A DNA stretch of 64,000 nucleotides from Chloroflexota bacterium (lineage in GTDB: Bacteria; Chloroflexota; Anaerolineae; Anaerolineales; Villigracilaceae), in NCBI GenBank assembly GCA_016223135.1, contig JACRPQ010000007.1, positions 1 to 64,000 on the forward strand, given 5' to 3'. A program made the translations under genes and the position numbers. Positions 1 to 64,000 of this stretch are shown here, in pieces. The notes below the pieces were generated by a model. It ran no database searches. It was not told the origin of the DNA and saw only the letters and a program-made list of their open reading frames with translations. Position 1 is the stretch's first letter, and the number at the start of each line of letters is the position of its first letter.

Positions 1-933
1 AAACTTCTTGTGCGGCGTGATGCTGCCAGGCTTGGCTACCACCATCCCGCGTTCCACGTCCGTCCGCTCGATGCCGCGCAGCAGCAACCCGACGTTGTCG
101 CCCGCCATCCCCTCATCCAGCTGTTTGTGGAACATTTCCACGCCCGTCACCACCGTGCTCATGCTCTTCTCGCGCAGACCCACGATTTCCGCCGGGTCGC
201 CCACGCGGATGATGCCGCGGTCAATGCGTCCCGTCACCACCGTTCCGCGTCCCTTGATCGAGAACACGTCTTCCACGCTCATCATGAACGGCTTGTCAAT
301 TTCGCGCTTCGGCTCCGGTATGTACTCGTCAATCACACGCAGCAATTCGCGGATGCATTCATATTCCGGCGCGTTCGGGTCGGTGCTCGGGCTGTCCAAC
401 GCCGCCTTCGCCGAACCGCGCACAATTGGCGTCGTGTCGCCGGGGAAGCCGTACGAGTTCAGCAGCTCGCGCAGTTCCAATTCCACCAGTTCCAGCAGTT
501 CCGGATCGTTCATCTGATCCACTTTGTTCAGAAACACCACGATGCTCGGCACTTCCACCTGGCGCGCCAGCAACACGTGCTCACGCGTCTGCGGCATCGG
601 TCCATCCGGCGCCGCCACCACCAGGATCGCGCCGTCCACCTGCGCCGCACCGGTGATCATGTTCTTGATGTAGTCGCGGTGTCCAGGCATATCCACGTGC
701 GCGTAGTGCCGCTTCGCCGTCTGGTATTCCACGTGTGCAATGTTGATCGTGATGCCGCGCGCTTTCTCTTCCGGCGCGTTGTCGATCTGGTCGTAGGCTT
801 TGAATTCCGCCTGCCCCATCATCGCCGCCACTTTCGTGATCGCCGCCGTCAGCGTCGTCTTCCCGTGGTCAATGTGACCCATCGTCCCCACGTTCAGATG
901 CGGCTTGCTTCGATCAAATTTTTCCTTCGCCAT
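1..933 (-). CDS. tuf: Elongation factor Tu, 3' end cut by window edge
   Basis: GTPase that delivers aminoacyl-tRNA to the ribosome in the cytoplasm. The minus-strand frame is open from an ATG at 931-933 to the window edge, giving 311 residues of a protein that is usually about 400, so the C-terminal barrel is missing only because the window ends. Visible motifs are the P-loop GHIDHGKT near residue 19, the G3 motif DMPGH (Met where many EF-Tu have Cys) and the G4 motif NKVD. The start follows a strong AAAGGAG about 8 bases upstream. It lies 33 bases after fusA, the usual str-operon order. The identification is secure. Confidence 0.97.
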
Positions 934-966
934 TGATGATCTCCTTTTATATCCAAAAAGAAAAGT

Positions 967-3036
<2,070 letters not shown>

Positions 3037-3065
3037 TCGAATCCTAAATACTCACAATGAAATTA

Positions 3066-3533
3066 TTAAACCCGGTAATGAGAAAAGGCGCGGTTGGCTT
3101 CTGCCATCTTGTGGGTTTCGTCTCGCTTGCGAATTGCGGCGCCGGTTTCGTTGGATGCATCAATCAACTCAGACGCCAATTTATCCGAAAAAGATTTACC
3201 GGCGCGTTCACGAGCTGCCGAAAGGATCCAGCGAATCGCCAGAGTCAACCGGCGTTCTGCCGAAACTTCCATGGGAACCTGGTAGGTGGCGCCTCCCACG
3301 CGGCGCGGACGAACCTCCATCACCGGTGAGACGTTTTTGAGCGCGGCATCGAACACCTCGATGGCGCTTTTGCCGGTACGCTCTTGAACCAAATCCAAGG
3401 CGTCATACACCAGCCTTTCAGCCAGACTGCGCTTCCCCTTTTTGAGAACATGCTGCATCAAGGTCTGAAGGTGGACGCTGTTATAACGAACATCGGGATG
3501 AATTTCCCGTTTTTCGGGTTTTGCTCTACGCAT
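3066..3533 (-). CDS. rpsG: 30S ribosomal protein S7
   Basis: Primary 16S rRNA-binding protein that starts assembly of the 30S head. 155 residues is the standard length. The N-terminus MRRAKPEKREIHPDVRYNS and the segment EVRPRRVGGATYQVP are typical of the family. The ATG is preceded by AAGGA five bases upstream. It lies between rpsL (19 bases) and fusA (29 bases) in the str operon. Confidence 0.97.
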   Translation of the reverse strand: MRRAKPEKREIHPDVRYNSVHLQTLMQHVLKKGKRSLAERLVYDALDLVQERTGKSAIEVFDAALKNVSPVMEVRPRRVGGATYQVPMEVSAERRLTLAIRWILSAARERAGKSFSDKLASELIDASNETGAAIRKRDETHKMAEANRAFSHYRV

Positions 3534-3552
3534 TTATTCCTTCTCCATCAAA

Positions 3553-3969
3553 TTACTTGGGGCGCTTCGCGCCGTACTTCGAGCGGCCCTGCTTGCGATT
3601 TGCCACACCAGTGGTGTCCAACGAACCGCGCACAATGTGATAGCGGACGCCAGGCAGGTCCTTCACACGTCCTCCGCGCACAAGGACGACAGAGTGTTCC
3701 TGCAACTGATGCCCTTCTCCCGGAATGTACGCCGTTACTTCAATGCCATTTGTCAGGCGCACACGGGCAATTTTCCGCAACGCAGAATTTGGCTTTTTGG
3801 GAGTCATGGTACGCACCACGGTGCAAACGCCGCGCTTTTGCGGCGCGCCTTTTGCCTGATGCACACGACGCTGCTTGAAGGAATTCAGCGTATATTGCAG
3901 TGCAGGAGCCTTGCTTTTGACCTTTTTGTTTTTGCGGCCCTTACGGACCATTTGATTGATTGTCGGCAC
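3553..3969 (-). CDS. rpsL: 30S ribosomal protein S12, GTG start
   Basis: Decoding-centre protein of the small subunit. I place the start at the GTG at 3967-3969, not at the in-frame ATG 27 bases upstream. A GGAGG sits six bases before the GTG, and the protein then begins [11 protein letters not shown], the conserved S12 N-terminus (138 residues). The segment [11 protein letters not shown], which contains the lysine associated with streptomycin sensitivity, is intact. An insertion of roughly 13 residues before QKRGVC relative to E. coli S12 resembles Gram-positive forms. It heads the rpsL-rpsG-fusA-tuf run. Confidence 0.96.
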
Positions 3970-4022
3970 GTTTAGCCTCCAGTTTCCTAATTTCACGATT
4001 ATTTAATGTACGTTCACAAGAA

Positions 4023-4056
4023 ATGAGGCCATCCATAAACACACTGATGGCCTCAT
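4023..4056 (-). terminator. Hairpin between rpoB and rpsL
   Basis: The arms at 4023-4033 and 4046-4056 are a perfect 11-base inverted repeat (ATGAGGCCATC and its complement) with a 12-base loop. Read on the minus strand it falls 92 bases after the rpoB stop, followed by TTTCTTG, a weak T tract. It could end or attenuate rpoB transcription before rpsL. Confidence 0.55.
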
Positions 4057-4147
4057 GAGTAGTGCCATGCTTTTTGCGGGAGAAACAGCCGCTTGTTTTA
4101 TTGGCAACGGGTTAGGATTGTATCATGCTGACCTGCAAGCGTCAAGA

Positions 4148-7100
4148 TTACTGCTTGCCTACAAACTTTTCTCCGATGCCCAGCAAGCCAGTATCCAGAC
4201 GTGGCGGGTGCTGTTTTTCCTCGTCCTTGCCAAAGCGGATGACTTCGCCATTTTCGTTGATCGCTTCCACCGCCAAGCCAAGAGATTGCAGTTCTTTGAC
4301 CAAAACGCGGAAAGAGGCGGGAATGCTCGGCTCTTCGATCGGCTCTCCCTTGACAATTGCCTCGTAGGTGTTGACACGTCCCTGCACGTCGTCGGACTTG
4401 ACCGTCAGCATCTCCTGCAACGTATAGGCGGCGCCATAGGCTTCGAGCGCCCAAACTTCCATTTCGCCAAAACGCTGCCCGCCAAATTGCGCCTTGCCGC
4501 CCAAAGGCTGCTGTGTCACCAAACTATAAGGACCTGTGGAGCGAGCATGTACCTTGTCTTCCACCAAGTGATGCAGTTTCAGGATAGTCATCACGCCAAC
4601 CGTCACAGGCTGATCGTATGGAAGGCCGGTCTTGCCGTCTCGCAAAATTTGCTTACCGAGTGTCGGGATGGGATGACCCGTTTCGAGCATGACCTTTTGC
4701 GCCTCTTCCTGCAGACGCGCCTCCGCGATCCGGCTGCCATATCCTTCACTTTCAATCCATAATCGCAGGCAGGCATTGATGGCGGCTTTGTCATACGCTT
4801 CACGATCGCGCGGATTCACATCGTCGGCATAGAAAATAGTATCGGGATCATATCCATGATCACGCAGCCACTCCGCGGCGGTAGCCTTGCGGGCATAATC
4901 CACATCTTTCAAGTCATAAGGATCGTAATCGCGTTCGCCCAGCCACTCAGCCAGATACAAATTGCGAACCTCGTCATCATCCTGAATTGATTCCGGTTCG
5001 TATTCTTGCTCTTTAATCCAGTCCCAAGCGGCAGCGGCTGTTTCCTTCCATGCCTGATCAACGATCCAGGCGCGCGCCAGTTCCGCCTCAATTTCATACT
5101 CGGAGGCGCCGTCAAAAACGGGTGTGATGGCGCGATAGCCAAGCCGCTTCGCCGCCCAGCCGAGATGAACCTCCAACACCTGTCCAATGTTCATACGTCC
5201 CGGCACGCCAAGGGGATTCAGAATGATGTCCACCGGTGTACCATCCTCAAGGAATGGCATATCTTCCACCGGCACGACCTTCGAGACAACGCCCTTGTTT
5301 CCATGGCGTCCAGCCATCTTATCGCCTGCCGTCAATTTGCGGCGCTGGGCAACAGAGACGCGCACCATCATATCCACGCCGGCAGAAAGGTCTGAGTTGT
5401 CCTCCCGCGTAAACACCTTGACATCCACTACCTTGCCGCGCTCACCATGCGGCATGCGCAGCGAGGTATCCTTCACATCCCGCGATTTCTCACCGAAGAT
5501 GGCGCGCAACAAGCGTTCTTCAGGTGTTAACTCTTTTTCGCCTTTCGGAGTAATCTTGCCAACCAGGATGTCATTCGGACCCACTTCGGCGCCAATGCGA
5601 ATAATCCCATTCTCGTCGAGGTCTTTGATGGCATCGTCACCGACATTCGGAATGTCTCGTGTGATTTCTTCAGGTCCCAGTTTGGTATCGCGGGCTTCCA
5701 CCTCATACTTCTCAATATGCACAGAGGTGAAGCGGTCTTCCTGCACCAGCCGCTCTGAGATCAGGATGGCATCTTCAAAGTTGCCGCCTTCCCAAGAGAC
5801 AAAGGCTACCACCACATTCTGACCAAGCGCCAGTTGACCGTTATCGGTGGAGGACGAATCCGCGATGATGTCGCCTTTCTTGATCACCTGCCCCTTGACC
5901 ACCGCCGGGCGTTGGTCAATGCACGTACTTTGATTGGAACGCTGGTACTTTCGCAATTGATACGTGCGAATTCCGCCTCTTTCTTTGACCGTGATCGAGT
6001 TGCCGGTCACTGAAATGACCTCGCCGTTGGCATCTGCCACCACCACCTGACCGGAATCCAAGGCGGCGTGATATTCCATCCCCGTGGAAACCAGCGGAAT
6101 CTCCGGGCGCACCAGCGGCACAGCCTGCGCCATCATGTTCGAGCCCATCAAGGCGCGGTTGGCATCGTCATGCTCCAGGAAGGGAATCAACGCCGCGCTG
6201 ATGCCCACCACCTGATGCGGAGCGACATCCATGTAATCTATTTGCTCCGGCGTGGAAAAGAGAAAGCCGGAGTGATAACGGGAGGAAACACGCTCGCGCA
6301 CAAATTCCCTGTCTTCGGTGAGAGGCGCGTTTGCCTGCGCAATCACATACTTGTCTTCAGCGTCGGCAGAGAGATAGTCAAATTGATCCGACACATAAGG
6401 CACGATGGCAACCGGTTTGCCGATTTTGGCAAGCCGCTTTGCCATCTTGGCGTCAATTTTTTCGCCTGCTTTGAACAACACTTCTTCCGTTTTGGGGTCC
6501 ACAACATTCTCGCGCAGCGTGCGTCCCTCCAGACGGGGATCGTCCGCCTCCATGACGCGGAAGACCTTGCGATACGGCGTCTCAATAAAGCCATACTCGT
6601 TGACGCGCGCAAAAGACGCCAACCGTCCAATTAAGCCGATGTTGGGTCCTTCTGGCGTTTCAATGGGACAAATACGCCCATAGTGCGAATGATGTACATC
6701 GCGCACATCAAAGCCGGCGCGCTCACGGCGCAATCCGCCCGGTCCCAGCGCCGACAGTGTGCGTTTGTGACGTAACTCCGCCAGCGGATTCGTCTGATCC
6801 ATGAACTGGCTCAACTGACTCGAACCGAAGAACTCACGCAGCGCCGCCACCACCGGTCGGATATTCACCAGCGATTCCGGCGTCAATTTTTCCTGGTCGC
6901 GAATGGACATGCGCTCCTTGATCACGCGCTCCATGCGGCGCAGACCAATCCGCAGCTTGTTTTGAATCAATTCCCCCACCGTCTTCACACGGCGGTTGCC
7001 CAAGTGGTCAATATCATCCGGTTTCTCGACACCGTTATTGATCTGAATCATGCGGCGCAGGAGACGGATAATATCGCTCTTGGTCACTGTGCGGTGCGGA

Positions 7101-8044
7101 ATGGGAATGTTCAAGTCAAGTTTTTGGTTGAGTTTGTAGCGTCCCACACGCTCGAGGTCATAATGCCTCTGATCGAATAACTGTTCCTCAAGGAACTGGC
7201 GGGCGTTCTCTATGGTGGCAGGATCGCCTGGGCGCATCTTCTTGAAGAATTCGATCAAAGCGGCTTCGGCGATGCTCTGACCGCCGCTTAAGTCCCACTC
7301 CGGTTCCTGTCTGAAGGTGGAAGCGATGAACATGCGCTCGGGGTTATTGTCCACATCCTTGAACAACGACAACAACTCCTCGTCCGAGCCGGTGACAAGC
7401 GGAGAGTCTTTCATGCCGTCGTCCACGGCTGCCAGCGCACGCAGGAAGACCGTAATCGGCACGGTGCGTTTACGGTTGAACTTAAGGATAAGGTAGTCCG
7501 ACTTGCGCGTCTCGAATTCCATCCACGCCCCTCGGTCCGGAATCAGCTTGGACATGGCAAGCAGGCGTCCCGTAGCGCGATCCGTCGGCGCTTCGAAATA
7601 CACACCCGGGGAGCGAATCAATTGCGAGACGACGACGCGTTCCGTTCCATTGATAATGAAGGTGCCCTTATCCGTCATTTCAGGAAAATCGCCGAGGAAG
7701 ATATCCGTTTTAATGGGTTCTGGCACATCTGGTCCCGACAAAAGCACCGACACCCATAAGGGGCTGGCGTAAGTGAGATCGCGCTCGACGCACTCTTCGA
7801 TGGTATGTTTGGGCTCCCCAAACCAGTATTTCAATCCCCACTGCTTGGCTTCAGGGCTGCGGCTGGGGAAGTGCAGCTTCATGCCCTTGTTGTACGACTC
7901 GATGGGCGAAATCTCATGGAACAGGTCGCCCAGACCTTCTTTTTTGAGGCGCTCGAAAGAATCCAGCTGAACTTCGATGAGATTGGGGAGATTAATGTTG
8001 ACGGGGATACGCGCATAACTCTTTTTCGGCAAAGTAGAAGACAT
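4148..8044 (-). CDS. rpoB: RNA polymerase beta subunit
   Basis: Catalytic subunit of RNA polymerase, 1298 residues from the ATG at 8042-8044. AGGAG lies eight bases before this ATG, while a GTG three codons earlier overlaps the AGGAG, so the ATG is preferred. The rifampicin-pocket segment [20 protein letters not shown] (about residue 405), [12 protein letters not shown] (about 908) and [20 protein letters not shown] (about 1182) are all present. About 125 residues (roughly 985-1115) are inserted after the conserved TPVFDGA segment and carry a repeated W-x5-Y-D/E-P motif. The pocket has Thr where E. coli has Arg529. The next gene downstream is rpsL, not rpoC. Confidence 0.97.
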
Positions 8045-8210
8045 TCGGTTCACTCCTGACCTTGAATATGTGCGCCGTTACGAATTACCTCTTCCCATCC
8101 CGAAACTTAGTGCTTGCCAGGTAACAGTTTGCAATTCAAGTTTCAGCGATCCTGCAGGAACGGTAAACACACGAAGCCATCCCGCTTTTGGAGCAGGATA
8201 GCAAAATGTA

Positions 8211-8239
8211 ATTATATATGATGGAGTTGATATACGCAA
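8211..8239 (-). promoter_or_regulatory. Probable rpoB promoter
   Basis: On the minus strand TTGCGT (8239-8234) is followed after 17 bases by a perfect TATAAT (8216-8211). Transcription would start near 8204, leaving a leader of about 160 bases before rpoB. Apart from this promoter and the one at 8324-8352, I see nothing in the stretch 8045-8379 between rpoB and the transporter gene. Confidence 0.6.
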
Positions 8240-8323
8240 GGGATTTTGCTTGGAATTTCGCTCCTTTCCCTAACGCCTTGCACGCTGGCATTTTACCATA
8301 ATCTCGCGTTAACGCAACAAAAG

Positions 8324-8352
8324 GCGACAAATGGGGTTTTGGCTGATACAAT
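8324..8352 (+). promoter_or_regulatory. Possible promoter of the UMF1-type transporter
   Basis: TACAAT at 8347-8352 is preceded by TGA, an extended -10 arrangement, and by GCGACA at 8324-8329 with a 17-base spacer. The predicted leader is about 20 bases and contains the GGAGG of the gene. Confidence 0.45.
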
Positions 8353-8379
8353 CGCAAAAACTCTTTTACGGAGGAAAAC

Positions 8380-9750
8380 ATGACAGCATCGCAAACGCTC
8401 GTCAACGACAGGCGCGAAATCTTCGGCTGGGCAATGTACGACTGGGCGAACTCCGCCTTCAGCACCACAGTGGGGACGGTGTTTCTTGGTCCATACATCG
8501 CCTCTCTTGCGGCAAACGCCGCAAAAGCCTACCCCGATGGAATGGCTCGTTTCTTTGGCATTCCCGTTGCGCCAGACTCCTTTCTCCCCTACTGTGTTTC
8601 GTTTTCGGTTGGTTTGCAGGTGCTCTTCCTGCCCATCCTTGGCGCCATCGCGGACTACTCTCACCTCCGCAAGCGCATGATGCAGATTTTTGCCTTCATC
8701 GGCGCCATCGCAACAATCTTGATGTTCTTCATCACCGGCAGTCTATGGTGGCTGGGCGGCGTGTTGTTCATCATCGCCAACCTCGCCTTTGGCGCCGCAA
8801 TCGTCTTCTACAACGCCTACCTGCCCGACATTGCCAGCGAAGACCAGCGCGACCGCGTCTCTTCATACGGCTGGGCAATGGGCTACTTGGGAGGCGGCAT
8901 TCTGCTTGCCCTCAATCTGGCTTTCTTCATCTTTAGCGAAGACCTGGGCGTGCCGGGCGACCTTGCCGTGCGCATCAACCTCGCCTCAGCGGGCGTTTGG
9001 TGGCTGGGATTCTCCTTCCTGACATGGACGCGCCTGCGACCACGTCACGCTGCGCGCGCCCTGCCGCCGGGAGAAACCTATGTCAGCATCGGGTTCAAAC
9101 AATTGAGCAAGACCTTCCGCGAGGTCAAGCATTTTCCCGAAACAATCAAATATCTTGTGGCGTATTTCCTCTACAACGACGGCATCCAAACCGTCATCGC
9201 GGTTTCCTCCACATTCGCGGCTGCGCCCCTCATCCGCGGCGGCGTGGAACTTCCGCAGGATACGCTCATCGCAGTGATCCTGATGATTCAGTTTGTGGCG
9301 TTCTTTGGCGCACTGTTGTGGGGCAAACTCGCCAATTGGATCGGCTCGAAACAATCCATCATCGTCAGCCTGATCATCTGGTCGGGCGTGGTCATCTATG
9401 CCTATGGCGGGCTAAAAGGCGAAAGCCGCGTGATCGAATTCTTCATCCTCGGCATTTTCATCGCCCTCGTCATGGGAGGCTCACAAGCCATCAGCCGCAG
9501 TTTATTCGCACAAATGATTCCCAAAGGAAAAGAGGCGGAATTCTACTCATTCTATGAGGTCAGCGAACGCGGCACATCATGGACGGGACCGCTCATCTTC
9601 GGACTTGCCAATCAATGGTTTGGCAGTTTGCGTTACGGCATTCTGGCGCTCATCTTCTACTTCATCGCCGGTCTCATCCTCCTGCCGTTCGTCAACGTCC
9701 AAAAAGCCATGACAGACGCCAAAGCATACGGCGAAAACAACAACGGCTGA
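8380..9750 (+). CDS. MFS transporter, UMF1/Atg22-like
   Basis: Integral membrane protein of 456 residues with about 12 hydrophobic segments. The N-terminus (residues 11-30) has the EIFGWAMYDWANSAFSTTV signature of the UMF1 branch of the major facilitator superfamily. The loop GAIADYSHLRKRMM after the first helices is the usual MFS A-type motif region. Homologues include the yeast vacuolar exporter Atg22, but bacterial substrates are mostly unknown, so none is assigned. The ATG has GGAGG six bases upstream. It is transcribed away from rpoB and ends at a two-way terminator shared with thrC. Confidence 0.85.
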   Translation: MTASQTLVNDRREIFGWAMYDWANSAFSTTVGTVFLGPYIASLAANAAKAYPDGMARFFGIPVAPDSFLPYCVSFSVGLQVLFLPILGAIADYSHLRKRMMQIFAFIGAIATILMFFITGSLWWLGGVLFIIANLAFGAAIVFYNAYLPDIASEDQRDRVSSYGWAMGYLGGGILLALNLAFFIFSEDLGVPGDLAVRINLASAGVWWLGFSFLTWTRLRPRHAARALPPGETYVSIGFKQLSKTFREVKHFPETIKYLVAYFLYNDGIQTVIAVSSTFAAAPLIRGGVELPQDTLIAVILMIQFVAFFGALLWGKLANWIGSKQSIIVSLIIWSGVVIYAYGGLKGESRVIEFFILGIFIALVMGGSQAISRSLFAQMIPKGKEAEFYSFYEVSERGTSWTGPLIFGLANQWFGSLRYGILALIFYFIAGLILLPFVNVQKAMTDAKAYGENNNG

Positions 9751-9762
9751 CAATAAACAAAC

Positions 9763-9797
9763 AAAAAAGACCGGGGCGCACTGCCTCGGTCTTTTTT
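9763..9797. terminator. Bidirectional terminator between the transporter and thrC
   Basis: Arms at 9763-9776 and 9784-9797 form a 14-base stem (A6-GACCGGGG with CCTCGGTC-T6) with one G-U pair and a short loop. The A run on one side and T run on the other allow it to work for both convergent genes. Confidence 0.85.
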
Positions 9798-9798
9798 G

Positions 9799-10857
9799 TT
9801 AAACGCCAATCACAGTAGCCAGCGCTTCGTAATTTGCCGGGATTACTTTGGGAGACTGAAAGGACTCGATCACAACCGACGGATCTTTCAACCCATGACC
9901 GGTGCAAACGACCACGACCGTTTTCCCCCGCGCTTCAAATCCAGACCCTTCGACCGGCTCAGGGCGGCGCCCTCTGCCTGCTTCTGCCATCAAACCGGCG
10001 ATTCCCGCCGCCGAAGCAGGCTCCACCCAAACGCCCTCGCCGGCGAGCATTTTCTGCGCCGACAAAATCTCTTCGTCCGATACCGCGATGATGCGTCCTT
10101 TGGATTCGCGCGCCGCCTCCAGCGCCTGCTCGCCGCGCGCCGGCTTGCCAATGCGGATGGCGGTCGCAATCGTTTCGGGATTCTCAACAGGATGTCCCAG
10201 CACGAGCGGCGCAGCGCCTTGCGCCTGGACGCCCAAAATTCGCGGCAATCCTTTCTGATATTGCTTGAAGCCTGCCCAATACGCCGTGATATTTCCCGCA
10301 TTGCCCACCGGCAGGCACAGCCAATCGGGGGCGCGCCCGAGAACATCGCAAATTTCGAAGGCGGCGGTTTTTTGCCCTTCAATGCGGTATGGATTGATGG
10401 AATTGACCAGCGCAATCGGCGTCTTCTGCGTGATCTCCACCACCAGCGCCAGCGCAGCGTCGAACGACCCTTGCACCTGAATCACTTCCGCGCCGTAGGC
10501 AACGGCTCCCGCCAGTTTGCCCGCCGCCACTTTCCCTTCAGGAATCAACACAATTGCGCGCGAACCCGCCCGCGCCGCATACGCCGCAGCAGAGGCGGCG
10601 GTATTGCCGGTGGATGCGCAAATCACCGTCCGCGCGCCGCGCCCCACCGCTTCGCTGATCGCCGCCGTCATGCCGCGATCCTTGAACGAGCCGGTAGGGT
10701 TCATCCCCTCGAACTTGACGAACAACTCAACGCCCAATTCTTTCCCCAGTCTTGGCATGGGAATTAAAGGCGTATTGCCTTCCAGCAGGCTGACAGGGCG
10801 CGTATGCGCCGGCAAATCTAACAAATGACCGTAATGCTCTAAAACACCGCGATACAT
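9799..10857 (-). CDS. thrC: Threonine synthase
   Basis: PLP enzyme that converts O-phosphohomoserine to threonine. 352 residues. PTGSFKDRG around residue 59 contains the PLP lysine, and ASTGNTAASAAAYAARAG and LPVGNAGNITAYW are the phosphate-binding loops. The ATG has GGAG eight bases upstream. It is divergent from thrB with about 44 bases between the starts, so the two threonine genes probably share a control region. Near residues 297-304 the protein reads RPEPVEGSG, encoded by a copy of the short palindrome seen elsewhere in the window (9946-9966). It replaces the usual loop between the last helix and the TGHGLKDP segment. Confidence 0.95.
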   Translation of the reverse strand: MYRGVLEHYGHLLDLPAHTRPVSLLEGNTPLIPMPRLGKELGVELFVKFEGMNPTGSFKDRGMTAAISEAVGRGARTVICASTGNTAASAAAYAARAGSRAIVLIPEGKVAAGKLAGAVAYGAEVIQVQGSFDAALALVVEITQKTPIALVNSINPYRIEGQKTAAFEICDVLGRAPDWLCLPVGNAGNITAYWAGFKQYQKGLPRILGVQAQGAAPLVLGHPVENPETIATAIRIGKPARGEQALEAARESKGRIIAVSDEEILSAQKMLAGEGVWVEPASAAGIAGLMAEAGRGRRPEPVEGSGFEARGKTVVVVCTGHGLKDPSVVIESFQSPKVIPANYEALATVIGV

Positions 10858-10888
10858 GAAATTTCTCCGAATGAATAATCGTTTTGAT

Positions 10889-10894
10889 TATAAT
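10889..10894 (+). promoter_or_regulatory. -10 hexamer of thrB, leaderless arrangement
   Basis: TATAAT ends seven bases before the ATG at 10902, so the transcript would start at or beside the start codon. There is no Shine-Dalgarno sequence for that ATG. No good -35 is visible. Confidence 0.55.
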
Positions 10895-10901
10895 GCCCCG
10901 C

Positions 10902-11789
10902 ATGTTGAAAATCCGCGTCCCCGCCACCTCCGCCAACCTCGGTCCCGCTTTCGATTGCGCCGGCATGGCGCTCGACCTGTGGAACGAAATGACCTTCGAA
11001 CCCGCCGGCGAAATAACCTACGAAGTCAGCGGCGAAGACGCGCACAAATTAAACAACCATCCTAACAACCTGCTCACCAACTCCTTCATCCAAGTCTATG
11101 ATTTTTGCGGAAAGAAGTTTACAGGCGTCCGCATCAAATCGCACAATCAAATCTGGCTCAGCAGTGGAATCGGTTCGAGCGCAGCCGCCATCGTGGCAGG
11201 CTTGTTCGCGGCGAACGAAATGCTGGGACGTCCGCTGGGTATGTCCGGGCTGCTGCGGCTCGCCTGTCAAATCGAAGGACATCCCGATAACGTCGCGCCA
11301 GCCTTGTTCGGAGGTTTGGTGGTCGCCGCCATGCTGCCGCATGAAATTGCCTGGCGCAGGTATGAACTCCCCGAACTTTCCATCGTCATCGTCAAACCCG
11401 AAATGGAATGGACGACAGAAACCAGCCGCGCCGCCCTACCCACCACCTATTCCCGCGCCGACGCCGTCTTCAACATCGCCCGCACGCCGCTGGTGATAGA
11501 CGCTCTGCGGAATGGCGACCTTAACCTGCTCCAAAAAGTGATGGATGACAAGATTCACCAGCCCTATCGCCTGGAACACATCACTGCGGGATGGAAGGCA
11601 CTTCAAACCGCACGGGAATTTGGCGCGGCTGCCGTCTCCGGTGCGGGACCTGCGTTGATTTGCTTCGTCCACCCGCAGGATGCGGAAGCCGCGCGCGCCG
11701 CCGTTCTGTCTGCCATCACGGAAGAAGGCGTGCAGGCGAGAAGCGTCATCACACACCCCAGTAATCAGGGTATTCACTGCGTGGAATAA
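10902..11789 (+). CDS. thrB: Homoserine kinase
   Basis: GHMP-family kinase that phosphorylates homoserine, giving the substrate of ThrC. 295 residues from the ATG at 10902. Motif 1 is VPATSANLGPAFDCAG near the N-terminus, the ATP loop is SSGIGSSAAAIVAG, and motif 3 is AAVSGAGPALICF near the C-terminus. Earlier in-frame starts (TTG 10884, ATG 10893) would overlap the -10 hexamer and add residues not typical of the family. It is divergent from thrC. Confidence 0.93.
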   Translation: MLKIRVPATSANLGPAFDCAGMALDLWNEMTFEPAGEITYEVSGEDAHKLNNHPNNLLTNSFIQVYDFCGKKFTGVRIKSHNQIWLSSGIGSSAAAIVAGLFAANEMLGRPLGMSGLLRLACQIEGHPDNVAPALFGGLVVAAMLPHEIAWRRYELPELSIVIVKPEMEWTTETSRAALPTTYSRADAVFNIARTPLVIDALRNGDLNLLQKVMDDKIHQPYRLEHITAGWKALQTAREFGAAAVSGAGPALICFVHPQDAEAARAAVLSAITEEGVQARSVITHPSNQGIHCVE

Positions 11790-11882
11790 CGCACAGAGAG
11801 GTTGGATGGACAGCCCAAGGCAAATGTCCCCTACGCCACAGCATAAAAGACGCTTTCCAGCGTCGGACTTTGCGTTGTAATC

Positions 11883-13559
11883 CTATCGGCTCCGAACTAA
11901 TGATGTAATCAACCCCCTGCCTTGATGGACGCGCCATAAAGCCGCACCGACGGCAGGCAGGCTAGCGGGAGGATAAACCAAATAACGCGGCGACCAGATT
12001 GGGTGGAATTTTTCCTTGAACGTGTGTAAACCTTGAAAATTGTACAAACGGTTCACGTTCTTATAGATATAACGCATGGCGCGCTCAATGACCGGATTGT
12101 CGGAATGCTCCCCCACCCCTGAGAGCGCGCTCAACCCCAAATTGAAGGCGGAAAAATTGTTTTCACGCGCCCACTGCAGCAGCGAGACAAACAGAAAATC
12201 CATCAGCCCGCTTTCTACATGCTGACGGTGGCGCATTAAATCCACAGCGGCTTCGCGAGTTTGACCTACCGAGACAATATTGGCAAATGCTTCGATAAAT
12301 CCCTCCCGGTCACGCACCAGCAGGATCGGACCGGTTTGAAGGTATGCCTCATTGAACCAGCCCAGGGAGAAGCGCATCTCAGACGTGCCGCGCGCAGACA
12401 GCCATTCATTGCTGATGGATTCGAGTTCCATCATCATGCGGGGCGAAAAGGGAGGCTGAATGACGTCCGCACGGTATCCAAGCCGTACCAGCTTGTTGTA
12501 ACTGTTGCGAAGCGGTTTGTTTTCGCTGCCTTCAAGCGTAAATGCGGACAACTCCACAACGGCTTCATTGCCAATCGCCAAAACGTTGAAACCAGCCGAT
12601 TTATACGTTTCAAGATAGGTCGGCGTGACTTGATAGAAGGCAGGCAGCCAATCATTTGGGGCGCAAAAGTCTTTGAACTGGGAAATGGCGGCGGCAAGGT
12701 CTTGCGGCGGACCGATGGGATCGCCAAGCGCCAGAGCCACCCGGCTGGCAGTCACATAGGAAATCAACGAGCCATTTACGCTGAAAAACAGATTCTTATC
12801 ATCCAACAAGGCATAACGGGCAAGCGGAGTCCGCCCAAAGGTGTTGACTATTGTCCATGCGCGCGCCCGCTCCGCGTCCGAGGGGAGGCGATGGTTCAAG
12901 ACAGGGCGAAGGAACATGAGCAAGGCATATCCCATTGTCACCGCCCCGACTAGATAGATGGAGTCGGCAAAGTATCTGCCAAAACCTGTGACGGGCTGAA
13001 TGCCCGGGTCATAAAACTCCACAAACATGATGACAGTCTGACGAAGCGCGCCCCAGAAGCCAAATTTAACGCTGTAATGACGATCGAGCAGATAGAAACC
13101 AAGCACTCCATATATCAGCGTAAAACCAAACGCAGCCAGGAGGGTCAGCAGCCCTTGACGCATGGACGGCAGATCGGAACGGGCATGAAAGTGCTTGCGC
13201 GTGAGCAGGAGGCAGGTCAGGACGAATGCCGAAAGAACGGTTTCCTCATAGTCCAGCCCTTTAAACAGATGGACGGGAATGGAAAGCCCCAGCGTGGCAA
13301 GGGTCAGCCACCAAGCAACTTGTTTCCTGCGCCATAAATTAACAGAAAGGAGAAGAAGGGCAAACCCTGCCAGCGCCGAGACGAGATGCCCGCCATGAAT
13401 AACCTGCAGAGGTAAATACTTTTCCAGCAGGCGCAGGCGTTCATGCAAAGCGGGCGTAATTGCCGAGAAAACATTGACCATGCCCATGACGGCTGTCAAC
13501 GCGGCAATGACATGCACCAGGTTTCGGTCAGAAAGCGAGAAGCGGCGCTTCAGTGACAT
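11883..13559 (-). CDS. MprF-like membrane protein with DUF2156 domain
   Basis: 558 residues. The first 240 or so hold about six to seven hydrophobic helices. The remainder is a soluble domain of the DUF2156 / lysylphosphatidylglycerol synthetase type (GNAT fold), with NSYNKLVRLGYRADV, VDLMRHRQHVESGLMDFLFV and YNFQGLHTFKEKFHPIWSPR. The C-terminal run KFHPxWxPRYLVYP is characteristic of MprF. MprF proteins add lysine or alanine to phosphatidylglycerol and flip it, but this one has fewer N-terminal helices than full-length MprF, so flippase activity is doubtful. It is convergent with thrB. The family call is firm and the substrate is inferred. Confidence 0.82.
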   Translation of the reverse strand: MSLKRRFSLSDRNLVHVIAALTAVMGMVNVFSAITPALHERLRLLEKYLPLQVIHGGHLVSALAGFALLLLSVNLWRRKQVAWWLTLATLGLSIPVHLFKGLDYEETVLSAFVLTCLLLTRKHFHARSDLPSMRQGLLTLLAAFGFTLIYGVLGFYLLDRHYSVKFGFWGALRQTVIMFVEFYDPGIQPVTGFGRYFADSIYLVGAVTMGYALLMFLRPVLNHRLPSDAERARAWTIVNTFGRTPLARYALLDDKNLFFSVNGSLISYVTASRVALALGDPIGPPQDLAAAISQFKDFCAPNDWLPAFYQVTPTYLETYKSAGFNVLAIGNEAVVELSAFTLEGSENKPLRNSYNKLVRLGYRADVIQPPFSPRMMMELESISNEWLSARGTSEMRFSLGWFNEAYLQTGPILLVRDREGFIEAFANIVSVGQTREAAVDLMRHRQHVESGLMDFLFVSLLQWARENNFSAFNLGLSALSGVGEHSDNPVIERAMRYIYKNVNRLYNFQGLHTFKEKFHPIWSPRYLVYPPASLPAVGAALWRVHQGRGLITSLVRSR

Positions 13560-13668
13560 ACTTAACCTGAATTCGGGATAAGGCTTTTGACGCAGCGGGT
13601 TCGAGAGCAGAATCAGCCTTCGGGACGTTTATCCCGAACTGACGTTACTTACAAAAAGGTAACTGCTC

Positions 13669-13766
13669 AGACCCTAAAGGTCTTGCCCGCCAAATAAAAT
13701 CCAAGATTGGCAGGAAACTCATGTTGGGGACATATTTTCGACTGCAAAGTTAGACCTTTAGGGTCT
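13669..13766. repeat. Inverted pair of a 15-base palindromic word
   Basis: AGACCCTAAAGGTCT at 13669-13683 and its exact reverse complement at 13752-13766 lie in the gap between dcd and the MprF-like gene. Each arm is itself nearly palindromic. A related word occurs at 22786-22800, before the amidase gene. One arm of the CCTTCGGGACGTT family lies just upstream at 13618-13630. Confidence 0.7.
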
Positions 13767-13783
13767 ACGTAGATGCCCAAAGG

Positions 13784-14338
13784 CTACAACTTCGGCAGCA
13801 CAATGGACTGCTGCTTCTGATACTTGCCCTTCTTATCGGCATAGGAGATTTCACACTCCTCGTCCGCCTCAAAGAAGAGAACCTGGGCGATGCCCTCGTT
13901 GGCGTAAATCTTTGCCGGCAGCGGCGTGGTGTTGGAAATTTCGAGCGTGACAAAGCCTTCCCATTCAGGCTCGAACGGCGTGACGTTCACAATGATGCCG
14001 CAGCGCGCATACGTGGACTTGCCGAGGCAGACCGTCAGCACCTTGCGCGGAATGCGAAAGTATTCCACCGTGCGCGCCAGCGCGAACGAGTTGGGCGGAA
14101 TGACGCACACCTCGCCCTTGAAATCCACCATGGATTTGGGGTCGAAGTTCTTCGGGTCCACGACGGCGGAATAGACGTTGGTGAAAATCTTGAACTCGTC
14201 CGCCACGCGGATGTCGTAGCCGTAGGACGAGACACCGTAGGAAATTACGCCGTCTCGCACCTGACTATCCACAAACGGCTCGATCATTTTGTGTTCCAAC
14301 GCCATTTTGCGAATCCAGTGATCGGGTTTGAGTCCCAT
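13784..14338 (-). CDS. dcd: dCTP deaminase
   Basis: Converts dCTP to dUTP for thymidylate synthesis in the cytoplasm. 184 residues, a normal length. The segment SSYGYDIRV, the [18 protein letters not shown] strand and [17 protein letters not shown] (with the catalytic Glu region) match the dUTPase-like trimer family. The C-terminal [14 protein letters not shown] is the nucleotide-covering tail. AAGGAG lies before the ATG. Whether it is mono- or bifunctional (dCTP deaminase/dUTPase) cannot be read with confidence. Confidence 0.93.
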
Positions 14339-14347
14339 GCTTTCTCC

Positions 14348-15277
14348 TTATTTCACGATAATTACGACTTGCGTCAATTTGCCCGATTGTACTTCAGCCC
14401 AGCGTTCATAGATTTTTCCGCCATAGACAAACGCGATGCGATAGCGGTTCGCTCTCAAAGCCAAGCCGGCGTTTTCTTCCATCGTTGAAAATTTCTCCTC
14501 GTAGGTCTTGATGAAATACGCTTCGTCATCGGATCGGATGGTAATCTCTGCCCGCCGCGGCTTGCCGCTTTCATCCACCACCGAAATCGCCAGCGCGCCC
14601 TCGCCTGCCGGCGGCATGAGCCACAATTCCGGGTTCAACGTCGAGAAGTAGTCCTCCACACTGCCGCGCCGCACTTCAAAATGCAGGTGACTGCCGTCCG
14701 CGCTGCCCGTCAACCCCACTTCGCCAATTTTTTCGCCAGCCGCCACCTGCCTGCCTGCCTGTACGTTCACCACCGATAAATGAGCGTATAACGTGAAGAA
14801 ACCATCGGAATGACGAATGACGACAATGTTCCCGTAAAAATTTTTCCATGGGCTATACACCGCTTCTTCGTCTGGACCTGCGAAAACGACCCAGCCATCC
14901 GCCGCAGCGTGGACAGGGGTGCCTGTCGCATTGACGAACTCCACGCCGTGATGCGGCTCACGCAAGCCGTTTTGAGTGGAGCCGTAACGATAGGCGGCTT
15001 CCACGAAGGGATTGCCGGGCGGCAAAATGGGATTCTGAAAGAGGAAATGTCCCTCGGTGACGCAAAACTCCGCGACAAGAGGATTGCATTGAATAAGGGT
15101 TGCGGTTGGCGAAGGGAGAAGCGCCGTCGGCGTGACGGGCGGCGGCGTGACAGACGGGAACGCAAGCGTCGCCGGCGGCGTGGAAGTGGGAAGGGGCGGC
15201 GTTTCAGCGGCAACAGGCGTCACAGCAGGCGCGCAGGAGGCAAGAGCAAATACGAGAAAGAGCCAAATCCGCTTCAT
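14348..15277 (-). CDS. M23 (LytM-type) metallopeptidase lipoprotein
   Basis: 309 residues. The N-terminal signal ends in a lipobox LASC near residue 14, followed by a Thr/Pro-rich linker to about residue 60, so it is probably a membrane-anchored extracytoplasmic protein. Residues 100-215 are a LytM/M23 domain with HHGVEF, LYAHLS and GSHLHFEVR. The first motif has Glu where the usual zinc ligand is Asp (HxxxD). The last 80 residues look like a beta domain. M23 enzymes cut peptidoglycan cross-links, and inactive members act as activators. It sits nine bases upstream of dcd on the same strand. There is no clear Shine-Dalgarno. Confidence 0.85.
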   Translation of the reverse strand: MKRIWLFLVFALASCAPAVTPVAAETPPLPTSTPPATLAFPSVTPPPVTPTALLPSPTATLIQCNPLVAEFCVTEGHFLFQNPILPPGNPFVEAAYRYGSTQNGLREPHHGVEFVNATGTPVHAAADGWVVFAGPDEEAVYSPWKNFYGNIVVIRHSDGFFTLYAHLSVVNVQAGRQVAAGEKIGEVGLTGSADGSHLHFEVRRGSVEDYFSTLNPELWLMPPAGEGALAISVVDESGKPRRAEITIRSDDEAYFIKTYEEKFSTMEENAGLALRANRYRIAFVYGGKIYERWAEVQSGKLTQVVIIVK

Positions 15278-15333
15278 AAAGACACTGTTGAGACCCTTCC
15301 AAAGAAATTCACTGCAGAGACGCCGAAAACGCA

Positions 15334-15359
15334 GTAGCGCGACATTAATGTCGCGCTAC
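15334..15359. repeat. Perfect 26-base palindrome
   Basis: GTAGCGCGACATT followed by its exact complement, in the gap between the M23 gene and the formimidoyltransferase-cyclodeaminase gene. It is followed by a word (15370-15410) rich in CTTCGTT/CGCGATGACA. A related GTCGCGCTAT lies at 28529-28538. Confidence 0.7.
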
Positions 15360-15412
15360 AATGCCTGAATATTGCTTCGTCGTTCACTTCGTTCGCTCCT
15401 CGCGATGACAGG

Positions 15413-16948
15413 CTACATCCCCCCGCGTTCCTTCATCGCCTTGCGGATTTCCTTTTCCAGGGTATCAGCCTTCTCCTCCAATTCCACAAGTTCCTTCAAC
15501 ATCTTCTCGCCTGCTGATTTGTCTTCGAGTGAGTTGAGGTTGATGCGCACGTTGTATCCGGCGGCGGTCAGCGCGGCGCGCGCCATGGCAAAACCCGACA
15601 TGGCATCGCTGATGGCGTTGAGGTTGCCGCGCCGGGCGCATTTGATCGCCAGTTCCATCACCTTCACCGAGTCGCTTGCCACGTGCAGCGGAACGCGCGC
15701 GGCGTTCAGCGTGGCGTTGATGATGGCAGCGCTGCGCGCGGTTTGTTGTTCCTCGGTCTCTTTGGGGAGTTTGAAGGTGCCCATCAGCGCCTCGAAGGCG
15801 GAGGCGTCGTCGTCCACGGCGTGCGTGAGTTCCTTGCGCAGGTTCTCCGCCATCACGCGAATCGCCTGCATTTCCGCCTCCACTTCGGCGTATTTCTTTT
15901 TGCCAATCGTCAATCCAGCCACCATGGAGACCAGCGCGGCGCCCATCGCAGCAGCATAGGCGGCGGCAGAGCCGCCGCCCGGAGTCGGCGTCGGGGAGGC
16001 TAATTCTTCAATGAACGAGGGGGAGGTAGCGGCGGAGTCCGAAGCGGCGGCGGAGGAGGCAGAGTAGAGTCTGGATTCGAGAATCTGTTCTTTTTGGAAT
16101 CCGTCCAGTTGGGTGTACCAGACCGCCGCATCCACCAGCGCATCCTGCGGAATCAGCCCGACCAGTTCGCTGTGATGGATGCCGACGCCGTAACGTTCGG
16201 CTTCCCGGCGGACGAATTCGACGACGCGGGCAAGGGGCGTTTCGTGAAAGTTGGTGAGGTTCATGGAGACTTGGGCGCGTCCTTCCACGAGAAGCCCCAA
16301 CGCCTTGACGTAGCGCAGTCCGCCCGAAGAGTGACGCACTGCTTTGGCGATTTTTTTGGCGATTTCCACGTCGCTGGTGGTGAGGTAGATGTTGTAGGCG
16401 ATGAGCGGGTTGCGCGCGCCAATGACGGTTGCCCCGGCTTTCGGCAGTTTGCTGGGACCGAAATCGGGTTTGCGCTCGGGGTTGGTTTCGATTTCGCTTT
16501 TGAGCGCTTCGTATTGTCCGCGGCGGATGTTTTCGAGGTTGACGCGGTCGGGACGCGTTGCCGCCGCTTCGTACAAATAGACGGGGATGCCGAGTTCCTC
16601 GCCCACGCGTTGACCCAAGCGGCGGGCAATCTCCACGCATTCCTGCATGGATACGCCGCTCAACGGGACGAAGGGACATACGTCTGTGGCGCCGATGCGG
16701 GGGTGTTCGCCGGTGTGCTGGTCGAGGTTAATCAGTTCGGCGGCGGTGCGGATGGCGCGGAAGGCGGCTTCTTCCACTGCAAGCGGCGGACCGGCAAAGG
16801 TCAGCACGGTGCGGTTGTGGTCGAGGTCGGAGGAGCGGTCGAGGAATTTGACTTCGGGGACCGACTGGATGGCGGCGGCAATTTGGTCTATCACTTCGGG
16901 ACGCCGCGCTTCGGAAAAGTTAGGGATGCATTCGATGAGGGGGGGCAT
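15413..16948 (-). CDS. Fused glutamate formimidoyltransferase / formimidoyl-THF cyclodeaminase
   Basis: 511 residues from the ATG at 16946-16948, which gives MPPLIECIPNFSEARRPEV, the family N-terminus. An open frame extends 54 codons upstream but only through tandem repeats. Residues 1-300 are the formimidoyltransferase (NFSE, HPRIGATDVCPFVPL, HHSELVGLIPQ). About 315-511 is the helical cyclodeaminase domain (SPTPTPGGGSAAAYAAAMGAALVSMVAGLTIG). The protein moves a formimino group from formiminoglutamate to THF and releases ammonia, giving methenyl-THF. It is the bacterial counterpart of the animal FTCD fusion. With formate-THF ligase 1.2 kb away, the area favours folate one-carbon chemistry. 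No other histidine-degradation gene is in view. Confidence 0.92.
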   Translation of the reverse strand: MPPLIECIPNFSEARRPEVIDQIAAAIQSVPEVKFLDRSSDLDHNRTVLTFAGPPLAVEEAAFRAIRTAAELINLDQHTGEHPRIGATDVCPFVPLSGVSMQECVEIARRLGQRVGEELGIPVYLYEAAATRPDRVNLENIRRGQYEALKSEIETNPERKPDFGPSKLPKAGATVIGARNPLIAYNIYLTTSDVEIAKKIAKAVRHSSGGLRYVKALGLLVEGRAQVSMNLTNFHETPLARVVEFVRREAERYGVGIHHSELVGLIPQDALVDAAVWYTQLDGFQKEQILESRLYSASSAAASDSAATSPSFIEELASPTPTPGGGSAAAYAAAMGAALVSMVAGLTIGKKKYAEVEAEMQAIRVMAENLRKELTHAVDDDASAFEALMGTFKLPKETEEQQTARSAAIINATLNAARVPLHVASDSVKVMELAIKCARRGNLNAISDAMSGFAMARAALTAAGYNVRINLNSLEDKSAGEKMLKELVELEEKADTLEKEIRKAMKERGGM

Positions 16949-17060
16949 GAGTCTGATAGCCTTGTAGTTTGGGAGTCTGATAGTCGGGAGTCTGGTAGTC
17001 TGATAGTCTGAGAGTCTGATAGTCTGAGCCTGATAGTCGGGAGTCTGATAACTGATAACT
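16949..17060. repeat. Tandem word repeat, GTCTGATAG units
   Basis: Irregular tandem copies of GTCTGATAG/AGTCTGATAGTC fill most of the gap between two divergent genes. The same word recurs inside uvrA at 61628-61738. Confidence 0.8.
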
Positions 17061-17141
17061 CGATCTTTCGGGTTGGCGAGGGCAATTATACGAGAGAAAG
17101 CGGGAAACAAGAAAAGCCGGTTTTATGGGTAAAATAGGACC

Positions 17142-17981
17142 ATGTCTGAATTGGCGCTGTTGAAATTGGGAGGGTCGCTTATTACCGATAAGACCCAGCC
17201 TTATACGCCCCGTCTGGAAGTGATGGATGACCTTGCGCGGCAAATCAAAAGCGCGCTTCAAGCCCGCCCGGACCTGCGCTTGATCATCGGGCATGGCGCC
17301 GGGTCGTTTGGTCATGTGCCAGCCAGGGCGTACCGCACGCGCGACGGGCTTCCGCCCCGCGCCACTCCCCTCACCCACCGCGAGCGCGATGAAAGCGAGG
17401 GCAATTACTGGAAAGGGTTTGCGGAGGTCTGGTATCAGGCTTCGGCGTTGAACTGGCTGGTGACGCAGGCGCTCCATAAGGCGGGAATCTCCGCGCTGTC
17501 GCTTTCGCCGGCGTCCAGCGTCATTGCCAGCAATGGTCAGGTGATGATATGGGAGATGACGCCTTTACAGATGGCGCTTTCGGCGGGGATTGTGCCGGTC
17601 ATTCATGGAGATGTGGTCTTCGATGAGGTTCGCGGCGGAACGATTCTTTCGACCGAGGACCTGTTCAGCCACTTGACGCACGCCCTCCGCCCGGACCGCA
17701 TCCTGCTGGCTGGGCTGGAAGAGGGGGTTTGGGCGGATTTCCCTGCGCGGACGAAAAAAATCGAGCGCATTACGCCCGCCTCCTTCGATGAAGTCAGCGC
17801 GGGGGTGGGCAAAGCCGCAGGCGCCGATGTGACCGGCGGCATGGAATCCAAGGTCAGGCAGATGCTGGAATTGGTGCAAACATCGCCGGGGCTGACGGTG
17901 CAAATCTTTTCGGGGGCGGAGGCTGGCAGCCTGGCGCGGGCGTTGAGCGGCGAATTGGTCGGGACGCTCGTCACAGCATGA
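17142..17981 (+). CDS. Isopentenyl phosphate kinase
   Basis: Amino-acid-kinase-fold enzyme of 279 residues that phosphorylates isopentenyl phosphate to IPP. LKLGGSLITDK (residues 7-17) and IIGHGAGSFGH (48-58) are the ATP- and substrate-binding motifs of the archaeal-type enzyme, and the His of this motif separates it from glutamate or fosfomycin kinases. STEDLFSHLTHALRPDRILLAG and GADVTGGMESKV fit the C-terminal lobe. It is divergent from the cyclodeaminase gene. TAAAAT at 17130-17135 lies six bases before the ATG and there is no usable Shine-Dalgarno. In Chloroflexota this enzyme works with phosphomevalonate decarboxylase in an alternative mevalonate route. Confidence 0.88.
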   Translation: MSELALLKLGGSLITDKTQPYTPRLEVMDDLARQIKSALQARPDLRLIIGHGAGSFGHVPARAYRTRDGLPPRATPLTHRERDESEGNYWKGFAEVWYQASALNWLVTQALHKAGISALSLSPASSVIASNGQVMIWEMTPLQMALSAGIVPVIHGDVVFDEVRGGTILSTEDLFSHLTHALRPDRILLAGLEEGVWADFPARTKKIERITPASFDEVSAGVGKAAGADVTGGMESKVRQMLELVQTSPGLTVQIFSGAEAGSLARALSGELVGTLVTA

Positions 17982-18158
17982 GGGGAAATTCGGCTGAGGA
18001 GGTGAAGCAGGCTCCGGCGGAGTCGGAAGCGGAGCGCCATCTTTGAGGTGACAAAAACGTGACGGAAATCCATTGCCTTTTCGGTGAAAATTTTCGATAA
18101 TAACCTGGCATTTTAGAAAACTTGACTTCACTCATTCCACATCCATAAAGGAGAAGAT

Positions 18159-20165
18159 ATGGCAACCCGCAAAGCGCCCGCCAAAAAGACCGTCAAAGCA
18201 TCAAAAAAGGCTGTGAAGCCAACCCCCAAGGGGAAAAAAACCGTCGTTCGAAAAGCGGCTCCCAAGTTTCCGTTCAAACCCACCAAGCTGAAACTCGTGC
18301 GCCCCGTCCCTTCGGATATTGAGATTGCGCAAGCCGCCAAACTCAAACCCATTCTGCAAATTGCGGAGGAGTTGGGAATCAAAGAGAGCGAACTCGAACT
18401 GTTCGGACCTTACAAGGCAAAAATCAAACTGGAGATTCTCGACCGCATCGGCAAGCGCAAGGACGGCAAGTATATTGACGTGACCGCCATCACGCCCACG
18501 CCGCTGGGCGAAGGCAAGACGACCACGACAGTTGGTCTCAGCCAGGCGCTGGGCGCGCATCTCGGCAAGAAGGTGATGACCGTCATCCGCCAGCCCTCGC
18601 AGGGACCGACCTTCGGCATCAAGGGCGGCGCGGCGGGCGGCGGCTACAGCCAGATCATCCCGATGGAGGATTTCAACCTGCACCTGACGGGCGACATCCA
18701 CGCCATCACTGCCGCGCACAACCTGTGCGCCGCCGCGCTGGATGTGCGCATCATGCACGAGGCAAACACGCCCGATGACAACAAACTCTTCGACGCCCTC
18801 TGCCCGCCCAATAAAAATGGCGAACGCAAATTCTCGCCGACGATGCTCCGCCGCCTGAAGAAACTCGGCATTGACAAAACCGATCCCAACGACTTGACGC
18901 CCGAAGAACGCCGCCGCTTCGCCCGCCTCGATATGGACTACAGCGGAGTGCAGTGGCGCCGCGTGATTGACATCAATGACCGAATGCTGCGCGAAATCAC
19001 TGTCGGGCAGGGCAAGGAGGAAGCGGGCTTCGAGCATAAATCGGGCTACGACATCACCGTCGCTTCTGAACTTATGGCAATTCTTGCCCTCACCACCAGC
19101 CTGGAAGACATGCGCGAGCGCATCGGGCGCATGGTGGTGGCGGTCAACCGTCAGGGCGAACCCATCACCGCCGAAGACTTGGGCGTGGCAGGCGCGATGA
19201 CCGTCCTCATGAAAGACGCCATCAAACCCAACTTGATGCAGACCCTCGAAGGCACGCCCGCCATTGTTCACGCCGGACCGTTCGCCAACATCGCGCATGG
19301 CAACAGTTCCATCATCGCCGACAAGATTGCGCTCAAACTCGCCGATTACGTCGTCACCGAATCGGGCTTCGGCGCGGATATTGGCATGGAAAAATTCATG
19401 GACATCAAGTGCCGCTATTCGGGTCTCATCCCGCATGTGGTGGTGCTGGTCGCCACCGTCCGCGCGCTGAAGATGCACGGCGGCGGTCCGAAGGTGGTGG
19501 CGGGCAAACCCCTTGCCCATGAGTACACCGAAGAGAACCTCGACCTGCTCCGCAAGGGTCTGCCCAACCTGATTCAGCACATCGAGAATGCCCGCAAGTT
19601 CGGCGTCAATGTGGTGGTGGCGGTCAACTCGTTTGCCACCGACACGCCCGCCGAACTGGAACTCATCCGCCAGGCGGCGATCGAAGCCGGCGCGGTGGAC
19701 GCGGTCGTTTCCACGCACTGGATGGACGGCGGCAAGGGCGCGGTCAAGCTTGCCGAGGCGGTGGTTAGAGCCTGCGAGATGCCCAGCAACTTCCGCTTCT
19801 TGTATGACCTCGAACTGCCCATCAAGGATAAAATCGAGATCATCGCCCGCGAAATCTACCGCGCCGACGGCGTGGACTACACCCCCGAAGCCGAAGCCAA
19901 GATCGAGCAGTTCACCAAACTCGGCTTTGCCAACCTGCCCTTGTGCATGGCGAAGACCCATCTCTCCTTCACCGACAAGGCGGAAGTCAAAGGCGCGCCG
20001 CGCGGTTTCCGCGTGACCATCAGCGATATTCGCGCCAGCGTGGGAGCGGGCTTCCTCTATCCGCTGCTTGGCACGATGCGCACCATGCCCGGTCTGCCCA
20101 CTCGTCCCGTGTTCTACGATGTGGACGTGGATTTGAAGACGGGCAAGGTGGTGGGGTTGTTCTAA
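18159..20165 (+). CDS. fhs: Formate-tetrahydrofolate ligase with basic N-terminal tail
   Basis: ATP-dependent ligation of formate to THF giving 10-formyl-THF. 668 residues against about 560 usual. [14 protein letters not shown] (about residue 118) is the P-loop, and [20 protein letters not shown] and [12 protein letters not shown] are highly conserved. The extra length comes from an N-terminal tail of about 45 residues made of Lys, Ala, Pro and Thr, resembling a histone H1 tail, and an internal segment around residues 205-255 also seen in longer homologues. The start is set by AAAGGAG six bases before the ATG. It ends at a strong terminator. Confidence 0.96.
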
Positions 20166-20174
20166 TCCCCGTTA

Positions 20175-20450
20175 TCAAAAAGACCCCAAAGGAACCTTGC
20201 CTTTGGGGTCTTTTTTTGTCTTGGTTGCGCTGCCAGCCCCTTTCGTTTTCTCTTCTTCGCGGATGCGGGCTTTTTCCGCTGCGCTCAAGGCGGGGTTCTG
20301 TAAGATCGCTTCCAGCGCGGCTTTGCTTTGCAGGTAGTTTTGTATCTTTGCCTGTTCGCGCGCCGCTTGCATCGCCGCGTTCTTGGCGGCGGCTTCGGCG
20401 CGGACCCGTTCCGCCTGGGCGCGTTCTTCGTCTCGACAGGCTCGACGCAT
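20175..20450 (-). CDS. Doubtful small Ala/Glu/Arg-rich ORF
   Basis: A 91-codon frame from the ATG at 20448-20450 would encode a charged helical peptide (many Ala, Glu, Lys and Arg) with no recognised domain. Against it: its last codons overlap the fhs terminator, there is no Shine-Dalgarno, and its upstream part (20428-20520) consists of words related to the TCGACAGGCT palindrome family. It may be the remnant of a gene or a chance frame. I give it only so that the stretch is not left blank. Confidence 0.3.
   Translation of the reverse strand: MRRACRDEERAQAERVRAEAAAKNAAMQAAREQAKIQNYLQSKAALEAILQNPALSAAEKARIREEEKTKGAGSATKTKKDPKGKVPLGSF
20177..20217 (+). terminator. Terminator of fhs
   Basis: AAAAAGACCCCAAAGG and CCTTTGGGGTCT form a 16-base stem, followed by a run of seven T. 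It begins 12 bases after the fhs stop. Confidence 0.9.
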
Positions 20451-20574
20451 CGCTTCTTCGCGGCGGCGTTTGGCGGCGAGGACCAGTCCGGTGGTGTCGA
20501 CAGGCTTAACTACGGCGCAACTCAAGTTCCCTTTTTCATGGATACGCACAGTTGCCAACGTAAGAATTGAGAGG

Positions 20575-22692
20575 CTATGGCACTCCCAACAATCGTATGG
20601 TTCCGTCAGCCAAAACAACCAACAGCCCCGAACCATCTGGCGCAAATGCTAATGCAACCGGCTTATAGTCAAACTCAAGCGCAAAAATCTCTTTTTGAGC
20701 GCGAAGATCCCACAAGCGGACGTATCCAAAATCATCCCCGGTAGCTAACAGGCTTTCATCCGGAGAGAGCGCAAATCCACTGAATCTGACCCGTAAACTT
20801 GCCCAATCAACCCACGGGGGAGTAATATTTCTTACTTCCTCCAACCGAAAAGCATTCCATACCACAATTCGATTAGAACTGTAAATATCACTAGTTTTTC
20901 TGGTAGAGAAAACATCGTTTCCATTGAGCGCCGCGAAATCTTCGTTGTTCTTAAGAAACAAAGGATATAAATTGAATCCTATCCTTGTTCCTGCTTGTCT
21001 GTTTATTTGAGTCAATTCAGGCTCTAAATTAAGAATAGCCAGTGCTCCCCCCGAAAGCAGCAAATATTTTTCGTCATCAGTGAACACAGCCGATAGAATA
21101 ACTGTCCTATGGGGATGTTTTTGTTGGTATCGGCTAGTCTTTCCTGTTTTCAAATTAACCAAAACCAATGCATATACATGGTTGTCCCAGCCAGCCGCAA
21201 AGGACTGCTTTGGGCTGATAATTACGCCTTCGCAAGATGTTAAGCCTGGCAGGTCAATTACTTTTGTATTATCAGCCTTATCTTTCCAATACAGGGTATG
21301 GTTTTTGCACCAAGCAAGGGATTGGTTCTGGAAATCATAGTAGTAGGGGCGAAGATTTTCTTCAGGTAGATTAAACGGTTGAAGATCAGGTCCCGGGAGC
21401 GTTAGCCAGTGATTCTGCAAAGTAAGCCGAAACGATTGATTATCCAAAAATTGCACTTGGCTGTGCGCCCAACCATCGCCCTCGGCCCATAGAGTCTGAT
21501 AGTGTCCCTTTTCAAGTAATACGCTCTGAAACTTCGTTTCCCTTTCGTTCTGCGGCAGCTCCGTAAGCTTGGTATTTTCTATTCGCTTTCCATCTGGAAT
21601 AGACCATGACTGTTGATACAGATTATCCAGTGAATCACGGCCCATCAAATGGATTTGTTCCCCGTTCGAAGCCAGTTCCATTGATTCTGTGTAGATAACC
21701 GCCAGCCCGGTCTTGATTTTGGCTAATCGTTTTCCCGTCAAAGCATCCCAAATGCCCAAGATTTTGAAGGATTCTTCCTCTTCGATCGTAATGATTTGCG
21801 CCATTTCAGGAGCGAAGTTCAAATCTGGCACGCCAACAAATCGCGCGGGTTCACTAATCGTAATCAGCGTTCCATCCGGAATCATCCAAAAGGTTAGCCG
21901 CGTATAGGTGGTAAAAATTGGCGCCCTGGCTATCGCCAGAGATTTGCCATCCGGCGCATATTTCATCAAGAACGTAAGTGTGTAATCTTCCGGTCCAAGC
22001 GCAAAATATTCGCTGTTGAGGCTGGCATAGGGAGTATCCTGTCCTATTTTCCACAAATCAACTACACCTTCTATATAGCCAATTGCAATTTCGGTGGAAT
22101 CAGGCGCAATTGCCATGCCAGCCACATACTTTTTTTCCAGTTTATGCTTTTCCATACGGTCAAGAATGGCTTGTGGCATAGCTCGTTCGATGCGTTGATA
22201 CAGCGCTTTTGCGCTCAAGTCCCAAATTTCAACTGTGCTATCTTTGCTTACAACTAACCATTTTTCATCGGGAGAAACAACGAAATCATCTACAAGGTCA
22301 ATTTGAACCAGCAACGTAACTGGCTCAACCTGGTAAATATATAATCCTAAAGAGGTCAAAACCAAAGCTTGATTGGCTTTGGTGTAATAGGTTCTCCAGA
22401 CCGAGCCTAACCCCCAGCGAGTGATTTCTTTTATTTGGTTCGCATTATCCAAGCCAAGGGGAGTAGATGCCCAAGGGATTGATGTGGCGGTGACCGTCGG
22501 AACAACGGTTGGCGCAATTGTGGCCGCCTCGGTTGGTATGGATGTAGATGGTGGCAATGTTGGGTTGGGTTCGGTTTTTACAGGCTCAGCAAGTGGAGTG
22601 ATAACAGATGCTTGCGTTTCGGGATTGATTGATGCGCAAGCAGCCATGAAAAGGGCAAGGATGACAATCGAGAAGAGCGCTTTTTTTACCAT
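20575..22692 (-). CDS. Large beta-propeller-like lipoprotein
   Basis: 705 residues. A signal peptide with lipobox MAAC (about residue 19) is followed by a Thr/Pro-rich linker (25-75) and repeated strands that look like WD40-type blades, for example FVVSPDEKWLVVSKDSTVEIWDLS, FALSPDESLLATGDDFGYVRLWDLR and LAFAPDGSGLLVVLADGTIRLLG near the end. It is probably anchored outside the cytoplasmic membrane and used for binding. No catalytic motif or substrate is seen. AGGAG lies seven bases before the ATG. Its base composition is more AT-rich than that of its neighbours, which could mean transfer. Confidence 0.82.
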   Translation of the reverse strand: MVKKALFSIVILALFMAACASINPETQASVITPLAEPVKTEPNPTLPPSTSIPTEAATIAPTVVPTVTATSIPWASTPLGLDNANQIKEITRWGLGSVWRTYYTKANQALVLTSLGLYIYQVEPVTLLVQIDLVDDFVVSPDEKWLVVSKDSTVEIWDLSAKALYQRIERAMPQAILDRMEKHKLEKKYVAGMAIAPDSTEIAIGYIEGVVDLWKIGQDTPYASLNSEYFALGPEDYTLTFLMKYAPDGKSLAIARAPIFTTYTRLTFWMIPDGTLITISEPARFVGVPDLNFAPEMAQIITIEEEESFKILGIWDALTGKRLAKIKTGLAVIYTESMELASNGEQIHLMGRDSLDNLYQQSWSIPDGKRIENTKLTELPQNERETKFQSVLLEKGHYQTLWAEGDGWAHSQVQFLDNQSFRLTLQNHWLTLPGPDLQPFNLPEENLRPYYYDFQNQSLAWCKNHTLYWKDKADNTKVIDLPGLTSCEGVIISPKQSFAAGWDNHVYALVLVNLKTGKTSRYQQKHPHRTVILSAVFTDDEKYLLLSGGALAILNLEPELTQINRQAGTRIGFNLYPLFLKNNEDFAALNGNDVFSTRKTSDIYSSNRIVVWNAFRLEEVRNITPPWVDWASLRVRFSGFALSPDESLLATGDDFGYVRLWDLRAQKEIFALEFDYKPVALAFAPDGSGLLVVLADGTIRLLGVP

Positions 22693-22832
22693 GAGAAGTC
22701 TCCTGAAAACTTGCGGGAGTGTAGCATGACTGCACGATGCTGGAGTTTACAGGTCTGTCAGGAGGCGCACGCGCCAAAAAATAAGACCTTTGGGGTCTTC
22801 CAATAAATGTATGCAGAACGCGCAGGGCGTCT

Positions 22833-22838
22833 TATAAT
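22833..22838 (+). promoter_or_regulatory. -10 hexamer of the amidase gene, leaderless arrangement
   Basis: TATAAT is separated from the ATG at 22846 by exactly seven bases. There is no Shine-Dalgarno. This fixes the start downstream of the first in-frame ATG at 22807. Confidence 0.6.
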
Positions 22839-22845
22839 CGCCCGC

Positions 22846-24228
22846 ATGGATACACAAACGCTGACCATCTCAGACGCCCTCGACGCCCTGGGGCGCGGGA
22901 CGTTCACGCCTCAGGACCTCGCCGAAGCCTGCTTCGCCCAAATCAACCGCCTCAACCCGACGCTGCACGCTTACATCACCGTCATCCCGCCGCAGGAATC
23001 GCTCGAATCTCAACACCCGCCGCTCACCACTGCCCCCCTCTACCGCGCCCTGCGCGGCATTCCCATCGCCGTCAAAGACCTGTTCGATGTGGAAGGAATC
23101 CGCACCACAGCCGGCTCGAAATTCTTTGCCGACCACATCGCCGAACGCGATGCCTTCGTGGTGGAAAAATTGCGTCAATCTGGCGCGCTCATCAACGGCA
23201 AGACGAACCTGCACGAAATCGCCCTGGGCATCACGGGGAACAATCCGCATTACGGCACGGCGCGCAACCCGTGGAACACAGAGCGCATCCCCGGCGGATC
23301 GTCGAGCGGCTCGGCAATCGCGGTGGCAAGTGGAATGGCGCTGGGCGCGCTCGGCACCGACACCGGCGGCTCGATCCGCATACCCGCCTCCTTGTGCGGC
23401 ATCGTCGGCTTCAAACCCACTCGCGGACGCGTCAGCTTGCGCGGCGTCTTCCCCCTCTCCTGGAATCTCGACCACGTCGGACCGATGACAAAATGCGTGC
23501 GCGATGCGGCGGTCATTCTACAAGTCATCTCCGCCTACGACCCAATTGACCCCGCTTCGATCAAGATGCTGGCGGGCGATTACCTCAGTCACCTGATAGA
23601 CGACATGGAAGGACGGCGCATCGCGCTGGGCGCCGGCGACTTTATCGAAACCTCCGACCCCCAAGTGCTGGAAGCCGTCCGCGAAGCCGCCAAAGTGTTC
23701 GAGAAGCTGGGCTGTAAGGTGGAAAAGGTCAACGTGGACTGGATGCGCGACGCCGCATTTGCCAACAAGATCATGGTCCAGGCAGACGGCGCGGCAGTCC
23801 ACCGCGACCGATTGAAGGAACATCCCGAATGGTTCGGCGAAGATGTCCGCCGCAGGCTGGAGGAGGGGGCGAAAACCTCTTCGACAGAGTACGCTTTGGC
23901 GAGGCGCACCCAGGCAGAGGTCCAGAAAAGATGCGAGTTGTTCTTCGAGTCCTACGACTTTTTGCTCGTCCCCACCACCCCCATCGCCGCGCCGACCATC
24001 GAGGGGCATGACGCTGTCGAGCAGGCAGGGCGGCTGACGCGTTTCACCGCGCCGTTCAATCTGACCGGTCTGCCGGCGTTATCACTGCCGTGCGGTTTTA
24101 CCAGCGAAGGTTTGCCGATTGGCTTGCAAATTGTGGCGCGCGCCTGGGGCGACGCCAAAGCGTTGAACGCCGGCTATGCCTACGAGCGGGCGACAGAATG
24201 GCATAAGCACTTGCCGCCGCTGAATTAG
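22846..24228 (+). CDS. Amidase signature family protein, GatA-like
   Basis: 460 residues. The Ser-cisSer-Lys triad is visible: Lys77 in AVKDLFDVEG, Ser152 in PGGSSSGSA and Ser176 in TDTGGSIRIP, with the spacing 75 and 24 typical of the family. The C-terminal LPCGFTSEGLPIGLQIVA is also standard. It could be the A subunit of the Glu-tRNA(Gln)/Asp-tRNA(Asn) amidotransferase, but gatB and gatC are not nearby and GatA is usually slightly longer, so a stand-alone amidase is equally likely. It is divergent from the propeller lipoprotein. Confidence 0.88.
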   Translation: MDTQTLTISDALDALGRGTFTPQDLAEACFAQINRLNPTLHAYITVIPPQESLESQHPPLTTAPLYRALRGIPIAVKDLFDVEGIRTTAGSKFFADHIAERDAFVVEKLRQSGALINGKTNLHEIALGITGNNPHYGTARNPWNTERIPGGSSSGSAIAVASGMALGALGTDTGGSIRIPASLCGIVGFKPTRGRVSLRGVFPLSWNLDHVGPMTKCVRDAAVILQVISAYDPIDPASIKMLAGDYLSHLIDDMEGRRIALGAGDFIETSDPQVLEAVREAAKVFEKLGCKVEKVNVDWMRDAAFANKIMVQADGAAVHRDRLKEHPEWFGEDVRRRLEEGAKTSSTEYALARRTQAEVQKRCELFFESYDFLLVPTTPIAAPTIEGHDAVEQAGRLTRFTAPFNLTGLPALSLPCGFTSEGLPIGLQIVARAWGDAKALNAGYAYERATEWHKHLPPLN

Positions 24229-24236
24229 CAAGGGTA

Positions 24237-24260
24237 AGCGGACGTTAGAGAACGTCCGCT
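24237..24260. repeat. Hairpin repeat with AGAG loop after the amidase gene
   Basis: AGCGGACGTT, loop AGAG, AACGTCCGCT: a perfect 10-base stem eight bases after the amidase stop. The core CGTTAGAGAACG recurs at 26504-26515 and near 58888. It may act as a terminator, though no T run follows directly. Confidence 0.7.
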
Positions 24261-24362
24261 ACACCAAAGCGTAAGAGATGTTCTTTAACGTGGGATTTTC
24301 CACTGTAATACTAATCCAACGTTCATTGCTCTGTTGCAAACATGAGATAGGCATGGTAAATC

Positions 24363-24466
24363 GCTCTGTTGCAAGGATTTTTCCGAGCGTACTCGGCGGT
24401 CTCTACCGCCGGGTTTGCGCAAGAGAGCGCAAACTACGCAGATTTTTTTGATGATTGCAACAGAGC
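24363..24466. repeat. Inverted-repeat element, TIR GCTCTGTTGCAA (copy 1)
   Basis: 104 bases bounded by GCTCTGTTGCAA (24363-24374) and its exact complement (24455-24466). An extra direct copy lies at 24328-24339. Inside are two hairpins, GGCGGT-CTCT-ACCGCC (24395-24410) and GTTTGCGC-AAGAGA-GCGCAAAC. No ORF is inside. This looks like a miniature non-autonomous mobile element. A second copy is at 50573-50713. Confidence 0.75.
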
Positions 24467-24488
24467 TCAAACCCCGACTGCGTTTCGC

Positions 24489-26444
24489 CTAACGTAATTG
24501 TTCGGCGATTTTCTCGTAAAAATCCAGCGCGGCGGGGTTGATGAGCGCATCGCGGTTGGTGACTGCCCGTCCGTTGAGGATGTTGGTCACTGCGCTTTCC
24601 ACTTTTTTCATGTTTAGGGTGTAAGGAATCTCGGGAGCTTCGAGAATCACAGCGGGGACGTGACGCGGCGAGGCGTTTTCGTGCAGCGTGCGGCGGATTT
24701 TTTCTTTCAACTCATCGGTAAGCGAAAAGCCCGGCGCAAGTTTGACGAACAGAATGATGCGCTGGTCGTCCTGGTAGTTCTGCCCGATGGCGAGGCTGTC
24801 GGCGATTTCGGGCAGTTTTTCCATTTGGGCGTAAATCTCGGCTGTGCCGATGCGCACGCCGGAGGGTTTCAGCACGGCGTCCGAGCGCCCGTAGAAGGTC
24901 ACGCCGCCGGTGTCGGAGTGGATGAGGATGTAATCGCCGTGCCGCCAGACGCCGGGATAGACATCGAAATACGCCTTGTGATATTTCGAGCCGTCGGGGT
25001 CGTTCCAAAAGTAGAGCGGCATCGAGGGCGAGGGCGCTTCGCAGACCAACTCGCCCTGCTCATCATAGACAGGCTTGCCCTTCTCATCGTATGCCTTGAT
25101 TTTCATCCCCAGCGCGGGGCTTTGCAGCTCGCCCGCATAGACCGGCAGGATGGGACTGCCCGCCGCAAAACAACCGTTGATGTCGGTGCCGCCGGAGATG
25201 GAGTTGAAATGCAGGTCGGGTTTGATGTGGCTGTACACATACTCGAACCCTTCGGCGGAGAGCGCCGAACCGGTCTGTGAGATTTCGCGCAGGGAGGAGA
25301 GGTCATAGTCTCTGCCCGGCGAGACGCCCTCTTTCTTCAGAAAGTGCAGGTAACTGGCGCTGCACCCGAAGATGGTGATCTGCTCATCCTGAATCAACTT
25401 CCACATTGCGCCGGGGTCGGGGTAATTGGGGTTGCCGTCGTACAGCACGATTGTCGCGCCGACCGCCAGCGAGCTGATGAGCCAGTTCCACATCATCCAA
25501 CTGCAGGAGGTGATGTAGAAAATGCGGTCGCTGCGTTTGAGGTCGGTGTGCAGGACGAGTTCCTTGAGGTGATTGATCAGCACGCCGCCCGCGCCCTGCA
25601 CCAGACACTTCGGTTTGCCGGTCGTCCCCGATGAAAACATGATGTACTGCGGATGGTCGAAAGGCAGCTGTTCGAAGGCAATGGTGAGGTTGTTTTCCTT
25701 TGCCAGAAAATCCTCGTAATGCGCCGCATTCGGGATTTGTGAAATGTCGGGGCGCTCGCGTGTGTAGGAAACGACAATCACCTTTTGCAGCGACGGGATT
25801 CCGCGCGCCACTTCGGCGGCGTGCTCCAGCGTATCGAAGACCTTCCCCTTGTAAAAATAGCCATCCGCCGTAATCATGACTTTCGGCTCCACCTGTCCCA
25901 ACCGTTCGATGGCGGCGGCGGGACCGATGTCGGTGGCGCAGGAGGACCAGGTCGCGCCGATGGACGCCGCCGCCAACATGCACACCACCGTCTCAATCAT
26001 ATTGGGCATGTAGCCGACCACACGGTCGCCCACCCCAACGCCGGCTTCCCTCAACGAACGCGCCAGCCGCGCCACCGTGTCATATAACTCGGCATATGTC
26101 ATGCGCTTCGTCGTCTGGGTCTCTCCTTTGAAGATAAAGGCAAGTTGTTCATCGCGGTAGCGCAGGAGGTTTTCGGCAAAGTTCAAGCGCGCGCCAGGGA
26201 ACCACCTCGCGCCGGGGAAGACGGAGAGGTCTTCCACAACGGTTTCGTAGGGCTGCGAGGCTTGGATGTCCACAAAGTCCCACACTTCCGCCCAGAAGTC
26301 GGGGATGCGGTTCACCGACCAGTCATACAGGTCCGCATAAGAAGCGAGGTTCAATTTCCGCCGCGCGTTGACCTGTTCCATAAAGCGCGTGATGTTGGCG
26401 TTGCGTCTTCGTTCGTCTGAAGGCGTCCATAATGGTTTTCGCAT
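24489..26444 (-). CDS. Acetoacetate-CoA ligase
   Basis: ANL-superfamily enzyme that activates acetoacetate (or a similar short 3-keto acid) with ATP and CoA. 651 residues from the ATG at 26442-26444, with GAGGAG about nine bases upstream. Motifs include the P-loop MFSSGTTGKPKCLVQG (about 275), SISGGTDINGCF (about 418), GDYILIHSD with the adenylate-binding Asp, and PRHVPAVILEAPEIPYTLNMKK with the C-terminal catalytic Lys. The N-terminal PLWTPSDERRRNANITRF is specific to acetoacetyl-CoA synthetases rather than acetyl-CoA synthetases. It could feed ketone bodies into acetyl-CoA metabolism. Confidence 0.9.
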   Translation of the reverse strand: MRKPLWTPSDERRRNANITRFMEQVNARRKLNLASYADLYDWSVNRIPDFWAEVWDFVDIQASQPYETVVEDLSVFPGARWFPGARLNFAENLLRYRDEQLAFIFKGETQTTKRMTYAELYDTVARLARSLREAGVGVGDRVVGYMPNMIETVVCMLAAASIGATWSSCATDIGPAAAIERLGQVEPKVMITADGYFYKGKVFDTLEHAAEVARGIPSLQKVIVVSYTRERPDISQIPNAAHYEDFLAKENNLTIAFEQLPFDHPQYIMFSSGTTGKPKCLVQGAGGVLINHLKELVLHTDLKRSDRIFYITSCSWMMWNWLISSLAVGATIVLYDGNPNYPDPGAMWKLIQDEQITIFGCSASYLHFLKKEGVSPGRDYDLSSLREISQTGSALSAEGFEYVYSHIKPDLHFNSISGGTDINGCFAAGSPILPVYAGELQSPALGMKIKAYDEKGKPVYDEQGELVCEAPSPSMPLYFWNDPDGSKYHKAYFDVYPGVWRHGDYILIHSDTGGVTFYGRSDAVLKPSGVRIGTAEIYAQMEKLPEIADSLAIGQNYQDDQRIILFVKLAPGFSLTDELKEKIRRTLHENASPRHVPAVILEAPEIPYTLNMKKVESAVTNILNGRAVTNRDALINPAALDFYEKIAEQLR

Positions 26445-26486
26445 GGTGACCGGCTCCTCCTCTACAGGACGTGATTTCAATATCCA

Positions 26487-26544
26487 AGACTTACGCGCCT
26501 GCGCGTTAGAGAACGCGCTCTACGCAACGTTTTGCGGAAGTCCT
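26487..26544. repeat. Short degenerate element with GACTTACGC ends
   Basis: AAGACTTACGC on the left and GCGGAAGTCCT on the right are imperfect inverted ends of the 29482-29598 family. Between them lies GCGCGTT-AGAG-AACGCGC (26501-26518), a hairpin of the same AGAG-loop type as 24237-24260. Confidence 0.5.
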
Positions 26545-26583
26545 GTATCGCTATTATACAATCCGCTGGTATCATTCGCCGCT

Positions 26584-27810
26584 ATGAACATTTGGATCAC
26601 CCTTGCCATTATCCTTGTCACGTATGTGGGCATTGCGCTCGGCGAATTTCCGCGCCTGCGCGTCAACCGCACCACCATCACCCTCCTGGGAGTGGGGGCG
26701 CTTCTGGTCACAGGGCAGATTGCCTACGAACACATGGGGGATTTTCTCGACCTGAACACGCTCATCCTCCTGTTCGGCATGATGATTTTGAACGCCAACC
26801 TGCAGTTGGCTGGTTTCTTCCGCCTCGCCGGGCGGACCATTTTGCGCTTCACCCACACGCCGCGCGGACTACTCGCCCTGCTGATTCTGGTCAGCGGCGC
26901 GCTGAGTGCGCTCTTCCTGAACGACACCATCTGCCTGATGCTCACCCCGCTCGTGCTGGACCTGACGCTGAGCGCCAAGCGCAACCCTCTCCCCTACCTG
27001 ATTGCGCTCGCCACCGCCGCCAACATCGGCTCCGTCGCAACGCTGACCGGCAACCCGCAAAACATGATCATCGGCATCGCTTCGGGCATCTCCTACGTGG
27101 ATTTCGCCTTCGCCCTCACGCCGGTCGCTCTGCTGGGGATGGGCGGCATCTGGCTGGTCATCGTCTGGTTCTATCCGCAGGAGTTTCGCGCGGAACGTTT
27201 TGAACTGCCCAATCTGCCCCCGCCGTTCGTGTACCGCCCGCTGCTCAACAAAAGCATGTTCGTGACCGGGGCACTGTTGATCGCGTTCATTCTCGGCGTC
27301 CCCATCGCAGAAGCCGCCTTCATCGCAGCGTGCGTACTGCTCCTCACCCGCCGCATCCGCCCGGAAAAAGTGATGAACGAAATTGACTGGAATCTGCTGG
27401 TCTTCTTCGCCGCGCTGTTCATCGTCAGCGGCGCAATGGAAACCAGCGGCATCACCGCATCGCTGTTCAACTCCGTTTCGCAATCATTGGACGGAAGCCC
27501 GGTCACTCTCTCGCTCATTACGGTCATTCTGAGCAACCTCGTCTCCAACGTCCCCGCCGTACTGCTGCTCAAGCCGCTCATCCCGGCGCTTGCCAACCCT
27601 CACGCCGGCTGGCTCACCCTCGCAGCGACCTCCACACTGGCGGGCAATCTCACCCTGCTCGGCTCGGTGGCGAATCTCATCGTGGCGGAGGTCGCTTCGC
27701 GGCGCGGCGTGAAATTGACTTTTTGGGAATATACCAAGCCCGCCTTCGTTATCACGGTCATCTCCCTCGTGCTGGGCGTGGCGTGGATTCAAATTTTCAT
27801 CTGGAGGTAG
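26584..27810 (+). CDS. SLC13/ArsB/NhaD-type ion transporter (YbiR-like)
   Basis: 408 residues with about 11-12 hydrophobic segments starting MNIWITLAIILVTYVGIALG. ANIGSVATLTGNPQNMIIG near residue 150 and the second half AATSTLAGNLTLLGSVANLIV are the paired re-entrant Ser/Thr-Gly-Asn motifs of the ion transporter superfamily that includes ArsB, NhaD and citrate carriers. It resembles the YbiR branch and the substrate is unknown. The ATG at 26584 is preceded eight bases upstream by TATCAT and has no Shine-Dalgarno. It is convergent with the small lipoprotein gene with only five bases between the stops. Confidence 0.83.
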   Translation: MNIWITLAIILVTYVGIALGEFPRLRVNRTTITLLGVGALLVTGQIAYEHMGDFLDLNTLILLFGMMILNANLQLAGFFRLAGRTILRFTHTPRGLLALLILVSGALSALFLNDTICLMLTPLVLDLTLSAKRNPLPYLIALATAANIGSVATLTGNPQNMIIGIASGISYVDFAFALTPVALLGMGGIWLVIVWFYPQEFRAERFELPNLPPPFVYRPLLNKSMFVTGALLIAFILGVPIAEAAFIAACVLLLTRRIRPEKVMNEIDWNLLVFFAALFIVSGAMETSGITASLFNSVSQSLDGSPVTLSLITVILSNLVSNVPAVLLLKPLIPALANPHAGWLTLAATSTLAGNLTLLGSVANLIVAEVASRRGVKLTFWEYTKPAFVITVISLVLGVAWIQIFIWR

Positions 27811-27815
27811 AGCGA

Positions 27816-28448
27816 CTATTGTTGCAGGCAGTCAATCAATTGAGCGACCGCCCCCTGCGGCTCGCTCGGCGCGATTGCCAGCACGGGAACTTTCCCCACA
27901 GAATACACCTCCCGCAAGGACGCTGTCATCCAACTGCGCGGCAGGATGCCGACCGACCCCGGCGTGACCGCCAGCGCATCGGACATCTGCTCCGCGTCAA
28001 CCGCCACCTTCGCCGAAGGGGAGACGCTTCTTCCCTGCATCACGAACTGATCAAACACCCCGAACACATCCTCGTCTGACGCATATACCCACACCTGCAC
28101 GGCGGGGTCGCCAAACCCGGCAAAGAGATTTTGCGCTTCTTCGAGAGTCAGGTTTTGAATGGGGCTTTGAGGATGAGTTGCAATCACGATTTCCTCCTCG
28201 CCAATTTGGTAAAGGAAGGAGGCGGGAAACTGCGGCTCGCCGAGGCGCAGGAGCAAGTCGGCGGAGGCGGGGTCGGCGGCGCGGGAGATGACGATGGAGG
28301 TTCCGGCGCAGGCGTAGAGCGAATCCAGCCAGGGGGCGGCGGCAAAGGTCGAATGGGCGGAAACAACTTCCGGCGGAGTCGGAGGCGTTGCCGTCGCGCA
28401 GGAGGCGAGCAAGAGCAGAATCAATCCAAAGGGGATGAATTTCTTCAT
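27816..28448 (-). CDS. Small substrate-binding-protein-like lipoprotein
   Basis: 210 residues. The signal peptide has lipobox LASC near residue 17. The mature part has features of a type II periplasmic binding fold: IVIATHPQSPIQNLTLEEAQNLFAG and VGILPRSW resemble phosphate-binding PstS-like domains, but it is shorter than usual and lacks a companion transporter. It may sense or buffer an anion rather than transport it. A weak AAGG precedes the ATG. The 28461-28517 repeat lies directly upstream. Confidence 0.7.
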   Translation of the reverse strand: MKKFIPFGLILLLLASCATATPPTPPEVVSAHSTFAAAPWLDSLYACAGTSIVISRAADPASADLLLRLGEPQFPASFLYQIGEEEIVIATHPQSPIQNLTLEEAQNLFAGFGDPAVQVWVYASDEDVFGVFDQFVMQGRSVSPSAKVAVDAEQMSDALAVTPGSVGILPRSWMTASLREVYSVGKVPVLAIAPSEPQGAVAQLIDCLQQ

Positions 28449-28460
28449 TAGACCTTCAAA

Positions 28461-28517
28461 ACGTCCCGAAGGTTGTCAGAATGCAGCCAAAGATTGCCTA
28501 TAAAACCTTCGGGACGT
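28461..28517. repeat. Inverted-repeat element, TIR ACGTCCCGAAGGTT (copy 1)
   Basis: 57 bases with exact 14-base ends: ACGTCCCGAAGGTT at 28461-28474 and its complement at 28504-28517. A second copy is at 42773-42826 and a single arm lies at 13618-13630. Confidence 0.75.
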
Positions 28518-28533
28518 TATAGTGAATGTCGCG

Positions 28534-29343
28534 CTATCGCCAGGCAAGGTGCAGGAGGAGGGTCACGATGGCAAGCGCGGCGCAGTAGGCGGCAAAGACA
28601 TAGAGCGAGCGGCGGCTCAGATAGGCGATGAGCCATTTGATGGCAAACCAACCCGCAACCGCGGCAGTGACAAAGCCCACCGCGAGCAGAGGCAGGAAGC
28701 TGCTCAGGTTCGGCATGACAAGCACATCGAGCATCTCGTAGCCGCCTGCCGCCAGCATGACCGGCGCCGACATGAGAAACGCAAACCGCGCCGCGCTGGG
28801 ACGGTCGAAGCCGCGAAACATGCCGCCGCTGATGGTGGTGCCGCTGCGCGAGGCGCCGGGGAAAACGGCAAGGATTTGCATCACGCCGATGAAGAGCGCG
28901 TCCAGCCAGGTCATCGAGGCGAGCGTGCGGTTCTTTTTCGTCAGCCATTCCGCGAGGGCAAGCAAAACCGCCGCTGTGAACAGGCGGATGGATGCCTCGA
29001 GCATGGGCTGTTTGAAGAGGGCTTCCACCGCGTCTTTGAGCAGGTAGCCAGCCAGGAGGGCGGGGACGGTGGCAATCATTATGTAAAAACCCAGGTTACG
29101 CTCAGGGGTCGAATGTCGAAAGTCGAGCGTCGCTTTGGCAATGGCGAGCAAATCCTTCCAATAAAAGGCAAAGAGCGAAACGAGCGTGCCGAGTTGGACG
29201 ATGACGAGGAAGGAGAACATGGCGTCATCGGCGGGCAAGCCCAACAGCCTCTGCCCGATGAGCAGGTGAGCGGTGGAGGAGACAGGGATGAATTCGGTCA
29301 ATCCTTGAAGGATGCCAAGCAGAAAGGCTTGAAGGAGGGTCAT
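28534..29343 (-). CDS. uppP: Undecaprenyl-diphosphatase
   Basis: Membrane phosphatase that recycles undecaprenyl pyrophosphate for cell-wall and polysaccharide synthesis. 269 residues with about eight helices. The two signature loops are present: GLTEFIPVSSTAHL (about residue 14) with the catalytic Glu region, and FPGASRSGTTISGGM (about 160). The length is normal. Presence of uppP with LCP, VanW and M23 genes in the same window suggests an undecaprenyl-linked envelope polymer. No clear Shine-Dalgarno. Confidence 0.94.
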   Translation of the reverse strand: MTLLQAFLLGILQGLTEFIPVSSTAHLLIGQRLLGLPADDAMFSFLVIVQLGTLVSLFAFYWKDLLAIAKATLDFRHSTPERNLGFYIMIATVPALLAGYLLKDAVEALFKQPMLEASIRLFTAAVLLALAEWLTKKNRTLASMTWLDALFIGVMQILAVFPGASRSGTTISGGMFRGFDRPSAARFAFLMSAPVMLAAGGYEMLDVLVMPNLSSFLPLLAVGFVTAAVAGWFAIKWLIAYLSRRSLYVFAAYCAALAIVTLLLHLAWR

Positions 29344-29481
29344 GGCAACTCGCTGAAAGATGATATGGTGTATTCTGTTTTGAACCGCCGAGCCGCAGAG
29401 GGCGCAGAGAGTTTACGATGATTTCTCCGCCATCTTTGCGCCTTCGCGGTAAACAATCCTGCTGGTCGCAACATAGTGACT

Positions 29482-29598
29482 GGACTTACGCAAAATTGCT
29501 TCCTTGTCCGCTAATCTGCGCCAACCTTCGCGAATTTTGAACGAATTAGCGCAGATTAGCGAAGACTGGTGGATTAAACTTAGGTTTTGCGTAAGTCC
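29482..29598. repeat. Inverted-repeat element, TIR GGACTTACGCAAAA
   Basis: 117 bases with exact 14-base ends (29482-29495 and 29585-29598). A second nested perfect inverted pair, CGCTAATCTGCGC, lies inside (29509-29521 and 29549-29561). It has no ORF and no obvious target duplication. It lies between uppP and the phosphatase gene. Confidence 0.75.
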
Positions 29599-29606
29599 TG
29601 AGTGAT

Positions 29607-32600
29607 TTACTTCCTCCGCAGGACGAGCAGGGTCAAGTCGTCGGCGAGAGGCGTATCCTGCATAAACTCGAGCAGGGATTTTTCCACAACGTCCATCAGT
29701 TCAGGGGCGGAGGAACAGTGATTGGCTTGGAGCGCCGCCTGCAGGCGGGTTTCGCCGTAGAATTCGCCAGCGGCATTGTATGCCTCTGTCAAGCCGTCGG
29801 TGTAGAAGAGGACGCAATCGCCGTTTCCAAGCGGGATGACGCGCTGCTCGTAGAGCATTCCCTCCGCCGCGCCCAGGGCAACGCCGGTACGCGTAAGGGC
29901 TTCGAGCGAGCCATCGCTTTTTATCCAGAGGGGCGGGTTGTGCCCGGCGTTGACGTAGGTGAGTTCGCCCTTGTTCATGTCCAGCACGGCATAGACGGCG
30001 GTGACGAACATGCCCTGTTTGGTGTCGGGGACGAGCAGTTCGTTGACGCGGCGCAATGCCTCGGCAGGCGAGTCGGTTTCCAGCACGGCAGCGCGGACGA
30101 GGGTGCGGGTGAGCGCCATAAAGAGGGCGGCAGGCACGCCTTTATCGGAAACATCGGCAATGAACAGACCGAGGCGGCGGTTTGGCAGGTCGAACACATC
30201 GTAGAAATCGCCGCCCACCTGCCGGGCGGTCTTCCAGCGCGCGGCAAGTTCCCATTCTTCCAATTCGGGCAGCGATTCGGGCAGGAAGGTCTGTTGAATC
30301 TGGCGCGCCAACTGCACTTCGGTTTCGAGGCGTTCGCGCAGGACCATCTCTTTTTGGAGCATGTCGTTTTGAATGGCAAGCGCCATCTGTTGGGCAATGC
30401 CGGTGATGATTTCGAGGCGGCGGCTGCGAAAGCGCAGCCCGCCCGAGGCTTCTTCAACCAACATGACTCCATACAGCACGCCCTTGACCGCAATTGGCAC
30501 TGCGAAGAGAAACGCGCCGGGATGAGCAAGGTTGACCTCGCGGTTCGGGTCGAGGGAAAGCCAGGCTTCGAGACCTCTCTGATCGCCCGGCTGGCAGGCG
30601 CGTAATTCAAGTTCGCTGCGGCAAGCGTCCAAAAGGGGAAATTCGCCGGCGGCAAAGTTGCGGCTCCAAAACTCGGCGCTCTCCGCTTCGCTCAGACCGT
30701 ATGCCTCTGTGGGAATGAACGCTTCCTCGTTTGAATCCCACAAGTAAAGGACGGCGCGCTCGATGCCCACGAGGATGGGCATGATGCGGATGATGGTGCC
30801 GAGGATTTCACCCAAATCGTTCAGGCTGACAACCGCCTGCGCCACCTGCAATAGGGCGGCGGAGGCGTATGCTTGTTCCTGCGCCGTGTCGTAGAGACGG
30901 GCGTTTTCGATGGCGACGGCGGCATAGCCGGCGAAGGTCATGGTCATGCTCTGCGCTTCGTGACCGTACCGCCCGGGGGTGTGATGAGCCAGCGTAATCA
31001 CGCCGAGGGGTTGATTGCCAATACGCAGCGGCACGGACAGCGCGGAATAATTCGCATCGAAGCCGGCGGCAATCCCGGTCACCCAGGGCGGATCGGTCGG
31101 TTTACGGATGATGGGCGTTTCGGAATACAAAGCGGCGAGCAAATTTTCGTAGGCGTCGGCGTTGTCGTAGAGGGTTTGTTCGAGCAGGTCTTCGTCGCAG
31201 TTGCGGCATGCCGCCAGATACAACTCATCGTTGTCGAACAGCCAGATGGCGGAAATATCCACCGGCAGGTTGCGGTCGAGTTCGTCAAGGACGGCTTCCA
31301 GCACATCGTCCACGCCCACGTTGGCGGAGACCAAGCCCGCCACTTCGCGCAGACTCTCGCCCACCTGCCGCCGCCACTGCTCGGAGCGGTACAGGTCGGC
31401 GTTGTGGATGGCGGTGGCGATGTTATCTGCCACGGCTTCAAAGATGAGACGGTCGTCTTCGGTGAAGGCGTTGACGCGGTCCGATTGAATATCCAGCACG
31501 CCCACAACTTCCTGGTCGTAGAGAAGCGGCACGCACAATTCCGAGCGGGTATTGGCAGGCGGGAACGGCGAGGAACGGTAACGCGGGTCTTTTCTCACGT
31601 CGCCTGCCAGGATGGTCTTCCCTTCGCGCGCCACCCAGGGGATGATGCCCTGCGCGTCGTCAAGCGAAAGGGTGTAGCCTCTCGATTCGTCCGTCCGTTC
31701 TCCGCTCCCCGCCACATAGGCAATCAGGCGGCGGTTTTGATGCACGGTGAACAGATGGACATGCGGATACCCGAATCGCTCGTGAATGAGCGTGGCGACG
31801 TTCTTCATCAGCGTGTGCAGGTCGAGCGATGAACTGACGCTCTTGCTGACTTCCGCAATCAAAGAGAGTTGGTTGGCGCGGCGGCGCAAGTCACTGTAGA
31901 GGCGCGCCCCTTCCACAGCGCGGGCAATCGTATCTGCCAGCGCTTCAAGAACGAGCAGGTCGTTCGGGTGGAAGGCATTCACCCGGTCGCTTTGGACATC
32001 TAGCACGCCCAATACGCGCCCCTCGATTTTCAGGGGGATGACGACCTCGGAACGCGTCTCAGGCAGGGCATCCACAAAGCGATAACGCGCATCCTGCCGA
32101 ACGTCGGTGACGAGGATGCGTTCACCCTGCGCCGCCGCCTGCCCAATCAACCCCTGACCGAGTTCCACATCCAAAGCGACTTTCTTGCGCCTGACCTTGC
32201 GCGAACCTTTGGGCATGGCGCTGGCGCGAAAGCGCAGGGAGGATGAGTTTTCCCGCAGGGTGAAGATGGCGACATAGTAGTAGTGGAAGGTCTGCTGGAT
32301 GAGTTCGGTGACGCGCCGGGCGAGTTCGGTCACGCTGAGGGCGTTGGCAATCTGGGCGCTCACTTCGCGCACGAGATTCAGTTGGTTGAGGCGGAAACGT
32401 TCCACCGCCAGGCGGTGCGAGGCGACCAGCCCCACCGAGACCACGCCGGCAATGCCTTCGAGCAGGTCAAGTTCCCCTTTTTTGAAGGCGGGTCCGTGAG
32501 GGCGGTGGATTTGAATCGCTCCCAGCGGAATCCCATGCTCCTGAAGGGGAATCACGGCTAAGGCGGCGCGTGAACCGCCTTTTGTTCCTGCCGCGGGTTG

Positions 32601-32867
32601 TTTGAGAATGAGTTTTCCCGTCCGCAGGGCGCGTTCCATCGGTTTCGAGGGACGCGGCTGAGCGAAGTCTGTCTGGTCGGAGGTATCGGGCAGGCGCAGG
32701 AGATTTTCCTGAAGCCAGACGGTCACTTCACCCTTGATGAGTTTTGCCACCACTGCCTGGATTTGGGTGCATTGTGCGGCGAGCGAGGTCGAGCCAACAA
32801 TCTGCTCTCCCAGCGCCGCAAGGCTGCCCCAGTCCAAAGGCTGCGGAGAACGAGAAACGGGGGACAT
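29607..32867 (-). CDS. Multi-GAF PP2C (SpoIIE/RsbU-type) phosphatase
   Basis: 1086 residues from the ATG at 32865-32867, with GGAAGG eight bases upstream and the start five bases after the stop of the RsbW-like gene. Five successive GAF-type domains are seen at about 15-155, 178-325, 338-495, 508-665 and 680-840. A short helical linker and a SpoIIE-type PP2C domain (about 870-1086) follow. Metal-binding aspartates are in VGGDFYDVF, IADVSDKG, FYTDGLTEA and LADDLTLLVL. This type dephosphorylates a phospho-STAS antagonist, here probably the protein encoded at 33361-33696. No membrane segment is present, so the inputs are cytosolic ligands. Confidence 0.9.
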   Translation of the reverse strand: MSPVSRSPQPLDWGSLAALGEQIVGSTSLAAQCTQIQAVVAKLIKGEVTVWLQENLLRLPDTSDQTDFAQPRPSKPMERALRTGKLILKQPAAGTKGGSRAALAVIPLQEHGIPLGAIQIHRPHGPAFKKGELDLLEGIAGVVSVGLVASHRLAVERFRLNQLNLVREVSAQIANALSVTELARRVTELIQQTFHYYYVAIFTLRENSSSLRFRASAMPKGSRKVRRKKVALDVELGQGLIGQAAAQGERILVTDVRQDARYRFVDALPETRSEVVIPLKIEGRVLGVLDVQSDRVNAFHPNDLLVLEALADTIARAVEGARLYSDLRRRANQLSLIAEVSKSVSSSLDLHTLMKNVATLIHERFGYPHVHLFTVHQNRRLIAYVAGSGERTDESRGYTLSLDDAQGIIPWVAREGKTILAGDVRKDPRYRSSPFPPANTRSELCVPLLYDQEVVGVLDIQSDRVNAFTEDDRLIFEAVADNIATAIHNADLYRSEQWRRQVGESLREVAGLVSANVGVDDVLEAVLDELDRNLPVDISAIWLFDNDELYLAACRNCDEDLLEQTLYDNADAYENLLAALYSETPIIRKPTDPPWVTGIAAGFDANYSALSVPLRIGNQPLGVITLAHHTPGRYGHEAQSMTMTFAGYAAVAIENARLYDTAQEQAYASAALLQVAQAVVSLNDLGEILGTIIRIMPILVGIERAVLYLWDSNEEAFIPTEAYGLSEAESAEFWSRNFAAGEFPLLDACRSELELRACQPGDQRGLEAWLSLDPNREVNLAHPGAFLFAVPIAVKGVLYGVMLVEEASGGLRFRSRRLEIITGIAQQMALAIQNDMLQKEMVLRERLETEVQLARQIQQTFLPESLPELEEWELAARWKTARQVGGDFYDVFDLPNRRLGLFIADVSDKGVPAALFMALTRTLVRAAVLETDSPAEALRRVNELLVPDTKQGMFVTAVYAVLDMNKGELTYVNAGHNPPLWIKSDGSLEALTRTGVALGAAEGMLYEQRVIPLGNGDCVLFYTDGLTEAYNAAGEFYGETRLQAALQANHCSSAPELMDVVEKSLLEFMQDTPLADDLTLLVLRRK

Positions 32868-32872
32868 GCCGT

Positions 32873-33286
32873 TCACCCCTTCCGTTTGATCATCGTCAGC
32901 GTGTTGCGATTCTTTTCGGGCTCTGCCTTGTAATGGACTTCGTCCATCAGTTTGCGCATGAGGTAGATGCCCAGTCCCCCGATTTTTCGTTCCGAGAGGT
33001 CTGCCGTCAGGTCGGGTGTCGGGATTTCGGAGGGGTCGAACGGTGCGCCGTGATCCACAAGGATGATGGTCATCACGCCGTTTTTGACCTCACAGGAAAC
33101 TTCGAGGGTGCCGTTGCTGATACCGGCATAGGCATGTTCGATGATGTTGGAGGCGGCTTCGTCGGAGGCGAGTTGAATGTTGTAAATTTCCCTCTCGCTG
33201 AAGCCGCCGGCACGCGCCACCTCCCCGACAAACTCGCGGATTTCGTCGAGGAATTCAAATTTGGCGGCAAAACGCATTGTTTTCAT
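32873..33286 (-). CDS. RsbW-like anti-sigma factor kinase
   Basis: 137 residues, a single GHKL ATPase domain of the HATPase_c_2 type. N box SDEAASNIIEHAY (about residue 41), G1 DHGAPFDP (about 79) and G2 GGLGIYLMRKLMDEV (about 103). Such proteins bind a sigma factor or other partner and inactivate the STAS antagonist by phosphorylation. It lies between the phosphatase (five bases) and the STAS gene (74 bases) on the same strand. The partner sigma factor is not identified; the two sigma genes in this window are far away. Confidence 0.9.
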   Translation of the reverse strand: MKTMRFAAKFEFLDEIREFVGEVARAGGFSEREIYNIQLASDEAASNIIEHAYAGISNGTLEVSCEVKNGVMTIILVDHGAPFDPSEIPTPDLTADLSERKIGGLGIYLMRKLMDEVHYKAEPEKNRNTLTMIKRKG

Positions 33287-33360
33287 GAAATAGAGGAAAT
33301 GCCGCGCCAGTGATGATCAACTGACAGCGGCATCCTGGCCGGGCTACGCCCGCTGCGCAG

Positions 33361-33696
33361 TTAGAAATGCCCCACTGCGGTCAGGGTGTCGTCGAAGGTT
33401 TTGAATAACTCGGTGAAGCCTGCCAATTCAAGCGCTTCGCGAATGCGTTCCGGCACGTTCGCCAGCACCACTTCGCCGCGGTTGTATTTTTTGCAGTTAC
33501 GCTGCGCCGCCAGCAGGGCGCGAAAACCGGCGCTGGACATGTATTCCAGGTCTTTCATATCAATGACCAGTTTGTATTTTCCGCCTTCGTTGGCGGCTTC
33601 GAGAGCCTGCGCCAGTTGAGGAGCGGTGGCGCTGTCCACACGGCCCTTGATCGTAATCAGATCACAATGCTTGAATTCCTGAACGGTAATTTCCAT
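33361..33696 (-). CDS. STAS anti-sigma factor antagonist (RsbV-like)
   Basis: 111 residues. The STAS fold is recognised by VIDMKDLEYMSSAGFRALLAA, where the Ser in MSSAG (54 or 55) is the phosphorylation site used by RsbW-type kinases. GGAGG precedes the ATG. First gene of the partner-switching set. It is divergent from the histidine kinase gene with about 120 bases between the starts. Confidence 0.93.
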   Translation of the reverse strand: MEITVQEFKHCDLITIKGRVDSATAPQLAQALEAANEGGKYKLVIDMKDLEYMSSAGFRALLAAQRNCKKYNRGEVVLANVPERIREALELAGFTELFKTFDDTLTAVGHF

Positions 33697-33805
33697 TGGG
33701 CATCCTCCGAGTTTGATTTGGCAAGACTGTCAGGCAAGGCATTATAACATGAGACATCACAGCATTTCTCCCTGCCTGGCAGAGCAATGCTATACTTGAA
33801 CACAG

Positions 33806-33811
33806 TAGAAT
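33806..33811 (+). promoter_or_regulatory. -10 hexamer of the histidine kinase gene, leaderless arrangement
   Basis: TAGAAT lies seven bases before the ATG at 33819. No Shine-Dalgarno is present. An alternative TATACT at 33791-33796 would give a leader of about 15 bases. Confidence 0.45.
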
Positions 33812-33818
33812 CGCGTTC

Positions 33819-35999
33819 ATGTATCGATTCTTTCAACTGCCCGATTTTGGCTCCGACGAGCGCAACGCCAGCGCGCGGCTGATTTTCTCCCTTGCCATTA
33901 GCATGGGGTTGATGAGTGTGCTATTGGCGGCAGCGGTATGGATTGCCATGCCCGCACTGCTTCCCCGCGCGCTGATGATTGCCGGCGCCATCATGCTCGC
34001 CTGCGCCGTCAGCGTTACGCTGATTTGCCGCGGAGGGATTCGGGCGGCTGGTGTTCTGCTGGTCTTTGTTCTATGGGCTGCCATCACGGCAGGCGCTGTC
34101 ACTGCCGGTGGGATTGGCGCACCGGTTGTCATTGGTTATGTCGTCGTCATCATGATGGGCGGGCTGCTGTGGAAAGACCCTCAGCGGATGCTCATCACCG
34201 TCTTCTGCATTCTGACCGCTGCCGCGATTGCCCTCGCCCAGCAAGGCAGCCTCCTGCCGCCGCCCATTGAATATCCGCCGGCGGCGCGCTTCGGTGTGTA
34301 TCTCTTCTTTTTTATCATCGCCGCCATCATCCAGAGGGTCAGCGCACTGAATGCCAGCGAACTAATCAAAAAGGTGCAAAGCAGCGAAATCCGCTATCGT
34401 TCCCTGCTCGAAAACATCCCCGTCACCACGTACCTCAGCGGTATGGAACTTGAATCGCCCTTCCAATACATCAGCCCGCAAATCGAAAACTTGCTCGGCT
34501 ACCCCCGCGCCAATTTCACCCTCGACCCCTTGTTCTGGACGAAAATCCTGCATCCCGACGATGCCGAGCGGGTGCTCGAACAAAGCCGCCGTTCTGCCCA
34601 AACGCTCGAACCGTTTGCCATGGAATATCGTGTGATTGCCAAAGACGGGCGGACGGTCTGGCTGAAAGACGAATCGGTGCTGGTGCGCGACGAAAACGGG
34701 ACGCCATCCTACTGGCTGGGCGTTTGGACGGACATCACCAACCTCAAAAAAGCGGAAGAAGAACAAACCGAACTCATCAACCGCCTGACCCGCCGCACCC
34801 TCCACCTCCAAACAGCCGCAGATGTGGCGCGCGCCGCCACCTCCATTCTGGACATCGAAGCATTGCTCTCGCAAACAGCGGACCTCATCCAGACACACTT
34901 TGAATGCTACTACGTGGGCGTGTTTTTGGTGGACGAAACCGGCGAGTGGGCAGTCCTGCGCGCCGCAACGGGTGAAATTGGCAAACAGATGATTAACATG
35001 GGACACCGCCTCAAAGTGGAAGCCTCCTCCATGATTGGCTGGAGCATCACGCACCGACAAGCCCGCATCGCCCTGGACGTGGGAGCGGATGCTGTCCGAC
35101 TTGCCAATCCCTCCCTCCCCCTCACCCGCTCCGAAATTGCCCTCCCGCTCAGCGCGCACGGCAAGGTCATCGGCGCCATGACCATTCAATCCGAAAAACC
35201 ATCCGCCTTTTCGCGTGTGGACGTGACCGCCCTGCAGGCAATGGCAGACCTGGTCGCCAACGCCATCGAAAATGCCCGCCTCTTCACCGAGCGCGGACTG
35301 CTCAACAAAGAGTTGGAACTGCAAAACGAGGAATTGGAACGCTTCACCTACACCGTTTCTCACGACCTGCGCTCTCCGCTGGTCACCATTCGCGGCTTTC
35401 TGGGCTACCTGCGGCAGGATGTTATCTCCGGCAACATGAAGCGTTTCAATGAAGACCTGACACGCATTGCCAACGCAGTGGACAAGATGCAAACGCTTCT
35501 TAACGAGCTGCTCGCACTTTCACGAGTCGGGCGCATCGCCAACCCGCCGGAAAGCGTCCCGTTCGACGCCATCGTTTGGGAGGCGTTGAATCTGCTGTCC
35601 GGTCCGCTCGATGCGGCAAAGACAAGGGTGAAGGTCGCGGCGGAGTTCCCCACTGTCCGCGTGGACCGCCTCCGCATCGTGGAGGTCATCCAAAATCTGG
35701 TGAGTAACGCCGCCAAATTCATGGGCGATCAGGCGGAGCCGTCCATCGAAATCGGCGCGCACGGAACAGACAGCGACGGTAAACCCATTTTCTACATCCG
35801 CGATAACGGCATCGGCATCGAGCCGCAATACCACGAGCGCATCTTCGGCTTGTTCAACCGCCTCGATCCCAGCATCGAGGGGACGGGTATCGGGTTAACA
35901 CTGGTCAAACGCATCATCGAGACGCACGGGGGGCGCATCTGGGTCGAATCGGAGCGCGGCAAAGGCGCAACATTTTTCTTTACGCTTCCGCCTGCATAA
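33819..35999 (+). CDS. Membrane PAS-GAF sensor histidine kinase
   Basis: 726 residues. About five to six transmembrane helices (20-175), a PAS domain (about 190-312), a GAF domain (about 330-490) and a HisKA/HATPase core. Phospho-acceptor His515 lies in YTVSHDLRSPL, the N box in QNLVSNAAKF (625-634), G1 in DNGIGIEP (662-669) and G2 in GTGIGLTLVKRI (688-699). The FTYTVSHDLRSPL form is typical of phytochrome- and NtrY-like kinases that signal to single-domain regulators. The response regulator 77 bases downstream is the likely partner. Confidence 0.92.
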   Translation: MYRFFQLPDFGSDERNASARLIFSLAISMGLMSVLLAAAVWIAMPALLPRALMIAGAIMLACAVSVTLICRGGIRAAGVLLVFVLWAAITAGAVTAGGIGAPVVIGYVVVIMMGGLLWKDPQRMLITVFCILTAAAIALAQQGSLLPPPIEYPPAARFGVYLFFFIIAAIIQRVSALNASELIKKVQSSEIRYRSLLENIPVTTYLSGMELESPFQYISPQIENLLGYPRANFTLDPLFWTKILHPDDAERVLEQSRRSAQTLEPFAMEYRVIAKDGRTVWLKDESVLVRDENGTPSYWLGVWTDITNLKKAEEEQTELINRLTRRTLHLQTAADVARAATSILDIEALLSQTADLIQTHFECYYVGVFLVDETGEWAVLRAATGEIGKQMINMGHRLKVEASSMIGWSITHRQARIALDVGADAVRLANPSLPLTRSEIALPLSAHGKVIGAMTIQSEKPSAFSRVDVTALQAMADLVANAIENARLFTERGLLNKELELQNEELERFTYTVSHDLRSPLVTIRGFLGYLRQDVISGNMKRFNEDLTRIANAVDKMQTLLNELLALSRVGRIANPPESVPFDAIVWEALNLLSGPLDAAKTRVKVAAEFPTVRVDRLRIVEVIQNLVSNAAKFMGDQAEPSIEIGAHGTDSDGKPIFYIRDNGIGIEPQYHERIFGLFNRLDPSIEGTGIGLTLVKRIIETHGGRIWVESERGKGATFFFTLPPA

Positions 36000-36076
36000 A
36001 ATTGTAACCTTACAGTCATGCCGGCGGTCATAAAAGCAGTTAGAATTGCAGCCACATCCCCCACAAGGAGAACATC

Positions 36077-36526
36077 ATGATTGGAGAGCCAATCCTCGTC
36101 ATGCTCGTCGAAGACAACATGGACCATGCCGAATTGGTCATTCGCACAATGGAAGAACACCGCATTGCCAATCGGGTACGTCATTTTCTCGACGGGCAGT
36201 CGGCGCTGGATTACCTCTTCCGCCGCGAAGAATTTGCCGACCCCCAAAAAAGCCCCCGTCCGCACGTCATTCTCCTTGACCTGCGCCTGCCGCGCGTGGA
36301 CGGTATTGATGTGTTGAAAGCCGTCAAAGAATCCGACGAGTTGAAATCCATCCCGGTGGTGGTGCTGACAACCTCCGAGGCAGAGAAGGATGTGGCGCGG
36401 GCATACTATAACCACGCCAACAGTTATCTGGTCAAACCGGTGGGATTCGAGGAATTCAAAAAAATGATGGACGACCTCGGGTTTTACTGGCTGGGCTGGA
36501 ATACCAACCCCCATCTCCCTGATTGA
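36077..36526 (+). CDS. Single-domain response regulator
   Basis: 149 residues, receiver domain only. Phospho-acceptor Asp68 in LLDLRLPRVDG, acidic pocket VEDN (11-14), Thr98/99 in VLTTS and Lys120 in YLVKP. This form (RcpA/Rcp1-like, with LEDN/VEDN and a short extra loop at 50-60) usually works with phytochrome-type kinases and has no output domain, so signalling is by protein contact. AAGGAG precedes the ATG. It follows the histidine kinase gene. Confidence 0.93.
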   Translation: MIGEPILVMLVEDNMDHAELVIRTMEEHRIANRVRHFLDGQSALDYLFRREEFADPQKSPRPHVILLDLRLPRVDGIDVLKAVKESDELKSIPVVVLTTSEAEKDVARAYYNHANSYLVKPVGFEEFKKMMDDLGFYWLGWNTNPHLPD

Positions 36527-36571
36527 AATTTTCGTCCCCATACTTTGCAATCGCGGTATCTGCCATGCCCG

Positions 36572-36816
36572 CACGGACGTGAACCCTTCGGCAGGGCTTC
36601 GATAAACTCAGCCCGGCGGCTCAGGGCAGGCGTCCGTGCTATTCGTACAAAGTCCCGCCAAGGCGGGACTAGTCCGCTTGAGCGGACTTGGCAGGAATAG
36701 CACGGGGGTTAATCCCCGTGCGGCGTCAACAGCAGGGGATTGTCAGGTTAAATTGTTAACTCATGTTACGCGGTAGCGCGAGATTCTTGCCCTGAGCCTG
36801 TCGAAGGGTATCTCGC
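36572..36816. repeat. Cluster of nested palindromes in a gene-free stretch
   Basis: The gap 36527-37080 has no supported gene. It contains GCACGGACG/CGTCCGTGC around a TTCGATAAACTCAG word, AGTCCCGCC-aa-GGCGGGACT (36652-36670), AGTCCGCT-tg-AGCGGACT, GCACGGGG-gttaa-TCCCCGTGC (36700-36721) and CGCGAGAT...ATCTCGCG (36778-36816), which encloses CCCTGAGCCTGTCGAAGGG (36790-36808). The last is the same family as the copy inside thrC. Confidence 0.75.
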
Positions 36817-37080
36817 GTTTTTGGGCGACATAACCCGCCCTACGAAGAAATTGCGTAAGGTGAGTTGTTAATCTGCAAAATGCCGCTCTGCGTCTAAATG
36901 GAGGATTGCTGTCACCCCCTTTGTAAAGTTGACACTCCTCCCCGCATCGGGTATCCTTGCCTGCGTCCGGGCGGGTCCGGCGCGGCAGAGCCTGTCGAAC
37001 CCCGCCAGGGTCGAAAGACAGCAACGGTAAGGCGGTGTTTCTGGGTGCCGCCGGTCACCCGTCCGGACATTTTTCCCCTC

Positions 37081-37431
37081 ATGAAAACATTTCGCTGGTT
37101 TTCCATTTTGCTTGTCTTCCTGCTTGGCGCCGGCGCAGGGCTGGGCTATGGCTGGTTCATCGAACCGGTGGAATACTTCGACCTGCCCCCCGAAACTCTC
37201 CGCGCAGATTACAAAACCGACTACGTCCTGATGACCGCCGAGGCATACCGCCTCGAACAGGACCCCGCAACTGCCGCCCGCCGCCTGGCAATTTTTGGCG
37301 CCCAGCCGCCTTATGCCATCGCCGCCGAAGCGCTGGACTACGCCCGCGCCAACGGCTTCGCCGACGCCGACATTTCCCTCCTGCAAGAACTCGTCACTGC
37401 CATGCAAGCCTGGAGCGGGATAAGTCAATGA
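37081..37431 (+). CDS. Small membrane-anchored protein, paralogue of next gene
   Basis: 116 residues. One N-terminal hydrophobic helix (about 5-25, FSILLVFLLGAGAGLGYGW) is followed by a soluble helical part with LPPETLRADYKTDYVLMTAEAY and YAIAAEALDYARANGFADADI. The second gene repeats the same plan (GAGLGYAW, LLRADFKDQYRSAIAAAYA, GDFADADR), so the two arose by duplication. No function is recognised. An ATGA overlap with the next gene suggests coupled translation. There is no Shine-Dalgarno. Confidence 0.7.
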   Translation: MKTFRWFSILLVFLLGAGAGLGYGWFIEPVEYFDLPPETLRADYKTDYVLMTAEAYRLEQDPATAARRLAIFGAQPPYAIAAEALDYARANGFADADISLLQELVTAMQAWSGISQ

Positions 37432-38285
37432 GCCGCACTTGGTATTTTTTGGGAATTGCCTTCGCGCTTCTTCTTGGACTGGGGGCTGGTCTTGGCTACG
37501 CCTGGGTCGTCTCTCCCCGCCCCCTGAACAACGCCTCCCCTGCTCTCCTGCGCGCCGACTTCAAAGACCAGTACCGCTCCGCCATTGCCGCCGCGTATGC
37601 CGCCACCGGCAACCTGCCGCGCGCCCAGGCAAGGCTTTCGCTCCTCGGCGATGAAAACCCCGTCGAAGCATTGAACGCGCAAGCTCAGCGCAGCATTGCC
37701 CGCGGCGATTTTGCCGACGCCGACCGGCTCGCCGCTCTTGCCTTTGCCATGCAGGCGGGTGCGCCTGTCACTCCAGCGGGCGTCGCAATCGAAACATCAG
37801 AGCCGCCCCCTCCTGTTGCTCCCTCCCCCACAGAACTTAGTTTCGTCCTCACCGAAACGCCGGAAGCGCTCGAAACCGCTCCGCCTGCAACCCCGCTGCT
37901 CATACCCACTGTCCCTCCCCGCCCCACACGGACTCCGCCTCCCACGCCCGGGGCGCCCTTCCGCCTCGTTGGACAGGATACCGTTTGCGATCCGAACCTG
38001 CCGGAAGGACTGCTTCAAATCATCGTCTTCAACGCCAGCCGCAGACAAATGCCCGGCGTCAAAATTATCGTCACATGGGATACGGGCGGCGAGGAAATTT
38101 TCACCGGCTTCAAACCCGAATTGGGCAACGGCTACGCGGACTTTTTGATGACAGCCGGCGTTTCGCACGCCGTACAACTTGCGCTGGGAAGCGAGATTGC
38201 CACCGGTCTCATCCCGCCCACATGCCGCACTGCCAGCGGGGAGACTTACCTCGGCGGCTACAAACTCACCTTTCAACAGCCATAA
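37428..38285 (+). CDS. Membrane-anchored protein with Pro/Thr linker and beta domain
   Basis: 285 residues. It has an N-terminal helix (about 6-27), a helical region homologous to the preceding gene (35-105), a Pro/Thr/Ser-rich linker (about 115-185) and a C-terminal domain of about 100 residues with LLQIIVFNASRRQMPGVKIIVTWDTGGEEIFTGF, probably an Ig-like beta sandwich outside the cytoplasm. The start overlaps the stop of the upstream gene (ATGA). It may bind a cell-surface ligand or polymer. The function is unknown. Confidence 0.75.
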   Translation: MSRTWYFLGIAFALLLGLGAGLGYAWVVSPRPLNNASPALLRADFKDQYRSAIAAAYAATGNLPRAQARLSLLGDENPVEALNAQAQRSIARGDFADADRLAALAFAMQAGAPVTPAGVAIETSEPPPPVAPSPTELSFVLTETPEALETAPPATPLLIPTVPPRPTRTPPPTPGAPFRLVGQDTVCDPNLPEGLLQIIVFNASRRQMPGVKIIVTWDTGGEEIFTGFKPELGNGYADFLMTAGVSHAVQLALGSEIATGLIPPTCRTASGETYLGGYKLTFQQP

Positions 38286-38315
38286 AAAATACTAGCCACC
38301 CGACACTTTTGTTTT

Positions 38316-38388
38316 GGGACGCAGATGAACACTGATTTAAGTTGTTTTTTTTTTTTTTTTTGCGTTTATCTGCGTTTTTCAGCGTCCC
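38316..38388. repeat. Imperfect inverted repeat with a 17-T run
   Basis: GGGACGCAGAT...TTATCTGCG...GCGTCCC flanks a homopolymer of 17 T (38345-38361). It lies in the 179-base gap between two convergent genes and may also serve as a terminator. Confidence 0.5.
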
Positions 38389-38464
38389 ATTTGAAACTGG
38401 CAGGTCGCTAGAAAAAAATATCCCCTCGCCCAATACGGGAGAGGGGATAAGATGGAAAAGTGAT

Positions 38465-39901
38465 CTACGGCATCGGGTTGTTGTTTGCCCAGTCGTTGCC
38501 GAGGCGCACTTCCACATCCACGGTGGAGGTGGGATCGGGCTGGATGCGAATTTGGATGCTGGAGGTCACGCCAAACACTGCTTGCAAATATTTCAACGTG
38601 TATAGTTTCGGCGAGTACAGCACGATGACCGTGCGGTCATAGGCGCGGTCAGCGGGACCGACTTCCGTGACCGGCACCCCCAGTGAAAGCAGATAATTAC
38701 CGGTGTTGTATTCCAGGTTGGGGGTAAACGAGCCGTTCAATAGGCGCACGCGCGCGCCGTCTGCCTGCATCAGCGCGGCAGGGTCTCCCTGTGCCAGCGG
38801 ACTGACCGCTCCGCCAAAGATTTGGTCGCGCAATTCGCGGATTTTATCGGGGAAGGGCTTCAAGACGCTGGCATTCTCGCCGCCCAACACGACGTTATCC
38901 AGCGCACCCATGGTGTAATCAATTACGCCGCGTTTGATGTTTTCTACCGGTATCTGAGTCATGAGCGCCCCCAACTTCAACGCATCGTCGAAGGACAGGT
39001 TGGTTCGCAAACCATTTTGGGCTTCGCGGTACACATCGGGCGCAATTGCCACCATTTTGGGGAAGTTGGCGGGGTTGAACACTTGGTCGCGCAATGCCAT
39101 GATGACCAACTGCTGGCGGTTGGCGCGGTCCACGTCGCCGCCGTTGGTTTTGCGGTTGCGGGCATATCCCAACACCAGATACCCCGGCAAAACCTGGCAG
39201 CCTGCTTTAATCTTCACCTTGTTGGTCTTGCCAATAACGCTGACTTGAATCGGTTCGGGAATGCAGATGTACAACCCGCCCATGGCGTCAATGGCTTCTT
39301 CAAAGGCGGCAAAATCCACCTGGGCATAATACTGTATTGGCACGCCGAGCAAATTCTCGACGGTTTTCATCGCCAGCGCCGGTCCGCCGCCGGGCAGTTT
39401 GCTGCCCTCGCCGGAGGAATAGGCGGTGTTGATGCGGCTGTATCCAAAGCCGGGGATATTGACCCACAAATCGCGCGGGATGGAAATCATGCCGGCGGTC
39501 TTTGAAAGCGGGTCAATCGTAAAGAGAATCATTGTGTCAGAGCGCGGCGCGCCCAAGCCCTGCGCCCAGTCGCGTTCGTCCAAGCCCAGGAAGAGGATGT
39601 TGACGCGGCTGGCGCCATCCCACGGTTCCGGCAGGTCGGCGCTGGGGATATTCACCGGCGGAGGCGGAAGATTTTCCACCGCGCTGGTGGCAACGGGCGT
39701 TCCTTCTTCGTTCAAGACAGGTCCGTCCAGCGTGGGGGGCGTTCCACAGGAGGCGGGTCGTATACCGGGCAGGCGGGTGGCGTTCCAGCAGGTTACCACG
39801 CCGCGCACCACAAAGAATGCGGCAATCGTCAAAGCGGCAGCCAGCATCCAGAAAATGATCGTTCCCACAGAGGGGCGTTTGAAAGTTTTCAGCAAGTTCA
39901 T
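38465..39901 (-). CDS. LytR-CpsA-Psr (LCP) family protein
   Basis: 478 residues. One N-terminal transmembrane helix (about 13-34) and an extracytoplasmic Pro-rich stretch are followed by an LCP domain (about 98-260) with ILFLGLDER, RSDTMILFTIDP, ISIPRDLWVNIPG, RINTAYSSG and ARNRKTNGGDVDRANRQQ. A C-terminal LytR_C-like domain (about 375-470) follows. LCP proteins transfer undecaprenyl-linked polymers to peptidoglycan or other acceptors. It starts two bases after the HEAT gene, so it is probably in an operon with it and the Trm112-like gene. Confidence 0.9.
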   Translation of the reverse strand: MNLLKTFKRPSVGTIIFWMLAAALTIAAFFVVRGVVTCWNATRLPGIRPASCGTPPTLDGPVLNEEGTPVATSAVENLPPPPVNIPSADLPEPWDGASRVNILFLGLDERDWAQGLGAPRSDTMILFTIDPLSKTAGMISIPRDLWVNIPGFGYSRINTAYSSGEGSKLPGGGPALAMKTVENLLGVPIQYYAQVDFAAFEEAIDAMGGLYICIPEPIQVSVIGKTNKVKIKAGCQVLPGYLVLGYARNRKTNGGDVDRANRQQLVIMALRDQVFNPANFPKMVAIAPDVYREAQNGLRTNLSFDDALKLGALMTQIPVENIKRGVIDYTMGALDNVVLGGENASVLKPFPDKIRELRDQIFGGAVSPLAQGDPAALMQADGARVRLLNGSFTPNLEYNTGNYLLSLGVPVTEVGPADRAYDRTVIVLYSPKLYTLKYLQAVFGVTSSIQIRIQPDPTSTVDVEVRLGNDWANNNPMP

Positions 39902-39903
39902 CG

Positions 39904-40482
39904 TTATTCCGGTTTCAGGTAAATCATGTTCAGTCCGAGCCGCTCCAAGCCTTCCTGCGCCCAGTATTGCAGCAGGGACGAATCTTCCTCCATGACCTTC
40001 ATCATCACAGGGATGGCGCGCTGGTCTTTGATCTCTGCCAGCGCCCGCAACGCCAAGATGCGCGCGGCTTGCGCTCCTGCCTTCACAACTTCGATGAGGG
40101 CGGGGACGGCGGCGCTCCCAATCTTGACAAGAGCATTCGCGGCGAGACTGCCAACCATGCCATCCGCATCGCTCAATGCCTGGACGAGAGGCTGGATGGC
40201 GCTTTCATCGGCTTTGACAGCCAGCCCAAGCGCCGCGCACTGACGAATCTCCGGGGCGGGATCCTCCGTCAGAAACGGGATCAGCCATTCGGTCCGGCAA
40301 TGAGGCGACTGGGCGAGCGCGCGCACTGCCCACCAGCGAATGTCCACATCGGGGGAGCGCGTCAGTTCCAGCAGGGAGGGGATGGCGCGCTCGCCCAGTG
40401 CGGTCAAGGCAGTTACGGCGTTTTCGGCGCGCGTTTCATCCCCGCTGGTGAGGTCGTTCAGCAGCTCTTGCAGGGTGGTCAC
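39904..40482 (-). CDS. HEAT-repeat protein
   Basis: 192 residues made of about five alpha-helical HEAT/PBS-lyase-type repeats (for example RWWAVRALAQSP, RQCAALGLAVKADESAIQPLVQAL, RILALRALAEIKDQRAIPVMM). No catalytic residues are seen; probably a scaffold or partner protein. The start is GTG at 40480-40482, one base after the stop of the Trm112-like gene, and the LCP gene follows after two bases, so translation is likely coupled. Confidence 0.85.
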   Translation of the reverse strand: MTTLQELLNDLTSGDETRAENAVTALTALGERAIPSLLELTRSPDVDIRWWAVRALAQSPHCRTEWLIPFLTEDPAPEIRQCAALGLAVKADESAIQPLVQALSDADGMVGSLAANALVKIGSAAVPALIEVVKAGAQAARILALRALAEIKDQRAIPVMMKVMEEDSSLLQYWAQEGLERLGLNMIYLKPE

Positions 40483-40483
40483 G

Positions 40484-40702
40484 TTATTTTGCGGGCGGCG
40501 GCACAGGCAGATCGGCTGCGGCGGTGTTCACCCATTTGTCGCCCTCGTCTATGAGCATGACGGGGATGTCGTCCACAATGGGGTATTTGCGCCCGCAGTC
40601 GTTGCAGATAAACCAGGCATCGCGGTGCAGGGTGAGTTCGCCGCCCGTCGTGCGGACGCAGTTCGGGCAGCGCAGGATTTCGATGAGGGTTTCACTTACC
40701 AT
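40484..40702 (-). CDS. Trm112-like zinc-ribbon protein
   Basis: 72 residues from the ATG at 40700-40702, with GGAG five bases upstream (a GTG two codons earlier overlaps it). Four cysteines in two pairs, Cys12/15 (LRCPNC) and Cys33/36 (CNDCGRKYP), with PIVDDIPVML after them, match the Trm112/YcaR family. Eukaryotic Trm112 activates methyltransferases, but bacterial roles are unclear. First gene of a tight set with HEAT and LCP. Confidence 0.85.
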   Translation of the reverse strand: MVSETLIEILRCPNCVRTTGGELTLHRDAWFICNDCGRKYPIVDDIPVMLIDEGDKWVNTAAADLPVPPPAK

Positions 40703-40831
40703 TGGCACTCCATTTTAGCGGGGGGATTTTACCATGCTCTTCGGCAGGGTCTTGCGTTGGTCAACAGGAGGACAGGATAAAGAGAACTGGCTTTAACTCG
40801 AGGCTAAAACGTCACGCTCGATTGGGCGGCA

Positions 40832-42706
40832 TCAGCCGGAGGGGCTGCGGCACAGGTTCTTTTCTTCCGCCAGTTTTTCTGGTTTTTTGGAGTCAGGTCC
40901 ATACTGGCAGATTGCCTGCCAGGGTTGGTAGTGGGTGGTGATGCGGTCCTGGAAGAGAAGCGCGCCGTCGCGGTACACGGTGCGGGTAACAGTGACATCC
41001 GCGCCGTTTGCCGCCCAGTCCACCTGCTTCATTTCGTTTTTCCCAAGTTCGGGGTTTTCTTCATAGAGCGGCGGGGGCGCCGGGACGACATTGGTCGGAC
41101 CCGTCGTATCCCACGTGACGGTGCGCCCGTCTTTGGTGGAGTAGAACTTCCAGGTAAGGGTGCGCGCGCTCACGTTGACGTAGGTCTCCATCAAAATCCA
41201 GTAGGGCGAGTCATTCTTGAATTTGAAATCCACGAGCGGGAAGTAGACGGTGGCGTCCAGCCCCGCCAGGCGCGGGTCAATTGCGCCGCTGGCGGTCAAT
41301 TCGTAATAAGAGACGCGGTAGGCATGAGAGTACCGTTCCACGATGGGAAACCCGGCAAAGAAGACCGTGCGAAAGAGAGTGGTGCTGACCTGACATACGC
41401 CGCCGCCCACGCCTTTGATCGTCCGCCCGCCGTAGATAATGAGCGCCTCGGCAAAGCCGCTCTCAAGGCTGACATCGCCCATCGTTTCGCCCATCGAGAA
41501 GACCTCGCCGGGCGCCACCAGCACACCGTGAAAGCGCGAAGCCGCCGTCTGAATGTTTTGAATGCGCTCGGCGCTGGAGCCGTAAAAGTAGGAGGTTTCC
41601 GACCAGAGCAGTTCGGTGATGCCAAGTTCTGCGCCCGTGGCTGTGGAAGCGACCTGCGGCTGTTCCTCGACAATCACCAAGGGGACGGTATGCTCGCCGC
41701 GCAATAATGCCTCGTTGATGGCGCGCACGCTGGCGTCCACATCCATCACCAGCCCGCTCTGCGATTCTGCGATGACTTCCAGTTGGCGCGTATCATCGTT
41801 GAAGATGAAGCGGGCGTTTTGGGCGGGGCGATCCACGCGGCTCTTGACCAGTTGAAGCATCTCGCTCAAGCCGGCGGTGTCGAGCGCCACCTGCACGCCG
41901 TTTGCCGTTCTCTGCACGCCGAGCAGGTTGGCAAGCACTTGCACATCGTACACAAAGGGACCTGGGTTGGCGGCGCCGGCGTTCGGCACGACGAGAGTCA
42001 GCGGCTGGCTGAGGATCGTGCGCGCCATTTCGGCTTGAGCGCTTACGTCAATGACCTGCGGTTGAATCTCTTGAATCACGAGCGGCACTTCGCCGTCACT
42101 GAAGGTTTGCAGCTGCGCGCCGAGATAGACGAGCGTGGCGTCAATCTTCAACTCGCGCCCCACTTGTCCGGGCGTGGCAATCACGTTCGTGCCTTCCAGG
42201 CTCAAGCCCGCCTCGCGCACCGGTTGATCCACTTGCAGGGCAATTTGCCGCAGGTATTGATAGGCAACCCGCTGATCGAAGACGATGACCGGCTGAACAT
42301 AGATGCCGCCGCTGCGCGCCCGTATCTGATCGGACAACGCCTTGAACAGCCCGCCGCTTCTTCCCAGACGGTAGGCGGTCATCGCGCTGGACGACGGATC
42401 GAAGACCATGCCTAATTCTGCCGGACTCGCCACCCAGGCTTTTTCCCCATCGCGGAAGAGGATCTTGCCGCTCACCGGATAAGACAGGGTCGCATGAAGT
42501 TTGACCGCCGCATCGGAAGGCGTCAGACCGGAAAGGTCCACCCCTGCCACCGAAACGCCGGGGAAGATGCGCCCGGCGTAGAGCAGTTGGTATCCCACCA
42601 CCCAGGCAATGACGGCGATGAGGAACAACGTCACGCCGCTGATGAGCGCGGCGATAATTTGCGGAAGGAGGGGAATACGTTGATAAGGCTGCGAGATGGA
42701 AGTCAT
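40832..42706 (-). CDS. VanW family membrane protein
   Basis: 624 residues from the ATG at 42704-42706. The open frame continues 103 codons upstream, but only through the 42773-42826 repeat region. One transmembrane helix (about 12-37) is followed by two peptidoglycan-binding-like repeats (GRIFPGVSVAGVDLSGLTP near 50, second copy near 280) and a VanW domain (about 410-545) with VLVAPGEVFSMGE and GVGGGVCQVSTTLFRTVF. VanW proteins occur with vancomycin-resistance genes but their biochemical role is unknown. A TATAAT seven bases upstream of the ATG suggests a leaderless transcript. Confidence 0.9.
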   Translation of the reverse strand: MTSISQPYQRIPLLPQIIAALISGVTLFLIAVIAWVVGYQLLYAGRIFPGVSVAGVDLSGLTPSDAAVKLHATLSYPVSGKILFRDGEKAWVASPAELGMVFDPSSSAMTAYRLGRSGGLFKALSDQIRARSGGIYVQPVIVFDQRVAYQYLRQIALQVDQPVREAGLSLEGTNVIATPGQVGRELKIDATLVYLGAQLQTFSDGEVPLVIQEIQPQVIDVSAQAEMARTILSQPLTLVVPNAGAANPGPFVYDVQVLANLLGVQRTANGVQVALDTAGLSEMLQLVKSRVDRPAQNARFIFNDDTRQLEVIAESQSGLVMDVDASVRAINEALLRGEHTVPLVIVEEQPQVASTATGAELGITELLWSETSYFYGSSAERIQNIQTAASRFHGVLVAPGEVFSMGETMGDVSLESGFAEALIIYGGRTIKGVGGGVCQVSTTLFRTVFFAGFPIVERYSHAYRVSYYELTASGAIDPRLAGLDATVYFPLVDFKFKNDSPYWILMETYVNVSARTLTWKFYSTKDGRTVTWDTTGPTNVVPAPPPLYEENPELGKNEMKQVDWAANGADVTVTRTVYRDGALLFQDRITTHYQPWQAICQYGPDSKKPEKLAEEKNLCRSPSG

Positions 42707-42713
42707 TGCAAAA

Positions 42714-42719
42714 ATTATA
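42714..42719 (-). promoter_or_regulatory. -10 hexamer of the VanW gene, leaderless arrangement
   Basis: Perfect TATAAT on the minus strand, with seven bases (42713-42707) to the ATG at 42706. No Shine-Dalgarno and no recognisable -35. Confidence 0.6.
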
Positions 42720-42772
42720 CCTTGTGGAGGAGTCGGCGAATTAATTCGGCATGAGTAACTGATGGTATGCAC

Positions 42773-42826
42773 CGTCCCGAAGGTTTTGCAGCTCAACAAG
42801 GTTCTTTTGCGGGAGCCTTCGGGACG
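42773..42826. repeat. Inverted-repeat element, TIR CGTCCCGAAGG (copy 2)
   Basis: 54 bases with matching ends at 42773-42783 and 42816-42826. Same family as 28461-28517, with a different interior. Confidence 0.7.
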
Positions 42827-42875
42827 TTCGGCGTAAAGTGAGCGGGCAACTCCCCCGTTTAACGGGCGCGGGAGG

Positions 42876-43466
42876 TCATTTGTTCCCGCCGAGCCGCAGG
42901 CGTGGAATAAGCATGGGCGTGACGGATTTGTAGTCCGCGTATGCTTGTCCGAACTCGCGCAGGAGTTTGCGCTCTTCAAAATATGCGCCGATAAGGATGT
43001 AAACGGTAAGGGCAAGATAAACGACGAAGCGGTTGAGCGTCACATTCGGCGAGAGCCACAGGATGAGCAGTCCAAACGTATAAAGCGGGTGGCGCATGAA
43101 GCGGTAAAAGCCGCTGATGACCAGCCTGGTTGAAGTTTCCTCCTCGAACAACTGACGCAAACCAACAAAGGACAGGGTATCGGTTTGCAGAACTGCCGCA
43201 ATAAGGAGTATCGCCGAGAGCGCTTGTCCGGTCAGCATGAAGGCGCTCCAGGGCGAGGGGATTTGGTACAGGTTTCGATCCGGCAGGATGAGCATCAGGT
43301 AGAGGATGGGCGCAAAACTGACCGCTGAAAACAGGTTGTAGAGCAAACGGTATGCCCGCATGAAGCCGCCGCCCAAGGTGCGGTGAAGGAAATTTTTGAA
43401 TCCGAGCGAGGCGGTGAAGGAATGGACAACGCTCCAGAGGACGACAGCGAGGAGAAGCCAAGACAT
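42876..43466 (-). CDS. Isoprenylcysteine-methyltransferase-like / NnrU-like membrane protein
   Basis: 196 residues from the ATG at 43464-43466, with five to six helices. The C-terminal half has ISGFYRFMRHPLYTFGLL and YFEERKLLREFGQAYADYK, the cofactor and substrate motifs of the ICMT/phospholipid-methyltransferase superfamily. The N-terminal VVHSFTASLGFKNFL resembles NnrU. It could methylate a lipid or small membrane substrate with SAM. It lies seven bases after the HerA-like gene. The family call is fair and the substrate is unknown. Confidence 0.75.
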   Translation of the reverse strand: MSWLLLAVVLWSVVHSFTASLGFKNFLHRTLGGGFMRAYRLLYNLFSAVSFAPILYLMLILPDRNLYQIPSPWSAFMLTGQALSAILLIAAVLQTDTLSFVGLRQLFEEETSTRLVISGFYRFMRHPLYTFGLLILWLSPNVTLNRFVVYLALTVYILIGAYFEERKLLREFGQAYADYKSVTPMLIPRLRLGGNK

Positions 43467-43473
43467 GGTGTAT

Positions 43474-46026
43474 TTATCCTTCGCCAAAAGCAGGCAACTT
43501 GATGGTTTCGGAGCCGCTCTGGATGATGTAATGAGGCACCCATGCCACGCCGAAGAGGGTGATGAAGAGGTTCGTCTTTTTGGGAGCGACGGTCACTTCG
43601 GTGATGTCGTTGACGGCGCTGCCCCAGCGGTCGTTGATTTCGCGCAGGGTCTCTTCGCGGCGGCGTTGGAGGTCGGCAATCTGCTTTTTGTATTGGGCAA
43701 TGGCTTCGATGGATTCCTGGACTTCGGCTTTTGCCTGTTCGGTGAGGCGGCGTTTGGTGAGCGAGGAGGAGAGGCGCGAGGCTTTACGCCTGCCGCCGAA
43801 CAGACCGGTCAGGTTTTCGAGGTGTGTCCCCGCCTCTTCCACTTTGCGGTTGGTGAGTTCTGCCTGGTCTTCCGTCAATTCGCGTTCTTCACGAGCAAGT
43901 TTGTCTTCGAGGGTTTTGAGTTGACGGTCAAGAGAGGCAACGGCTTTGGCGATTTCCGCGTCGCGTTTTTGGCTGGCGGTTTCGGCGCAGGCGCGCATAA
44001 ACTCGGCGCGGCTGACATCGGGACCGGCATACACTTTGAGGGTTTCGTTGGCGCGCGCCTGCACGGATGAGGTACGGAGCGCCCAGTCGGCGAAGTCTTT
44101 TTGCAGGGCGGCAAGCAGGCGGGGGTCGTTGAGCGGGGCGTCAATGGCGTCGAAGCGGGAGGAGGGGGCGGGGAAGGTTTCCATGTTTTCGAGGGCGGAA
44201 GCGTTTACAAGGTGGTCTTCCCAGCGGATGGCGGCGCGTTTGTCCAGCGTTTGGACGAGGACGGCGCGGGTGATTTCGCTGTCCACGCCGAGTTTGCGGT
44301 CGAGCAGGCGCACTTGGGCGGAGGCAAGAAGCGCAGGGCGGTAGAGGATGCCGGCGATGATCGCTTCGAGGGGCATGGGTTGTCCGGCGGCTTGGAAGGC
44401 TTCGGGCAGGCTGAGGTTTTGAGGAAGGAAGTATTCTTTGATGCCGGCAGGCAGGGGAGGTTTGGTTTGTGTGCCAAGGGATTGACCATTGACGATTTGC
44501 GATTGAGGATTTGCGATTTTCGATTGAGACGTGGGAATGGCTGCCGTCATGAAGGAGGGAGATTGGGCTTCAGTGGAGGATAAGGTTTGGGAGGCTGGAG
44601 CAGGCGCCGGCGGAGTCGGAAGCGTTTTGTCCGCGTTGGCGAGGCGGTTGAGTTCGGGAATCCGATGGCGGGCGAGGGGTCCAGCGAGGTAGTTCATCGT
44701 CCAGCGTGAGTACAGGAGAAGGGGCGCTTTGGCATGAACGTTGTGGAGGACGAAGACGCGCTTGCCGAGCGATGAGATGAGGCGGTCGAATTCGCCGCGC
44801 GAGATGCCGCCCGCTGCGCCTTCGAGACCGTCGAGCAGGCGCTGTTTATCCTGTTCGGTTTGCAGTTTGCCGATGAGCCATGTGCCGGCGTTGGAGAGTC
44901 CTTTGTAGTCCACGTCCACAGGGTTTTGGGTGGCGAGGAGGAGACCAAGACCAAAGGCGCGCGCTTGTTTGAGCAAGCGCAGGATGAGCGCTTTGGAGGG
45001 CGGGTTACGCTGGGGCGGGACGTAGCCGAAGATTTCGTCCATGTAGAGGATGGCGCGCAGGGAGGAGGAGCCGCTTTGGGTGCGCATCCAAGTTTCGACG
45101 GCGGAAAGCAGGAGGGTGATGAAGAACATGCGCTCGGCGTCGGAAAGGTGGGCGAGGTAGAAGATGTTGTGGCGCGGACGCCCGTCGGGAGCGTAAAGCA
45201 GGGAGGCGATGTCGAGCGGCTGCCCTTCGCGCCAGGGTTCAAAGGCGGGCGCAGCGAGGATGTTGTTGAGCGCCATTGCCAGGTCCATGCGGTCTTTGGG
45301 CGGGAAGAAGGCGTCCATGGGGAAGGCGCCGAGTTTGTCGAAGGGCGGGGTTTGGGTTTGCAGGATGAGTTCGGTGAGGTCCACGCTTTTGCCGCGGCTC
45401 CAGGCGTTTTCGAAAAGATTCGCCAGCAGGATGTGTTCGCGCGAACGGAGGGGGTCAATGTCGGTGTAGCCCACCAGCCCGAGCAGAGCGGTGACAGTGC
45501 TGGCGATTCGCTCGCGCAGGATTTCGCGGTTTTCATCCCAGGTAAGGTCGGGGGCGGCAAGGGAGGAGAGGACGCTGACGGAGGCGCCTGAGTCAGAGCC
45601 GGGGGTGAACACGGTGAATTGGGCGGAGTTTTTGAGGGCTTGAATGCGCTCGCGTTCGATGCTCCATTCCTGCAAGCCGTTTTGCCAGGCGAGCGCGGCT
45701 TCTGCGGCGGCTTGTTCGGGGGTTTTGCCGGCGCGGCGCGCCTGGTCGGCATCCACCCAGGGTTGGAAGTCCTGCGGGGCGAGGTTGGGGAAGTGCAACA
45801 GGAGGTTGGTGAGGTCGCCTTTGGGGTCAATGATGATGGCAGGGATGCCGTTGAGCGCCGCTTCTTCGAGCATGGCAATGCACAAGCCCGTCTTGCCGGA
45901 GCCGGTCATGCCGGTGACGACGGCATGGGTGGTCAGGTCGGTGGGGTCGTAGTGGATGGATTGATCGGTGACGGTCTGCTGGAGGGGATTGTAGGCGCGT
46001 CCAAGATAAAAGTTTGATTGGCTCAT
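43474..46026 (-). CDS. HerA-like ATPase (DUF87-type)
   Basis: 850 residues. Walker A is TGMTGSGKTGL (about 38-48) and Walker B is AILYMDEIFGYVPP (about 328-341). LLATQNPVDVDYKGLSNAGTWL is typical of HerA/FtsK-type hexameric ATPases. Residues 470-520 are a linker containing SKIANPQSQIVNGQS, encoded by tandem GATTTGCGATTG words (44481-44528). About 690-790 is a long charged coiled coil, and the C-terminus has short hydrophobic stretches. It probably pumps DNA or remodels a polymer, but no nuclease partner (NurA) is nearby. It is followed by the ICMT-like gene. Confidence 0.82.
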   Translation of the reverse strand: MSQSNFYLGRAYNPLQQTVTDQSIHYDPTDLTTHAVVTGMTGSGKTGLCIAMLEEAALNGIPAIIIDPKGDLTNLLLHFPNLAPQDFQPWVDADQARRAGKTPEQAAAEAALAWQNGLQEWSIERERIQALKNSAQFTVFTPGSDSGASVSVLSSLAAPDLTWDENREILRERIASTVTALLGLVGYTDIDPLRSREHILLANLFENAWSRGKSVDLTELILQTQTPPFDKLGAFPMDAFFPPKDRMDLAMALNNILAAPAFEPWREGQPLDIASLLYAPDGRPRHNIFYLAHLSDAERMFFITLLLSAVETWMRTQSGSSSLRAILYMDEIFGYVPPQRNPPSKALILRLLKQARAFGLGLLLATQNPVDVDYKGLSNAGTWLIGKLQTEQDKQRLLDGLEGAAGGISRGEFDRLISSLGKRVFVLHNVHAKAPLLLYSRWTMNYLAGPLARHRIPELNRLANADKTLPTPPAPAPASQTLSSTEAQSPSFMTAAIPTSQSKIANPQSQIVNGQSLGTQTKPPLPAGIKEYFLPQNLSLPEAFQAAGQPMPLEAIIAGILYRPALLASAQVRLLDRKLGVDSEITRAVLVQTLDKRAAIRWEDHLVNASALENMETFPAPSSRFDAIDAPLNDPRLLAALQKDFADWALRTSSVQARANETLKVYAGPDVSRAEFMRACAETASQKRDAEIAKAVASLDRQLKTLEDKLAREERELTEDQAELTNRKVEEAGTHLENLTGLFGGRRKASRLSSSLTKRRLTEQAKAEVQESIEAIAQYKKQIADLQRRREETLREINDRWGSAVNDITEVTVAPKKTNLFITLFGVAWVPHYIIQSGSETIKLPAFGEG

Positions 46027-46111
46027 TCAGGTCTCCTGCGCGGGATTTCGATGGGATGATTGTAGCCCATCCGGCAGGAAATGCCCATTAAAAATTTTTG
46101 GTAATTACCTA

Positions 46112-46145
46112 CCCTCACCCTAACCCTCTCCCATAGGGAGAGGGT
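46112..46145. repeat. CCCTCTCCC/GGGAGAGGG palindromic word (copy 1)
   Basis: CCCTCACCCTA followed by ACCCTCTCCC-ATA-GGGAGAGGGT. The same word fills the middle of the element at 50573-50713. Confidence 0.7.
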
Positions 46146-46148
46146 AAT

Positions 46149-46175
46149 TTTTGCGGAGGCTGAGCCTCCGCAAAA
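46149..46175. terminator. Hairpin directly after the anti-sigma gene
   Basis: TTTTGCGGAGGCT and AGCCTCCGCAAAA form a 13-base stem around a single base, with A and T runs at the ends. It begins at the base after the stop codon of the 46176-47384 gene. It may serve both that gene and the region before the HerA-like gene. Confidence 0.65.
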
Positions 46176-47384
46176 TCAATCGTCGTCGTTGTCGTTATGA
46201 TTGTTATCATTCTCGTTCGTGTTGCCATTATTATTCGTGTTTGTGTTGTCATTATCATTCGTGTTCGTGTTGTTATTGGTTCCGCTGTTGGTATTTGGGG
46301 GAAGCGGCGTCGGCGAGGCAAAGGAATTGGGGGCAATGAACACGATCTCTTTCACGATGAAAATGTTCTTGTCATAATAGCCCTTTGCTTTTGCAAAAGC
46401 GCCAACAACGGGCGTTCCTTTCACTTCTTTCGCAAATTGGGTGTCCAGTACGATGCCGTTGACAACGATCAATTTGTTCTGGATGGCAGTGACAACACCT
46501 TCGATGTACGCTTCGTCAGGAGTTGTTGTTGCTGTGGGAGTCAATGTGGGAACTGGTGTAGGCGTTTCGGTTTTGGACGGGACGGCGGGTTTGACCTCCT
46601 CGACTTGAGTGGTCGCTTTCGCCTCTTCTTCCTCTTCTTGTTCTTGTTCCTTTTCGCCTTCAGGGAGGGGGGTGCCGGGCGGCAGGAGTTCGATGTGGTC
46701 AGCGAGGACGCCTGAGCCTTGGGTTGTGCCGCGCACACGCACCGCCGCGCCGATAGTGACGGTCTCGCCGGGCAGGCGGGTTTCGGCGGAGATGAAGACG
46801 GGGATGCCGGAGACCAGCCACTCGGTCTCAGATTGATGCGTGACGTAGCCGGAAAAGTCCACGTTGGCGGCACGTCCGCGGGCGAGAAGTTCGCGCAGTT
46901 CGTGCAGCCGTTCGTTTTCATGTTCGAGTTCGAGCGCCTCACGCTGTTCGGGGTTGAAGATAAAGAAGAGTCTGAGGTCTTCCCAAGTGCGTTTGACGGG
47001 GTAGAGGCTGTCGCCGGGCAGGGTGGTGGTGGAGGCGCGCACCAAGCCTGTGCCGCTGATAAAGAGGGCGGCAACGACCGTCAGCATGACAAAGGTGCGC
47101 CGCAGCGGCACAGACCAGTCGCGGCGAATGGGCGGGATAAAGAAGAAGGCTTTTCGTTCGCGTCGTTCGCGCAGTTCGGCGGCGCGCTGCAGGACGCGGG
47201 CGCGGCTTCGGCGCACGACCGTTTCAGATGGCAGCGGCACGGCGATGGACTTCGCTTTCACAGCCGCTTCGAGGAGGGGGCGCAGTTCGTCTGCCAGTTC
47301 GGGGCGGCGGCTGAGGATGGCATCCACTTCCGCGCCTTGTTCCAGTTCTTCGAGGCAAATTTCCAGAATTTCGTATTTATTCAT
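46176..47384 (-). CDS. Probable membrane anti-sigma factor with Asn/Asp tail
   Basis: 402 residues from the ATG at 47382-47384 (GGAGG upstream). The gene overlaps the sigma gene by eight bases. The N-terminal 80 residues are an acidic helical segment, EICLEELEQGAEVDAILSRR, followed by one transmembrane helix (about 100-118) and STTTLPGDSLYPVKRTWED, a DUF5667-type motif seen in proteins next to ECF sigma genes. Two beta segments (about 185-240 and 300-350) look like DUF5666, separated by a Glu-rich and Pro/Thr-rich linker. The last 35 residues are almost only Asn, Asp and Thr. The anti-sigma role is inferred from context. Confidence 0.8.
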   Translation of the reverse strand: MNKYEILEICLEELEQGAEVDAILSRRPELADELRPLLEAAVKAKSIAVPLPSETVVRRSRARVLQRAAELRERRERKAFFFIPPIRRDWSVPLRRTFVMLTVVAALFISGTGLVRASTTTLPGDSLYPVKRTWEDLRLFFIFNPEQREALELEHENERLHELRELLARGRAANVDFSGYVTHQSETEWLVSGIPVFISAETRLPGETVTIGAAVRVRGTTQGSGVLADHIELLPPGTPLPEGEKEQEQEEEEEAKATTQVEEVKPAVPSKTETPTPVPTLTPTATTTPDEAYIEGVVTAIQNKLIVVNGIVLDTQFAKEVKGTPVVGAFAKAKGYYDKNIFIVKEIVFIAPNSFASPTPLPPNTNSGTNNNTNTNDNDNTNTNNNGNTNENDNNHNDNDDD

Positions 47385-47934
47385 CTTTCGCCTCCCCAAT
47401 CAGCCGCTGGAGTGCGGCAAGCGCACGAAATTGGAGGGCTTTCACGGCATTGACTTTTTTCTTCATGGTTTGTGCAGTCTCTTCGAGCGAGTAACCCTGA
47501 CCAAAACGGAGCGCGAGAACATGCTGCTGCTGGTCAGTCAGTTGGGCAATGGCGGCGCGCACGGCGCTCTGTTCTTCCCGCGCGTCCACTTCGTCGTGAA
47601 CGACGGCAGCATGATCAGGGATGAGGTCCGAGAGCGCTTCGACAGGTCGGCGATAGAGGCGGCGCAGGTAGTCGTTGACGGCGTTGGAGGCGGTGGCAAT
47701 CAGCCAACCTTTGAGGCTGGACTGCGGTCCCTGGCGTTTTTGGGAGGCTTCCAGCAGGCGCAGGAAGACTTCGCTGGCAATGTCTTCCGCCGCAGCGTCG
47801 TCGTCAATGCGATAGCGGACGTAGCGATAGACCTCCGCAAAATAGCGGTCATAGATGGCGCCGATGGCTTGCGAATCCAGATTTTGCAAACCGTTCAATG
47901 CGCTTTGTTCGTCATAGCCAGACATGGTTTGCAT
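47377..47934 (-). CDS. ECF-type RNA polymerase sigma factor
   Basis: About 185 residues. Region 2 is AIGAIYDRYFAEVYRYVRYRI and AEDIASEVFLRLLEA, and region 4 is LTDQQQHVLALRFGQGYSLE with an HTH to KALQFRALAALQRLIG. The start is uncertain: ATG at 47934 or 47925, neither with a clear Shine-Dalgarno; the GTG/ATG further up looks too far. It overlaps the downstream anti-sigma gene by eight bases, the normal arrangement for a sigma/anti-sigma pair. Confidence 0.9.
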   Translation of the reverse strand: MQTMSGYDEQSALNGLQNLDSQAIGAIYDRYFAEVYRYVRYRIDDDAAAEDIASEVFLRLLEASQKRQGPQSSLKGWLIATASNAVNDYLRRLYRRPVEALSDLIPDHAAVVHDEVDAREEQSAVRAAIAQLTDQQQHVLALRFGQGYSLEETAQTMKKKVNAVKALQFRALAALQRLIGEAKDE

Positions 47935-48005
47935 GTTCTCGTGAAAAATAATTCTCGACCAGTGAAGAAGGGCAAGTTGCATGGGAGTATATCATTCCGG
48001 GCGGG

Positions 48006-49508
48006 TCACTGCGGAGGTTGAATGACTTGATATACAATCGCCTGGTCATCACGGTACACTTCCCGCAAACCGGGGTCGTGTTCCGCTTTGCGGATGAAGT
48101 TTCCATGCTTTAGGTCGGTATGTACATACTGCGCGCCAAATTTGGCGGCGATAATGCTTGAAGGATTGTCCACCTTGCCTTGTGTGATGAGCACCCACAG
48201 GTCGTAGAGTTCGGGGTCATATAATTGCATGTAGGTTGGATCGAGACCGATGAGGTAGGTGTTGTGCGTGTTGTAATAGAAGAGGCGCGGAAAGTCGTCC
48301 CAGTCGGTCTGAAAGACACGGGAGCCGGCCGGGGTGTTTTCTGCCAGCCATTGCGACGCACCGGCATACAGGTTGTAGGGCTTGGAATCGTTAATCGCTT
48401 CACGCGCCCTGGGAATGGATCTGCCAACACTGATCAACACTGCCGCTGAGAGCAAAAGCAGGGGGGCGTTTCTGACCAGTCGCATGAGGGGGGATGAAGT
48501 GGAAACGCGGCAGGCAAATTGACGGTCAAGGAAATGACCCGCCCAGGCAAAGGCGGCAAAGATGAGGGCAAAGGGGGGGAAGTATTCCACAAAGCGGCGC
48601 GCCTGCATGAGCATCAGTCCAAACAGCAGAGCGGCAAGCAGGGCAAAGGCGGTGCGGCTGTCCATGCGGCGCTCGGTCAATCCCAAAGCAAAGATTCCGC
48701 TGACGAAAAAGAGCAGGGAGAAAAGCGAATTTTCGAGGATTTGTTTGGTGTTGTAGGGGAACCATTCATTGCCAACGCTGACGGAGGTGGCGTCGGTCAA
48801 TTTGGGAAGCATGTGATTCCAGGAAAAGATGAGATTGGCGGGAAAGTAGGGGTTGATGATGACACCGAGGGCAATACCGGCGGCAATATAGAGCAGGGGC
48901 TTGTATTCGAAGCGCCGTTCCGCTACAAGAACTGCCAGGACATACAGACCGCCAAGCGCCAGCATCAGAGGAAAAGCATCGTACAACCAGACATAAACAA
49001 AAGAGAGGGCTGCCAGGCGCTTGTACTTTTTTTCGAACAGCCAGGCTGTTCCCAGCGCAAGGAACGCCAGCGAAAGCGACTGGGCGCGCGTCACGCTCAT
49101 GCGGTAGAGAAAAGCATCAGAAACGCCCAGCAGCGCCAGCGCCCACAACCAGTCGTAGGGAATGCGCTGACGATGAAACAGATGCCATATCGCCAGAAAA
49201 GCCAGGCTCGAAAAAATCACCGCTGACCATTTTGCGCCCAGGCGCAGATCGGGAAACAGGGTGAAAGGAATCAGCGCAACGTGATAGAGAAAATGATGGT
49301 CATAATATTCCTGCGGATTCAGGATGGAAAGCGGCAGCCAGGGAAATTCCGGCTTTAATCCTTCCGTGCGCATGATTTGGGCAAGTTTGATGTGATAAAA
49401 GCCGTCGTTGTCGGGCATGTTGGGCGTGGAAAATTGAATGAGCGCCATGCCCAGAACGAACAGCAGGAACATGCCTAGCGGGAGGAGGGGGTATCGCAGT
49501 GGTTTCAT
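48006..49508 (-). CDS. GT-C-like multi-pass membrane protein
   Basis: 500 residues with about 11-12 hydrophobic segments and a soluble C-terminal part (about 400-500). The first extracytoplasmic loop has TPNMPDNDGFYHIKLAQ (28-44) and a second acidic motif YYDHHFLYH (68-76), reminiscent of the catalytic Asp motifs of GT-C lipid-linked glycosyltransferases such as STT3 or PMT. The WWDYG motif of STT3 is absent. It is probably a glycosyltransferase using polyprenyl-phosphate sugars, but this rests on topology and loop motifs only. No Shine-Dalgarno is seen. Confidence 0.65.
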   Translation of the reverse strand: MKPLRYPLLPLGMFLLFVLGMALIQFSTPNMPDNDGFYHIKLAQIMRTEGLKPEFPWLPLSILNPQEYYDHHFLYHVALIPFTLFPDLRLGAKWSAVIFSSLAFLAIWHLFHRQRIPYDWLWALALLGVSDAFLYRMSVTRAQSLSLAFLALGTAWLFEKKYKRLAALSFVYVWLYDAFPLMLALGGLYVLAVLVAERRFEYKPLLYIAAGIALGVIINPYFPANLIFSWNHMLPKLTDATSVSVGNEWFPYNTKQILENSLFSLLFFVSGIFALGLTERRMDSRTAFALLAALLFGLMLMQARRFVEYFPPFALIFAAFAWAGHFLDRQFACRVSTSSPLMRLVRNAPLLLLSAAVLISVGRSIPRAREAINDSKPYNLYAGASQWLAENTPAGSRVFQTDWDDFPRLFYYNTHNTYLIGLDPTYMQLYDPELYDLWVLITQGKVDNPSSIIAAKFGAQYVHTDLKHGNFIRKAEHDPGLREVYRDDQAIVYQVIQPPQ

Positions 49509-49526
49509 CGAAGTGTTTTCTGTGAG

Positions 49527-49566
49527 AATGGAACATCTGGAGCGGCTTTACTCCAGATGTTCCATT
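49527..49566. terminator. 16-base perfect hairpin between two minus-strand genes
   Basis: AATGGAACATCTGGAG (49527-49542) and its exact complement (49551-49566) with an eight-base loop. It lies 33 bases after the stop of the DUF5666-like gene and just before the GT-C-like start, so it probably ends transcription of the former. It has only a short T run. Confidence 0.6.
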
Positions 49567-49598
49567 TGTGGCTTTATGCAGTGACGACAGTGAAGAGA

Positions 49599-50498
49599 TT
49601 AATCATCGCCGTTGGAGTTGCCGTTATCGTTGGAGTTGTCGTCATCATCGTCGCCATTGTCGTTCCCGTTGGAATTGCCGTTGTGGTCATCGTCATCGTT
49701 GCTGTTGGAGTTGCCGTTGTAGTTGGAGTTGCTGTTGCTATTGGAATTTTCATTGTAGCTGTCGTCATCGTTGTCGTTGCCGTTGGTGTTTTCGTTGCTG
49801 TTATCGTCGGGAGATTTCTTTTCAATCTCGCGGACGAAGAGTGAGCCGTCAGCAGCAGCCGCCAAATGAAGCTTGACATAATCGCCGACTGCAACGATGG
49901 TTTTGAATTTCGTAGAGGCAGTGATGGCGTAGGTCATGCCGTTGACGGTGACGGAGTCCATGGCGAGGGCTTCCACAACGCCGTAAACTTCCTGTTCGTC
50001 ATCGGCTTCATTATCGTTGCCGTTCATGTTGGCGTTGTCATTGTCATTATCGTTGACATTGCCGTTCATGTTGTCATTGTCATTGGCGTTATCGTTGACG
50101 TTGCCGTTCATGTTGTCGTTGTCATTGGCGTTATCGTTGACGTTGCCATTCATGTTGTCGTTGGCATTGTCATCAGGGGAGGCTACCTCAATTTTCAAGG
50201 CGAGTATACTGCCATCCGCTGCGACCTTCGCCTCCACTTTCACGATGTCACCAACTTGGATACCGGCGTCAATCGAAGCGCCTTCCACACTGATGACTTG
50301 TCCGCTGATGGTCCACTGCGATGCGTCCATGGCTTCGACGTTACCAGTAAAGACAACCTCGGTATATTGCGAACCCGCCGTATCATCGGCAGATCCGCTT
50401 TCCCGCACGGCTCCACTGGGCAGTGTACCGCTGCAGGCGCTCAACAGGTAAGCCCCGATGAGCAATACCGAGATGAGAAAACGATGTGATTTATTCAT
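49599..50498 (-). CDS. DUF5666-like lipoprotein with Asn/Asp repeats
   Basis: 299 residues. Lipobox LSAC at about residue 19-22. Two similar beta domains, at about 45-108 (VVFTGNVEAMDASQWTISG) and 168-228 (VYGVVEALAMDSVTVNGMTY), fit DUF5666. They are joined by three near-identical 14-residue units (NDNMNGNVNDNAND; 42-base DNA repeat, 50030-50170), and the protein ends in about 70 residues of Asn, Asp, Ser and Gly. GGAGG precedes the ATG. Similar tail and domains occur in the anti-sigma protein at 46176-47384, so the two are likely related. Possibly a flexible, metal-binding surface protein (inference). Confidence 0.8.
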   Translation of the reverse strand: MNKSHRFLISVLLIGAYLLSACSGTLPSGAVRESGSADDTAGSQYTEVVFTGNVEAMDASQWTISGQVISVEGASIDAGIQVGDIVKVEAKVAADGSILALKIEVASPDDNANDNMNGNVNDNANDNDNMNGNVNDNANDNDNMNGNVNDNDNDNANMNGNDNEADDEQEVYGVVEALAMDSVTVNGMTYAITASTKFKTIVAVGDYVKLHLAAAADGSLFVREIEKKSPDDNSNENTNGNDNDDDSYNENSNSNSNSNYNGNSNSNDDDDHNGNSNGNDNGDDDDDNSNDNGNSNGDD

Positions 50499-50572
50499 AC
50501 CGAACCTCCATTTCTGAATCTGAGTTGGTTTAACCTATCAGTCGCTGGAGGAAGGAAAAAGTTATGCCAAAA

Positions 50573-50713
50573 TGCTTTGTTGCAAACAGAGAAAACGGAA
50601 TGAATTTTCCCATCTTGCCCTCACCCCTTGCCCCTCTCCCAATGGGAGAGGGGTGGGGGTGAGGGAGAAAAGCGCGCGGAAAGCGAACATCAGACAATCT
50701 TTGCAACAGAGCA
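50573..50713. repeat. Inverted-repeat element, TIR TGCTYTGTTGCAA (copy 2)
   Basis: 141 bases with ends TGCTTTGTTGCAA (50573-50585) and TTGCAACAGAGCA (50701-50713), differing at one base. The interior is different from copy 1 and contains the CCCTCTCCC/GGGAGAGGG palindromic word. It lies in the gap between the DUF5666-like gene and the FHA gene. Confidence 0.75.
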
Positions 50714-50768
50714 ATGCCAAAACAAAAACCTCCCGCAAGGCGGCGGGAGGCGAAACGTCCAACACATG

Positions 50769-51422
50769 TCAGGCGGGGGGATTATCCAGCCGAATACCGT
50801 GTCCGCGCACGGTGGTGATGTATTGATGAGTGGGGTCAAGGGCGGCGATTCGTTCGCGCAGGCGGCGCACCAACGCATCCAAAGCCTGGTCGGATACTCC
50901 GGCGGATTGCTCGTCACCCCACACTTCCGCCACCAAGTCGGCGCGGGTGACCACTTCGCCGTTGTTCTTGTAGAGCAGCCAGAGCAGTTTAAATTGCTGC
51001 GCTGAAAGCGGCGGCACCAACTGCTGATGATTGACCCACACGCGCCTGGACTTCAAATCCATCATCAAACGCCCCGAAGCGGGTGAGCCTTCCAGCAGCG
51101 GCGTGGTGGCATCTGAAACGAGAAAGATGAACTGCTGCGCCATGGCAATGGAAAGCAGATCGCCGTCCTGCAAGACAACGGGGGCAGTCAGCAGGCTGCC
51201 GTTATGATGGGTGCCGTTCTTACTCCCCAGGTCTTCGAGGATGACGCCTTCCGGCGTCGGCGTCAGGCGGGCATGGAAGCGCGAAATCTGCCGGTCAGTG
51301 ATGACAACGTCACAACTCGGCTCGCGCCCCAGAACGAGGGTTTTGTTCAACTGCCAGCGCTGTCCCTTCAAGGGACCGTCCTGCGCCACCAGCAAGGGAG
51401 AATCTTCCTGAAGTAATGTCAT
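50769..51422 (-). CDS. FHA domain / winged-helix DNA-binding regulator
   Basis: 217 residues from the ATG at 51420-51422. Residues about 15-100 are an FHA domain (LGREPSCDVVITDRQISRFH, LEDLGSKNGTHHNG), which binds phosphothreonine peptides. About 120-215 is an OmpR/PhoB-type winged helix (LSAQQFKLLWLLYKNNGEVV, VRRLRERI, YITTVRGHGIRL). There is no receiver domain, so control is likely by binding a phosphorylated partner. It is divergent from a Ser/Thr kinase gene across a structured 335-base gap. The start lacks a clear Shine-Dalgarno and a GTG five codons upstream is possible. Confidence 0.9.
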   Translation of the reverse strand: MTLLQEDSPLLVAQDGPLKGQRWQLNKTLVLGREPSCDVVITDRQISRFHARLTPTPEGVILEDLGSKNGTHHNGSLLTAPVVLQDGDLLSIAMAQQFIFLVSDATTPLLEGSPASGRLMMDLKSRRVWVNHQQLVPPLSAQQFKLLWLLYKNNGEVVTRADLVAEVWGDEQSAGVSDQALDALVRRLRERIAALDPTHQYITTVRGHGIRLDNPPA

Positions 51423-51459
51423 GGGTTTCTGAATCACCAGCCATCAAACATCACACGCT

Positions 51460-51610
51460 ATGGCTTTCTCAAAGTCTGGATGCGAGCCTTCTTTGTACAC
51501 GGATTTCGCGGAATGAACGGATTTCTTTCCGTTTTTCACGGAGAATTCCGCATCATCCGTGCGATCCGTGTACAAAAATTGATTCCGTCGAGCGATAATG
51601 AGAAAGCCAT
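51460..51610. repeat. Nested inverted repeats between FHA regulator and kinase genes
   Basis: Outer arms ATGGCTTTCTCA (51460-51471) and its complement (51599-51610). Inner arms TTGTACACGGAT (51493-51504) and its complement (51564-51575). A third, weaker CGGAAT/ATTCCG pair lies inside. The whole 151-base unit could fold into one cruciform. Otherwise I see no gene in 51423-51757. Confidence 0.75.
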
Positions 51611-51757
51611 ATGTCACACGCAACACAGGAGAAGGATGTGAGAGGGCATATATTATAATACGAGAGCAAAGACGCAAGCATCCACGCAGGAACACGCCGA
51701 AACCTGCCAGCGTCCACGCGAAACGAATTTGAGTCTCAGATTCAAAAAGGAGAAGAA

Positions 51758-52765
51758 TTGCTCCCTCCCCTCAAGAATGAGGAGGTATTGCGCGGCCGCT
51801 ACCAGATCCGCGAACGGATTGGTCAGGGCGGCATGGGCGCCATTTACCTTGCGGATGACCTGCGCCTCAAGGGACGTCAGTGCGCCCTGAAGGAAGTTGA
51901 GTACGACCGCGCCCTCCCGGAAAACGTCAGAGAAGAAGCCCGCGCACAGTTTTTGCGCGAGGCGACTGTCTTGGCGCGTCTCGACCACCCCAACCTGCCC
52001 AAAGTCTCTGATTTCTTCTCCATCGGTCCGCGCGATTACCTCGTGATGGACTACATCCCCGGTAAAGACCTGCGCGCCCTGCTGCTCGAAGCGCGCCGCA
52101 ACAAACGCTTTCTGCCCGAAAAGGAAGTGCTTTCGTGGGCGGAACAAATCGCCAATGCGCTCTCCTTTCTTCACAGCCAGGAACCGCCCATTGTCCACCG
52201 CGACATCAAACCAAGCAACATCAAACTCATGCCGCATGGCTTGATTAAACTGGTGGATTTTGGGCTTGTGAAAGTCCTCGCCCCCGAGGAAGTGACCATC
52301 ACCATCATCCAAGGGCAAGGCACCGCCCTTTACACGCCGCTCGAACAATACGGCGGCAGCGACGCCCATACCGACATCCGCTCAGACATCTACTCTTTTG
52401 GCGCAACGCTTTACCACCTGCTCACCAACGAACCTCCCGCCGACGCCCGCAAACGCTTCCTCTCCCCCGACAGCCTGATCCCGTTACGAGAAATCAATCC
52501 TTCGCTCTCGCCGCGCACCGAAAAAGCCGTGCTGTGGGCAATGTCCATGCACCCGGACGAACGTCCTCATACCATTGCCGAATTCAAAGAAGCATTACTG
52601 GGGCACCGCGATACACCCACCTTGCCCGTTTCCCCTCTGCGAATACGAAACCTGCCGTCTTCTCCTTCCCTCGCTGAATACCTTGCCAAACCTGCAGAAG
52701 CCGTACTGGCGTGGGGTGCGGCGGTCTTGTTTCTGCTCAGTTTGCTCGCGACGCTGATCCGCTGA
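51758..52765 (+). CDS. Ser/Thr protein kinase, TTG start, C-terminal membrane anchor
   Basis: 335 residues. Hanks-type kinase with glycine loop IGQGGMGAIY (about 21-30), Lys45 in CALKEVEY, HRDIKPSNI with the catalytic Asp, DFGLVK, and a degenerate APE region (LYTPLEQ). The last 22 residues are a transmembrane helix, and no PASTA or other sensor follows. The TTG at 51758 is chosen because AAGGAG lies five to six bases before it. It is divergent from the FHA regulator, its plausible target, and its 3' end overlaps the convergent GH3 gene by 29 bases. Confidence 0.92.
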   Translation: MLPPLKNEEVLRGRYQIRERIGQGGMGAIYLADDLRLKGRQCALKEVEYDRALPENVREEARAQFLREATVLARLDHPNLPKVSDFFSIGPRDYLVMDYIPGKDLRALLLEARRNKRFLPEKEVLSWAEQIANALSFLHSQEPPIVHRDIKPSNIKLMPHGLIKLVDFGLVKVLAPEEVTITIIQGQGTALYTPLEQYGGSDAHTDIRSDIYSFGATLYHLLTNEPPADARKRFLSPDSLIPLREINPSLSPRTEKAVLWAMSMHPDERPHTIAEFKEALLGHRDTPTLPVSPLRIRNLPSSPSLAEYLAKPAEAVLAWGAAVLFLLSLLATLIR

Positions 52766-55571
52766 CCAGCCGCCACCAAGCCCAAGCCAGGATTCCCCCC
52801 AACGCCTCCCCTCCCAGCGTAAACAACAGCACGCCAAACGCGCCCCCCGATTCGGACGCCACCCATGCCCGCGCGCGCGGGAACCCCAGCGCAAGATAGT
52901 TATATGCGCCCAGCCCGCCGATGACAATCAGCAGGGCAAACCGCAGACCCCATTGCAGCGTAATCAGCCGGCTGACCGCCCAAAACGTGAGCAGGGCGCT
53001 GCCCAGCACACCCAGCAGCATAATGAACCACAACCCTGCCCGCGGGTATCCTTCCGACGAAATGAAATTATTCGCCGGTGCAGCGGTGGGCGTGGGCGTA
53101 GGCGGTTCAGGCGTGATTGTCACTGCTGGTTCCACCACTGTGACCGCTACGCCGTTGCCGGTCGCGTCGAATTGCAGCACGTCCGAAACAACCGCTGGCT
53201 CGCTCACTGCACGCAGTTCAACCTTGCCAGGCTTATCCACCACAAACGAAGCGTGCGCCACGCCGTCTATGGTGGTGGTTTCCACCTGTTTCAGAATGCT
53301 TCCCGTCTCATCGCTCGTGGACATGGTGAACCGCACCACCGTCCCATCGGGGACGATGTGTTGATTGCGGTCGAGCACCGGTCCCGCTCGGACAGAAATG
53401 GAGGCGCCGATTTTGAAAAAGGGAGTGGGAGTGGGCAGCGGTGTGGAGGTGCCATCGTCGCCGATGAACGCAGGTTCCTCCTGATCCAATCGCAGCGGGA
53501 TGATCTGCTCCGGATCGGGGGAAGTTTGCGTGATGAGGTCATACCCCACCGCCGGAATTGAAACCGGCGAAGCGCCCTGTAGGGAAATTTGCTGGAAGAG
53601 GATGCGCGCCGCCACATCCACAAACGGCGGCTGTTTGCTGTATAACGTGTAGTAGGCGGTGAGTTTGGAGATGTCGGTCGCGTCGAGGTAGTAGGGAGCG
53701 GTGAAGGAGAAGAGAAGCACGTCCTTGTTGCGGAGCAGGTTCGGGCGTTCGGAAAAGAAGCGCCGCAGCAGGTTAATCTGTCCACTGCTCACATCCGTCA
53801 GCGAAATGACAATCCACGAGGCGTTGATGAGGGAAATCTCGATATTGGTATCCGCCTTTCCATTGAGCAGGTCTTCCAACTCCTTGAAGGAAAAGGAACT
53901 CGTGCGGCTGCGGAGAATTTGTCCGCTTCCATCGGGACCGTAAAGACGCAAAACCGTCTTGTGGAAGGCATCTTCTGCCAGGGCGCTGTGTTCAGCGCAG
54001 ACGCTGCATTGTTTGTAAAGAGCGACATCCGTCAGAAAAACGATGCGGTCGCTGGTGGTGGGAGGCGAAGGTAGGAGGGTGTTCAATTCTTGAGGGTCGG
54101 GACTGATTAACGTGGCGGCGCTGCGGGCAATATCGAACGAAACCTGATTGGAAATACCCAGGTTATTCAAAGCATCCTGCGGCGGCACGACATCTTGAAA
54201 TTCCAGGGAGGGGTACATGCGCAGTTTGTGCGTAAGGATGCGCGTCACAGCGGCATCCACCAGCCGCGCAAAGATGGGGTCGTTGCGGTATTCTTGGGCA
54301 AAGGCATCCAGAATGCGCAGGGTGGCGGCGTAGGTGGTATCTGTCTCATCGGAGCGGATATTGCCCAGGTAGAGCAGGTCGTTACCCGCCAAAAAGGCGT
54401 CGCGCGCCACGAGGCGGGGTGAAAAACTCTCGCCGTTGAGCGAGTAAAAGTCGCGCACGGCGTGGCTGCCCAAATCATCGCTCACCACCAAGCCGCCGTT
54501 CGCGCGCCAGGACGCAAATTGCGGCAGAGTCAGAATGGCGGAAAGCGCCGACGCATCGAAACTGACCGGACGCGTGGTGGCGCGGATGTTGCCTTGAAAT
54601 CCCTGATAACGGATGTGCGAGACCAGCAAGCCATCGGCAAGCGCCGTTGGGGTTGCGGAGGCAGTTACGGCAAAGAAGGGGGAGAGTTCCACCTGCTTCA
54701 ACTGCTCGAGCGACTTGCGGACGGTGGCAACCTCATCTTCGGGAGAGCGGTCGGAGCCGCCGCGCCCGGGGAAATGCTTGGCAACCACGAGCATCCGCCC
54801 ATTACTGCCGGCATGTAAACCGGCAATATATGCTTGCCCCATCTTCCCCACCCAATAGGGGTCGCCGCCGAAGACGCGCGTCCCCAAGTCGCTGCGGGCG
54901 GCTGGGTTGGGCGATTCCATCACATCCAGCGATGGACCCAGAAAAAAATTGAAGCCGATCGCGGAAAGTTCCGCCCCCATCACATTCCCTACCTGTTCGG
55001 CGTTTTTCGTATCCCAGGTTGCGCCGATTGCCATTTGATTCGGCAGAGGGGTCAAGCCGTTCAAAATCTGATCGTAGGGCGTCCCCTCACCCTCCTGCGA
55101 AATGCCGATGAACAGCGGCACATACGCTTTCGCCAGGGAGGGGTCGGCGTGGGATGCGTCCCATTCGATGCCCTGCAGGTCGGCAATCAACTCATGCGCG
55201 GCGGTTACTGTGTTTGGCTCTTCGACGAAGTTATCGTTTGCCGCCAGCAAAATCACGCCGCCGATATGACGATTGGCAATCAGGTCGTAAATTACCGAGC
55301 CTTCGCTGCGGTCTATGCCGGTAAAAGTCACAAGGAACAATTGCCCCACGCGCTCCTCAGGGGTCATGGAATCCAGCAGGGCTTGAACTTGCGGAGGCGG
55401 AGGAGGGGTTTGGGCGCGGGCGCCGGTTACAGGTCCAAGCAGAGAGGCGAGCAGAGTCAACAGAAGCAGCCACGCGGAGAGACGTTTCAACGTCACGAAG
55501 GAGTCTCTGCTTCTCCCACGCTTCGCTTCTTTGACTTCAACCTGTTTCCCGCTCATCGGCTTAGTCTGCAT
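52737..55571 (-). CDS. GH3 (NagZ-type) glycosidase-like exported protein
   Basis: 944 residues. An N-terminal signal/anchor helix (about 32-52) is followed by a GH3 catalytic domain (about 60-460) with VVAKHFPGRGGSDRSPEDE and VVSDDLGSHAV (nucleophile Asp365/366), a GH3_C-like region to about 680, an Ig-like domain (about 710-810), a Pro/Thr linker and a C-terminal block of three to four helices (865-940). The Asp-x-His acid/base dyad of NagZ is not present at its usual place. Such enzymes release beta-N-acetylglucosamine or glucose residues. The ATG at 55569-55571 overlaps the GDPD gene; the ATG at 55556 is an alternative. Confidence 0.85.
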   Translation of the reverse strand: MQTKPMSGKQVEVKEAKRGRSRDSFVTLKRLSAWLLLLTLLASLLGPVTGARAQTPPPPPQVQALLDSMTPEERVGQLFLVTFTGIDRSEGSVIYDLIANRHIGGVILLAANDNFVEEPNTVTAAHELIADLQGIEWDASHADPSLAKAYVPLFIGISQEGEGTPYDQILNGLTPLPNQMAIGATWDTKNAEQVGNVMGAELSAIGFNFFLGPSLDVMESPNPAARSDLGTRVFGGDPYWVGKMGQAYIAGLHAGSNGRMLVVAKHFPGRGGSDRSPEDEVATVRKSLEQLKQVELSPFFAVTASATPTALADGLLVSHIRYQGFQGNIRATTRPVSFDASALSAILTLPQFASWRANGGLVVSDDLGSHAVRDFYSLNGESFSPRLVARDAFLAGNDLLYLGNIRSDETDTTYAATLRILDAFAQEYRNDPIFARLVDAAVTRILTHKLRMYPSLEFQDVVPPQDALNNLGISNQVSFDIARSAATLISPDPQELNTLLPSPPTTSDRIVFLTDVALYKQCSVCAEHSALAEDAFHKTVLRLYGPDGSGQILRSRTSSFSFKELEDLLNGKADTNIEISLINASWIVISLTDVSSGQINLLRRFFSERPNLLRNKDVLLFSFTAPYYLDATDISKLTAYYTLYSKQPPFVDVAARILFQQISLQGASPVSIPAVGYDLITQTSPDPEQIIPLRLDQEEPAFIGDDGTSTPLPTPTPFFKIGASISVRAGPVLDRNQHIVPDGTVVRFTMSTSDETGSILKQVETTTIDGVAHASFVVDKPGKVELRAVSEPAVVSDVLQFDATGNGVAVTVVEPAVTITPEPPTPTPTAAPANNFISSEGYPRAGLWFIMLLGVLGSALLTFWAVSRLITLQWGLRFALLIVIGGLGAYNYLALGFPRARAWVASESGGAFGVLLFTLGGEALGGILAWAWWRLVSGSASRAN

Positions 55572-56325
55572 CTCCAGCCTTTTCCCCGCGCAAGCGAACC
55601 GCCCGCTGCGGGTCGTCGGTAAAGACGCCGTCCACGCCCCATTTGAAGAGGCGGCGCAAATCCGCCTCGTCGTTCACCGTCCACACGTGGATGCGGCGCT
55701 TGAGGCGGTGCGCAAAGTAGATCAGGTTTTGGGTGGTGTCTTTCAGGTTGGGGTGCAGGGCGTCGTATTTGCCAAAGGCAAAACCAAACGAACGAGCCCA
55801 CCAGCCCAACACACCATTCAACGCCAGCAAGCCGGTGGGGACATCGGGCAGATAGCGGCGGGCAGCGGCAAGGTTGGCGGGCAGGAAGGAGGAAAACAGC
55901 ACGCGTTTTTGCAGCCCGAATTTTTTCACCAACATGCACACCGATTCGACAAGATGGTCGCGCGGGGTGTTGTAGTTGGTCAGTTCGACGTTGATGAAGG
56001 TGCGCTTGCCCACCGCCTCGAACACTTCGGCAAGGGTGGGGATTTTTTCGCCGCGAAAGTTTTCCGAAAAGAAACTGCCGGCGTCCAGCGCGCGCAAATC
56101 GGCGAGGGAGAGGTCTTTGACCTTTCCGTGCGCGCCGGTGGTGCGGTCAACGGTGGGGTCGTGGATGACGACGACCTGTCCATCGGCGCTGAGTTTTACG
56201 TCGAGTTCGATGGCATCGGCTCCCTGCTGGAGGGCAAGTTCGAAGGCGGCAAGCGTGTTTTCTGGCGCGTGCGCCGAGGCGCCGCGGTGAGCAAAGATGA
56301 CGGGGGTGGGAAGAGTATTAAGCAT
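55561..56325 (-). CDS. Glycerophosphodiester phosphodiesterase
   Basis: 254 residues from the ATG at 56323-56325. The GDPD fold is shown by FAHRGASAHAPENTLAAF (substrate His and Glu), IELDVKLSADGQVVVIHDP (metal Glu/Asp and catalytic His) and VWTVNDEADLRRLFKWGVDGVFTDDP near the end. It hydrolyses glycerophosphodiesters to glycerol-3-phosphate. No signal peptide is seen, so it is probably cytoplasmic. It overlaps the start of the GH3 gene, which suggests coupled expression. Confidence 0.92.
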   Translation of the reverse strand: MLNTLPTPVIFAHRGASAHAPENTLAAFELALQQGADAIELDVKLSADGQVVVIHDPTVDRTTGAHGKVKDLSLADLRALDAGSFFSENFRGEKIPTLAEVFEAVGKRTFINVELTNYNTPRDHLVESVCMLVKKFGLQKRVLFSSFLPANLAAARRYLPDVPTGLLALNGVLGWWARSFGFAFGKYDALHPNLKDTTQNLIYFAHRLKRRIHVWTVNDEADLRRLFKWGVDGVFTDDPQRAVRLRGEKAGDAD

Positions 56326-56396
56326 GGCAAAAAAGAACGGATTACGCATTACGAGAGGGGATGCGCAATCCGTAATGCGGATTTGAGGTGAGAAGG

Positions 56397-57728
56397 CTAA
56401 ATATCCACAAAGTAGGAGGTGGCGGCACGGTCCAGCATTTCGCGGGACATGGTAGGCGGCACGGAGAGGTAGCGGGCAATGTCGAGGATCTGGTCACACA
56501 GGTCGCGCGGATGGGAGGCGCGCAGTTTGCGGTTGCGTTTGATGTACCACTCCTGCAGGAGGTAGGCAAGCCCCTGGTCGCTGTATTCCACTTTTTTGTC
56601 GGCGGCGACGCGTTTGAAAATTTCGCGGTATTCCTCGTAGGTGGGGTCGCCGATTTCGATTTTGTGGCGCAGGCGGCGGAGGAAGGCTTCATCCACCAGG
56701 TCTTTGGGCGGCAGGTTGGTCGAAAAGACGATGAGGACATCGAAAGGCACTTCCACCTTGCGCCCGTTGTGCAGGGTGAGGAAGTCCACGCGGTTTTCGA
56801 GGGGGACGATCCAGCGGTTGAGCAGGTCGCGCGGGCGCACTTGCTGGCGTCCGAAGTCGTCAATCAGGAAGATGCCGCCGTTGGCTTTGACTTGGAAGGG
56901 CGCTTCGTAGAATTTGTGGGTTTCATCATAGACCAGGTCCAAACCCTCCAAGGTCAGTTCGCCGCCCACGACGATGAAGGGACGGCGAATTTTGACCCAG
57001 CGCGGGTCGCGGCGGGGGTTGGAGCGCAGGTTGCCGGTGCCGGTGGGAGTTGCCTGCCCCTCGGCTTCGGGCGCGAGTTTGTGACTCACCTGATCATAGA
57101 CCTTGATGACCTGCCCATCGAGGTAGAGGGCGTAGGGGATGTACATGGATTGGGTGAGGATGAGGTTGCCAAAGGCGCGGGCAACGCTGGTCTTGCCGTT
57201 GCCGGGCGGACCGTACATGAAGATGGATGTGCCGGAATTGAGGGCAGGTCCCAGCCGCTGGAAGGTGGCTTCGGAGATGACCAATTGCGAGAGCACCTGG
57301 CGCATGGTGCGCGCGGTGACGGTCATGCGCCCGGTCCGTTGGCGGCGGATGGCTTCGTTATAGACCTCGAACGGCACCGGCGCGGGACCGGCATACTGAC
57401 TGCGCTCGAGCGCCTCGCGCGCGCGGGTGATGCCCGCCCCGGTGATGCCGTAGGTGTAAGCGCCTTCGCCCAACCCGCCCTGCGAGGATTTGACCTCGAT
57501 GAGTTTTTCACGTTTGAGCGCTTCGAGGATGCCGTCGGTGACGCCGGCAAACGGCAAGGCAATTGCCTCGGCAATTTTGAATCCGCTCATAAAGCCTTGA
57601 TTGTAGAGGATCTTCAGCGCCAAGTCCTGCAGCCAGAGGGGATTCAAGCCGGTATCTTCGACGGAATTAATGGGCGGCGGCGAAAACGGAACAGGAGCGC
57701 TGGGTGACTTCATGAGGGTATTAGCCAT
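56397..57728 (-). CDS. AAA ATPase with N-terminal winged-helix-like region
   Basis: 443 residues from the ATG at 57726-57728 (GGGAGG upstream). The N-terminal 110 residues resemble a DNA- or protein-binding winged helix (FKIAEAIALPFAGVTDGILEALKREKLIEV). The AAA core has Walker A MYGPPGNGKTSVA (about 169), Walker B GGIFLIDDFGRQ (about 282), VLIVFSTNLPPKDLVDEAFLRRL with sensor and arginine finger, and a C-terminal lid. It resembles the MoxR-like or P-loop chaperone-type ATPases but has no partner VWA gene here. It may share a transcript with GDPD and GH3. The function is unknown. Confidence 0.83.
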   Translation of the reverse strand: MANTLMKSPSAPVPFSPPPINSVEDTGLNPLWLQDLALKILYNQGFMSGFKIAEAIALPFAGVTDGILEALKREKLIEVKSSQGGLGEGAYTYGITGAGITRAREALERSQYAGPAPVPFEVYNEAIRRQRTGRMTVTARTMRQVLSQLVISEATFQRLGPALNSGTSIFMYGPPGNGKTSVARAFGNLILTQSMYIPYALYLDGQVIKVYDQVSHKLAPEAEGQATPTGTGNLRSNPRRDPRWVKIRRPFIVVGGELTLEGLDLVYDETHKFYEAPFQVKANGGIFLIDDFGRQQVRPRDLLNRWIVPLENRVDFLTLHNGRKVEVPFDVLIVFSTNLPPKDLVDEAFLRRLRHKIEIGDPTYEEYREIFKRVAADKKVEYSDQGLAYLLQEWYIKRNRKLRASHPRDLCDQILDIARYLSVPPTMSREMLDRAATSYFVDI

Positions 57729-57816
57729 AACACCTCCCAAAACGGGATGAGGAAAAATACGATGGTCAGATTATAGCACGCCCAATTTTGAATGCAATGC
57801 AGCACAAAACATCGTA

Positions 57817-57822
57817 TATAAT
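57817..57822 (+). promoter_or_regulatory. -10 hexamer of the GT2 gene
   Basis: TATAAT ten bases before the ATG at 57833. No Shine-Dalgarno. The in-frame ATGs at 57788 and 57797 lie upstream of the hexamer and would not be transcribed from it. Confidence 0.5.
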
Positions 57823-57832
57823 CTGTAATGTC

Positions 57833-58516
57833 ATGAAACTATCCGTCATCATCCCCGTGTACAACGAAGTCAACAACATTCAGGAAATCGTCAGGCGGGT
57901 GCAAGCCACCAAACGGGCAAGCGAGATCATCATCGTGGACGACGGCTCGCAAGACGGCACCCGCGAGATTCTGAAAACGCTGGACGGCAAACGAAAAGTC
58001 CGCGTGATTTTGCATGAAAAGAATCAAGGCAAGGGCGCGGCAGTGGTCACCGGCATGAAAGCCGCCCAAGGCGACATTCTGCTCATTCAGGATGCCGACC
58101 TGGAATACAACCCGCGCGATTACCCCGTCCTGCTCCAGCCCATCGAGGATGGAGTGGCAGATGTCGTCTATGGTTCGCGATTTTTGGGCGCGCCGCACCG
58201 CGTCGCCATGTTTTGGCATCAGGTGGCGAATCAACTGCTCACCTTCATGACTAACATCCTCTACGACTCCATTCTGACCGACATGGAAACCGGCTACAAG
58301 GTCTTCCGCCGCGAGGTCATCGAAGGCATGAACATCCGCTCCAAGCGGTTCAACTTCGAACCGGAATTCACCGCCAAAATTCTCAAGCGCAAGTACCGCA
58401 TCTTCGAGGTGCCGATTTCCTTCAACCCGCGCGATTATTCCGAAGGAAAGAAAATCAAACTCAAGGACGCCTTCGAGGCGGTCTGGGCGCTGCTGCGTTA
58501 TCGCTTTTGGGACTGA
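57833..58516 (+). CDS. GT2 glycosyltransferase (dolichyl-phosphate-mannose-synthase-like)
   Basis: 227 residues from the ATG at 57833, giving the standard MKLSVIIPVYNEVNNI N-terminus. IIIVDDGSQDGT, the metal-binding DADLEYNPRDYP and MFWHQVANQLLTFMTNILYDSILTDMETGYKVF match DPM1-type enzymes without a membrane domain. It would transfer a sugar from a nucleotide donor to polyprenyl phosphate, and could supply GT-C enzymes such as the protein at 48006-49508 (inference). It overlaps the next gene by one base (TGATG). Confidence 0.92.
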   Translation: MKLSVIIPVYNEVNNIQEIVRRVQATKRASEIIIVDDGSQDGTREILKTLDGKRKVRVILHEKNQGKGAAVVTGMKAAQGDILLIQDADLEYNPRDYPVLLQPIEDGVADVVYGSRFLGAPHRVAMFWHQVANQLLTFMTNILYDSILTDMETGYKVFRREVIEGMNIRSKRFNFEPEFTAKILKRKYRIFEVPISFNPRDYSEGKKIKLKDAFEAVWALLRYRFWD

Positions 58517-58839
58517 TGAATTTCCAAAAACAAATCGAACAGGAATTTGCGCTTGCCGAGCAGGCGCGCGCCCGCGGCAATGAGGGACAAGCCCGCGTCT
58601 GCGCGCGGCGGGCGGCGGGCATTGCGATTCGGGAATACCTGACCCGCAGGGGAATTCGTCCTCCCAGCGCCAGCGCCTACGATTTGCTCAACCTGCTCAA
58701 GGATGACCCGCTTCTCTCCCCCGACCTGAAACGGCTCGCTGACCATCTGACCTTGCGCGTCACCGAAGAGTTCAAACTCCCCATCGAAGCCGACCTCCTT
58801 GCCGAAGCGCGGCAGTTGTGCGACGCTCTGTTGAAATGA
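58516..58839 (+). CDS. Small all-helical protein, HEPN-like
   Basis: 107 residues from the ATG at 58516, which overlaps the GT2 stop. All predicted helices. RVCARRAAGIAIREYLTRRG and SAYDLLNLLKDDPLLSPDLKRLADHL resemble the HEPN fold, but the RxxxxH ribonuclease motif is not visible. It probably acts with the glycosyltransferase or is an unrelated binding protein. Followed by a terminator. Confidence 0.7.
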   Translation: MNFQKQIEQEFALAEQARARGNEGQARVCARRAAGIAIREYLTRRGIRPPSASAYDLLNLLKDDPLLSPDLKRLADHLTLRVTEEFKLPIEADLLAEARQLCDALLK

Positions 58840-58840
58840 A

Positions 58841-58873
58841 AAGACCCTGAAGAAATGGCTTCAGGGTCTTTCT
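58841..58873 (+). terminator. Terminator after the GT2 pair
   Basis: AAGACCCTGAAG (58841-58852) and CTTCAGGGTCTT (58859-58870) with a six-base loop, then TTTC. It lies one base after the stop. The CGTTAGAGAACG word follows near 58888. Confidence 0.85.
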
Positions 58874-58919
58874 GTTGCAGCAGGCGGCGTTAGAGAACGT
58901 TTCCCACCCTCACATTCGC

Positions 58920-59210
58920 TTACATGCTTTTTCGGCTCCACAGATAGAAGAAAGCCCGCGCCAGCGTAATCACGACCACCATTCCAGACATCACCCCCCC
59001 CAGCACCAAAAACATCTTCTTCCAATCGCTCAGCCGCAAGGCAATCTGCTCGCGCGCTGGAAAGTGGATGCGCTCGCGCAGGCGTTGGACTATGTCGCTC
59101 GAAGGCTGAATCGGTTTCAGGGTCCCGGCGAGACGCGCTTCGAGACTGGAAAGAAGTTCATCGGGAAGGGTGGTGGTCTTACTGCGTGCCATTCGTACTC
59201 TCAAGTTCAT
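58920..59210 (-). CDS. Small single-pass membrane protein
   Basis: 96 residues. A basic/acidic helical N-terminal part (LPDELLSSLEARLAG, IVQRLRERIHFPAREQIALR) is followed by one transmembrane helix (about 66-90). It starts by ATGA overlap with the DegV gene, so it is coupled to it and to the sigma gene upstream. Its size and layout would fit a small anti-sigma factor or membrane anchor, but no known domain is recognised. An alternative ATG is at 59192. Confidence 0.72.
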   Translation of the reverse strand: MNLRVRMARSKTTTLPDELLSSLEARLAGTLKPIQPSSDIVQRLRERIHFPAREQIALRLSDWKKMFLVLGGVMSGMVVVITLARAFFYLWSRKSM

Positions 59211-60055
59211 TCAGAAGGATAGAGAACAAGACCGACTGTGCCAGGTCCGAAATTAATGGCAAGGGAGATGGAAAGGTCGGTCAGCCAGGCTTCTTTGACA
59301 TTCAACGATTTCTTTGCCTGTTCCATTAACACCTGAGCGGAGGCAAGGTCACGGGCATGCACTATGCCAAGATACACAGGCTGGTCGCCGGCGTGTTCCT
59401 TTGCCAGTTCAACCACGCGCTCGAAGGCGGCTTTGCGGGTGCGGACGCGGTCCACCATGTCCACGAGACCATCTTTGAGCATGGCAATCGGCTTGAGGTT
59501 CAGAGCGGAGGCGAGCGCCGAACGCAGCGCGCCGACGCGTCCGCTGCGGCGGGCGTATTCGAGCGTGTCGAGCGTGAGAATGATGAGCGTTTTGCCGCGC
59601 ACGCTTTCGATGAATTTGACGATTTCCTCCACACTTTTGCCGGCGCGCGCCATCTGGCGGGCGGAGCGGCACATGAAGGCAGTGCCCATCGAGCCGCCGA
59701 GGGTGTCCACCGGGATCACGTTGTAGGTGCCTTTGAGCTCCTCCGCCGCGGCAACCGCAGAAGCATACGTGCCGGAAAGTTTGCTGGTGATGTGTATGGA
59801 GAGGATGGTATCGCCGGGCTGAGCGATTTTTTTGTAGAACTCGACGAATTGGTGCGGCGAAGGCTGGGAGGTTTTGGGATGCGGCAGGCTTTTGCTGTCC
59901 ACCAGTTTGTAGAACTCGTCCATGCTGAGTTCCACGTCCTGGATGAAGGTCTTCTCCTCCCCAAAATGCACGTTAATGGGGATGCGCTGGATGTCGTATT
60001 CCTGGTACCACTCGGCGGGAATATCCACCGCGCCATCAGTCACAATTCTGAGCAT
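59207..60055 (-). CDS. DegV family fatty-acid-binding protein
   Basis: 282 residues. MLRIVTDGAVDIPAEWYQEY, SIHITSKLSGTYASAVAAA and VDTLGGSMGTAFMCRSARQMA are the fatty-acid head-group and cleft motifs of DegV/FakB proteins. LDTLEYARRSGRVG and INFGPGTVGLVLYP near the end are also typical. FakB proteins present acyl chains to a FakA kinase, but no fakA is in view, so the role here may be lipid sensing or delivery. AAGGAG lies seven bases before the ATG. It follows the sigma gene closely. Confidence 0.92.
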   Translation of the reverse strand: MLRIVTDGAVDIPAEWYQEYDIQRIPINVHFGEEKTFIQDVELSMDEFYKLVDSKSLPHPKTSQPSPHQFVEFYKKIAQPGDTILSIHITSKLSGTYASAVAAAEELKGTYNVIPVDTLGGSMGTAFMCRSARQMARAGKSVEEIVKFIESVRGKTLIILTLDTLEYARRSGRVGALRSALASALNLKPIAMLKDGLVDMVDRVRTRKAAFERVVELAKEHAGDQPVYLGIVHARDLASAQVLMEQAKKSLNVKEAWLTDLSISLAINFGPGTVGLVLYPSE

Positions 60056-60057
60056 GG

Positions 60058-60663
60058 TTAATCTCCTTCAAGGTTAATGTTTTGGTCGCTCAATTGATCG
60101 CGCAGCGCAAGCAGGGTGCGGTGGTACAGGCTTTTGACTGCGCCTTCGCTGCGTCCCATGATTGCGCCAATCTCCGCATTCGACAGATTCTCGACGAATT
60201 TGAGAATGAGCAGATGCTGCCGTTCGGCGGGCAGGCGGCGGATGATTTTGAGAAGCGCCTCCTGCTCCTGCGAGCGGACGAGGTTCTTTTCGGGATGCTC
60301 GCCTTTGACCGGCAGAATCGGCAGGTCGTCGAGAGGGATTTCCTGCTTGCGGCTGCGGTCGCGGTGCCAGTTGGCAACCAGGTTGTGAGCGATGCGGTAG
60401 AGCCACGCCGAAAATGGAACGCCGCGGTCGGTGTAATTGTGAATGTGATTCATTGCCCGCTGAAAAACGCGGGCGGTCAGGTCTTCTGCGTCATGCAGAT
60501 TCCCCGTCCGGTAATAAACGTAGTTGAAGATACGGTCAACGTGGCGCTCATAGAGCCGGCCAAACGCATCCCGGTCGCCCTGTGAGGCAAGCAACAGCAG
60601 TTCTTCCTCGTTGAATTCGATCTCCTGCACTCGTCTGGTCCTACCGGCAGGGTTAACACACAT
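60058..60663 (-). CDS. Sigma-70 family factor, ECF-type
   Basis: About 201 residues from the ATG at 60661-60663; a GTG nine codons earlier is possible. Region 2 is FGRLYERHVDRIFNYVYYRTG and AEDLTARVFQRAMNHI, and region 4 is LPAERQHLLILKFVENLSNA with the HTH up to SEGAVKSLYHRTLLALRD. It resembles SigE/ECF41-size factors but has no extra C-terminal domain. Two bases separate its stop from DegV. A TATACT on the minus strand (60699-60694) may be its -10. The small membrane protein two genes on may be its regulator. Confidence 0.9.
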   Translation of the reverse strand: MCVNPAGRTRRVQEIEFNEEELLLLASQGDRDAFGRLYERHVDRIFNYVYYRTGNLHDAEDLTARVFQRAMNHIHNYTDRGVPFSAWLYRIAHNLVANWHRDRSRKQEIPLDDLPILPVKGEHPEKNLVRSQEQEALLKIIRRLPAERQHLLILKFVENLSNAEIGAIMGRSEGAVKSLYHRTLLALRDQLSDQNINLEGD

Positions 60664-60799
60664 AACCCCGCCGGATTTGAGAAGTTGCACAAGAGTATAA
60701 CATGCGCATTACAAACTCTGATAACCGCGTCGGATTTGGCGATTCGGTATAATGAAAATTTGTGATTGGCGGCTGGCATCGTAAATAAAACATTTGTGC

Positions 60800-60830
60800 T
60801 AAAATCGAATTCATGCGCAGGGAACGTTCC
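60800..60830 (+). promoter_or_regulatory. Possible uvrA promoter and palindromic operator
   Basis: TAAAAT at 60800-60805 could be a -10. GGAACGTTCC at 60821-60830 is a perfect 10-base palindrome where a repressor could bind. It does not match the spaced GAAC-N4-GTTC LexA box, so an SOS role is only a guess. Confidence 0.35.
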
Positions 60831-60895
60831 CCAGCGTTCCGAATGCAGTCGAAATTACAGTTTGTTCGCGAGCGGTTATTTTCCAGAGGAGTACC

Positions 60896-63859
60896 ATGTC
60901 ATCCAACAGCATTCGCGTGGTCGGCGCGCGCGTCCATAATTTGAAAAACATCACGGTCGAGATTCCCCGCGACAAGTTGGTGGTCATCACCGGACTGTCG
61001 GGGTCGGGCAAGTCGTCGCTGGCGTTCGACACGATTTTCGCCGAAGGTCAGCGGCGCTACGTCGAGTCGCTTTCGGCGTATGCCCGTCAGTTCATCGGGC
61101 AAATGGACAAGCCTGATGTGGACTACATTGACGGGCTCTCCCCCGCCGTCTCGATTGACCAGAAATCCACCAGTCACAACCCCCGCTCCACTGTCGGCAC
61201 AGTGACCGAAATCTACGACTATATGCGCCTTTTGTTCGCGCGGGCAGGCATCCCGCACTGTCCCGTTTGCGGACGCGAGGTGACGAAACAGTCGGCGCAG
61301 GAGATTGTGGACAAGATCGCCAGCCTGCCCGAAGGCACGCGCATCCTCATCCTCGCCCCGCTGGTGCGCGGACGCAAAGGCACGTATCAAGCCGTCTTCG
61401 AGGAGATTCGCAAGGCGGGCTTCACCCGCGCCCGCGTGGACGGCACGGTCTATTCGCTCGACGACGAAATCGAACTCGACCGTTATAAACAGCACACCAT
61501 CGAGGCTGTGGTGGACCGCCTCGTCATCTCCCGCGAGGGAACGAAGGAAGACCAGAAAGCCGCCCTCACCCGCCTGACCGACTCTGTTGAAACGGCGCTG
61601 AAATTTGGGGAGGGGTATGTAACGGTGAGTCTTCAGTCTCATAGTCAGCAGTCTGATAATCGTCAGTCGAATAGTCGTCAGTCTCACAGGTCAAATACCA
61701 GCGACTATCAGACCAGCGACTATCAGACTAACGACTTACATTTCTCCGAACACCTCGCCTGCCCCGAACACGGCTCGACCATCCCGGAAGTGGAGCCGCG
61801 TACCTTTTCCTTCAACACGCCCCAAGGCGCCTGCCCCGACTGTCAGGGACTCGGTTCAAAACTGGAAATTGACCCCGACCGCATCATCCCGGACCGTGAC
61901 CTGTCTCTCAACGAGGGAGCGATTGCCAGCATGGAGTGGAGCGGTCCCAAAGTGGAAGGCGGCTACTACTGGCAGAGCCTCGTCAATGCCTGCAAGGCGT
62001 TCAAAATTGACATGGACAAGCCTGTCCGTGAATTGACCAAAGAGCAGCTGGACATCATCTTGTATGGCACAGGCGACAGGCAAATTCAGATGACCTACCA
62101 AAGCGCGGGCGGCAATGAGTTCAAGTTTTCGCGCGCATTCGAGGGCATCATCACCAACCTCGAACGCAGGTATAGGGAGACCAATTCGGAATACATCCGC
62201 GAGAAGATTGCGGAGTTTATGTCCGACCGTCCATGCCCCTCGTGCGGAGGCAAGCGGCTGAACCCCGCCGCCCTGGCGGTCACTGTGGACGGCGTAAACA
62301 TTGTTGAGGCGAACTCGTGGCACGTGTTGAAAACGCTGGAGTGGATCAAAAAACTCTCAGGCAAAAACTCACCGCTGAGCGCCAAACAAAAGAAGATTGC
62401 CGAGCGCGTCCTCAAAGAAATCCATGAACGGCTGACCTTCCTCGTGAACGTGGGGCTGGATTACCTGACGCTCAATCGCTCCGCCACCACGCTTTCGGGC
62501 GGCGAAGCGCAGCGCATCCGTCTGGCAACGCAGGTCGGTTCAAGGCTGGTCGGCGTGCTGTATGTGCTGGATGAGCCGTCCATCGGGCTGCATCCGCGCG
62601 ACAATGCCCGGCTGCTCGACACACTCAAAGGCTTGCGCGACCTGGGCAATACCGTACTGGTCGTTGAGCATGACGATGAAACCATCCGCGAGGCGGACTG
62701 GGTCATTGACCTGGGTCCCGCCGCAGGCGAACATGGAGGTCAGGTCATCGCGGAGGGAACGCCGGCGCAGATTTTGGCGCACCCAAAGTCGTTGACAGGA
62801 CAATATTTATCGGGGAGGAAGCAGGTTCCAGTCCCGAAAAAGAGGCGGGAGGGCAACGGCAAGAGTCTCAAAATTGTGGGCGCATCCGCCAACAATCTTA
62901 AGCACATTGACGTCAAAATCCCGTTGGGCAAACTGGTCTGCATCACGGGCGTGAGCGGGTCGGGCAAGTCCACGCTGATGAGCGACATCCTGTATAACGC
63001 GCTGGCGGCGCAATTGATGGGCGCGCGGACGCAGGCAGGCGCGCATGAGCGCATCGAGGGCGTGGAGCATCTCGATAAGATTATCAACATTGACCAGTCC
63101 CCCATCGGGCGCACGCCGCGCTCGAACCCCGGCACGTACACGGGGTTGTTCGATGAGATTCGTAAACTGTTCGCCGAACTGCCCGAAAGCAAAGTGCGCG
63201 GCTACAAGCCGGGACGCTTCTCGTTCAACGTGCATGGCGGGCGCTGCGAGGCTTGCCAGGGACAGGGCGAACTGCGCATCGAAATGCAGTTCCTGCCCGA
63301 TGTGTACGTGCCGTGCGATGTATGTCACGGCAAACGCTTCAACCGCGAGACGCTGCAGGTGCTGTTCCGCGACAAGTATTCGATTGCCGACGTGCTGGAC
63401 ATGACCGTGGACCAAGCGCTGGAGGAGTTTGCCAACTACCCGCCGATGAAGAACAAACTGGCGCTCCTGCAGGAGGTGGGGCTGGGATACATCCGCATCG
63501 GTCAGCCGGCGACGACACTTTCCGGCGGCGAGGCGCAGCGCGTCAAACTGGCAAAGGAACTCTCCCGCCGCGCCACCGGGCGGACGCTGTATGTGCTGGA
63601 CGAACCTTCAGTTGGGCTACACGCAGCCGACGTTCACAAACTGATTGAAGTTTTGCAAAGGCTGGTGGATGCGGGGAACTCCGTCCTCATCATCGAACAC
63701 AACCTCGACATCATCAAGGTCGCGGACTGGATCATTGACCTGGGTCCCGAAGGCGGTGACCGCGGCGGCGAACTGGTCGCCGAAGGCACCCCGGAACAGA
63801 TTATGAACGTCAGGAGATCGTACACGGGGCAATATTTGCGGGCGCATGTGGTAAAGTAG
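60896..63859 (+). CDS. uvrA: Excinuclease ABC subunit A with repeat-derived insertion
   Basis: Damage-recognition ATPase of nucleotide excision repair, 987 residues against 940 in E. coli. It has two ABC modules: Walker [13 protein letters not shown] (33-44) and [11 protein letters not shown] (about 684), and signatures [12 protein letters not shown] and [12 protein letters not shown]. Zinc-binding pairs include CPDCQGLG and CEACQGQGE[11 protein letters not shown]; the first knuckle reads CPEHG, with His in place of the second Cys. Residues about 245-281 ([12 protein letters not shown]...) are a Ser/Gln/Asn-rich insertion before [11 protein letters not shown], encoded by GTCTGATAGTC-type word repeats. 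The ATG has GAGGAG six bases upstream. Confidence 0.96.
61628..61738. repeat. Word repeats inside uvrA
   Basis: Copies of AGTCTGATAATCGTC-like words in one direction are followed by GCGACTATCAGAC twice in the other. GACTATCAGAC is the complement of GTCTGATAGTC, the word repeated at 16949-17060. All are in frame without a stop. Confidence 0.8.
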
Positions 63860-64000
63860 ACAGGTAGACAGGTACACAAGTAGACAGGTAGACAGGTAAT
63901 AGGCGGTCTCTACCGCCGTTTTCGCGCCAATGAGCGCACAATAGGCAACAGCTTTTTTGGAGGAGCGCCGCAGAGGGATTTCAGATAGTTTTCCCCTTTT
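63857..64000. repeat. 8-base tandem repeat, then hairpin repeat to the window end
   Basis: Five 8-base units TAGACAGG (the third is TACACAAG) run from 63857 to 63896, and the first unit supplies the uvrA stop codon. GGCGGT-CTCT-ACCGCC (63902-63917) and the following TTTTCGCGCC...GAGCGCAC match the interior of the element at 24363-24466. I see no gene in 63860-64000. Confidence 0.75.

Follow-up and report, generated by a model that had tools for sequence, protein, structure and literature searches.

A predicted autoregulated ECF sigma factor switch with acid-tailed envelope proteins and an electron-transfer gene set in Anaerolineales-type Chloroflexota

The genes at positions 46176–50498 of the window (the whole 64,000-nucleotide stretch of Chloroflexota bacterium DNA that was analysed) probably encode an autoregulated ECF sigma factor switch for an envelope electron-transfer regulon, in which the anti-sigma factor shares its type of tail with exported products. 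The predicted regulon is well supported by sequence comparison, and the role of the tails is what we infer. The earlier note on this DNA had described an Asn/Asp-tailed sigma/anti-sigma pair and a DUF5666 lipoprotein; the observation was confirmed, and the recurrence of these genes across relatives makes it larger than the note had it. According to the ORF list, every gene of the interval lies on the minus strand. The features are as follows.

50540..50566, minus strand: ECF-type promoter, CATAACTTTT-N12-CGACT, some 67 bp upstream of the start of the lipoprotein (consensus from the sites of 65 relatives)
49599..50498, minus strand: DUF5666 lipoprotein, 299 aa, lipobox Cys22 (ORF, Pfam, alignment)
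50187..50348, minus strand: lipoprotein OB domain 1, DUF5666 (Pfam, structure model, CusF-like fold match)
50015..50173, minus strand: 42-bp tandem repeat, 3.8 copies, coding for the Asn/Asp linker (repeat search)
49821..49985, minus strand: lipoprotein OB domain 2, DUF5666 (Pfam, structure model)
49602..49811, minus strand: lipoprotein C-terminal Asn/Asp/Ser/Gly tail, 70 aa (sequence; low-confidence, disordered in the model)
48006..49508, minus strand: membrane protein, 500 aa, weakly STT3 (oligosaccharyltransferase)-like (TIGR04154 profile)
47377..47982, minus strand: ECF sigma factor, BldN-like, 201 aa (Pfam, NCBIfam, PDB sequence match)
46176..47399, minus strand: predicted anti-sigma factor, 407 aa (domains, model; adjoins the sigma factor in 79/80 loci, the best 80 of 140)
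47031..47111, minus strand: anti-sigma transmembrane helix, aa 97–123 (model and sequence)
46866..47024, minus strand: anti-sigma DUF5667 helical hairpin (Pfam, model)
46689..46850, minus strand: anti-sigma OB domain 1, DUF5666 (Pfam, model)
46335..46511, minus strand: anti-sigma OB domain 2, DUF5666-like (relatives' loci, model)
46179..46295, minus strand: anti-sigma C-terminal Asn/Asp/Thr tail, 39 aa (sequence, tandem repeats; low-confidence, disordered in the model)

The sigma and anti-sigma ORFs overlap by 23 nt, and the lipoprotein, the membrane protein, the sigma factor and the anti-sigma factor would, in that order, form one autoregulated operon. The membrane protein, which the earlier note did not mention, matched the STT3 profile at 25.4 bits (E 4e-6), far under the cutoff of 450 and thus a lead only. 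In a whole-genome search (E up to 0.001), the only three DUF5666 matches and the only DUF5667 match of this genome fell in the lipoprotein and the anti-sigma factor. A search of a paper collection for either domain returned papers with DUF5666 only.

The sigma factor matched Sigma70_r2 at 46.5 bits and Sigma70_r4 at 45.6 bits, which identifies it as an ECF (group IV) protein. Its closest solved structure was PDB chain 6dxo_A (E 1.9e-29; next best 5.5e-12), which is BldN with RsbN from Streptomyces, and it scored 150 bits against the BldN family model TIGR02952, below the curated cutoff of 206; that is, it is BldN-like, not BldN. In the Streptomyces system, BldN is described as directly activating the surface chaplins and rodlins, with an adjacent anti-sigma gene and a BldN-dependent rsbN promoter (PMC4255298); RsbN is membrane-anchored (PMC8103513) and unusually divergent (PMC4255298). 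The present pair differs from BldN/RsbN in that score, in an anti-sigma N-terminal domain without an RsbN match, in the outer DUF5667/OB/tail part, and in its predicted targets (redox proteins together with an acid-tailed lipoprotein).

The DUF5667-DUF5666 protein encoded next to the sigma factor is presumably its anti-sigma factor. It matched DUF5667 (PF18915) at 48.3 bits (cutoff 27) and, over the whole protein, DUF5666 (PF18914) at 30.9 bits (cutoff 27), with the first domain alone at 25.6 bits, under the cutoff; the model showed two OB domains, at aa 179–238 and 297–355, and Pfam likewise gave two DUF5666 stretches. A membrane anti-sigma factor encoded adjacent to an ECF sigma factor is also the arrangement of class I anti-sigma factors (ASDI), with which 72% of Chloroflexi ECFs are reported to be associated (PMC7406223). 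In contrast to these, residues 1–96 of the anti-sigma factor lack the Hx3Cx2C motif, which places it outside the zinc type of class I, and NCBIfam anti-sigma matches were weak (23 and 21 bits). Zinc-less ASDIs exist. When the N-terminal domain was searched against the PDB, none of its five matches (E up to 10) was a chain named RsbN or anti-sigma; every match of the whole protein by sequence had an E of 0.18 or worse, and none of its first 50 fold matches fell below 0.001, OB-domain proteins such as CusF standing on top. A single predicted transmembrane helix (aa 97–123) with an Arg/Lys-rich N-terminal flank, and the lipobox of the lipoprotein, would place both tails outside the cell, in agreement with the topology assumed in the earlier note.

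The lipobox of the lipoprotein reads LSAC, with Cys22 invariant in 30/30 alignment rows; Pfam recognized two DUF5666 stretches, and the whole protein scored 75.8 bits against PF18914 (cutoff 27). The dimensions given for the repetitive parts held up well: the lipoprotein tail is 70 residues long as claimed, the anti-sigma end put at about 35 Asn/Asp/Thr residues comprises the last 39, and the three 14-residue Asn/Asp units described at 50030–50170 lie inside the longer 42-bp tandem repeat (90% match). The linker between the OB domains is 67, 58, and 56 aa long in three species of the genus, and the repeat length is therefore variable at the species level. A plasmid search with the lipoprotein gave no match. 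By fold, OB domain 1 was most similar to CusF (Z 9.9, rmsd 1.9 over 65 residues), and SilB and SilF were also among the matches, so the OB domains could sense or chaperone Cu/Ag in the manner of CusF, and the regulon could be a metal response. The metal ligands of CusF are His and Met residues, and OB domain 2 does contain His211, which is His in 12/30 rows. However, the CusF-matched domain 1 has no His, the 30-row alignment of the lipoprotein contains no nearly invariant His or inner Met column, and the common OB fold proves no function; a metal response is therefore very unlikely.

The gene set of DUF5666 lipoprotein, sometimes STT3-like membrane protein, BldN-like ECF sigma factor, and DUF5667-DUF5666 anti-sigma factor recurred in Anaerolineales-type Chloroflexota. 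Loci were taken as the best 80 of 140 candidates by sigma homology. Among these best 80, an anti-sigma-type gene occurred within 1.5 kb downstream of the sigma gene in all but one, and the lipoprotein was present in 55 (50 of the 69 loci with more than 3 kb upstream). This linkage, together with a common ECF-type promoter upstream, bears out the proposed association of the lipoprotein with the sigma/anti-sigma pair. Groundwater, lakes, and bioreactors are the sources of the Anaerolineales MAGs.

The shared promoter, CCGTAACtTTTt-N11-CGACTA, is not part of the earlier note; it stands before the lipoprotein or, in about half of the loci that lack one, before the sigma gene. It resembles the BldN promoter consensus, CGTAAC-N16-CGTTGA. 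Across the 80 loci (the best of the 140), there were 71 matches against one in the backwards control; the promoter preceded 48/55 lipoproteins and, in the 25 loci without a lipoprotein, preceded the sigma gene in 13 and was not found there in 12, some of which end early at contig ends. Seven lipoproteins had no promoter before the ORF start; in four of these the ORF start was over-long and enclosed it, a fifth had a near match, and the remaining two, one of them truncated, showed none. Bases flanking the imposed pattern were also conserved: two C on its upstream side (94% and 95%) and, on its downstream side, a T and an A (83% each). Among 61 genomes of the family, 29 module genomes (assigned by hand, one of them added after a promoter match had led to its locus) contained 85 matches against 29 in the control, with at least one in 29/29, whereas the 32 genomes without the module contained five against 23. 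Chance matches are among the 85; a hand count placed 30 of the 85 in front of the module or of an unlinked lipoprotein, in 28/29 genomes. Unlinked lipoproteins retained the promoter at two loci, one of which is cut by a contig end, and unlinked homologues of the STT3-like membrane protein in two other genomes also have it. In this genome alone, three matches (up to one mismatch) were found against 11 backwards, which is not above the control, and the case for the promoter therefore rests on position and conservation. At the level of the order, matches outside the family showed no excess over backwards controls (28 versus 32), compared with 33 versus seven inside it (hand count); six of the 28 lay no more than 1.3 kb upstream of DUF5666/DUF5667 matches on the same strand. 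One locus (L037) has kept the sigma factor, the anti-sigma factor, and the DUF5666 protein, but its tails are Gly/Pro-rich and it has no promoter match. The element itself is shown by its conservation, and its recognition by this sigma factor, and with it autoregulation, is predicted.

Elsewhere, at 16 sites in 15 genomes, the promoter heads a ferredoxin/FAD oxidoreductase/cytochrome-b-like/multiheme-cytochrome operon; the ferredoxin, the cytochrome-b-like protein, and the multiheme cytochrome occurred at 16/16 sites, and the one such site in this genome encodes cytochromes with 30 and 17 CxxCH motifs. The products (4Fe-4S, Pyr_redox_2, cytochrome b561-like below the cutoff, and multiheme c proteins) are predicted electron carriers, and together the genes resemble a regulon for envelope or extracellular electron transfer. 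Most of the cytochromes have no long acidic tail, the 30-heme cytochrome of this genome included, and many end in a short Gly/Glu/Asp stretch. At ten further sites, the promoter precedes the gene of an exported protein whose end is mostly acidic, and ApbE comes next (10/10). The exported protein was weakly PepSY-like in one of the two cases examined, below the cutoff. The presence of ApbE, an exported partner, and membrane proteins recalls the ApbE-dependent extracytosolic flavoprotein systems (PMC11334425); the present sites differ in the weakly PepSY-like partner and in that Pfam searches of the neighbours examined gave no FMN-binding domain. Very large multiheme c cytochromes have been described in Anaerolineales that are perhaps capable of some form of extracellular electron transfer and in which no porin-cytochrome complexes were found (PMC7399161); the accessible part of that report names no regulator, ferredoxin-FAD operon, or acid tails, and the comparison with it is one of description.

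Acidic low-complexity tails were found in 47/54 lipoproteins and 57/77 anti-sigma factors of the best 80 of 140 sigma loci, and in 1/752 other ORFs of the same loci, secreted and cytoplasmic ones unsorted, so that the tails follow gene context rather than occurring at random. In the window, a seven-codon Asn/Asp run occurred once, compared with 0/100 dinucleotide shuffles. Tail composition matched within the locus (partial Mantel r 0.44, with 0/5000 permutations as high) after control for sigma distance and GC, which removes shared ancestry only in part; this test and the sequon tests used 52/54 pairs, omitting L219, which has a broken anti-sigma reading, and L214, whose tails are those of L213. 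The tails might nevertheless be near-neutral low-complexity sequence that arose by codon-repeat slippage on disordered secreted ends and that matches by the mutational bias of one genome, with nothing specific done by them. Both tails of this locus contain tandem repeats, N-x-N alternation was far above shuffles (590 versus 211 and 442 versus 151), Asn, Asp, Ser, Gly, and Glu interchange freely among the tails of relatives, and the linker varies in length among species of the genus, all of which would be expected of slippage. However, such a tail is rare in the other ORFs, correlations with locus GC are too low (r 0.14 and 0.19) to explain tail Asn, the match survived the control for sigma distance and GC, and the third promoter-linked exported protein is mostly acidic-ended. 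On balance, neutral slippage appears unlikely. A census of Asn/Asp codon runs in the 61 genomes included at least two matches that are Ile/Val runs on the opposite strand, and its raw counts were therefore not used; among the eight census loci opened, two held acid-tailed PepSY-like proteins beside ApbE, three held other ORFs, and one gave no ORF. The ten promoter-linked exported proteins with a mostly acidic end indicate that the tail is not confined to the sensor-lipoprotein pair.

It could also be imagined that the STT3-like protein glycosylates the Asn-rich tails, which would make the lipoprotein a glycoprotein, with glycosylation as what the sigma factor senses. The STT3 profile match, although weak, and a lipoprotein tail Asn of 0.33 with the membrane gene versus 0.16 without it (uncorrected for ancestry) point in this direction. 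However, N-x-S/T was below shuffles, and the lipoprotein tail in the window lacks any N-x-S/T. The depletion persisted when Asn positions were held and was clear only in loci with the membrane gene, but there the mirror motif S/T-x-N was as low or lower (34 against 15 and 30 against 29). The depletion was thus discarded as evidence on glycosylation either way; it is attributable to N-x-N alternation and repeats and indicates neither directional use nor avoidance. We consider glycosylation sensing highly improbable.

The lipoprotein and anti-sigma tails have a mean acid charge of 0.39 and 0.34 per residue, few Lys/Arg (0.31 and 0.96 in each tail), and some 3% hydrophobic residues. They could be polyanions that bind calcium or other divalent cations and thereby cement both proteins into the surface layer, free cation being the signal. 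One promoter-linked protein (L141) contains TSP3 repeats, which are of a calcium-binding type. Against this, inspection of the tails by eye showed no ordered calcium motif, and composition ranges from Asp-rich to Asn/Glu- or Ser-rich; cation binding with free cation as the signal is rather improbable. The earlier interpretation, which offered direct contact, calcium binding, or surface aggregation, is supported in its linkage, its non-random tails, and their predicted outside topology, and these three roles lie outside that support. Co-regulation with a common tail class is the more economical reading.

For this co-regulated switch, the following mechanism may be proposed. At rest, the cytoplasmic helical domain of the anti-sigma factor would hold the sigma factor at the membrane, and an envelope signal at its outer DUF5667/OB/tail part would free it. 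The freed sigma factor would read CCGTAACtTTTt-N11-CGACTA and turn on its own operon and that of the ferredoxin, the FAD oxidoreductase, the cytochrome-b-like protein, and the multiheme cytochrome c; in other genomes, it may also switch on the acidic-ended exported protein with ApbE. In the weakest step, the tails would most probably hold the proteins in one cation-rich surface layer, such that the anti-sigma factor samples the layer its regulon builds. A bolder and doubtful extension is a dedicated Anaerolineales ECF switch for extracellular electron transfer, whose anti-sigma factor, sharing its OB domains and its species-specific acidic tail with the surface lipoprotein under its control, senses by resemblance: it would sit in the same layer, and the completeness or charge of that layer would free the sigma factor. 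If so, the tail type would serve as an assembly tag that co-evolves and varies between species.

The sigma factor, the anti-sigma factor, and a readable promoter connect multiheme cytochromes with two domains whose function is unknown, and the regulon may therefore be predictable in genomes of unculturable organisms and open to testing in a reporter host. Should the matched tails matter, the anti-sigma factor would be a sensor bearing the same tag as its own output, in a sequence that changes fast and yet co-varies.

The four genes at 46176–50498 are likely to form a single operon, judging from their spacing: 90 bp separate the first gene from the second and 23 bp the second from the third, and the sigma and anti-sigma ORFs overlap by 23 nt. 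In transcription order, with a repeat within the first gene, they are as follows.

49599–50498, minus strand: lipoprotein, 299 aa (first)
48006–49508, minus strand: membrane protein, 500 aa (second)
47377–47982, minus strand: ECF sigma (third)
46176–47399, minus strand: membrane protein, 407 aa, named the anti-sigma here (last)
50015–50173: 42-bp tandem repeat, 3.8 copies, encoding the lipoprotein linker

The lipoprotein contains two DUF5666 domains and the anti-sigma contains both DUF5667 and DUF5666; in profile searches (E up to 0.001), the whole 3.82-Mb assembly yielded just three DUF5666 matches and one DUF5667 match, all in these two genes. A palindrome, CCTCTCCCA..GGGAGAGG, flanks the set at both ends (46125–46143 and 50633–50651), with no third copy in the window at up to two mismatches and a count reached in 0/100 shuffles; it is possibly an intergenic element of a mobile or REP-like kind. 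Upstream lie an FHA plus DNA-binding regulator (50769–51437) and a Ser/Thr kinase (51758–52765), both also kept in six relatives' loci (L164, L166, L167, L170, L171, and L173), with FHA alone in L165; a phosphorylation input to the sigma switch is possible. Outside the operon, the window encodes a second ECF sigma with a sigma-profile match (60058–60690, minus strand, 210 aa), of which locus L035 has a close copy at 16234–16866.

Profile searches of the 61-genome family set found DUF5666 in 36 genomes and DUF5667 in 45, and in the family loci that were opened, the lipoprotein and anti-sigma usually flanked the sigma, no more than a few kb from each other. A sigma-alignment scan of named genomes gave 140 candidate loci, of which the best 80 were used; these were labelled Chloroflexota, Anaerolineae, or Anaerolineales, or otherwise by genus, the genera presumably all belonging to Chloroflexota. 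The closest sigma among them was 88% identical and came from an Anaerolinea sp. MAG. In these best 80 of 140 loci, the anti-sigma adjoined the sigma in 79, the 500-aa membrane protein was present in 30, and the lipoprotein was upstream in 55 (50/69 where the available upstream sequence exceeded 3 kb), bearing out the link that the earlier note drew between the sigma/anti-sigma pair and the DUF5666-like lipoprotein. In L060 (9228–10751) and likewise in L237, a normal anti-sigma is followed by a 507-aa protein that carries DUF5667 together with three matches to anti-sigma-type N-terminal domains.

Ahead of the lipoprotein start, the window has a putative promoter, CATAACTTTT-N12-CGACT, and relatives have a near-identical element at a similar distance. 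Across the best 80 of 140 sigma loci, the pattern RTAACYTTT-N12-CGAC had 71 matches, versus 1 for the control, the same pattern read backwards. It preceded the ORF start of 48/55 lipoproteins, 34 of the 48 at a spacing of 60–72 bp, and in loci without a lipoprotein it preceded the sigma in 13/25. The consensus from 65 sites was CCGTAACtTTTt-N11-CGACTA, whose leading CC and trailing TA were 83–95% conserved even though they lie outside the search pattern; the window site departs from it at the first, third, and last letters (GCATAAC and CGACTG). Within the family set, the 29 genomes with the module had 85 matches versus 29 in the control, with at least one in every genome, and the 32 without it had 5 versus 23. 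Counted by hand, 30 of the 85 matches stand before either the module or a lipoprotein gene not linked to it, in 28/29 genomes. The 85 include chance matches, and single sites are therefore not trustworthy alone; the count in the window's own genome was by itself not higher than the control, and at the order level outside the family there was no excess (28 versus 32).

The same element heads other operons. At 16 sites in 15 genomes, it precedes genes for a two-cluster ferredoxin, a Pyr_redox_2 FAD oxidoreductase, a cytochrome-b561-like membrane protein, and at least one multiheme c cytochrome, with the ferredoxin, membrane protein, and multiheme cytochrome each present at 16/16. Pfam was run on examples only, namely, the window genome's ferredoxin and FAD protein and two of the membrane proteins, which scored 25 and 23 bits, below the cutoff of 30.1. 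The window genome's own site (G000:C3:896176; L107, L247) is followed by two cytochromes with 30 and 17 CxxCH motifs, the 30-heme one without an acidic end. A cytochrome ends in DD in 12/16 of these operons, usually after a short Gly/Glu stretch, and one in L262 ends in six Asp; the ends are of another kind in L253, L258, and L259, and the L254 sequence is incomplete. At ten further sites, each in a different genome, the element stands before the gene of an exported, weakly PepSY-like protein whose end is acidic or Gly/Asp; ApbE lies downstream at 10/10, and in L118, L120, and L158 the promoter falls inside an over-long ORF start. The element also precedes copies of the 500-aa protein gene that are not linked to the module (L126, L132), genes for a membrane protein rich in Gly (L114, L135, L154) and for a multiheme protein carrying S-layer domains (L125; L128 resembles it), and genes for a TSP3 protein (L141), a further DUF5666 protein (L143), and, in genome G087, a second multiheme cytochrome (L156). 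Another PepSY-like protein, at L067 (2068–2607), contains ten consecutive Asp and is likewise followed by ApbE; no exact promoter match was found on its contig, G238:C70.

The anti-sigma model (mean pLDDT 80.5) predicted cytoplasmic helices (aa 8–85), a long helix read as the transmembrane segment (aa 97–123), the DUF5667 helical hairpin (aa 133–174), two OB domains (aa 179–238 and 297–355), and a low-confidence tail. The lipoprotein model (mean pLDDT 68) comprised two OB domains, with blocks mostly at or above 90, a linker at 39–64, and a tail at 48–58. The top fold matches of OB domain 1 were CusF structures (Z 9.9, rmsd 1.9 over 65 residues), a likeness treated here as one of fold only; this domain lacks His, and domain 2 has one, His211 (His in 12/30 aligned rows). 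Because basic residues precede the anti-sigma transmembrane helix and lipoprotein Cys22 is invariant (30/30 aligned lipoproteins), both tails should lie outside the cell, the same prediction as in the earlier note.

Tails were scored by one rule for all ORFs (last 30 residues with D+N+E at least 35% and D+N+E+S+G+T+H at least 75%). In the best 80 of 140 loci, 47/54 lipoproteins and 57/77 anti-sigmas qualified, versus 1/752 other ORFs, so the tails are tied to gene context. The lone other ORF (L178, 7324–7860) is exported and lies inside the module, between lipoprotein and sigma. Tail types vary by species (Asn/Asp, Asn/Glu, Ser/Asp, or mostly Asp) and are concordant within a locus: in the 52 pairs compared, the Mantel correlation was r = 0.46 without correction, 0.44 when sigma distance was controlled for, and 0.43 when GC was controlled for as well, each with 0/5000 permutations as high. 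Exceptions include L037, where both tails are Gly/Pro-rich, and L175, L215, and L237, where they are weak or unlike. A locus's own partner was nearer than the closest relative's in 31/52 loci, with 3 ties; therefore, the agreement is partly ancestry. The main rival to a role for the tails in the surface layer is that they are neutral in origin, produced by repeat slippage.

The closest solved structure to the sigma was 6dxo_A (E 1.9e−29; next match, 5.5e−12), which we take to be sigma-BldN with RsbN. BldN is reported to switch on surface proteins, the chaplins and rodlins, and to have an anti-sigma gene beside its own (PMC4255298). The window sigma likewise adjoins an anti-sigma gene and by analogy would work like BldN, yet it is not classed as BldN because its score against the family model was 150, below the cutoff of 206, and a search for a sequence relation between its anti-sigma and RsbN found none. 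No description of the module's regulon appeared, by title or abstract start, among the matches listed from a limited open literature; Anaerolineales with very large multiheme cytochromes are reported in another study, which found no porin-cytochrome complexes in them (PMC7399161).

Sequence comparison established that the gene set and the promoter element are conserved, that the second and third operons recur, and that the tails match. In the most likely mechanism, the module's ECF sigma would read the promoter element, being held by the anti-sigma and freed by an envelope signal, and the regulon products would make up an electron-transfer layer. At the weakest step, the polyanionic, disordered, fast-changing tails could place the sensor and the lipoprotein in one shared surface layer, via cations or wall polymers, and let the anti-sigma read the state of that layer.
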